DNA of 35,350 bases, taken from assembly GCA_900299185.1 (NCBI GenBank), contig OMIV01000214.1:1-35350 (forward strand), in the 5' to 3' direction. This DNA comes from Planctomycetaceae bacterium. Its GTDB lineage: Bacteria > Planctomycetota > Planctomycetia > Planctomycetales > Planctomycetaceae. Positions 1 to 35,350 of this stretch are shown here, one piece after another. Within the stretch, counting starts at the first letter, position 1, and every line of letters starts with the position of its first letter. The notes under the pieces are model-generated. The model ran no database searches and was not told the origin of the DNA. It saw only the letters and a list, made by a program, of their open reading frames with translations. The translations under genes and the position numbers were made by a program.

Positions 1-34
1 GTCTCGTGGGCTCGGAGATGTGTATAAGAGACAG
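1..34. other. Nextera adapter at left contig end (artefact)
   Basis: The first 34 bases match the Illumina Nextera read-2 transposase adapter, ending in the 19-base mosaic end AGATGTGTATAAGAGACAG. This is library sequence, not genome. Any protein read through it is false: a plus-strand reading gives the familiar spurious peptide MCIRDR. Genomic sequence begins at about base 35. Confidence 0.97.
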
Positions 35-1832
35 GGCTGACCTGCAGAATCACGGCCGAGCTACTGGCTCGAATGACTTCATCAGTGGAGTCGATGTAGA
101 CCGGATCGGCCCCGGTCTCGATCTTGAGTCCGGCGGGCTTATGAGTGCTGGCATCAGCGGGGAAGCTGCTCGCGAAGTCGATCACCGGCGCGTTAGATGG
201 AATCCCGCCACCGCTGCCTTGATTGATCTCAAGCGTCAGGTCTCGAGCTTCCAATTTGAAGTCATCACCGAAACCGACGAAGCCAATCTTGTGAGCCGTG
301 GCTGTGGCGGCGAAGAAGCTGGCATTCGCAACGACCGGGCTGGTCTCCAGCGCATAGCGATCTGCGATCACGATGCCGAAGGTTAGGTCGTCAATCGCAA
401 AGCCTTTGGCATCGGGATTGACGTCATCAGCGGAGTCCCAAAGCCCGTTGTGATTGGTGTCAGTTCGATATGGCCCACCGACTCCCACGAACGCCGATAC
501 GTTGGCCGCACCGATTCGCAGCACGTCCATCGTGACGTTGTCAGCGCTCGTCACCGATCCCTTCACATCGAAGCCCGACAATGTGCTCTTCTCGATCGAG
601 AACGCTCCCGAGACATAAAGAAAATCGCTCACCGACAGCATCGCATTGTCGACGCTGACGGCCAGCCGAGCCGTCCCGTCGTAGTCGATAACGATCGGTG
701 TTCCCGAGGTGGGGATCGATAGGCCCGCTGCGTTCCCGCCGCTCGCCGGAAAGCTCGTCACGAAGTCGACTGCGGCCTGCCCCAAGTCGTCTTCGCCGTC
801 ATTCAGATTGAACTCGATGCCATGCGCTTCGAGTTTGAAGTCATCGAGACCCACGAAGGCCGCCGCATCGGCCGTTGCCTTTGCCGCGTAGTAATATCCG
901 AATGGACTGACCATCAGAGTCAGTCCAATGTTGCCTCCAGTGACAGAGACTCCCTTCGCATTTGAGTTAGTCTCGGACGGATCAACGAGACCATTATTGT
1001 TCGCATCTCCGGTCCAATACGGCCCGCCGACTCCCGCGAAGATTGTCACGTTGGTCGCAGCCACATTCAGAATCGCAACGGTGCGATCGACGCTACCGCT
1101 GCCCGAGGCCGGGACGACAGAAACGGTCTGCGGCGCCGAAACAGAGAACGTGAAGTCGGCGCTGGCATAGACGAACTCGCTCAGCGACAGGTCGCTATGC
1201 ACCGTGATGCTGGTCGCGTGGAAGTAGTCGCCGTAGTACTCGCCAAGGAAGTCGTTGATCGCCTTGGTATCAGTCGTCACCAGTGGAGCCGCCGGCAGTT
1301 CCTTAACGACCAGCTGCAATCGATCGGCTTGCTCAACAACATCGAAGTAACGCGTGCCGTCCCCGAATCCATACAGGCCCTCGCCTGTTGCGAACGCTCC
1401 CGATTGGCTGCCAAACGTGAGGAAATCGAACGTCGTCCCGACTGGCGGCACGTAGCCATTCTGCAGGTCGATGCGCAAGGCCCCATTCAGCGAAGCAGCT
1501 CCTGATACTTGTAGTTGGTCGAAGCTCGTCGCAGAACCAATCTCGATCGCAAGCGCTCCACCGGCTTGCTCGGTAAACGTGTCGGCTGACTCGACAGTGA
1601 TTGCGCCATCGGTCCCATAGACGGAATCCGGCCCGATCAAGATGTCGTTCGACAGTAGCAGGCGATCTTCCAGCAACTCGGGCTGCCTTGAGAATCCGCG
1701 CGATGAGAAATCCGCCACTCGATTTCGGACAGCAAGTCGCGAACGGCGAGTTGATGCAGCGGCCGCAGTCGATGCGCGAGTTCGGGCATGCCCCACAGTA
1801 CGAAGGGCACGCAGCCAATGAGCAATTTGCAT
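35..1832 (-). CDS. Truncated LEPR-XLL-type secreted repeat protein (N-terminal ~599 aa)
   Basis: The minus-strand frame is open from an ATG at 1832 to the adapter at the left edge, so the C-terminus is missing. The ATG follows AGGAG by six bases. The N-terminus is basic (MQIAHWLRALRTV), and LEDRLLLS lies near residue 70. This matches the LEPR-XLL motif of large exported planctomycete proteins. A segment resembling the end of an autotransporter-type unit follows (FDQLQVSGAASLNGALRI, then FDFLTFGS). After about residue 220 a module of roughly 184-198 residues repeats: two near-complete units plus the start of a third at the edge. Each unit has a beta-rich part (SEFVYAS / SDFLYVSG), the phrase FVGVGGPY, a D-x-N-x-N-G-x-x-D loop resembling a calcium-binding or dockerin loop, and DDFKLEA. 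Function is unknown; a surface or matrix role is inferred. Confidence 0.85.
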
Positions 1833-2834
1833 GAGCCGCTCCTGCCAGTCGCTCGGGAATCTGGCCGCAGCGAACTGGTGACTCTGCCAAGCTCGGATTT
1901 CGCAGTCCACACGCCCATCACAAATCGCTCTGAGCGTGCGACCCGAGATTCAAGCCTTGAAGATGCACTGATCCGATGCAGAACTGCCTCATGACGATGG
2001 CGACCGTGTTTCAAACGTCGCGAAGAGGCCCGATTCGAGATCCAAACGACTGCCTAGCAAACATGACAGACTCATGACGTATTGCGATCGTTGCTCAATC
2101 AGCTCGAAACGCGGCACGGGTCAGAGGGAAGTAAGAGCCAGTCTTAATAGCCGCTCAAAGCAGTCCCACTTTGAAAGAGCACGAGACCGTCAAACATCCG
2201 CGCTCGGCCCATAGCGCTGTGCTTGATGTCGATCCGTATTGGCACGTCGAGCCATAGGAACCGGCTAGCGCGGGATGTTGTGCCCGTGCAACCCGCTGTG
2301 CGAGAGCGTGCCGATCGAATCCCTACAAATCCGAGTAATACGATGCTGCTCTACACGGCTTGGCACGACGCTCCGATTTGACAGGTGAGTGGGAACTGAA
2401 TGAGTCCGAAACGATTGGCTTCCCAATATCTCCGGCAACGCTTTATTTGCTCCGAACAGAGCTGAGTCGTTGCCCATGTAGAAAATCTCTGAGAGCGGCG
2501 ACCTCAAGGCTGCACAGCGCGGACGCTCAGTAAGAATTATGCACACGGAGCTGGTCTGCATTTGGGGATTCCGACATCGCCAAGCGATGCGAATGACACC
2601 CTTGCATAAGCCTATCGTCGGATGACTCGCGATCATGGCAATTACGCGGACGGCTCGCCTCAGAGGACAAGCTTTTGGCACAAAGACCGTTGTAGTTGAT
2701 TACTGCTCCTATTGGTCGGGCGCCCTTGTATCTGCGATGTCAGTTTGAGTCGATTATGGAAGATCAGGTACATCCATCGATGTGCGAGTCCGCTGACGCA
2801 TCGAGCAGCATATTTGCGTGTTGGATGTTCGGGT
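1833..2834. other. Gap without a recognisable gene
   Basis: About 1 kb upstream of the left repeat-protein gene. Short open frames occur on both strands, for example 2265-2681 (-). Their translations are rich in Arg, Cys, His and Ser with no recognisable motif, and none has a convincing ribosome-binding site. The promoter of the left gene should lie near 1840-1950, but I see no clear hexamers. Confidence 0.5.
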
Positions 2835-3262
2835 GGCTTAATTGAAGGCAATCTCGACGAGTCGAGGCGGGTAGGGAAACGACAAACGGATCCGTTTCGA
2901 AATCCGAGAGACGACGTCGGCAAGCAGTCGCGGTGGGCGATGCCCAATTACGAGCATCTCGATGACGTCATTGACGTCCCTTTGGCGATGTGTCGCCCGA
3001 GCTACCGCACAAGCCGATTCAGCGTCGCTTAAATGTGCATCTCGATTGCTGTGGTCAGTGTGGCGAGCGGCTGCAAAGGCGACATGTAATTAACACTACT
3101 GCTGCTGCTGCTCTGGAAATGGCCGCAGTCCAGTTGGAGCCCGTCGCCCAAGGGACTATGGCTTGGCTGAATAAGTCGTTGGGGCTGACACGCGGTAGGA
3201 TCGAGAAGCTCTTTCAGGTACTCTTCGAGATCACGACCAATCGCAGTACGTCAGTCTGTTGA
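2835..3262 (+). pseudogene. Decayed IS66-like transposase fragment
   Basis: Two overlapping plus-strand frames carry adjoining parts of an IS66-type (TnpC) transposase. The first frame (about 2835-2993) reads ESRRVGKRQTDPFRNPRDD and then EHLDDVIDVPLAMC. This resembles the region before the zinc finger, where family members read like GKRQAAPF followed by a basic linker and DEVIDVPL. The second frame (about 2990-3262) reads PELPHKPIQRRLNVH, a CGQCGERLQRRH segment, and then LNKSLGLTRGRIEKLF. This resembles the half after the first Cys pair. The first CxxCG pair is lost at the frame switch, and the catalytic DDE region is absent downstream. I saw no intact ends or terminal repeats. The family call is from motif memory; a protein search would settle it. 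Confidence 0.6.
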
Positions 3263-3684
3263 ACCTGCGAAAGTCTGATCGTTGCGAACTTGAGCGCGCC
3301 GAAATCCAACAGTCGGTACGAGGATCAAATTTTTGGGCGTGTCTGCGAACTGAAGAGCGCGGCACGCGGAGTGAATCGCAAAGCCAGGGGCGGCAATAGC
3401 ACTGGATTGGAACTCTCCCTCAGTCCGAGTTGAGATCGGTGTCGGTGATCTATGACCAATAGCTCCGCTCGCCCAGTCTGCTCCTGACATTAATCCTGAC
3501 TGCCAACCACTCCACCGAAGTTGATACTCTCAAGTCGTTTATTAGGTACACCGCTTCAAGAAGTTGATTTCGCGAGCAGTTGCCATGTCTTTGGAGCAAC
3601 GATCGAAATTGCTCAGGAATGGTCTACCGAAGGACGGTTTTCAAGTCAGGTCAGTGATCGAGTGACATGAAACGATCGCAGCGC
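3263..3684. other. Gap without a recognisable gene
   Basis: About 420 bases between the transposase relic and the tRNA terminator. No frame continues the transposase. A 26-codon ATG frame at 3584-3664 (+) and a minus frame at 3251-3490 have no recognisable features. I see nothing functional here. Confidence 0.45.
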
Positions 3685-3721
3685 AAAACAAAAGCCGCCA
3701 TCGAATTACGATGGCGGCTTT
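3685..3721 (-). terminator. Rho-independent terminator of tRNA-Ser
   Basis: A perfect 13-bp stem (AAAGCCGCCATCG at 3691-3703 paired with CGATGGCGGCTTT at 3709-3721) encloses a five-base loop. On the minus strand it is followed by a T-rich tract (TGTTTTG). It sits about ten bases beyond the 3' end of the tRNA, in the right orientation. Confidence 0.85.
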
Positions 3722-3730
3722 ACATGAAAG

Positions 3731-3817
3731 CGGAGAGGGAGGGATTTGAACCCTCGGTACCCTTGCGGGCACTCTGGTTTTCGAGACCAGCACAATCAGC
3801 CGCTCTGTCACCTCTCC
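3731..3817 (-). tRNA. tRNA-Ser (anticodon CGA)
   Basis: The minus strand folds into a class II tRNA of 87 bases. The acceptor stem is GGAGAGG with CCTCTCC and the discriminator base is G. The anticodon arm is CTGGT-CTCGAAA-ACCAG, giving anticodon CGA (plus strand 3781-3783), which reads UCG. There is a long variable arm (GTGCCCGCAAGGGTAC region) as expected for serine tRNAs. The T arm is GAGGG-TTCAAAT-CCCTC. CCA is not encoded. UCG is frequent in the genes of this window. Confidence 0.95.
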
Positions 3818-3836
3818 TTTGCCCGAAGGCGACGGA

Positions 3837-3865
3837 AATCTAAGGACTGGTCGGACCAGCGCCAA
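3837..3865 (-). promoter_or_regulatory. Candidate promoter of tRNA-Ser
   Basis: On the minus strand TTGGCG (3865-3860) and TAGATT (3842-3837) are separated by 17 bases. Each matches four of six positions of the sigma-70 -35 and -10 consensus. The -10 lies 19 bases before the tRNA 5' end. The spacer contains an inverted repeat, CTGGTC-C-GACCAG. The position is good and the match moderate. Confidence 0.45.
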
Positions 3866-4105
3866 GGCTTTTGGTTTCGATGCTTTCAGTCCCAACGAAC
3901 CGAAGCCGTTAAACCGGAAGAAGACGTACAAACCGGCCTAATAGGGCGTTTTGACGGGACTTGAGGCCGGCGTTGTAGCTGCCTGACCTAGCCAGGCGAG
4001 CCTGCTGTTTACGCTGCTGAATGCGTCATTTGCTTTTGCCGTGGCTCCGATGCAGAGTCCGCCTGCTTGATGTTCGCTCTTTGTCGCTGATGGGAGAGGC
4101 CATAA

Positions 4106-5077
4106 ATGACGGAACCACTGGTCTTCAAAAACGACCGCTTCGTGCCGGCCTCTCAGGCCAGTCTTGCAATCTATGACGCCGGCATCGTGCTGGGGGTGAC
4201 AGTCACCGACATGACTCGCACGTTTCGTCATCAGTTATTTCGGGCGAGCGATCACGTCGACCGTTTCTTTCGATCACTGAAGTATGTGCGGCTGGATGTC
4301 GGCTTTTCCAAAGCGGAAGTCATGGCACTTGGAGCTCAGCTCATCGAGCACAACGCCAAGTTGATTGGTCCCGATGATGAACTGGGGCTGATTCACTTTG
4401 CCACTCCCGGTGAGTACCGAACTTATGCCGGATCGGCCGGAGGCACGGCGAACAGCAAGCCAACTTTCGTCATGCATACCTTCCCGCTGCCGTGGGAAGT
4501 TTGGGCCAACAAAATTGAGCGCGGCGCGCATGTCGTGACGCCGTCGACGAGACACATTCCGCCACAGTGCGTTGATCCCAAGATCAAGTATCGCAGTCGT
4601 ATGCATTACTACTTGGCGGACAAGGAAGCGACGTTGGCCGATCCAAATGCGATTGCCTTGTTGCTGGATCTAGATGGCAACGTGACGGAAACCAGCGGGG
4701 CCAATTTCTTGATCGTTGAGAATGGCTGCATCATCTCGCCCACATTGAGAAACACTTTGCCAGGAGTCAGTCGGCAGATGGTGATTGAGTTGGCTGCTGA
4801 ACTCGGCATTCCGTTCATCGAGCGCGACATTCAGGTCTTCAATGTCATCAATGCAGATGAAGCGTTCTTGGCGACAACGCCGGTGTGCTTGATGCCGGTT
4901 ACGAAGATCAATGGAGTCATGATTGCTGACGGCCGTCCGGGGCTCATCTTTCAAAGGTTGCATGACCTGTGGAGCGAGAAGGTGGGGCTCGACATTCACC
5001 AGCAACTCATGGCTGGCGCCGAGGGGCGTTTTAGTTTCAGGCATCATCAGTGCGGAGCCCATACTCCGCGATGCTGA
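4106..5077 (+). CDS. Class IV aminotransferase (BCAT / D-amino-acid transaminase family)
   Basis: This is a 323-residue fold-type IV PLP enzyme (Aminotran_4 family), which includes branched-chain aminotransferase, D-amino-acid transaminase and aminodeoxychorismate lyase. By alignment to D-amino-acid transaminase by eye, Lys161 in DPKIKYRSR is the Schiff-base lysine and Glu195 in VTETSGAN is the conserved glutamate near the cofactor. The family ending FLATTPVCLMPV with INGVMI is present at about 254-273. ATG 4106 follows GGGAGAGG. Residues after about 306 (RFSFRHHQCGAHTPRC) look unlike the family and may be a read-on tail. The stop is 24 bases before the next gene, so co-transcription with the PmoA-like genes is likely. 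The substrate cannot be decided; ilvE is one option. Confidence 0.88.
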   Translation: MTEPLVFKNDRFVPASQASLAIYDAGIVLGVTVTDMTRTFRHQLFRASDHVDRFFRSLKYVRLDVGFSKAEVMALGAQLIEHNAKLIGPDDELGLIHFATPGEYRTYAGSAGGTANSKPTFVMHTFPLPWEVWANKIERGAHVVTPSTRHIPPQCVDPKIKYRSRMHYYLADKEATLADPNAIALLLDLDGNVTETSGANFLIVENGCIISPTLRNTLPGVSRQMVIELAAELGIPFIERDIQVFNVINADEAFLATTPVCLMPVTKINGVMIADGRPGLIFQRLHDLWSEKVGLDIHQQLMAGAEGRFSFRHHQCGAHTPRC

Positions 5078-5101
5078 CCGTTATTCGCATCGGGACTCGA
5101 C

Positions 5102-6037
5102 ATGGCTTTTAAGTTCCCTCGTTGCCAAGTGATTCCGCAGGCTGGTCATCAAGTCTCAATTCAAATAGATTGCCAAGAGCGGGTGCGATGGCATTACGGT
5201 CCGAATTACACACGTCCGTTCTTCTTCCCGTTCAATGGTCCGTCAGGTACTTCGTTGACTCGGATAGGGCATCCCGGAGCCTCGAACCACGACCATCATC
5301 AGTCGATCTGGTTTGCTCATAACAAAGTCATGGGCATCGACTTTTGGAGCGAAACCACAACTGCTCGCATACGTCAAAAGGAGTGGCTGGTTTACGAAGA
5401 TGGCGAGGATGAAGCCATCCTCGCAACTCGCCTAGTTTGGTATGACGGCCACGATCCCGCAGAACTGCTCGACCAAATGGTCATCGCGATCGTTCGTCCG
5501 GGGCCAAACAACGAAACGTTCTTGGAAGTGCAAACAACGTTTCATCCCAAGGCTGACTCGATTGAGTTTCAGCAGTCGAACTTCGGTGTCTTTGCAGTCC
5601 GAGTTGCGAAGAACATCTCCGAGCATTTTGGCGGGGGCCGGCTGACGAACAGCGAGGGGCTCGTGGGCGAGAAGGACGCAGCGGGCAAGCCCAATATCTT
5701 TGGCAAGACAGCTCGTTGGATGGACTACAGCGGGCCGGTTCCAGGAGATCTGACAGAGGGCATCACGTACTTCGATCATCCCAGTAATCCGAGTTATCCG
5801 TCGGGCTGGCACGTTCGAGAGGACGGTTGGATGTGTGCCTCACCGTGCATGTCAACGGCAGTGACGACGAAGAAGTCTGCTCCTCTTCAACTGAGATATT
5901 TATTACACGCACATCAAGGTTCGCTCGACGCTCAACGAGCCAACACGATCGCTCAACAGTTTGCGACAGGACCAACCTACGACGTTGTCAAAGGCACTAA
6001 GCCGCATCGGCAGTATGAGGTCCGACGTCAGCCGTGA
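5102..6037 (+). CDS. PmoA-like protein (DUF6807), cytoplasmic form
   Basis: This 311-residue protein belongs to the DUF6807 family, often labelled PmoA but unrelated to the catalytic subunit of particulate methane monooxygenase. Diagnostic stretches are RPFFFPFNGPSG (about 38-49), the histidine cluster SNHDHHQSIWFAHN (61-74) followed by GIDFW, a central FGVFAVRV, and near the C-terminus a WMDYSGP then YFDHPSNP. The family is abundant in planctomycetes and is usually found with sugar-dehydrogenase or polysaccharide-use genes. A fold related to sugar-binding beta-sandwiches has been suggested, but no activity can be claimed. There is no signal peptide, unlike the next gene, which is a second family member. 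The start ATG has only a weak ribosome-binding site. Confidence 0.85.
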   Translation: MAFKFPRCQVIPQAGHQVSIQIDCQERVRWHYGPNYTRPFFFPFNGPSGTSLTRIGHPGASNHDHHQSIWFAHNKVMGIDFWSETTTARIRQKEWLVYEDGEDEAILATRLVWYDGHDPAELLDQMVIAIVRPGPNNETFLEVQTTFHPKADSIEFQQSNFGVFAVRVAKNISEHFGGGRLTNSEGLVGEKDAAGKPNIFGKTARWMDYSGPVPGDLTEGITYFDHPSNPSYPSGWHVREDGWMCASPCMSTAVTTKKSAPLQLRYLLHAHQGSLDAQRANTIAQQFATGPTYDVVKGTKPHRQYEVRRQP

Positions 6038-6155
6038 TGGGTTGTCGAAGGTGGTCCACCGGGCTTCGTCGTGGCTTTCATGGCGAGTCGAATTCGTCGC
6101 GGATAACTTCCCGCCACGCTCATTTCTTGAACCACCTTCCCGACAAGGAAATCTC

Positions 6156-7148
6156 ATGCGACTTTCTCGGCAACTTCTGGCTATTGGAGCCGTGTTAGGC
6201 CTGCTGATGGTCAGCATTTCAGCCGGCATTGCGGCCGACGATGCCAGCTTTGTATGGACGAAGGACGAAGCTGCGGGGCGAGCTAACTTGATGTTCGGCA
6301 ACCAGCCGGTCGTGCGATATGTCTATCCCTACGACCCGTCGACTAAAGAGCGGCTCTTTGAGACCTATAAGCCGTTCCATCATGTCTTTGGTCCCGGTAC
6401 TCAGACCGAGATCACCCAAGGCACAAACGGCAAACAGTTTCCGCATCATCGCGGCGTGTATGTCGGTTGGAACAAGACTGGGTTCGAAGGTCAGACGCTC
6501 GACTTCTGGCATTGCACGAAGGGGGCTCATCAGAAGCATGTGAAGTTCTTGGAACTTAAGGGCGACAAGACACACGGTCGCATGGTCGCGGAGATTCATT
6601 GGAATGATGCCGACGGCAAGCCGGTCATCATCGAAACGCGAACGCTGGTCGCTCGTCGTGAACCCACAACGAATGGCTGGCAACTGGATTGGTCGAGCAA
6701 GCTCGCCAGTCAGCGCGGCGAGATTTCGCTCGATGGAGATCGTCAGCATGCAGGCTTCCAATTCCGAGCAGCCCCGGAAGTAGGAGCTAAGAATGCAGCT
6801 CGCTTCATGCGTCCGGCTAACTTCGAACAGAAGCCAGATGCCATTCAGGTCGGCGATGCCGGCACACCACCTCCGCATATCGATCTGACTTGGTTTGCCA
6901 TGAACTTCCCAGTCGGCGAGCAGCGCTTCACGGTCGAGTATTTTGATAATCCGAACCTGCCGAAGCCTGCATTGTTCTCGGAGCGGCCGTATGGTCGCTT
7001 CGGCACGTTCTTCAAGACGAAGGTAGCTGCCGACAAGCCACTCGAACTGAAGTACCGACTCATTGTCAGTGCTGGTGAGGCTCCGACAGTCGCGGCTATT
7101 CAAAAGCGGTACGACCAGTTCGTGAACGACCTGAAGACGTCACCGTAA
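6156..7148 (+). CDS. PmoA-like protein (DUF6807), exported form
   Basis: A 330-residue DUF6807 homologue. I chose ATG 6156 because AAGGAAA precedes it and the product begins with a clear signal peptide (MRLSRQLLAIGAVLGLLMVS, probable cleavage after AGIA near residue 27). The frame is open further upstream, but that sequence looks non-coding. Family landmarks are PVVRYVYPYDPS, KPFHHVF, the FPHHRGVYVGWNKTG stretch at about 95-109 (equivalent to the HDHHQ cluster of the previous protein), and LDFWHC. The C-terminal part has the YFDNPNLPKP segment and LKYRLIVSAGE. It is predicted to be periplasmic or secreted. It lies 118 bases after its non-secreted relative, so the two may handle the same kind of molecule in different compartments. 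Confidence 0.85.
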   Translation: MRLSRQLLAIGAVLGLLMVSISAGIAADDASFVWTKDEAAGRANLMFGNQPVVRYVYPYDPSTKERLFETYKPFHHVFGPGTQTEITQGTNGKQFPHHRGVYVGWNKTGFEGQTLDFWHCTKGAHQKHVKFLELKGDKTHGRMVAEIHWNDADGKPVIIETRTLVARREPTTNGWQLDWSSKLASQRGEISLDGDRQHAGFQFRAAPEVGAKNAARFMRPANFEQKPDAIQVGDAGTPPPHIDLTWFAMNFPVGEQRFTVEYFDNPNLPKPALFSERPYGRFGTFFKTKVAADKPLELKYRLIVSAGEAPTVAAIQKRYDQFVNDLKTSP

Positions 7149-7164
7149 TTCGAAGCGATTGCAG

Positions 7165-8181
7165 TTAGCGCGACATCGCCAATTTCTGTTGGGCGCGCTG
7201 CAATGCTGCGCTGATGACGGCTCTTGACCAAGCCACTCCGGCGGCAATGACGCACATGCCGCCGACGGTGTGCAGGCTTCTAAAGACGATCTGGCCTAAG
7301 GAGCGTTGAGTCGCCACTAAACCGATCGGTGCGAAGCCGTATTTCATCGCAAACACGGCCAGGCCAAACAAGACTTGCAGAGCCAACATGCCTGCAACCC
7401 AATAGCTGCGACGCTTGATGTTTCGGCAGGAGTGGCGCGACGCAATCACGATTGCGATACCGCCCAGTGTCACGAGGACCGCGCCTCCCACATGCTCATG
7501 CATCAACAGGCCGAGGTGCCGCAGAAACGCACCCGCGACGTACTGAACTCCACACAACAAAGGCCAGAGTATACCCAAGGCTATATGAGGCCCGCTCGTG
7601 TCTGATGAGTCGGTTGCTTCGAATCTCTTGACGCTCGTCAATCCGGCGACTTCCCACAGCACCACAAAGACGACGCAGCCAAAGATGCTGTGTCCCATCG
7701 CGATGACGTGTTGATCGAGCAAGACTCGCGCGCCACCGATCAATCCTTGAATGATGATGCCCAGTAAGGCGATCACGACACCGCGTTTGATGGCGGTGGA
7801 TGTTTTGAGCTTCCATGCGGCTACAACGAGTCCAATGCCACAGAAGCCGATCAACATGCCAGCCAGTCGATGACCATGCTCAATGAATTGGTCACCGTGC
7901 GATTCCAACCACGGGTACGTCAGCATGTTTTGACCATCGGATGTTGGCCAATCCAGGAACGCCATGCCGGCGCCCAGAGTGGTCACCAATGATCCCATCA
8001 CGATGGGCAGAAGTGACAAGAACGCAGTGCCCAATGCCAGGCGATGAATCCAAACCGCATTGCGAGTGGATTGGTCTGATGACGCATTATTGGCGAGACC
8101 GTCGGACAAAGCAGAGTTCCTCAAAGAGTGAAGTTCAATCAGCGCGGATCGCGGCGGGATCATAGCGAGTCGACCCGCCAT
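7165..8181 (-). CDS. ctaA: Heme A synthase (COX15/CtaA family)
   Basis: This integral membrane protein oxidises the C8 methyl of heme O to make heme A for aa3-type cytochrome oxidases. It has about eight hydrophobic segments. The family signatures are GSLVTTLGAGMAFLDWPTSD, EHGHRLAG, QGLIGGARV, AMGHSIFG, LMHEHVGG and FRSLHTVGG. The four recurring histidines (in EHGHR, GHS, MHEH and SLHT) are the expected heme ligands. I start at ATG 8181, preceded by GAGG, giving 338 residues. The frame continues to a TTG at 8241, which would add 20 residues without membrane character. The gene converges on the PmoA-like gene (16-base gap) and diverges from the PSD1 gene. No heme O synthase or oxidase subunit is next to it. 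Confidence 0.92.
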   Translation of the reverse strand: MAGRLAMIPPRSALIELHSLRNSALSDGLANNASSDQSTRNAVWIHRLALGTAFLSLLPIVMGSLVTTLGAGMAFLDWPTSDGQNMLTYPWLESHGDQFIEHGHRLAGMLIGFCGIGLVVAAWKLKTSTAIKRGVVIALLGIIIQGLIGGARVLLDQHVIAMGHSIFGCVVFVVLWEVAGLTSVKRFEATDSSDTSGPHIALGILWPLLCGVQYVAGAFLRHLGLLMHEHVGGAVLVTLGGIAIVIASRHSCRNIKRRSYWVAGMLALQVLFGLAVFAMKYGFAPIGLVATQRSLGQIVFRSLHTVGGMCVIAAGVAWSRAVISAALQRAQQKLAMSR

Positions 8182-8313
8182 CGAACGCCTCGCGACCTCG
8201 AAAGTTGGAGGCGGCTTTTCTTCGTCAGAGATGGTCGTCAAATTCTGGCACCACCTGCATCGAGCCTACCTTTCAGAATGCCTGCCTTCGCCGCTCGCCA
8301 CTTAAGGATCGTG

Positions 8314-11300
8314 ATGATGATGCGTCTGCCGTTGATGTTCTCGCTGCTTGTCACTGCGGTGTCAGTGCTATCGGCACACGGTGCGGACTCGGATCTCTTC
8401 GTCAAGAAGGTTGTTCCCATCCTGCAGGCACGCTGCGTGAGCTGTCATAACTCGCTCGACAAGAAAGGCTCGTTCTCGTTGCAGAAGCGAGATGAGCTGA
8501 GCGACAGCGGCCTCGTTGAAGCTGGTCAGCCAGATGCCAGCGAGTTCTTGAAAGTCTTGGTTTCGAAGGACGGCAAGCGACCGTCGATGCCCAAGAATGG
8601 AGAGCCACTCAAGGCTGATGAGGTTGCGATCATCCGAGAATGGATTGTCGCCGGGGCGAAATGGCCGGATGGCATCACGATCGAAGAGCCGGTTGTTGAG
8701 GTCACGGATTGGTGGTCGTTCAAGCCGATTGTGAAGCCGACTGTTCCCACTCAGGCGAGTGCAACGCATCCCATCGACGCATTCATTCGGCAGACGTTGC
8801 TGGAAAAGAAACTGTCTCTGTCGAAGCCCGCGGACGCTCGGACTCTGATCCGTCGACTGTATTTTGACTTACTTGGGTTACCACCGACTCCGGCAGAGAT
8901 TGAAGCCTTCGTCCGAGACTGTGAGGCCGAGGCGAAGTCTGGTCAGAGTCAGAATTCCAAGACCGCTTATGACCGGCTCGTCGATCGCTTGTTGGAGTCG
9001 CCGCATTACGGCGAGCGGTGGGCTCGGCATTGGTTGGATGTTGTGAAGTACGCGGACACAGCGGGCTACGACAAAGACAAGCTGCGTCCTAATGCTTGGC
9101 CTTATCGCGATTATGTCATTCGTTCGTTCAACGAAGACAAACCGTATGAGCGATTCGTCCGTGAGCAGATTTCTGGCGACGTGCTTTATCCCGGCACTGC
9201 CGATGGCATCTTGGGGCTGGGATTCATTGCGGCGGGGCCGTGGGATTGGATCGGGCATGCCGAAGTTCCCGAGAGCAAGATTGATGGCAAGATTGCCCGG
9301 CACACTGATCGCGACGAGATGGTCAGCAACACTCTCAACACGTTTTGCTCGGTGACGATCCAATGTTGTCAGTGCCACAACCACAAGTTCGACCCGTTTA
9401 CTCAAGAGCATTACTACAACCTGCAGTCGGTCTTTGCGGCGGTTGATAAAGCCGAGCGACCGTATGACCTCGATCCTGCTGTGGAACAACAACGACTGAA
9501 GTTCGCCGATCAATTGAAGGCCGCGCGAGCCGAGCAGACCACATTGCAAGCAGCCATTCAACAAGAGGGCGGGGCCGAGTTAACGCGACTTGATAAACGC
9601 TTGGCTGAGCTGCAACCGACGACCACCCCGGCAGCCAAGCGTCCCGAGTTTGGATACCACAGCGCGATTTCTCCGAAACAAGACGTCGAGAAGTGGGTGC
9701 AGGTAGATCTCGGTCGCGAGGTCGAGATTTCCAAGATTGTGTTGCGACCGTGCCATGATGAGTTCAACGGCATCGGAGCGGGCTTTGGCTTTCCCGTTCG
9801 CTTCAAAGTGACCAGTGCCTCCGTCGAGATTCCTTCGAAAGACGGCGACGCATCTGTGTCGATCTTGCATGACTCGACCTCGAAGGACGTCCCGAATCCG
9901 GGACTTGTCCCTGTCGAGATTCCAGTTGAGAAACGCAAAGCACGCTTCGTGCGGCTGACAGCCAATAAGTTGGCCTTACGTCAGAACGATTACATCCTCG
10001 CATTGGCCGAGTTGCAGGTGCTGGATGCCAATGATCAAAACGTCGCGAAGGGCGCCGTGGTGATAGCGTTAGATTCGATTGAAGCTCCGACGCGCTGGTC
10101 GAAGAACAATTTGACCGATGGAATCTGGGCCTCTGCTGGCAACGAAGCGGCAATAAAGGAACTCGCCGAAGTTCAGAAGCAGCGTCAGGCCATCATCGAC
10201 AAAGTCACGACTCCTGAACGAACCGCATTGCGAGACCGTTTGAAGAAAGACATCGAGTCATTCGAGTCGCAGCTTAAGTCGCTACCGGCTGGCCGTTTGG
10301 TCTATGCGGCGGCAACTCACTTCACGCCGATCGCGGCTTTTACGCCGACCAACGGCAAACCTCGTGCGGTCCACTTGCTGCATCGAGGCAATGTGTTGCA
10401 GCCACGAGCGGTCTCTGCGCCAGGCACGCTGCCGATACTTGGAGCTTTGACGACATCGCCAACAATCGAAATCGATCGACTTCTGACTGATCGACGCGCG
10501 ATGGTTGAGACCGATGCGATTGGTCGGTTTGCGTTGCCGCCTGAGCATACGGAAGGGGATCGACGCGCAGCACTCGCGCTGTGGCTGACTCGACGCGATC
10601 ACCCGCTGACTTGGCGGTCGATCGTCAACCGCGTGTGGCAGCATCACTTCGGTCGCGGATTGGTCGAAACCCCCAATGACTTTGGGCGCATGGGCAAGCT
10701 CCCAACTCACCCCGAGTTGTTGGATTGGTTGGCCACTGAGTTTCGAGATAACGGTCAGTCGCTGAAGCAACTGCATCGCTTGATTGTGACGAGTGCCACC
10801 TATCGGCAAGCGTCGGCACACGACGACGCCAACGCCGCGATTGATTCCGAGAACCGTTACCTCTGGCGGATGAATCGCCGCCGCTTGGATGCCGAAGAGA
10901 TCCGTGACGCGATGTTGGCAACGAGCGGCAAATTGGATCGGAAGATGAGTGGCCCGGGGTATTACTTGTTCGTGCTGGAGCGTCCCGAGCACTCGCCGCA
11001 TTACGAATATCACAAGTTCAACGCGGACGATCCGGCATCGCATCGGCGGTCGGTCTATCGCTTCATCGTTCGTTCGCAGCCGGATCCTTACATGTCGACC
11101 TTGGACTGCGCCGACTCATCACAAAGCACGCCGCAACGCAACGAGACGCTGACGTCGTTGCAGGCGCTTTCGTTGCTCAACAACGGGTTTTCGTTGGTGA
11201 TGTCGAAGCACTTTGCGGCGAACGTTGTGAGCGAAAAGCCCACATTGCCTGAGCAAGTGGGACTGGCTTTTCATCGCGCGGCAGGTCGATCGGCAACGGA

Positions 11301-11400
11301 GTCTGAATTTCAAGAGTTAACGACTTACGCCACGAAGCACGGCTTAGCGAATCTCTGCCGAGTGCTCTTCAACCTCAGCGAGTTCGTCTACGTCGATTAG
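8314..11400 (+). CDS. PSD1 / DUF1549-DUF1553 planctomycete cytochrome C protein with F5/8 type C domain
   Basis: About 1028 residues and probably exported: a signal peptide (MMMRLPLMFSLLVTAVSVL) ends near AHGA. Domains in order are a planctomycete cytochrome C (PSCyt1) with CVSCH (Cys41, Cys44, His45), a DUF1549 domain (about 150-380) with LYFDLLGLPPTPAEI and HWLDVVKYADT and a second cysteine motif CCQCHNHKFDP, a discoidin-like F5/8 type C domain (about 445-570, KWVQVDLG to ALAELQVLD), and a DUF1553 domain (about 750-1015) with TRRDHPLTWRSIVNRVWQHH. ATG 8314 (or 8317/8320) follows AAGGA; the frame also opens further upstream at a GTG. These proteins are expanded in Planctomycetota and are thought to act in extracellular polymer breakdown, possibly with redox heme. 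The usual DUF1501 partner gene is absent here. The 3' end overlaps the pspA-like gene by 4 bases, tail to tail. Confidence 0.93.
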   Translation: MMMRLPLMFSLLVTAVSVLSAHGADSDLFVKKVVPILQARCVSCHNSLDKKGSFSLQKRDELSDSGLVEAGQPDASEFLKVLVSKDGKRPSMPKNGEPLKADEVAIIREWIVAGAKWPDGITIEEPVVEVTDWWSFKPIVKPTVPTQASATHPIDAFIRQTLLEKKLSLSKPADARTLIRRLYFDLLGLPPTPAEIEAFVRDCEAEAKSGQSQNSKTAYDRLVDRLLESPHYGERWARHWLDVVKYADTAGYDKDKLRPNAWPYRDYVIRSFNEDKPYERFVREQISGDVLYPGTADGILGLGFIAAGPWDWIGHAEVPESKIDGKIARHTDRDEMVSNTLNTFCSVTIQCCQCHNHKFDPFTQEHYYNLQSVFAAVDKAERPYDLDPAVEQQRLKFADQLKAARAEQTTLQAAIQQEGGAELTRLDKRLAELQPTTTPAAKRPEFGYHSAISPKQDVEKWVQVDLGREVEISKIVLRPCHDEFNGIGAGFGFPVRFKVTSASVEIPSKDGDASVSILHDSTSKDVPNPGLVPVEIPVEKRKARFVRLTANKLALRQNDYILALAELQVLDANDQNVAKGAVVIALDSIEAPTRWSKNNLTDGIWASAGNEAAIKELAEVQKQRQAIIDKVTTPERTALRDRLKKDIESFESQLKSLPAGRLVYAAATHFTPIAAFTPTNGKPRAVHLLHRGNVLQPRAVSAPGTLPILGALTTSPTIEIDRLLTDRRAMVETDAIGRFALPPEHTEGDRRAALALWLTRRDHPLTWRSIVNRVWQHHFGRGLVETPNDFGRMGKLPTHPELLDWLATEFRDNGQSLKQLHRLIVTSATYRQASAHDDANAAIDSENRYLWRMNRRRLDAEEIRDAMLATSGKLDRKMSGPGYYLFVLERPEHSPHYEYHKFNADDPASHRRSVYRFIVRSQPDPYMSTLDCADSSQSTPQRNETLTSLQALSLLNNGFSLVMSKHFAANVVSEKPTLPEQVGLAFHRAAGRSATESEFQELTTYATKHGLANLCRVLFNLSEFVYVD

Positions 11401-11933
11401 GCTTGCCCGAGTTCTCGCTTTAACGCTGCGAGTTCGTCTTCAATCTCTTGAGCGGCGCTGGTGCCAATTGGATCCGGCGTCGTAGGGGCCGTGGACTCGG
11501 CAGTGGTGCCGGTCGTTAACTCGTTTTGCCGACGGCGAGCATCTGCTAATCGTGCTTCGAGTGCTCGGAAGGTCGTCGCAAGATGCTCTCGCGTGGAGAT
11601 GGCGGCTTGATGTTGCTGATGCAGTCCGGCCACCAAGCTGTCAGCCTCGCGTTTACGAACCAATGAAAGTCGCGCCTGGTTCTCATCACCGGCTTTAAGT
11701 TGGGTTCGCGCCTTGTCGGCCCAATACGTGACTTGCTCAGCTTGCTGAGCAAGTTCGCCAGCCAATCTCGTTTCATTGGACGATGCCGTCTGCATGCTGC
11801 GACGTGCTCCACCAAGTCCGTCTTCCATTTCACGAATGATCTCGGCGATTGCGGTCGCTCGATCTTCGGACTCATCAATGAGCTTGGTGAGATTGCAGGT
11901 GACAATATCAGTAAGTCGGCTGAAGTAGGCCAT
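11397..11933 (-). CDS. PspA/IM30 family membrane-stress protein
   Basis: 178 residues, almost entirely helical coiled coil after a short amphipathic start. The opening MAYFSRLTDIVTCNLTKLID and the following EIIREMEDGL match the N-terminus of PspA/IM30 proteins, which bind stressed membranes and oligomerise. A long charged coiled coil runs to about residue 135. A Thr/Pro-rich linker and a short helix (EIEDELAALKREL) close the protein. It is shorter than the E. coli protein (222 residues). The sigma-54 activator gene lies upstream on the same strand with a 141-base gap, as in psp systems, though the start has only a weak ribosome-binding site. A PspA role is well supported by sequence; regulation by the neighbour is inferred. 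Confidence 0.85.
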   Translation of the reverse strand: MAYFSRLTDIVTCNLTKLIDESEDRATAIAEIIREMEDGLGGARRSMQTASSNETRLAGELAQQAEQVTYWADKARTQLKAGDENQARLSLVRKREADSLVAGLHQQHQAAISTREHLATTFRALEARLADARRRQNELTTGTTAESTAPTTPDPIGTSAAQEIEDELAALKRELGQA

Positions 11934-12074
11934 GATGTGACTTTGAAGGTGGGCGTTATTTGGATGCAGTAGGCGGGAAGTTATCTCGAAGCTCCATGCA
12001 GTGTCATGCCAACTCGAGCTTCGTGGAACGCTGCGCTTGGATCAGCGGATCTGGCTTCGCGTTTGTCGTCAGTG

Positions 12075-13472
12075 TTACTCGGCTGTGTCTGCGAGATCCT
12101 TGTCAGTGATGGAGTACTTCTTCGCGAAGTAGCGCCATTGGTGGTACGACAGACCGAGCAATCTGGCTGCTTGAGCTTGGTTGCCGTCGGCTTGTCGCAA
12201 CGCATCCGACAACAACTGGCGACTGTAGGCGTCGACTCGCTCTTCAAACGTGCCCGTGAATTGAGGCAGCGGCGATTCGTTGGAGAGGCCCAGGTCCGCG
12301 AGCGTGATTTCTTCACCAGCTTCTCGATAGACCGCTCGTTCGATGATGGTCTTGAGTTCGCGGACGTTGCCGGGGAACGAATAGCTTCGCAACGCGGCAA
12401 AGGCAGCCGGTGACAACGTGCGAGCGGGGATGCTCTCGGCTTCCCGCCGGAAGCTGTCGAGGAAGAACTGAGCGAGCAATTCGATATCGGTTCCACGTGC
12501 TCTCAGCGGCGGAACGTCGAGAACTTCAAAACTCAGTCGATCGTAAAGATCTGCGAGGAACTCGCCGCGCCGGATGCGTTCTCTGAGATCACAATTCGTG
12601 GCGGCCACAATTCGAGCAGACGTGCGTAACTCCACACTGCCACCGACTCGCTGGAAGACTCCGTACTCGACGACTCGCAAGATCTTCTGCTGGAAGGGCA
12701 GTGACATGTGACCGATCTCATCGAGGAACAACGTCCCTCCATCAGCCAGTTCAAACTTGCCGCGCCGCGCGGCGTCAGCTCCTGTGAAGGCACCGCGTTC
12801 ATGACCGAACAGCTCGCTTTCGAGCAACGCGTCATTGAAGGCCGCGCAGTTGATGGTGACGAGCGGCCGAGACTTAGGACCGGCCGCAAAGTGGATCGCG
12901 CGTGCGACTAGCTCTTTACCGGTACCTCGTTCGCCGAGGATGAGCACCGGGCGAGGTACTCGGGCCACTCGTTCGATTCGCGAGACTAGATCGAGCATCA
13001 ATGGCGATTGTCCGATGATGGGCCGCCGCGCCTGCAAAGCTTCGGCGATCTGAGATTGGTACTCGTCTAACTGCCGCTTCTGATCGACGGCTTGCATAAG
13101 TGCATGCAGCTTGCCCAACAACGTCTTGATGCGCTCTCGCAACTTGGGACCGCGCACGAGGAAGTCGTTGGCTCCAGCTTCAATCGCCTGAGCAGCCACG
13201 TCGACGTCGCCTTTATCTGCGACCACGACAACTGCGGCATCGGCGTTGGACTGACGGATGCGAGCGATCAATTCGAGTCCGTCATGTCCGTCCCAACGCA
13301 GCGGGATCAAGGCCACATGGTCTCGCAGGTCATCCGCCACAGAGGCGAGCAAGTCCGCGACGGACTCGACGATCAGCACGCTTCCGCCCTTGGCGACTTC
13401 GGCCTCGCACGCGCGTCGCAGGTCATCGCTATCGAGTGGTGCCGGACTGAAGAGAACAATCGAACTGAGCAT
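12075..13472 (-). CDS. Sigma-54-dependent activator with degenerate receiver domain (PspF-like context)
   Basis: 465 residues. Residues 1-125 resemble a response-regulator receiver, but the phosphoacceptor position reads VALIPL instead of LLDL (Pro57 where Asp is expected). The conserved KP near the end is replaced (FLVRGPK). The AAA+ core has Walker A GERGTGKE (180-187), the sigma-54 contact loop GAFTGA (227-232), Walker B LFLDE (248-252) and the FPGNVREL motif near 366-373. A Fis-type helix-turn-helix is at about 428-450 (NQAQAARLLGLSYHQW). It should activate sigma-54 promoters without phosphorylation-based control. Its position next to a PspA homologue suggests a PspF-like role, although classical PspF lacks a receiver domain. 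The 213-base gap to rsgA on the other strand should hold both promoters. Confidence 0.92.
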   Translation of the reverse strand: MLSSIVLFSPAPLDSDDLRRACEAEVAKGGSVLIVESVADLLASVADDLRDHVALIPLRWDGHDGLELIARIRQSNADAAVVVVADKGDVDVAAQAIEAGANDFLVRGPKLRERIKTLLGKLHALMQAVDQKRQLDEYQSQIAEALQARRPIIGQSPLMLDLVSRIERVARVPRPVLILGERGTGKELVARAIHFAAGPKSRPLVTINCAAFNDALLESELFGHERGAFTGADAARRGKFELADGGTLFLDEIGHMSLPFQQKILRVVEYGVFQRVGGSVELRTSARIVAATNCDLRERIRRGEFLADLYDRLSFEVLDVPPLRARGTDIELLAQFFLDSFRREAESIPARTLSPAAFAALRSYSFPGNVRELKTIIERAVYREAGEEITLADLGLSNESPLPQFTGTFEERVDAYSRQLLSDALRQADGNQAQAARLLGLSYHQWRYFAKKYSITDKDLADTAE

Positions 13473-13685
13473 GTTGAGCCCGGAATGCGTGAGATGGATT
13501 TAGCGGGCGGATGTTGTCGGGGATCTGACGTGTTGTGCAAATGGCAGTTGATTGAGCAGGCGAGAATCATTCTCGGTTCATTGGACTTACGCCTGCGCCG
13601 CGCGAACCAATACTGTCCCGCCTAGTCAGAAGCCCAACTTCGATTGAATGTGCCTTTCAAGCAGTGACTCAAAGCAGCGAGCCCT

Positions 13686-14837
13686 ATGGCCAAAGATAAG
13701 AAGCAGAAACTCCGCGTCGACTTTCGCAAGAATCGTCAGAAGCGATCGCGGCATAACGACATCACTCGGCAGGTCGATTTGGAATCCGACGACAATGCCG
13801 CCGCTGCTCATCTGGAGGACTTACCGTCATCCGAGCGGCTCAGTGGTAAAGGCGCGTTGACTCGGCGCCGCACCGTCATTGCTGATGTGCAAGAGACCGG
13901 CGATGGGCAGATTGTGATCGAGGTCGACGAGTCGAAGTGTCAGCGGGGTCGAGTGATTACTCCGATCGGGTTGAACTCGATGGTGCAGGGCGATGATGGC
14001 AAACGTTACGAGTGCACGGTGCGACGCTTGATACGAACGCTGACTCGCGACGGTCGCAATGCGGTCGTGGCTGGTGATTGGGTGTTGTTCGAACCTCAAG
14101 AAGAAGGACGCGGACACATTCAGCGCGTCGAGCCGCGCAAGAGCGTGCTGGCTCGCGGCTCTAAAAGGTTCGAGCACGTGATCGTCGCCAACGTTGATCA
14201 AGTCGTGATTGTCGTCTCAGTGGGTGAACCGGCTCTGAAGCTGAGCTTGATCGATCGGTTCGTCATCAGTGCCACCAAAGGCGATGCCGACGTTGTGATC
14301 TGCGTCAACAAGGCCGACTTGATGGATCCAGTCGAACTGCAACCGATCCTCGGTCGCTATGGTCAACTGGGTTATCAAACGGTGCTGGTCAGTGCGGCAA
14401 CTGGGAGCGGCATTGATCGCTTGCGTGAGTTGCTGCGCGATCGCCAATCGGTGTTCACGGGGCAGAGCGGTGTGGGCAAGTCGTCGTTGCTCAACGTGGT
14501 GCAGCCGGGATTGGGACTACAGACCGGCGAGATCTGTTCGTGGAACACGAAGGGACGACACACAACTCGGACAGCGCGGTTGATTGAATTGCATTCGGGC
14601 GGTTGGGTGGTCGACACGCCGGGCATTCGACAGATGGAGCTGTGGGACGTGTCGCCCGACGAAGTGGAAGGCTACTTCGTCGAGTTCCGGCCGTTTGTGG
14701 CTTACTGCGGCTTTCCCGATTGCACACACACGCATGAGGGCAACTGCCAAGTGAAGCTGGCAGTGAAAGGCGGGCTCATTTCGCGAGCTCGCTACGACAG
14801 CTATCTGCGAGTCCGCACCGGCCAACAAGATGAGTAG
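13686..14837 (+). CDS. rsgA: Ribosome biogenesis GTPase RsgA (YjeQ/EngC)
   Basis: 383 residues. It is a circularly permuted GTPase that helps mature the 30S subunit. The motif order is the RsgA hallmark: G4 NKAD (208-211) precedes G1 GQSGVGKSS (259-267) and G3 DTPG (310-313). An OB-fold lies before the GTPase domain (about 90-155). A C-terminal zinc-binding region has Cys341, Cys346, His348 or His350, and Cys354 (YCGFPDCTHTHEGNC). A basic N-terminal extension of about 60 residues (KDKKQKLRVDFRKNRQKR) probably binds RNA. ATG 13686 has only a weak ribosome-binding site. The gene stands alone, diverging from the sigma-54 activator. Confidence 0.95.
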   Translation: MAKDKKQKLRVDFRKNRQKRSRHNDITRQVDLESDDNAAAAHLEDLPSSERLSGKGALTRRRTVIADVQETGDGQIVIEVDESKCQRGRVITPIGLNSMVQGDDGKRYECTVRRLIRTLTRDGRNAVVAGDWVLFEPQEEGRGHIQRVEPRKSVLARGSKRFEHVIVANVDQVVIVVSVGEPALKLSLIDRFVISATKGDADVVICVNKADLMDPVELQPILGRYGQLGYQTVLVSAATGSGIDRLRELLRDRQSVFTGQSGVGKSSLLNVVQPGLGLQTGEICSWNTKGRHTTRTARLIELHSGGWVVDTPGIRQMELWDVSPDEVEGYFVEFRPFVAYCGFPDCTHTHEGNCQVKLAVKGGLISRARYDSYLRVRTGQQDE

Positions 14838-14970
14838 AGTGGTTGGTTCTTCGCTGAGTACTCAAATCTTCTGCGGTTCAATTCGGTCGAATCACCGCTG
14901 AGAAGTAGAGAGCGCTGAGACGGACTGAGCAAACTCCTACGGGAAGAGCCCCCATCACTTCTCAAAGTGA

Positions 14971-15050
14971 GTGGCACGCCCAGAGAACTCGAAGGGCGTG
15001 TGCTCACGTCGCTCGACCACGCCCTTCCCGTTGGTCAGAGCGTGCTACCC
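14971..15050 (+). repeat. Nested inverted-repeat element, copy 1
   Basis: An approximately 80-base element. Outer arms are GTGGCACGC near 14971 and GCGTGCTACCC ending at 15050 (imperfect). A perfect 10-bp inner inverted repeat pairs GAAGGGCGTG (14991-15000) with CACGCCCTTC (15018-15027). It is a close relative of the element at 17611-17692: over the 65 bases ending each element I count about six differences. Weaker similarity continues on the right to about 15085, reaching the stop codon of the fusion gene. It resembles REP- or MITE-like non-coding repeats. Confidence 0.85.
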
Positions 15051-15082
15051 CAAACAAAGCGGGAAGGAATTACGGCCCGTTC

Positions 15083-17533
15083 CTAAGTCAGTCGCGCGAA
15101 GCCCGAATGTTTGATGGGGCCTCCGATGCGACTGGCTATGTCTTTGTTGCGGATGGCATCCGAAAGCTCGGCGAAGACTGTGTCGGCAGCTCGCAAGTAG
15201 ACGTCGACGTGCTCGGCCTGATGAGCCAGTGTCGGATAGAAGCCGCCGCCTGCGAGAATGCCATGATCGAGCATTCGCACTGTGAGCAACGTGACGAGAG
15301 CTGCGGACTCGGGATGATCGAAGCTCAGCGAAGTGAGGGCCGGATAGCCTCCGATCTTCAACGGCAGCACGTGGTCCCGCGCGAGCGCTTCGAGGCCAGT
15401 TCGGAACTGCTTGCCGACTTGCTCGACGTGCGCAGGAACGTCGATTCGTTGCATGACATCGAGCGTTGCTAACGCGGCAACAAACCCGACTCCCTCAGTC
15501 CAATAGGTGCTCGAAATGAACGACTCTTGAGCAGCCTGCATGGTCTCGGCGGTTCCAATCACTGCGCCGATGGGATGACCGTTGCCCAGGCCCTTGGCGA
15601 AGACCGCGACATCAGGTTCAACTCCATATGTCAGATGAATTCCACCTCGATGGAAACGCAATCCAGTCGTGACTTCGTCGAAGATCAGCTTGGCTCCGTG
15701 GTCATTGCAGAGCTGTCGAACGTCGTTGAGGAAACCGTTGGTCGGCGGCGTGTTACGTGTCGGCTCCATGATGACGGCTGCGAGTTGCTGGCCGTGATCG
15801 CGACAGATGGACCGCAGCGAATCGATGTTGTTGTACGAGAAGGGAAGGGCCGTGCCAGTGAGGCCGCGAGGAACTCCCAAGGGATTCAGTCCGGGCAGCA
15901 AGTGGCCATCGAGCGCCGAGTTCTGGTCGAGGTTCGCGGCGAGATACCAATCTTGCCAGCCGTGATAACCGCAGAAGGCGACGACGTCTCGTTGCGTCGC
16001 AGCGCGGGCAATACGCGCCGCGATGGCCATCGATTCGCCGCCACAACGGGCGAAGCGGACGTTGTTTGCCCAGGGATGCCAATCGATCAAGCGACGCGCG
16101 AGAGCGACTTCCTCAGGACAATTGAGCGTACTCATCGAGCCCAAAGTCACCCGACGAATGACAGCCGCGTTCACTTTTGGATGAGCATAGCCCAGCAAGC
16201 AACTGCCGACTCCGTTGTGGGTGAAGTCGAGGTACTCGCGACCGTCGAGATCGACGACTTCGCAGCCGCGAGCTTCAGCGAAGTAAGCCGGCCACTGCTC
16301 AGGAGCAAACTGCTCGGGCCGCTTGCTGAGTAGTTGCGTGCCACCCGGAATGATGTGCTTCGCCTCGCGATAAAGAGCTTGGCTGAGTCCAGAGGCCGCG
16401 CGGGCGGGGGAGGGGCGATTGGAATCGGGGCCGCATTGACTAAGCCCCTCACCTCCAGCCCCACTCCTCAGAGGGGTGACGGGTGCATGGCTGCGCGCGG
16501 ACTCAACAAGCCGACGAGCGTTCGAACAAAACAGTCGCTCGATGTCGTTGTCTTTCAAATGAAGCGTGCGGCTAGCCTGTTGCAGCGCGAGCAAAGATTG
16601 CAGCCCAATCTTGGTGGGACTTCCGAGCGTCCATTGGCTGAAGTCGACGGCGTTTTCGTAGAGCCACCAAAAGCCATCTCCGAGACTCATCGCATGGCCG
16701 CGCATGTCAGAGACCGGAAAGTCTGAACCGAACATCAAGCGAGTTGTGCCGAAGGTTCTAAAGATCGCTTCGAAAGCCGGGGCTTCGCAGATGGCCGAGG
16801 TATCGAACCACACATTTCTGAGACCTCGCAGTGCATCGATGCCTGCGACCGTGTGAGCGGCACAGAAGCCTCGGGCCGCGTGAGCCAACACTAGCTTGGC
16901 TTGAGGAAAGCGACGACAGCGATCCGCGATGTAAGATTGATTCCGAGGATCAGCCAAGGCTTTGTCGAGCACCATGTGCAGCATGATGAGCAAGCCGCGC
17001 CGGTTTGCGATCTCCCAAATCCAATCCGGCAAGAACTCGGATGTCTCCGCGCGAAAGGTGTCCTGCATCGACGCCAGCAAGTGGTAAACCTTGAAGCCCA
17101 CCCAACCGTCCCGCACCACTTGCGCCTCGATGTCGGCTGGATCATCCGTCGGTCTGACGAGCATCAAACCCGCTAACTGTGGATGTTGTTGCAGTTCACT
17201 CAGCAAGAAGGCATTGGCCGAAGGCGTGTCGACTGTCTTGGTCGGGAATGGGAAGAAGAGCGTCGAGGTCGCCGTTCGATCGCCGAGCCATGAGTTCTGG
17301 TGTTGGAGATAGATCGGATAGCGAACCTCAGCCGGGCCATGAAACGACTCGGCGGTCGAGCCATCGACGATGTGACGCAAGTCATAGAGATGGGCATGAG
17401 CGTCGAAGCTGCCGGCTGGCATCCAGTCGCGCAGCTTCCGGTCGAAGAGTTCGCGATCAGCTTCGTCCGTGCGATACAGGCTCGTGCCGGTATCGCCGTA
17501 AGAGAAACGCTTGCCGTCAGATGGCTCGGTCAT
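15083..17533 (-). CDS. Amidohydrolase - class III aminotransferase fusion protein
   Basis: 816 residues with two enzyme domains. Residues about 40-345 are an amidohydrolase_2 TIM barrel: metal-site HxH (His46, His48), GFKVY with Lys148, His186 in LHMVLD, His218 in VLAHAARG and Asp271 in FGSDFP. Residues about 383-790 are a class III aminotransferase closest in style to glutamate-1-semialdehyde aminomutase: IIPGGTQ, FCGYHGWQDW, LIFDEVTTG (Asp619) and the PLP lysine Lys647 in FAKGLGNGHPIGA. Both active sites look intact. The linker (about 349-382) is encoded by GC-rich palindromic repeat DNA. ATG 17533 follows GAGG at seven bases. A PLP decarboxylase gene lies upstream on the same strand. The substrate is unknown; a hydrolysis step followed by amino transfer on the same compound is an inference. 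Confidence 0.88.
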   Translation of the reverse strand: MTEPSDGKRFSYGDTGTSLYRTDEADRELFDRKLRDWMPAGSFDAHAHLYDLRHIVDGSTAESFHGPAEVRYPIYLQHQNSWLGDRTATSTLFFPFPTKTVDTPSANAFLLSELQQHPQLAGLMLVRPTDDPADIEAQVVRDGWVGFKVYHLLASMQDTFRAETSEFLPDWIWEIANRRGLLIMLHMVLDKALADPRNQSYIADRCRRFPQAKLVLAHAARGFCAAHTVAGIDALRGLRNVWFDTSAICEAPAFEAIFRTFGTTRLMFGSDFPVSDMRGHAMSLGDGFWWLYENAVDFSQWTLGSPTKIGLQSLLALQQASRTLHLKDNDIERLFCSNARRLVESARSHAPVTPLRSGAGGEGLSQCGPDSNRPSPARAASGLSQALYREAKHIIPGGTQLLSKRPEQFAPEQWPAYFAEARGCEVVDLDGREYLDFTHNGVGSCLLGYAHPKVNAAVIRRVTLGSMSTLNCPEEVALARRLIDWHPWANNVRFARCGGESMAIAARIARAATQRDVVAFCGYHGWQDWYLAANLDQNSALDGHLLPGLNPLGVPRGLTGTALPFSYNNIDSLRSICRDHGQQLAAVIMEPTRNTPPTNGFLNDVRQLCNDHGAKLIFDEVTTGLRFHRGGIHLTYGVEPDVAVFAKGLGNGHPIGAVIGTAETMQAAQESFISSTYWTEGVGFVAALATLDVMQRIDVPAHVEQVGKQFRTGLEALARDHVLPLKIGGYPALTSLSFDHPESAALVTLLTVRMLDHGILAGGGFYPTLAHQAEHVDVYLRAADTVFAELSDAIRNKDIASRIGGPIKHSGFARLT
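16402..16486 (-). repeat. GC-rich palindromic repeat forming the linker of the fusion gene
   Basis: Within the fusion gene the minus strand reads CACCCCTCTGAGGAGTGG, then GGAGGTGAGGGGC, and later CGCCCCTCCCCC. It is an imperfect palindromic, purine/pyrimidine-skewed segment like the dispersed CCCCTCACCCC-type repeats found in many GC-rich bacterial genomes. It translates to a low-complexity linker (PLRSGAGGEGLSQCGPDS) unlike either flanking domain. Confidence 0.6.
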
Positions 17534-17610
17534 CAGGGGCCTCGCAGGTCAGTCTTAATGGCGAGTCTGTTTGAGGTACTTAGATGCGGGCAGTGACTGA
17601 TTCTCGATGT

Positions 17611-17692
17611 GGGTGGCACGCTCTGAGTACTCGAAGTGCGTGTGCTCGCGTAACTCGACCACGCCCTTCCCGTTGGTCAGAGCGTGCCACCC
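17611..17692 (+). repeat. Nested inverted-repeat element, copy 2
   Basis: An 82-base element bounded by a perfect 16-bp inverted repeat, GGGTGGCACGCTCTGA (17611-17626) and TCAGAGCGTGCCACCC (17677-17692). Inside is a second inverted repeat (GAAGTGCGTG with CACGCCCTTC, one mismatch). It lies between the decarboxylase stop and the fusion-gene start, in the same orientation as copy 1. No open frame is inside. Similarity to copy 1 continues on the right to about 17730. Confidence 0.88.
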
Positions 17693-17830
17693 AAAACACA
17701 CCGGGACGTAATCACGGCTCTGCTTCTTAAACAACTTCATTGCTCGCCGCTGCACTCATGTGGAAGAGTGATTGCACCCCAGAGATCAAAGAGCGCCGAG
17801 ACGAACGATGAGCGGATCGGGTGAGTCTCT

Positions 17831-19474
17831 CTATTCGGCTTTGATTCGTTCTCGCGCCTGCCAGATCGACTGAAGGACGGCATCGACATATTGCTCATCA
17901 GAAAACGGACTCATGATGTAGGACTTGAGCGCCACAATCGGCTCGCCGTAGTCGGTCTCGCGATAGCAGTCTGTTTGAGAGATGACGACGCCTCGTCCTT
18001 GTAGTGCTTCAGATTGAATCGCTTGGAAGATGCGGCGGTTGTAGTCGTTGTGGGCTCGCAGTTGGTCGCGATGAGCGGGGTTCTGTTGTTCGATCTGCTT
18101 GATCGAAAATGTGTCAACACCATCGGGATAGACTCGGAAGAGAGTGACCGGACCGAAGTTCTCGCTATTGAGCACTGTCGTCGCGGAATGACCTTCGAGA
18201 TGTTCGGCCAATAAGTCCGACATGCTGACGAGATGTCCGAGTAAGGACCGCAAGCCTTCCTTCCCGAGCAATAACAAGTTGGCGAGTGCCGACATGGGAC
18301 CTCCGCCACCGCGTGATGTTTCGAGCGTGTATTTGCCGGGGTGGTATTGGCCGGACTTGAACAAGTACGGCATCGCGGCGGGATCGCGCGAGATGCGGGC
18401 GAGATCGTCCGAGGCTTTGCACAGAAACATGCTCGACACATAAGGCGTGAAGCCGGTCTTGTGAAAGTCGATGCCGATCGAGTCTGCGTCGGAAAGATGC
18501 CGGATGCGCCGCTGAGTTCCGGCTAAGGCTCTTACCGTGCGGTGCTTAAAGCCGAGTGCATTGGCTGTGAAGTCGTAATCGTTGAAGACGCTCCACGCCC
18601 AACCAATGACCGCGTCGGCGTGCAAGTGCGGGACGTAGTCGAGGTCGAACTCTTCGACGAGTTGATCGCGGATCTCGCGCAGCTTGTGGATGTCGTCGAG
18701 CCCAAAGGCGTCGGTGGTGCCCATTGTCGCCACGATGCACGCGATCTTGCGGCCGTCTCTTAAGAGCTGACGGCACATGCTTTCGAAGAGGCACGTGCGG
18801 ATCTCGTTCTCCGGCGACGTCGGGACAATCTCGACATTGTCTTCGCCAATCCCCAACCAACTCGCGACGGTGCGGCAACCATAATGCGCACGGTCCGAGC
18901 AAACGATGACGGGGGACTCACGGAGGCCCGAACGAGCTGAGCCCGGACAGCACTTCTCCAAACCGACCTTCACTGCATAGAGCAGGGTGCCTGTGCCGCC
19001 GAAGGTAAAGATGCCCTGCGATTCGCGCGGGTCGATCCCCACCAACGACGACACCATCCCCGTGACTTCAACTTCGGCCAAAGCGACTTGTCGCGAAGAC
19101 TCTTCACTAACGAGGTTGGGGTTGTAAATCGATGGCAGCAATCCGCCGATGATGCTGGGAATGGTGGGGGGCGGGATGACGTTGATTTGCGCTCGCGGGT
19201 GGCCCCAAATGAAGCAGCCTGAGAGGTGCTGCACGAGTCGTGATGTGACGTCTTCGAGGGACATGGATTGCTCGGCGATGCGACTCTCGCGAGCGGCATT
19301 GAAGTCGAGCGTGACTTGCTGGCCCAACACGGGTGTGACCGACTTCAGTGCGTCGAGTTGGTCGATCGCTTGCATGATGGCATGACCGAAATAGGCATCG
19401 TGCACGCGGTCCGAAATAGGCTGAGGGAAGCACTGACGAAGTTGTCGAACAATCTCGTAATAGGTGGCAGACAT
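17831..19474 (-). CDS. PLP-dependent group II decarboxylase
   Basis: 547 residues, of the pyridoxal-dependent decarboxylase family that includes glutamate, tyrosine and aromatic amino acid decarboxylases. PLP-site features are FGGTGTLLYA (158-167), the ring-stacking histidine in RAHYGCRTVASWLGIG (His197), GTTDAFGLDDI (252-262), HADAVIGWAW (285-294, aligned with HVDAAWGG) and the Schiff-base Lys339 in IGIDFHKTGFTP. ATG 19474 follows a strong AAAGGAG at eight bases; the frame is open upstream to 19672, but that part overlaps the neighbouring gene and looks non-coding. It has about 60-100 more residues than typical soluble decarboxylases. The substrate is not readable. It is likely co-oriented with, and possibly co-expressed with, the fusion enzyme downstream. 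Confidence 0.9.
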   Translation of the reverse strand: MSATYYEIVRQLRQCFPQPISDRVHDAYFGHAIMQAIDQLDALKSVTPVLGQQVTLDFNAARESRIAEQSMSLEDVTSRLVQHLSGCFIWGHPRAQINVIPPPTIPSIIGGLLPSIYNPNLVSEESSRQVALAEVEVTGMVSSLVGIDPRESQGIFTFGGTGTLLYAVKVGLEKCCPGSARSGLRESPVIVCSDRAHYGCRTVASWLGIGEDNVEIVPTSPENEIRTCLFESMCRQLLRDGRKIACIVATMGTTDAFGLDDIHKLREIRDQLVEEFDLDYVPHLHADAVIGWAWSVFNDYDFTANALGFKHRTVRALAGTQRRIRHLSDADSIGIDFHKTGFTPYVSSMFLCKASDDLARISRDPAAMPYLFKSGQYHPGKYTLETSRGGGGPMSALANLLLLGKEGLRSLLGHLVSMSDLLAEHLEGHSATTVLNSENFGPVTLFRVYPDGVDTFSIKQIEQQNPAHRDQLRAHNDYNRRIFQAIQSEALQGRGVVISQTDCYRETDYGEPIVALKSYIMSPFSDEQYVDAVLQSIWQARERIKAE

Positions 19475-19580
19475 GGGGGCGACTCCTTTCTGGGGCGGCA
19501 CACCATAACGACAGTCTGACGTCAGAGCAGGCCAGTCCTTGAATGAGTTAGTGCCGGGTTGGGCCATCCCAAGAAACGAT

Positions 19581-19630
19581 CGAAGCGTCCGCGAGTGCGC
19601 CAAATGACTGACGCTCTCTCGGACGCTTCG
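19581..19630 (-). terminator. Candidate terminator of the VIT/VWA gene
   Basis: A 15-bp stem with one mismatch (CGAAGCGTCCGCGAG at 19581-19595 against CTCTCGGACGCTTCG at 19616-19630) has a 20-base loop. It lies 25 bases past the VIT/VWA stop. On the minus strand it is followed by ATCGTTTCTT, a weak T tract. It would separate the VIT/VWA transcript from the decarboxylase gene. Confidence 0.5.
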
Positions 19631-19655
19631 GGGGTAATGACGGGGACCGGACAGG

Positions 19656-22013
19656 CTAATCCGCTGGATCAATCTGATAGGTCTTGCCGTCGAGATTCAG
19701 CACGACGGGTTCGTCAAAAGCGAGGTACTTGGCGAGCGTCCCACTGTGCGATGCCGCGAGGTCGAAGTACTCGCGACTGAACTGCTTAAGCCGGATGGCC
19801 TTGGTTTGTTGCTCGTCAGTGACGGTCGAGTCTTGCCACATCTTGTTCTTGCGGAAGAACGTCTTCTGCCCCAATTGGCGAACCGAATCGAGTGACTTCA
19901 CGGCGCCAGATTCATCAACGACTCGAACGCCTTTGAAGACTTCTTTCTTCTCGGTGGCAACTGCTCTGGATCGCTTGTCCGCGTCGGCTGCAGCTTCCCT
20001 CGCTCCACCACTCAGGCCACTGGCTGAAGGTGTAGGAGCTGATACAGGGCCTGAAACGGCACTCGCGTTGTCGGCGGATTGAAGCTGAGCTTTGAATGCT
20101 CGTTGTTCGACGCCCGATCGACCGGCCTCCAGACTCAATGAACGGCGAGTAGATTCAGCGGCTCGATTGACGTTGCTGCGGTCGGCCAAACGCACGTTGT
20201 CATCCGCCAAGAACGAGGTGTAAGGCGTGATGATTCCGTGGCGAATCGATAGCTGCACCAGTTCGTCGACGAGTTCTTGGTTCTGACCACGCAGATCGAG
20301 TTCATCAATGATCTCGCCCACTCGACGAGTGGCCCAAAGCTTCTCGGCGAACCCATTGGATTCACCCATTGAACGTTCCGCCAAGGTAACTGGGAACGAG
20401 AACTTCTGAGGCTGGCCCGCGTGTTGACCACTGATGACAACCTTGGCGAGTCCTCCTTTGCGATAGCGACCGACCAACACGAGTTGCTCGCCAAAGAAGA
20501 GGTCCGAAAGCTGCTTGGGATAGAGCCGATTCATGCGAGCGGCTTCGGATGGCGACGCTGGTTCGTCGAATTCAAAGCTGACCGACAGATCGGTCAGCAT
20601 GGGGTTGCCGATCTTGTTGTAGAGGTTCGAAACGCTGGCCTCGATGTCCTCTTGGGGACGGACATAAACCGACTGGCCGCGGTTGTCTCGGGAGAGGCGA
20701 TCGAGCAGGCGGCTATTGACGTCGTAGCCCACACCAAAGTTGAAGAGCCGTGCGGACACGGTGTTGATCGCTTTCGCGTTGCCCGCGATTCGTTGCTCGT
20801 TGCGTTCGCCGACCGTCGGCAATCCGTCTGTAAGAAATAGAACATACGACGGGACAGCCTTCGTGGTCAGTAGCTTGAGTGAGGTCTGCAACGCTCCGTC
20901 AATGTTAGTGCTGCCGCCGGCATAGAGTCCCTCGGCATAGCCGAGCGCCGCTTTGATCGTCTCGGCGTCAGCTCGTTGCAGTTCAGGGCGGAAGGTCTCA
21001 ACGACTGAGTCGTAGGCCACAATGTTGAACTTGTCTTGCGGTCGCAGTTGATTGATGAGGAACTTCAGCGCTTCGCGGGCTTGCTTGATCTTCTCACCAT
21101 TCATGCTGCCCGAACGATCGAGCACAAAAATCATGCTGCGCGGCATTGGTGCTTGATCGACTCGTTTAAGTTCGGGACTGACGAGCAAGACAAAGTAGCC
21201 GTCTTCGTTGTCGAGCGGCTTATAGCTGATGAGATGCGTTCCGAGTTGGCCCGAGCTGGTGCCGAACAACAAGCGGAAGTCTTCGAGGCGATCAGCGTTG
21301 GTTAACGACAGCTTGCAGTGAGCGTGCTTGTCGTCGGGCCGCTGGAGTTCGATGCCATGCGATGGCGAATAGATCGTGCGGAGCGGGTCATTGGTTTCGA
21401 CGCGGACGTCGACATTGAGTTGCCCGATGGCTCGATTCGAATGCTTACTCAATCCAATGGGCAGGGTCAGATCGACGAGCCCCGTGTCTTTTCTCAAGAG
21501 TTGCGAGTACCGAATTTGAACGGTCCGAGCTGCCTGAGGCGGGACGGGAAAGACGCTGGTCTGATAGAGACCTTGGCCGATGTATTCGAGCAACGCGGGG
21601 TCTCGCCGCGATCGAACAATGGACTCGTAGATCGAACGAGCTTCCTCTTTGCGAAGCAGCTTGCCGGAGAATTCTTGGCCATCGACCAGGAGCGTGAGTT
21701 CGCTGATGGCCGCGTCTGGCGGTAACGGGAAAACGATCTGAGCTTCGAGTGTCTGGCTGCTGAAGTTTTGAAAGACCTGCTCGATCTGCACCTGAGCGAC
21801 TTGCTCGCGCACTGTGGCTCGAAACTCCAGCTTCGAGATGTGATAGACCGACGGCGGTATTGGTCTGATCGGCGGCAGGCGTGTTGGTGGATGGGAAGGA
21901 TCAGGCGGAGTCGGGACGACTATCGAGTTGGTTACAACTACGACTTGGGCCGAAGTCCAACTTGGGCAAAGCCCCAACAGTGCTAATGCAGCGAACCACA
22001 ATCGTCTCGTGAT
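19656..22013 (-). CDS. VIT and von Willebrand factor A domain protein, secreted
   Basis: About 785 residues if translation starts at the ATC at 22013; a GTG 38 codons upstream (22127) is the nearest standard start I can place. The segment TRRLWFAALALLGLCPSWTSAQ is a signal peptide. The order is a Pro-rich linker, a VIT domain (HISKLEFRATVREQVAQVQI to QIRYSQLL), and a VWA domain with an intact MIDAS (DRSGSM, GGSTNID, LTDG). The C-terminal part has FADDNVRLADR-like ITPYTSFLADD and an Ala/Ser-rich linker, ending near YLAFDEPVVLNLDGKTYQIDP. Proteins of this inter-alpha-trypsin-inhibitor type occur widely in planctomycetes and are thought to bind metal-dependent protein partners outside the cytoplasm. 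The function here is not known. Confidence 0.9.
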   Translation of the reverse strand: MTRRLWFAALALLGLCPSWTSAQVVVVTNSIVVPTPPDPSHPPTRLPPIRPIPPSVYHISKLEFRATVREQVAQVQIEQVFQNFSSQTLEAQIVFPLPPDAAISELTLLVDGQEFSGKLLRKEEARSIYESIVRSRRDPALLEYIGQGLYQTSVFPVPPQAARTVQIRYSQLLRKDTGLVDLTLPIGLSKHSNRAIGQLNVDVRVETNDPLRTIYSPSHGIELQRPDDKHAHCKLSLTNADRLEDFRLLFGTSSGQLGTHLISYKPLDNEDGYFVLLVSPELKRVDQAPMPRSMIFVLDRSGSMNGEKIKQAREALKFLINQLRPQDKFNIVAYDSVVETFRPELQRADAETIKAALGYAEGLYAGGSTNIDGALQTSLKLLTTKAVPSYVLFLTDGLPTVGERNEQRIAGNAKAINTVSARLFNFGVGYDVNSRLLDRLSRDNRGQSVYVRPQEDIEASVSNLYNKIGNPMLTDLSVSFEFDEPASPSEAARMNRLYPKQLSDLFFGEQLVLVGRYRKGGLAKVVISGQHAGQPQKFSFPVTLAERSMGESNGFAEKLWATRRVGEIIDELDLRGQNQELVDELVQLSIRHGIITPYTSFLADDNVRLADRSNVNRAAESTRRSLSLEAGRSGVEQRAFKAQLQSADNASAVSGPVSAPTPSASGLSGGAREAAADADKRSRAVATEKKEVFKGVRVVDESGAVKSLDSVRQLGQKTFFRKNKMWQDSTVTDEQQTKAIRLKQFSREYFDLAASHSGTLAKYLAFDEPVVLNLDGKTYQIDPAD

Positions 22014-22017
22014 CGAG

Positions 22018-22023
22018 CCTCCT
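22018..22023 (-). promoter_or_regulatory. Perfect Shine-Dalgarno AGGAGG before an ATC codon
   Basis: AGGAGG on the minus strand ends four bases before ATC ACG AGA CGA, the first codons of a clean signal peptide in the VIT/VWA frame. No ATG, GTG or TTG lies at a normal distance; the next TTG is 16 bases away. Either a rare ATC start is used or the G of an ATG has been misread or mutated. Confidence 0.55.
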
Positions 22024-22276
22024 GATCTGAAGTGGTGCGAGGGCGGGTCTCCTGACCTGTCACACTGGCGACTTCTCGGTCGCAAGGAAGAGACAGCGTG
22101 ACGAACATCGGACCGTCTCGCGACCACCGAAACGCGACGACTCTTTAACGAACGAGCGTCGGTGTTCTTAGGCCGTCATTAAAGATTTCGCGCCACTGGT
22201 CGTTGCGGAGTCTTGATCTGCTCTTGATGACGTTGCTCGCCGATGAGTTGGGAGATGCCGAATCCAACAAACGAGA

Positions 22277-22341
22277 AAGCGGCAAGCTGCTCGTGTCCGA
22301 TCGAGTGTGACTCGAACTTGGCGACGAACAGCTTGCCGCTT
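22277..22341. repeat. Nested inverted repeat downstream of the sugar transferase
   Basis: A perfect 13-bp outer inverted repeat (AAGCGGCAAGCTG at 22277-22289 with CAGCTTGCCGCTT at 22329-22341) encloses a perfect 6-bp hairpin, TCGAGT-GTG-ACTCGA (22301-22315). It starts 21 bases past the sugar-transferase stop. There is no T tract, so a factor-independent terminator is not certain. A 64-codon GTG frame crosses it (22179-22373, -) but has no recognisable motif. Confidence 0.7.
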
Positions 22342-22362
22342 CGCAATGAAAATTGATGGCGC

Positions 22363-23241
22363 TTAGAGGGCACCTTTTCCCGTCAGGACGACACCGACTG
22401 TGCGAACCAAGATCTTGATGTCGTTCCAGAGGCAGCATTTTTGAAGGTACAGCAAGTCGAGTGCGACCTTTCGTCGGAAGCCTTCGATGTTGTTGTCGTA
22501 CCCGTTGATGACTTGGGCCGGTCCGGTGAGGCCGGGCTTCAGTCCTATTCGCTCAACGTAATCGGGAATCTCGTCGGAGAGCTTCTCGATGAACTCAGGA
22601 CGTTCGGGTCGAGGGCCAACGAGCGACATCTCTCCCTTCAACACGTTCCAGAGTTGTGGCAGCTCATCCAATCGAGTCTTTCGCAGGAACCGTCCGATGG
22701 AAGTAACTCGCGGATCACTCTTCTGAGCGAATTGAGCACCGTTCTTTTCGGCGTCGGTGCGCATCGTCCGAAACTTGTAGAGCACGAATGGCTTGCCGTA
22801 TTTGCTGCTGCGACGTCGTGGTCCTTGTCGACGATCTAATCCTTCGGGTGGCGGAACGAGCTCTTGGCGTCGATCCGATTATTGCTTGCCACGCAGGTTG
22901 AGGCCGACTCGTTGCTGACGAAAGATGATCGGACCAGGAGAAGTCAGGCGGACCATCAATGCCACTCCCAACATCACCGGAGCCAGCACGATCAACATCA
23001 CGATCGACACGAACACGTCGAGCGATCGTTTCCAGAAGCGAGTAATGGGGCCGAGGCACCGCAGGTCGCGGCGCGGCCGTTCCAGACTAAGACGGGTGAC
23101 CCAATCCGCTGGCGGCATGTATTCGGCAACAGCATAGAGATCGACGAGGTCTGAGAGCCCCTGAGGTCGAGGCTGTTGCTCGTGAACAAGGCCATTGATC
23201 GCGGCGGTGTCTTCTTCAACCACAGTCGCGGAGTTGCTCAT
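22363..23241 (-). pseudogene. Exopolysaccharide sugar transferase, interrupted by an in-frame TAA
   Basis: A bacterial sugar transferase (undecaprenyl-phosphate glycosyl-1-phosphate transferase, PF02397) that would prime polysaccharide synthesis. The N-terminal half from ATG 23241 has the membrane entry FWKRSLDVFVSIVMLIVLAP and ends at SPGPIIFRQQRVGLNLRGKQ, followed by TAA at 22881-22879. The same frame then continues through a hydrophilic insert to YGKPFVLYKFRTMRTDAEKN, TRLDELPQLWNVLKGEMSLVGPRPERPEF, GLKPGLTGPAQV and the C-terminus at 22363. Nothing else is missing: removing the stop gives one protein of about 292 residues of normal family shape. Possibilities are a recent nonsense mutation, a base error, or suppression; a split two-chain enzyme is less likely because the second half has no ribosome-binding site. 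Confidence 0.82.
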
Positions 23242-23502
23242 AGGACTGCCTGCTTGGAAGCGGAGAAAAACGCAATTCGACTCACGCTCCAACATACGTC
23301 ACGTCGGGCAGGAGAGTCGCCAACGCGGAGGCAGTTGTCTCAAGCTTCGCCGACCGGCTGTAACGATTATGCCAATCTGCCGAGAAGTCAGACTGCGGAG
23401 TCCCGGCTTCCAACCAAGCCACACAGGATGATGGACAGTGTCGGAGAGAGTCTTCTCGTCGCGTTAAGGGCAGGGCGGTCGCAGTTTTCGAACGAACGGA
23501 AA

Positions 23503-24135
23503 TCAGCCGTCGATCTTGGACCGGGTCTGTTGCATGAAGTCCGCGACGGACAGCGCTGCGGGGTGACCGGTGCTGTTCAGCCCGGCGATCACTTTCTCTC
23601 GTCGCTCAGTCGGATGGTTTTGATTCAGCTTCCACTTGCCTTCGATCCGCTCGATCTCAATTTCGAAGCCCACAATCGCATTCAGCAACTTGCCGAGGAA
23701 GTCAGCGTCTGGCGTGTCGAGTGACCAAGGCGTCGCACGCGTTTGCTCGTATGTCTCCACCGTCTTTCGGATTACTGAAGCGAGACGGTCTCGATCGTCG
23801 ATTGGGACCAACCGCCCATACGCATGCACTGCGACGAAGTTCCAAGTTGGAACCACGTTTTGAGCGGCATACCACTGCGGAGAGATGTAGGCATGCGGCC
23901 CGTGAAAGATCGCGAGGACTGTTTGATTCACTGCCGTTTCAGCTTGCGGATTCGCTTTGGCGAAATGCCCAATCAACCGACCGTGAGGCCCCGCGTCTCG
24001 ATCCAGCAGCAACGGGACGTGGCTTGCAAATGGTTCGCCGTCATGCTGCGAAATCAGCGTTGCAAAGCTGTGTGATTCAATGAAGTCATGCAGAGTTGAG
24101 CGGTCAGTTTCAACAAAGCTGGGCGGGATATACAT
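23503..24135 (-). CDS. PaiB family FMN-binding protein
   Basis: 210 residues. The sequence follows the PaiB / FMN-binding negative transcriptional regulator family (PF04299): MYIPPSFVETD at the start, FATLISQ then HVPLLLDRD, GHFAKANPQ, the central AIFHGPHAYISPQWYA, VPTWNFVAVHAYGRL, and FEIEIERIEGKWKLNQNHP near the C-terminus. These use a split-barrel flavin-binding fold. In Bacillus the relative represses degradative-enzyme and sporulation genes, but most members are uncharacterised. ATG 24135 is chosen because MYIPPSF is the canonical family start; the frame is open to 24201. It stands alone between the sugar transferase and the DUF1501 gene on the same strand. Confidence 0.92.
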   Translation of the reverse strand: MYIPPSFVETDRSTLHDFIESHSFATLISQHDGEPFASHVPLLLDRDAGPHGRLIGHFAKANPQAETAVNQTVLAIFHGPHAYISPQWYAAQNVVPTWNFVAVHAYGRLVPIDDRDRLASVIRKTVETYEQTRATPWSLDTPDADFLGKLLNAIVGFEIEIERIEGKWKLNQNHPTERREKVIAGLNSTGHPAALSVADFMQQTRSKIDG

Positions 24136-24252
24136 GCCGGGCCTACTCCAGGACGGAGCGATGAATTGCGAATGGCAATCACGACAAGGCTTGCTCAGCA
24201 CGAGGTTCGGCCTGCTTCGCCATGAGTTTCGTTCGTCGAGACTTCGATGAGC

Positions 24253-25587
24253 TTATCCCAATTCCGGCAGCGGCTTCTTTCCGTCGACGACGTACTGCGG
24301 ACGACCGGCGAGATCATTGAGCTTGGTTTCGAGGTCGATTCCGAGATGGCGATAGAGCGTGGCGATGACTTCCGCGAAGTGGATTGGTCGATCGGCAATC
24401 TCAGCGCCGAGTCGATCCGTCGCTCCGATAACTTGGCCTGCCTTGATTCCGCCACCGGCGAGCACTCCGCCGCCAACTTGCGGCCAGTGATCTCGGCCAG
24501 CTTCGCCATTGATGCGCGGCGTTCGGCCGAACTCACCCCACGCGACGACCATGACGTCGTCGGCCATTCCGCGAGCGTGCAGATCTTCAACGAGTGCTGA
24601 AAGACCTTGATCGAACTGCGGCAAGTGAGTGTTCTTCATGCCGTTGAAGTTGTCGCTGTGGAAGTCCCAACGACCGAAGTTCAACGTCACCACTCGGGCT
24701 CCGGCTTCAATCAAGCGGCGAGCCATCAAGAAGTGTTCCAGGTTTCGAGGAGCACCGTCGCCGAAGTTCTTGTCATCTCCCTTGCCATAACGAGCTCGAA
24801 CGGCGGGGTCTTCCTGCGAGAGATCCAGGGCTTCCACCAACTTGCTAGACGTGAGAATTTCGAAGGCTTGCCGAGACAACGAATCCATGCCGTCCATCGT
24901 ACCCGAGGCATCGATGTCGCGGCGGAGAATGTCGAACGAGGACAGCAGTTGCTTGCGGTCGCCTAGTCGAGATGAGTCGATGCCGTTGAGCACCATGTCA
25001 GCTCGACCCGGTCCCGAAGGACGGAAGGCCGTATGCGAGACTCCCAAGAAGCCTGGATGTCCCGGTGAGCCATACGGTGGATGACCGGTATCTGGCGAGA
25101 GCCCAACGAATGGCGGCACGGCACGGTTACGAGGGCCGAGCAACTTCGAAACGGTTGAACCTACCGACGGCCAGCCTCCTGGTGGCTGCTGCCGCTTCGA
25201 ACGTCCGGTGTAGCAGATGAACGAGTCATGATCGCCATCGGGAGATCCGTAGACCGACCGCAGCGGGACCAGCTTGTCCATGATCGCTGCCATCCGCGGC
25301 ATGTGCTCGCAGATCTCAATGCCCGGCACGTTGGTCGGTATGGGGCGGAACTCGCCTCGGATCTCAGCCGGTGCCGACATTTTTAAGTCGTACATGTCCT
25401 GATGACCCGGAGCTCCGCACATATAGACCATCACCAGAGACTTCTGTGACTTCCGGCCAGCAGCTTCATCAGCTCGCAAAATGTCGGTGAGCGATAGGCC
25501 GCCGACTGTCATTGCTCCCACACGGAGCATGTCGCGACGACTGATTCCATCGCACAACATCTTCTTCGATCCGAGCAGATTGAGCAT
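24253..25587 (-). CDS. DUF1501 domain protein with Tat leader
   Basis: 444 residues from ATG 25587. The N-terminus has a twin-arginine signal (GISRRDMLRVGAMTVGGLSL, Arg17-Arg18), so the folded protein is predicted to cross the membrane by the Tat route. The rest follows DUF1501 (PF07394), a family distantly related to sulfatases and alkaline phosphatases: VMVYMCGAPGHQDMYDLK, PLRSVYGSPDGDHDSF, GGWPSVGSTVSKLLG, NFGRWDFHSDNF and VMVVAWGEFGRTPRIN, GRDHWPQ. The Asp/His-rich clusters are likely metal ligands by analogy. DUF1501 genes normally sit beside a DUF1549/DUF1553 gene; here the only such gene is 13 kb away on the other strand. A TTG start at 25629 is possible but less likely. Confidence 0.92.
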   Translation of the reverse strand: MLNLLGSKKMLCDGISRRDMLRVGAMTVGGLSLTDILRADEAAGRKSQKSLVMVYMCGAPGHQDMYDLKMSAPAEIRGEFRPIPTNVPGIEICEHMPRMAAIMDKLVPLRSVYGSPDGDHDSFICYTGRSKRQQPPGGWPSVGSTVSKLLGPRNRAVPPFVGLSPDTGHPPYGSPGHPGFLGVSHTAFRPSGPGRADMVLNGIDSSRLGDRKQLLSSFDILRRDIDASGTMDGMDSLSRQAFEILTSSKLVEALDLSQEDPAVRARYGKGDDKNFGDGAPRNLEHFLMARRLIEAGARVVTLNFGRWDFHSDNFNGMKNTHLPQFDQGLSALVEDLHARGMADDVMVVAWGEFGRTPRINGEAGRDHWPQVGGGVLAGGGIKAGQVIGATDRLGAEIADRPIHFAEVIATLYRHLGIDLETKLNDLAGRPQYVVDGKKPLPELG

Positions 25588-25724
25588 GGCGGGGTCTCGA
25601 TGAGGTGGGGGCAGATTAGGCAGTTCCAATGCAGGTCAGACTCTAGTGTCGGCCTCTTCCACGCCACAACAAGAGAGTTGTTTCTACGAAGCTCGAACGA
25701 ACTCCAGCTGAGGATGCCTCGCAA

Positions 25725-27425
25725 TTAGTTCTTCTTGGTCGCATCGCTAGCGTCGGCCAGAGCTTTCCAGCGACGCATCAGAAACCGAGCTGCTGGATAT
25801 TGAGGATCGTTCTTGTCGACGCGTGACAGGAATGCCGCAGCGCGTCCCCAACGACCATCGAGTGCGGTCGACAGACCGGCCAAGTAACGCGCTTGAGTCG
25901 GGAACAATCCGCCTTCGATACGGGTGATGTAAGTTTCGAAGTCGCTGGCGGCTGTCCCGTATTCACCATTCGCCAGTTGGCTGCTGGCTCTCCAAAACAA
26001 AGCCAGTTCCGCAGCTCGCGCGTGCAACTGTTGGATATCTCCTGGGATGAGCCGTGCAACTTCGGCTTCAGCTTCGGGTGGAACGGCTGGAGCCTTAGGT
26101 GGAGTTGGTGGCAGTCGCGACCAGCCTTGTAATTTCAAATACTTCGAAATGGCATCGCCGGTTTGGCCAACGAGTTGCTCTGTGCGAGCAACGAGTAAGT
26201 AATTCCAACCTTTGCCGAATTCGAGACTGACAGGCGCTTCTCCAGCCTTGGGCTCTGCAATGGGACGAATGATGAGAGGACGCGGAGCCTGGAAAGGATC
26301 GAACAACGTCTTCAACCCGGCGAGTTGTTCGGTCGAGAGAGACTCTCTTTGCTCGCGTCGTTCGTCTGCATAGAGCCAGACGGAAATGCTCTCGGTGGGT
26401 AATAGATCCTTCACCGCGGTCGTGACGAGATCGATCACACCTTCGAATGATCCCACCGAAACCAAGGGCTGGAAAATGACGGCGGTGGAGTCCTTGGCCA
26501 TGCCGTTCTGCAACGCCTCGAAGCGCCGCGACCACAGGCTGGTGTCACCAATCACTGAGACCTTGGACGTTTTGAAATGCGCTGACTGGTACGGATACGG
26601 GTTACCTTCGAGGTCCAGTTGCCGCAGAACTTCATCGGAGCCGAGTACTTGTTTGAGCGTCGCAACTTTGCCGATTTGAGCTTGCTTGGGATCATCATCT
26701 AAGGCGGGAATCGGCAGACCGATCGTCATATCAAACAGGTAGATGTCGGAGTCGATCAAGACTCCAACGATCACTGATGACTTGGCGGCATCCGCTTCGG
26801 GCAAGGTAGGCTCGATGATGACCGAGTTCAGCTTGAGCTGTTGCACGAGCGACGCGAACGACCAGGCTCGATCTTTGGGTTGGCCAAAGCCCAGTTGCAT
26901 TCGATCGAACAGAGCGAGCGGAACTTTGTCATCATTGAGGACGTGTAAGTTTTGAAGCACGAAGCGAAACAATTTGACGACTCGTTCGAGTTCGCTATCG
27001 GTCGTCTTCGCCACTGACTCGGCGATGATTCTGGCCCAAAGCGCGTCTCGCACTTCCACCGAGTCGCGCGGCACGAATAGTCGTCGCAAGACGCGATCGA
27101 CTGCGGCCTCATTCAAGTACGGCTGAAGCGCGGTCTTTAACTTGGCATCATCGACGTCCGGGTCGATTAAGTCGGGCAGCATCACTTCGGCCCACGCGTT
27201 GAGTTCACCCGATGGCAACTCGCGAGGCACCCCAATTTCAAACTCCGTGGGATGTAGCGCCGCGAGCGTGTTGGTGACTGTGAACTGCTTCTTGTCGACG
27301 GCTTTCGTCGTGGCTGTTGGAGCTTTGGTAGCCGGTTGATTCGAGCAACCAGACGATGTCAGCAAACACGCTGCGAACAACGCTGGTCCCAGTCCGCATG
27401 CGGTGAATCGAGAACGAGAGGTCAT
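25725..27425 (-). CDS. Predicted lipoprotein, function unknown
   Basis: 566 residues. The N-terminus MTSRSRFTACGLGPALFAAC LLTSSGCS has a signal peptide ending in a lipobox-like SSGC (Cys27), so lipid anchoring is likely though the box is not ideal. The middle part has RVVKLFRFVLQNLHV followed by RAWSFASLVQQLKLNSVII, a pattern reminiscent of transglutaminase-like domains of planctomycete proteins but without a catalytic triad I can confirm. The C-terminal third is helical with repeat-like ANGEYGTAASDFETYI and ALDGRWGRAAAFLSRV, resembling TPR units. ATG 27425 follows GAAGG at eight bases. I do not recognise a named family. It is on the same strand as the DUF1501 gene with a 137-base gap. Confidence 0.82.
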   Translation of the reverse strand: MTSRSRFTACGLGPALFAACLLTSSGCSNQPATKAPTATTKAVDKKQFTVTNTLAALHPTEFEIGVPRELPSGELNAWAEVMLPDLIDPDVDDAKLKTALQPYLNEAAVDRVLRRLFVPRDSVEVRDALWARIIAESVAKTTDSELERVVKLFRFVLQNLHVLNDDKVPLALFDRMQLGFGQPKDRAWSFASLVQQLKLNSVIIEPTLPEADAAKSSVIVGVLIDSDIYLFDMTIGLPIPALDDDPKQAQIGKVATLKQVLGSDEVLRQLDLEGNPYPYQSAHFKTSKVSVIGDTSLWSRRFEALQNGMAKDSTAVIFQPLVSVGSFEGVIDLVTTAVKDLLPTESISVWLYADERREQRESLSTEQLAGLKTLFDPFQAPRPLIIRPIAEPKAGEAPVSLEFGKGWNYLLVARTEQLVGQTGDAISKYLKLQGWSRLPPTPPKAPAVPPEAEAEVARLIPGDIQQLHARAAELALFWRASSQLANGEYGTAASDFETYITRIEGGLFPTQARYLAGLSTALDGRWGRAAAFLSRVDKNDPQYPAARFLMRRWKALADASDATKKN

Positions 27426-28192
27426 TGGCCAACCTTCGAAGTTTGGAATCCAAAGAGAGCATGAGTCCCACTCGTCACGTCATGACTTCGGTATGGGACT
27501 CGATGCTTACAGTGACAAACGCATGAGTCACTGGGACGGGAATCGTCGGGAGCAACTCAGGGCTCGGCAAGTGACGTCTGTGATGAATTCGCACCGTCTT
27601 CACGCGATTTGCATCGAGGCCGCGAGCGGCTTTCCGAGTGGCTGAATGGATGCGTTGAGGACGGTACTAACACGAGGTTGAGTGGACGCGTCGCACGGGC
27701 TGCGAGTGGTCATGGTCTGATGAAATTGGCAGTCGGTACGTCGTTTCTAGACATGCTCTGGCGTTGCGAAACTCGTGTACTTCGATGTTCAACTCGCTTA
27801 ACGATCTTGTTCGTCTCTTCGAACGCTGTAGTCAATTCAGTGGCATGAGACACTCGCGACTCATCGCTCTTGCTTGCCTTGCAACGCCAGGTAGACCTTC
27901 GGCTTAGACGCATTTGTCGAGGGAGTGAGCCTGAGACAGGTCCGGTTGTAACGATTGCGCCACTACGCCGCGTGTTCTCTGTTCGGCATGAGTGTCCCGA
28001 CAGGGAAAGCCTCCGCCCCGGCCTTTCATGTGCGGACCAGCCCAACTGGCGGCCTTGCGCGCGGGGGGAACCTGCGCGCTCGCAGAGTGCTCGCCAACTT
28101 GTTTCCGTACTCAAACAGCGTTTCATCGAACTGCTTTCAACATCATGAATGCCTTCTCCAAGATCAGTGTTTAGCAATGGCTAGCGAGGCAC
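27426..28192. other. Long gap between divergent genes
   Basis: About 770 bases between the lipoprotein gene (-) and the giant gene (+). It should hold both promoters and a long leader for the giant gene. Open frames here translate to Arg/Ser-rich sequence without motifs. A short GC hairpin (GCGCGC, G-rich loop, GCGCGC) lies around 28056-28079. I looked for conserved cores of cobalamin and cyclic-di-GMP riboswitches and saw none. Confidence 0.5.
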
Positions 28193-31100
28193 TTGGCCAG
28201 ATCTTCCAAGAAGACCAACCGTTTGAAGAAGTCGGCGTGGAAGCGTCAGCTGCCAACGGTCTCTTTAGCCGCTGAGACCTTCGAGGATCGAGCACTCTTG
28301 TCGGCGTTCACTTGGAATGGGTCGGTGAGCACCGATTGGGAGACCGCCGGGAACTGGACGGTCTCGGGGGCCGCCGATGCTGATGGCATCCCCGACACTG
28401 ACGACGCGGTGACAATTGACTCCGGAACAACCTTCAGCCCGCAGTTGAGCGCTCCGGAAGCGATTGGTTCCCTGAGTGGTTCAATCGGGACGCCGGCCAC
28501 CATCGACCTTCAGTCTTTTACGTTGACGGTCGGAGCATTGAATTCGGACACAGATTACGGAGGCCACATCGTCGGTTCCGGTGGGATCACGAAGGATGGA
28601 TCGGGGACGTTTCGGTTGTCGGGGTCAAATACATATTCCGGCGCGACAACCATCAACTCAGGCATTCTTTCGACGAGCAGTAGCTCTTCGAACCTCGGCG
28701 ATGGATCGGTGACCAATTCGGTCATCTTCAATGGTGGTTTCCTCAGAATGGGCGGCTTCGTTTCGCTGAGCACGCGGCCGTTTGTGTTGCAGGCGGATGC
28801 CACCATTCAGGATCTGGGGACCAACAACGAAATCGCTGGAGTGATCTCCGGCGCGTTTGATCTTACCAAGGCTCACGACGGTCGATTGACTTTGTCTGCA
28901 GTCAACACATTCGGCGGTGTCGGGCACAAGATCACGTTGACCGGCGGCCAAATCATTGTGGCAGCAGACAGTGGTCTGGGCGCGACAGACAACGAGGTTG
29001 TCTTCAATGGCGGAACCACGCTGGTTGCGACGACCTCGTTTGCGACCGCGCGCAGCATCGTGCTGACTCAATCGGGCATACTAGATGCCAAGGATTCGGC
29101 CGTCTTCACCATCGACGGAGTCGTTAGCGGCACTGGCACGGCCTTGGGGATTCAATCCTCGGGGACAGGAGCTGGCACGGTCTTCTTGACGAATGGCAGT
29201 AATTTTTACACAGGAGTGACCAACGTCACGAGCGGTTCGCTCACTGTGACGACCAATGGTGCTCGCGGAGGTACGACCAACGGTCTCACAACAGTTGCCG
29301 GGACCGTCGTTGATTTCCCGAATGTGCTCTACACGTTTGCCGAGCCGATCACGCTTTCGAGCGCCACGCTCAATGTGTCGACAGGTACAAGCAGTCTCGC
29401 CGGCCCCATCAATATCTCCGCAACGTCAACGATCTCTGTTCCGGAAACGAAGCTGACTATCGATGGAGTCATATCCAACAATGCCTTCACCAAGACCGGC
29501 AGTGGCACTTTGGTTTTGACGGCGGTCAATACTTACACCGGCACAACCACCGTCAGCGCGGGCACCCTGTTGGTCGACGGTTCGACGGCGGCTGGCGCAA
29601 GTTTCACCGTCAATTCAGGCGCAACCTTGGGCGGGTCGGGCGCGATTTCGTCTGGTGCGATGGTTTCGATTTCCGGTCGTCTCGCACCAGGCGGATCACC
29701 TGAGTCGCTGAATATCGGTAGCGCCTCATTGGCGACGGGCGCGTTCGTCGACATTGAGATCGGCGGAACGACTCCAGGTACTGGCTATGACCAATTGATT
29801 GCGAGCAACACGGTGATACTGGGCGGATCGACGCTCACTCTGACGGCCATCAACGGATTCGTGCCCTCGGCCGGGCAGAACTACACGATCATCGACAATC
29901 AAGGCGTCTCGGCCATCAACGGCACGTTTTCGGGATTGGCGGAAGGTGCGCTGATCGGCAACTTCCTCGGCTCGGGTAATGCGGCTTACATCACTTACGT
30001 CGGCGGCGACGGCAACGATGTCGTTATCACGACCAATACCGCGCCGACGCTCGATGCATCGCAAAGTCCGGCGCTGACGCGCATCGACACCGACAATCAA
30101 ACGTCGTCGGGCGACACCGTCGCGAGCATCGTTGTTGATGGCTCGATCACCGATCCCGACACTGTGACCGATCCCGAATCAATTGCGGTCACGTCAGTCG
30201 ATAACACGAACGGCAAGTGGCAGTACTCGACCGATAATGGCGGTTCATGGAACGACTTCAGTGCGACAACCGGCTCGAACGTTGATCTCTCGACGGCGTC
30301 GCGTTTGCTGCTGCCGACGGACAGAATTCGCTTCGTCCCCAACCTCACTTATGTCGGCACTGCGACTTTCACGTTTCGAGCATGGGACCAAACAACGGGC
30401 ACGGCAGGCAGCACGGCGAGCACAACGACGAACGGCGGCATGACTGCGTTTAGCTCGGCGTCGGATGGTGCGAGCATCTTCGTCGGATCGATTGAAACGT
30501 CAGTCGCGCTCGACGGTTCTGGCAATCTCGTTGTGACCGACATCAATGGCGGCACGACCGACGACACGCTCACGGTGAAGTCCGACGGCGCGAACATCTA
30601 TGTCTCTGATCCGAATCGTTTGCTCGAAACGTCCGTCGGCTCGATCAGCGGCGACTTCCATACGGTCACGATTCCGCTCGCTTCGATCACAGGCTCGCAG
30701 TTGCAGTTCAACACGCTCGCCGGGAGCGACTCGCTGACCGTCGATTTCTCGCTCGGAAACTTCACGAAGAGCATCGTCTACACCGCCGGCAATCCGACAT
30801 CGGCTCCCGGAGACTCGCTGACGCTGACCGGCGGCAGCACCTTTACGACGGTGACGCATACCTTCAGCAGCGAGAACGACGGCACGGTCGACGTTTCGGG
30901 CAACAGTCAGATTAGTTACACCGGCCTTGAACCTGTCACCGACAATCTCGACGCGACAAACCGAGTCTTCACGTTCACGGGCGGCGCCGAGACCATCACC
31001 GTCACCGATACTGGCGGAGCAGACGGCAAGACGAAGATCGATTCAACGCTCGGCGAGTCCGTCACGTTCACGAATCCGACAGCTTCGCTGACGATCAACG

Positions 31101-34100
31101 CGGGCTCGGGCGATGACACCATCACGATCAGCTCGGTCGACTCAGCATTCACAGCAGCGCTCACCGTCAACGGCGACGCGGGCACCGACACCATCAATAG
31201 CAACGCCACTTTGACGCTCGGTTCGGGCAGTTCGACGGGTGCAGTTTCTCTGACAGCCGAGACGATCGCGGTCACTGCCGCCATCAACACAACGGCGGTG
31301 ACGACGGGCACGACCTCGCTCAGCGGCACGACGATCTCGCTCGGAGCGAATCTCAGCACGGATAGTGCGAGCGTGACGATCGCGGGTTCGACGTCGGTCT
31401 CGCTGACGTCGTCAATCACGATCGACACCGAGTCCGGCAACAACGGCAATGCTGGAGCGGTCTCGTTCGCAGGCACGGTGCAATTGCAGCCCGATGGCAC
31501 GAAAGGCCGCGACCTCACGATCAATACGGCGACGAACTTTGCAGGCGGTACGGGCGGCGCAGTGACGTTGCCGACGATCGGGCTCAATACGACGTATCTC
31601 AACGATGTCAGTATTGATACACGCGCGGCGACGAACGGCGTCATCACCGTCGGCGGAAACATCACGACCGACGATAACGGAGTCGCTTCCGGCGGCACGA
31701 TCACGCTCGCGGGCGACGTGCGACTTTCGGGCTCTCGCACCTTCTCAACCGCTGATGCCGACACGAACGGCGGAGTGATCGACCTCTCGAACGCGACCGT
31801 CAGCGCGACCGTCGCGAACGCGAATCTCACGCTCACAACCGAAAGCACAAAGGCAGGCGGCACGGGCGGAGCGGTGACGCTCAACACCTTCAGCAATGCC
31901 GGCGGGCAGCTCGTCAACAACTTGAGCATCGACACGAATGGCACAACGACAACGGCGGGTGACATCACTCAGAACGGGACCGTGACGCTCGCGGGCTCAG
32001 CGACCTACGACGGGCGCACAATCAGCCTGCCGAATACGCAGTCGGATCTCATCGTCTCCGGCTCGAACACCATCAGCCTCACCGCGACGAAGAACGTCAG
32101 TCTCGGAGCGGGTGCGTCGCTGCAATCGGTCAACGGCAACATCACCGTCAGCGCCAATCAGCAAGCCACTGCGACGACCGGCGACTTCACCGGCATCTTG
32201 CTGACGGCGGCGTCGATCGCAGCGAGCGGCACGGGTTCGATCAGCCTCACGGGTAAAGGCGGCACCGGTGCGAGTGAGAACGACGGCGTCCGCATCACCG
32301 ACGACAACACCGGCGGCATCGGCACGCTCTCAACGCTCTCGACGACGTCCGGCACGATCAGCGTCACCGGCACGACCAACTCGACGACCGCCGGAGATGA
32401 CGGCGTGCATATCGAAGACGCGACGATCAACGCGTCTTCAGCCGGTCCCATCACAATCAACGGCACGGGTGCGAATAGCTCAACCTCAGAGGGCGTTTAT
32501 CTCGCCGGTGCGACGAGCTTCGCAAAGTCCAATGGGGGTGCAATCACCATTACAGGAACAACGAGTGGTGATGACGGTGTCGAGATTTCCAAAGCGGATA
32601 TCACCAATCAAAGCTCAGGCACCATCACCATCTCGGGCACTGGCGGCACGGGAAGCGCGACTGCGGACGGCGTCGTCATCGACGGTTCAGGTCAAACATT
32701 GATCTCTGTCGCTAACGGGAACTTGCAGATCAATGGCACGGGCGGAAAGGACGACGGTATCGACGCCAGCGATGCAATAATTCGTACTACCGGCTCCGGT
32801 AAGTTGTCGCTGATCGGGACTGGTGGAAGTGTCGCGGAAGGCGATGGCATCGTCGTGACGATCACGGGCAACGGCCTCGGCATTTTGTCATCGAGTTCCG
32901 GAGCGATCGTTCTTAACGGGACTGCAACAGCAGGAGACGGCGTCGAATTAGTCGCAGGTGCTTTTCAAGCAATCGGAGCAACCTCAACGGGCACGATTTC
33001 AATTACGGGCGACGGCAATGGTGCGGGTACCGTCGGCGTGCAGATTGACGCGCCGATCTCCGCCAATTCCGGATCCGTCACGATCACCAGTCAAGACGAT
33101 GTGACCTTCGCGGCAACGGGCGACGTCACGACCGTCGGCGGAGCAGTGACCGTCATTGCAACCAATAGCGGCGGCAAGATCACTCAAGCAGACGGCGCGT
33201 TGATCGACGCGGGCAACAAGCAAATCTCGCTCACCGCCGACAGCACGATCACGCTCGGCGGCTTGCTTACGACATTCAGCAACACGCTCACCAACGCGAT
33301 CGCAGTCACCTCGAATAACGGAGCGATCGTCGACGGCGGCGACTCGCACGTTGATGCCGTCGCGGCGGCGGGAATCATCGCACTCAGCGCGCCGAGCGGC
33401 ATCGGCACCGCGAACGCCATCGAGACAACCGGAACACGTCTCTCGGCCTCCAGTAACAACAATGACATCCGAGTGACTGAGACGGACGGGATCGTCGCGC
33501 TCTTCTTGAGTGCCGGTACGGGCGATGTCTTTCTCACTGCCGGGGGCGCGATCACCGATACCGACGGCAGCACTGACATCACGGCAGACGATGCCTCGAT
33601 CACGATCAGCACCGCCGGAGCGGCGCTCGGCACGAGTTCGAATGCAGTCGACGTGCTACTGTCAACGCTCGTCACATCAACCAATGCCGCCGACCAATAT
33701 CTCAGCACCTCAACGACGGTGACGATCGGCAACGGCGATCTCAGCAGCGGCGCCGCGAACACCGTGCATCTCGTGAGCGGCGGATGGTTCACGACGTCAA
33801 CCGGTGGCGACATCAACGGCAAGGCTGAAGTGCAAGGCGCGGCTGTGCTCGCCGGTAACGGCACTGTGACCGGCTCGGTCTCGACTGTCAGTGGTGCGAT
33901 CATTGATCCGGGAATCTCGACGGCGGGCGTGCTCACAACCGGACCAATCGACTTCGCGAGCGGCGTCACGTTCAACGTCGAGATCGACGGCAACTCTCCC
34001 GGCATTGGCGCCGGCTTCCATGATCAGCTCGTGACGACGGGCAACGTCACCATCAACAGCGCGACGCTGACCCTCACTTCGCTCGGCTACACACCGCAAG

Positions 34101-35329
34101 ACGGCGACTCGTACAAGATCATCAACAACGGCGGAGCGGGCGCGGTCAGTGGCACCTTCAGTGGTTATCCGCAGGGGCAGATCACTCCGAACTTCCTCGG
34201 CTCGCCGTACTTCATGCGGATCGACTACGCCGGGGGCGACGGTAACGACGTCGTGCTCGAAATCTTCTCGGCGGACACTTCGGTCGACATCGACGGCAGC
34301 GGCAATCTCGTCATCACCGACATCAACACGACGACCAACGACGCGCTCACGATCAGCCTCAACGCAGCCGGAACGCACTACATCATCACCGACCCGACGC
34401 GCATCCTCACAACGTCATCAGCGGGACTGACGGGCGACGGCACGAACACCATCACCGTGCCCGTTGCCAGTGTGACCGGCGTCATTCAATTCGTGACACT
34501 CGCAGGCAATGACTCGATCACCGTCGATTACACGAACGGCTCTTTCCCCGACGACATGACGATCGATGGCGGCACGCAGACGACGTCCGACTCACTGACT
34601 CTCCAAAACGCGACTTTCACGAGCATCACACATTCGGCAACGAGCACCGGCGCCGGCACGATCGCGTTCGCCGGTCCCGCGAACGGCGGCATCACGTACT
34701 CGGCGCTGGAAGCGATCACGGACTCGCTCACCGTCAGCGATCGTACTTTCAATTACAGCAACACAGCGCAGACGATCTCGATGACCGACGCCGCAGCCGC
34801 GAACGGTCGCACGAACATCACTTCAACTGCCGGAACGCCGATCGACTTCACGAACCCGAGCCTCAGCTTCTCGCTCAACGGCGGCACGTCGGATGACACG
34901 ATCAGCGTGAGCGCGGTCGACAGCGGCTTTGTCGCGAGCATCAGCATCGACGGCGGCGCGGGCACCGACAGCATCACGAGCAGTGCCACTCTGACTCTCG
35001 GCACCGGCAACACCGGCACGGTCTCGATGTCGGCAGAGACGGTCTCGATGTCGGCAGAGACGATCACGATCGACGGCGCGATCGACACGACTGCGGGCTC
35101 GACCGAATCGATCTCGTTGACGGGCGGCACGATCACGATCAATGCCGGACTGACGACCAATATTGGCGATGTCGTCGTCTCGGCGACGGGAGCAATCAGC
35201 TTCACCGCAACGGGCAACATCACGACGACGACCGGCAATGTCGACGTCACTTCAACCGGCGGGACGATCACTCAAACCGACGGTTCGCTGATCGACGCCG
35301 GTAGCGGCGAAATCACCCTCACCGCCGAC
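28193..35329 (+). CDS. Giant autotransporter-type beta-helix LEPR-XLL protein, truncated at right edge
   Basis: At least 2379 residues; the genuine frame runs into adapter sequence, so the C-terminus is missing. The start is TTG 28193, the only start codon after the upstream stop, with GAGG three bases before it. The N-terminus is basic (NRLKKSAWKRQLP) and carries FEDRALLS (30-37), the LEPR-XLL sorting motif. Autotransporter-associated beta-strand repeats follow (GSGTFRLSGSNTYSGATT; GSGTLVLTAVNTYTGTTT), then a GGDGNDVVITTNTAPTL junction into a cadherin-like segment. From about residue 769 a Gly/Ser/Thr-rich beta-helix dominates. It contains eight DGV/DGI units (32279-32950) and a second copy, 1260 residues later, of the LDGSGNLVVTDIN module. 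A large cell-surface or released adhesin or matrix protein is likely. Confidence 0.9.
32279..32950 (+). repeat. Eight-fold DGV/DGI repeat inside the giant gene
   Basis: Eight successive units carry the signature D-G-V/I at spacings of 39, 30, 28, 31, 29, 30 and 31 residues (NDGVRI, DDGVHI, SEGVYL, DDGVEI, ADGVVI, DDGIDA, GDGIVV, GDGVEL). Each has a Gly-Thr strand before it (for example GTITISGTG). The spacing fits one or two turns of a right-handed beta-helix per unit. The repeats are similar in protein but quite different in DNA. Confidence 0.75.
35018..35059 (+). repeat. Exact 21-bp tandem duplication
   Basis: A 21-base unit (35018-35038) beginning ACGGTCTCGATGTCGG is repeated exactly at 35039-35059. 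It duplicates VSMSAET in frame within the giant gene. A third, diverged unit (ETITI) follows. Confidence 0.9.
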
Positions 35330-35350
35330 CTGTCTCTTATACACATCTGA
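35330..35350. other. Nextera adapter at right contig end (artefact)
   Basis: The last 21 bases begin with CTGTCTCTTATACACATCT, the reverse complement of the transposase mosaic end, and continue GA as in the read-1 adapter. It adds the false residues LSLIHI and a false stop to the giant protein. Confidence 0.97.

Follow-up and report, generated by a model that had tools for sequence, protein, structure and literature searches.

We found that one uninterrupted gene of a Planctomycetaceae bacterium joins an amidohydrolase (AH) to a class III aminotransferase (AT), and that this AH-AT fusion is real, conserved and made from two known superfamilies. The protein is probably bifunctional, as judged from the conservation of both predicted active sites, and as an enzyme it is apparently undescribed. 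The gene lies in the window, by which we mean the whole stretch of 35,350 nucleotides that was analyzed.

Two enzymes in one open reading frame

The open reading frame at 15083..17533 on the minus strand starts with ATG and encodes 816 amino acids with no interruption. Pfam places Amidohydro_2 (PF04909) at residues 106-342 with 67.6 bits (gathering cut-off 26.4) and Aminotran_3 (PF00202) at residues 416-775 with 158.9 bits (gathering cut-off 30.5). The parts of the gene and the predicted active-site residues are as follows.

15083..17533, minus strand: fused AH-linker-AT gene (open reading frame and Pfam; one reading frame at 32 of the best 80 related loci)
16499..17533, minus strand: N-terminal PF04909 amidohydrolase part, residues 1-345 (Pfam, AlphaFold2 and fold matches)
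16388..16498, minus strand: linker, residues 346-382 (351-380 disordered, below pLDDT 50 in AlphaFold2)
15086..16387, minus strand: C-terminal PF00202 class III aminotransferase part, residues 383-816, HemL/GSAM-like (Pfam, NCBIfam, sequence and structure matches)
17390..17398, minus strand: HxH motif H46-A-H48, predicted metal ligands
17090..17092, minus strand: K148, the lysine in GFKVYH
16976..16978, minus strand: H186, predicted metal ligand
16880..16882, minus strand: H218, predicted metal ligand
16721..16723, minus strand: D271, predicted catalytic or metal aspartate
15677..15679, minus strand: D619, PLP-pyridine aspartate
15593..15595, minus strand: K647, Schiff-base lysine

We take the HxH motif, two further histidines and an aspartate to be the motif set of the Amidohydro_2 active site, and the roles of D619 and K647 are presumed from knowledge of the AT family. 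The initial annotation had named the expected active-site residues of both halves, and all of them were found at those positions. H46, H48, K148, H186, H218, D271, D619 and K647 are identical in 32 of 32 aligned fused proteins, window included, some of which share just 37% identity with the protein of the window; the AH residues, K148 among them, are also invariant in a 29-row AH alignment.

The fusion was followed across genomes in a scan that took one genome per species, and the best 80 of 479 related loci from named genomes were examined. The nearest named relatives of the window carry the labels Planctomycetota and Planctomycetaceae. Both domains lie in one open reading frame in 32 of the best 80 loci and AT was found alone in 44; AH is separate from AT at the same locus in three (L073, L110 and L114), and AH and AT occupy overlapping frames in Gordonibacillus (L102). 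The records with a fused frame are labelled Planctomycetota, Verrucomicrobiota, Bacteroidota, Bacillota (Paenibacillus), Armatimonadota, Lentisphaerota and Acidobacteriota; their genomes are mostly metagenome-assembled, with several isolate strains, and not all of them are independent. Since the same one-frame architecture recurs in 32 of 80 loci, isolates included, neither a chance fusion of frames nor a chimeric assembly accounts for it. It had been proposed beforehand that the fusion would fall if close homologues were always two genes, and the opposite was found, as the nearest homologues, 66-67% identical over almost the full length, are likewise fused. Four genomes (L031-L034) do carry AT and AH as two adjacent genes, which speaks for an assembly or frameshift artefact joining two neighbors; however, the closest homologues hold a single frame, as do the strain records for Cyclobacterium, Lunatimonas, Pleomorphovibrio and Paenibacillus, and the gene order in the four neighboring pairs is AT then AH, the reverse of the fusion, so that the fusion cannot have come from loss of a stop between genes so ordered. 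The probability of such an artefact is negligible.

We surveyed 392 Planctomycetota genomes with a cut of E ≤ 1e-60 for AT and of E ≤ 1e-40 for AH, the latter set after inspection of the list. AT was found in 41 genomes and AH in 24, and all 24 genomes with AH also have AT, in 17 as a fusion, in four as neighboring genes (G216, G333, G369 and G373) and in three at separate places (G133, G152 and G353). When the AH cut was relaxed to E ≤ 1e-15, 35 genomes were found, and nine of the 11 added ones have no AT at E ≤ 1e-60 (the exceptions being G274 and G344), which shows that weaker AH relatives are mostly uncoupled from AT.

Near-duplicate loci were dropped from the trees, and the AH tree was built without doublets and without three distant AH rows. 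In this tree, 34 fused proteins and L102 stand on one side of a branch (support 99/96), and 13 other rows stand opposite. Among these 13 is the AH of L035/L142 (genome G274), about 28% identical, which keeps the HxH, K, H, H and D set. The AU test went against a single fused AH clade that includes L035, with p = 0.00026 when L102 was inside and p = 0.00034 in a quick tree without the long row L179, the L035 AH itself being placed on a long branch. The AT of L035 nests among fused ATs (SH-aLRT 96, quick tree without bootstrap). In G274, the same AT lineage thus appears to be joined to another AH lineage, either by a second fusion or by an AH swap. In addition, the stand-alone ATs found in Hydrogenedentota branch within the fused ATs, so that AH was probably lost or exchanged more than once. 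The fused label has to change eight times on the AT tree, which repeated fusion and a single gain followed by multiple losses or exchanges could explain equally well.

Predicted folds and family placement of the two halves

Both folds, AH and AT, were predicted by AlphaFold2. The mean pLDDT was 84.4 for the full-length protein and 90.9 for the AH half modelled alone; in the full-length model, pLDDT was below 50 at residues 1-16, 351-380 and 813-816, and the AT part has a weaker stretch at about residues 521-560.

For AH, the top fold match by Z score was to COG3618 structures (Z 22.1, 246 aligned residues, rmsd 3.0). These amidohydrolases (4dlf and 4do7, which are so titled, and 4mup) are the best fold match, yet they are only 14-18% identical to AH; we take them to have lactonase or lactone-isomerase roles. 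Pyrone-dicarboxylate hydrolases and decarboxylases follow closely in the Z ranking, with Z up to 21.3 for decarboxylase structures and 20.6 for LigI. Since 22.1 and 21.3 are nearly tied, the fold ranking does not separate hydrolysis from decarboxylation. A search of the PDB found no close sequence relative of AH (best E 0.0076, or 5.1e-07 with a profile). The NCBIfam model for L-fucono-lactonase matched 13 of 29 AH rows weakly, with E no better than 2.5e-05, and the window AH reached 19.2 bits of the 400-bit cut-off of the L-fucono-1,5-lactonase equivalog, which leaves it outside that equivalog. The top Z to COG3618 and the weak fucono-lactonase matches together favor a lactonase-type chemistry for the AH half, as predicted from models and sequence.

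The best sequence and structure matches of the AT half are to the HemL/GSAM-like branch of class III. AT shares its fold and PLP residues with HemL (glutamate-1-semialdehyde 2,1-aminomutase), FumI, D-phenylglycine aminotransferase, PctV and GenB4 of this branch, but identity in the structure matches is only 23-29%, and the window AT is fused to a hydrolase. Among the 25 listed of 69 matched NCBIfam models, AT fell below the cut-off of every one, and it reached 226.4 bits against PRK06209 (cut-off 486). Identity with the HemL/GSAM equivalog was also considered and rejected (TIGR00713, 199.5 bits with a cut-off of 527.3).

Gene neighborhood and proposed function

Genes within 6 kb were counted at 43 fused or split AH-AT loci and at 43 stand-alone-AT loci, the latter being what was left of 44 after L088, on a 3.2-kb contig, was dropped. 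Some of these loci are closely related to one another and many are truncated by the end of a contig; they were also the source of the probe proteins. Two neighbors are more frequent at AH-AT loci by Fisher tests that treat related loci as independent, namely PhyH (12 vs 2 of 43, p = 0.007) and a propeller protein, c4 (9 vs 0, p = 0.002). By the same test on the same related loci, the SSF symporter is borderline (10 vs 3, p = 0.07), and no enrichment was seen for HpcH/HpaI aldolase (9 vs 5, p = 0.38). BNR_2 occurs at 5 AH-AT and 3 stand-alone-AT loci. At least one of PhyH, SSF, HpcH, c4 and BNR_2 is present at 26 of 43 AH-AT loci compared to 11 of 43 stand-alone-AT loci. SDR (8 vs 12), AKR (4 vs 14) and Gfo/Idh (5 vs 12) are commoner at stand-alone-AT loci. 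A 3HCDH-like dehydrogenase was found near four AH-AT loci and M81 peptidase near two. None of the neighbors is universal among the 43 AH-AT loci, and none of PhyH, SSF, HpcH, c4 and BNR_2 is near the window gene.

Several loci show how these genes are arranged. In Lunatimonas, a class III AT, a 3HCDH-like protein, PhyH, SSF, BNR_2 and the fusion form a tight row. The split genes of L140 (G216) stand in a row of c4, HpcH, Gfo/Idh, PhyH, a HEAT-repeat protein, SDR, AT and AH. In Paenibacillus, NagA (above cut-off) adjoins the fusion and is followed by PhyH and AKR. The c4 protein has no Pfam match and no PDB sequence match, and we read it from its sequence as a putative secreted, glycosidase-like propeller. 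The PhyH, SSF, HpcH/HpaI and secreted-propeller neighbors suggest catabolism of carbohydrate-derived compounds.

Stand-alone class III ATs in pseudaminic or nonulosonic-acid clusters are of a related lineage that shares about 40-53% identity with the fused AT; they have no AH and stand beside NeuB, PseB/PseC and cytidylyltransferase genes. We read the AT lineage as acting on sugar-derived compounds: many stand-alone members would serve surface-sugar synthesis, and those joined to AH uptake-linked catabolism. Because the stand-alone relatives are in nonulosonic-acid biosynthesis clusters, catabolism is not the sole option.

We propose, with about an even chance of being right, that the protein is a bifunctional enzyme whose AH hydrolase and AT carry out linked steps of one carbohydrate-related catabolic route. 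The N-terminal half would be a metal-dependent hydrolase of the PF04909 fold, most like the COG3618 sugar-lactone hydrolase type, and the C-terminal half a class III PLP aminotransferase of the HemL/GSAM-like branch. The flexible linker would hold AH and AT together, so that two catabolic steps could share one intermediate. Guessing that both sites are active, and guessing also at the step order, a sugar-type substrate and lactone or lactam chemistry, we suggest that AH may act on a carbohydrate-derived compound by opening a lactone or lactam (or an N-acyl bond) in it, and that AT may turn the adjoining amine into a carbonyl, or the reverse. In a bolder form, to which we give somewhat less than an even chance, this would be an undescribed bifunctional family in an undescribed amino-sugar or sugar-acid catabolic route of several phyla, in which the coupling is so tight that a single AT lineage came to be fused with two AH lineages and the parts are kept as neighbors elsewhere, and in which the fusion passes on a reactive aldehyde or imine.

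The initial annotation had suggested that a cyclic or decarboxylatable substrate is hydrolyzed and the product then transaminated; this is partly supported, as COG3618 structures rank first by Z with decarboxylases and LigI nearly level. It is unlikely, at perhaps a minor share of the probability, that AH is instead a metal-dependent decarboxylase of the gamma-resorcylate, ACMSD or 5-carboxyvanillate type whose product is then transaminated. Foldseek alone puts 2,3- and 2,6-dihydroxybenzoate decarboxylases first for AH, the VIA-align Z scores of decarboxylases are within about 1 to 3 of those of the COG3618 structures, and gamma-resorcylate and salicylate decarboxylases are among the profile matches. 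At E ≤ 0.01, however, none of the 29 AH rows was matched by an NCBIfam decarboxylase model, compared to the 13 weakly matched by fucono-lactonase, and the neighbors are read as carbohydrate-related, not aromatic. That one half has lost its catalysis and now acts in scaffolding or regulation is more improbable still, as even the most distant fused proteins aligned keep every residue predicted to bind metal or PLP, and the second AH lineage that is fused to AT keeps the same residues.

The fused enzyme could also be biosynthetic and, as the stand-alone AT relatives seem to, supply surface glycans by modifying a nucleotide-type or ulosonic-type sugar; we consider this about as likely as the decarboxylase. 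The stand-alone-AT loci carry NeuB and cytidylyltransferase (15 of 43 each), DegT/PseC (10), DHDPS (5) and PseB (4), and the relative on a Pseudosulfitobacter plasmid sits between pseB/pseC and pseG/pseI. In contrast, NeuB, cytidylyltransferase and PseB occur at 0 of 43 AH-AT loci and DegT at one, and many AH-AT loci carry symporter and secreted-propeller genes instead. A partner had been put forward in the gene directly upstream of the fusion:

17831-19672, minus strand: PLP decarboxylase gene, on the same strand as the fusion and about 300 bases upstream

Strand and distance speak for a joint action of the two. However, a homologue of this decarboxylase is near only one of 43 AH-AT loci, the window itself, it is absent from 18 kb around the fused gene of the closest relative, and a dispersed repeat separates the two genes. 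The proposal that it belongs to the same route did not hold up across these loci, and we regard it as very improbable, more so than a non-catalytic half.

Related systems and dispersed repeats

No paper on the AH-AT architecture was found in the open-access PMC literature, covered partly through titles and the first lines of abstracts, in agreement with the initial annotation, which knew of no enzyme with its domains in this order. In the closest described logic that we met, an aminotransferase is likewise joined to a hydrolase, phosphonoacetaldehyde hydrolase, which we take to be of a family unrelated to AH, with an AT of another class. This fusion, of 2-aminoethylphosphonate:pyruvate aminotransferase with the hydrolase, is given with its unstable aldehyde intermediate in a list of frequent metabolic fusions, and the word 'amidohydrolase' is absent from the main text (PMC4921024). 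A report on Pseudomonas jessenii describes lactam hydrolysis by caprolactamase followed by transamination by an omega-aminotransferase (PMC6061476); unlike the AH-AT fusion, these are separate proteins, and the hydrolase is ATP-dependent and 5-oxoprolinase-like.

Gene fusion is a strong sign of a shared pathway, and here it ties together two families of uncertain substrate in many phyla. As the fusion is also present in culturable Cyclobacterium, Lunatimonas and Paenibacillus, the route is open to gene-deletion work. Solving it would aid the functional assignment of two uncharacterized subfamilies and of the PhyH, propeller and symporter genes that often adjoin the fusion; it would also put right the label 'glutamate-1-semialdehyde aminomutase' given by automatic annotation.

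The genome that holds the window comprises 7.87 Mb in 383 contigs. Three dispersed repeat copies lie in or beside the fused gene.

16406..16483, minus strand: in-frame dispersed palindromic repeat copy in the linker, core 16445-16469 (genome pattern search)
14959..15076, unstranded: 118-nt dispersed repeat just downstream of the fused gene (86% direct copy of 17601-17718)
17601..17718, unstranded: 118-nt dispersed repeat just upstream of the fused gene (repeat search)

No other fused protein in the 32-protein alignment has a linker as long as that of the window protein, and the extra length corresponds to the palindromic repeat copy; in this genome, an in-frame palindromic repeat has extended the linker. 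The palindrome core has 42 matches in the genome at ≤3 mismatches, the window copy included, and as a control the reversed core has 0. Twenty regions, a non-random draw, were fetched and hold 21 other palindrome copies, of which 10 lie inside a stop-to-stop frame of >300 amino acids. Rickettsia has protein-coding palindromes, and the in-frame copies found here resemble them. REP elements inside genes are described in another report (PMC3733652). Pfam matches were obtained for seven of the 10 palindrome-bearing frames, namely three UvrA-like proteins, an FtsK/SpoIIIE ATPase, a DUF6798 protein, an nSTAND/WD40 protein and a Ser/Thr kinase, in which the palindrome copy sits within the kinase match.

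Repeats within and around the fused gene

16406-16483, copy of a dispersed palindromic repeat, in frame within the fused gene
14959-15076 and 17601-17718, direct copies (86%) of a second dispersed, palindrome-like repeat

The core of the palindromic repeat has 42 matches in the window's genome at up to 3 mismatches. As a negative control, the reversed core gave 0 matches in the same genome at up to 3 mismatches. In-frame copies occur in several of the genome's proteins (in the window and in regions L187, L188, L192, L194, L196, L205 and L206); the hosts include UvrA-like proteins, and one copy lies within a kinase domain. Rickettsia are bacteria with coding palindromes, which the repeat described here, in frame within proteins, resembles. 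One copy of the second repeat stands on each side of the fused gene. A search of the genome with 171 bases of this repeat gave 46 matches, and at some other sites the matches also lie close together.

Fusions of related aminotransferases

L102 5920-8245, fused gene in two overlapping frames (Gordonibacillus kamchatkensis record)
L142 7828-10278, aminotransferase fused to a divergent amidohydrolase lineage (Planctomycetota genome G274)
L097 1-2484, L105 5275-7299 and L109 5236-7287, aminotransferase relative behind a cytidylyltransferase-like part (Pelagibacteraceae records)
L110 4903-7308, D-2-hydroxyacid dehydrogenase followed by the aminotransferase

The split frames of L102 may reflect a sequencing error or a pseudogene. 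In L142, the aminotransferase belongs to the same lineage as the other fused ones, and the amidohydrolase is divergent and retains the active-site set; in this gene either the amidohydrolase part was exchanged or the two enzymes were fused a second time.

In phmmer, the Pelagibacteraceae fusions scored 161-197 bits to the cytidylyltransferase probe, and they lie in nonulosonic-acid-type clusters. A longer plasmid gene (L185 7281-9314) is perhaps another candidate for this fusion. Downstream of the L110 fusion lie PhyH and then the amidohydrolase as a separate gene.

A long repetitive reading frame

28193-35350, very long repetitive ORF of at least 2385 aa, reaching the window's end

Its internal repeats are numerous and degenerate, and it may encode a surface protein.
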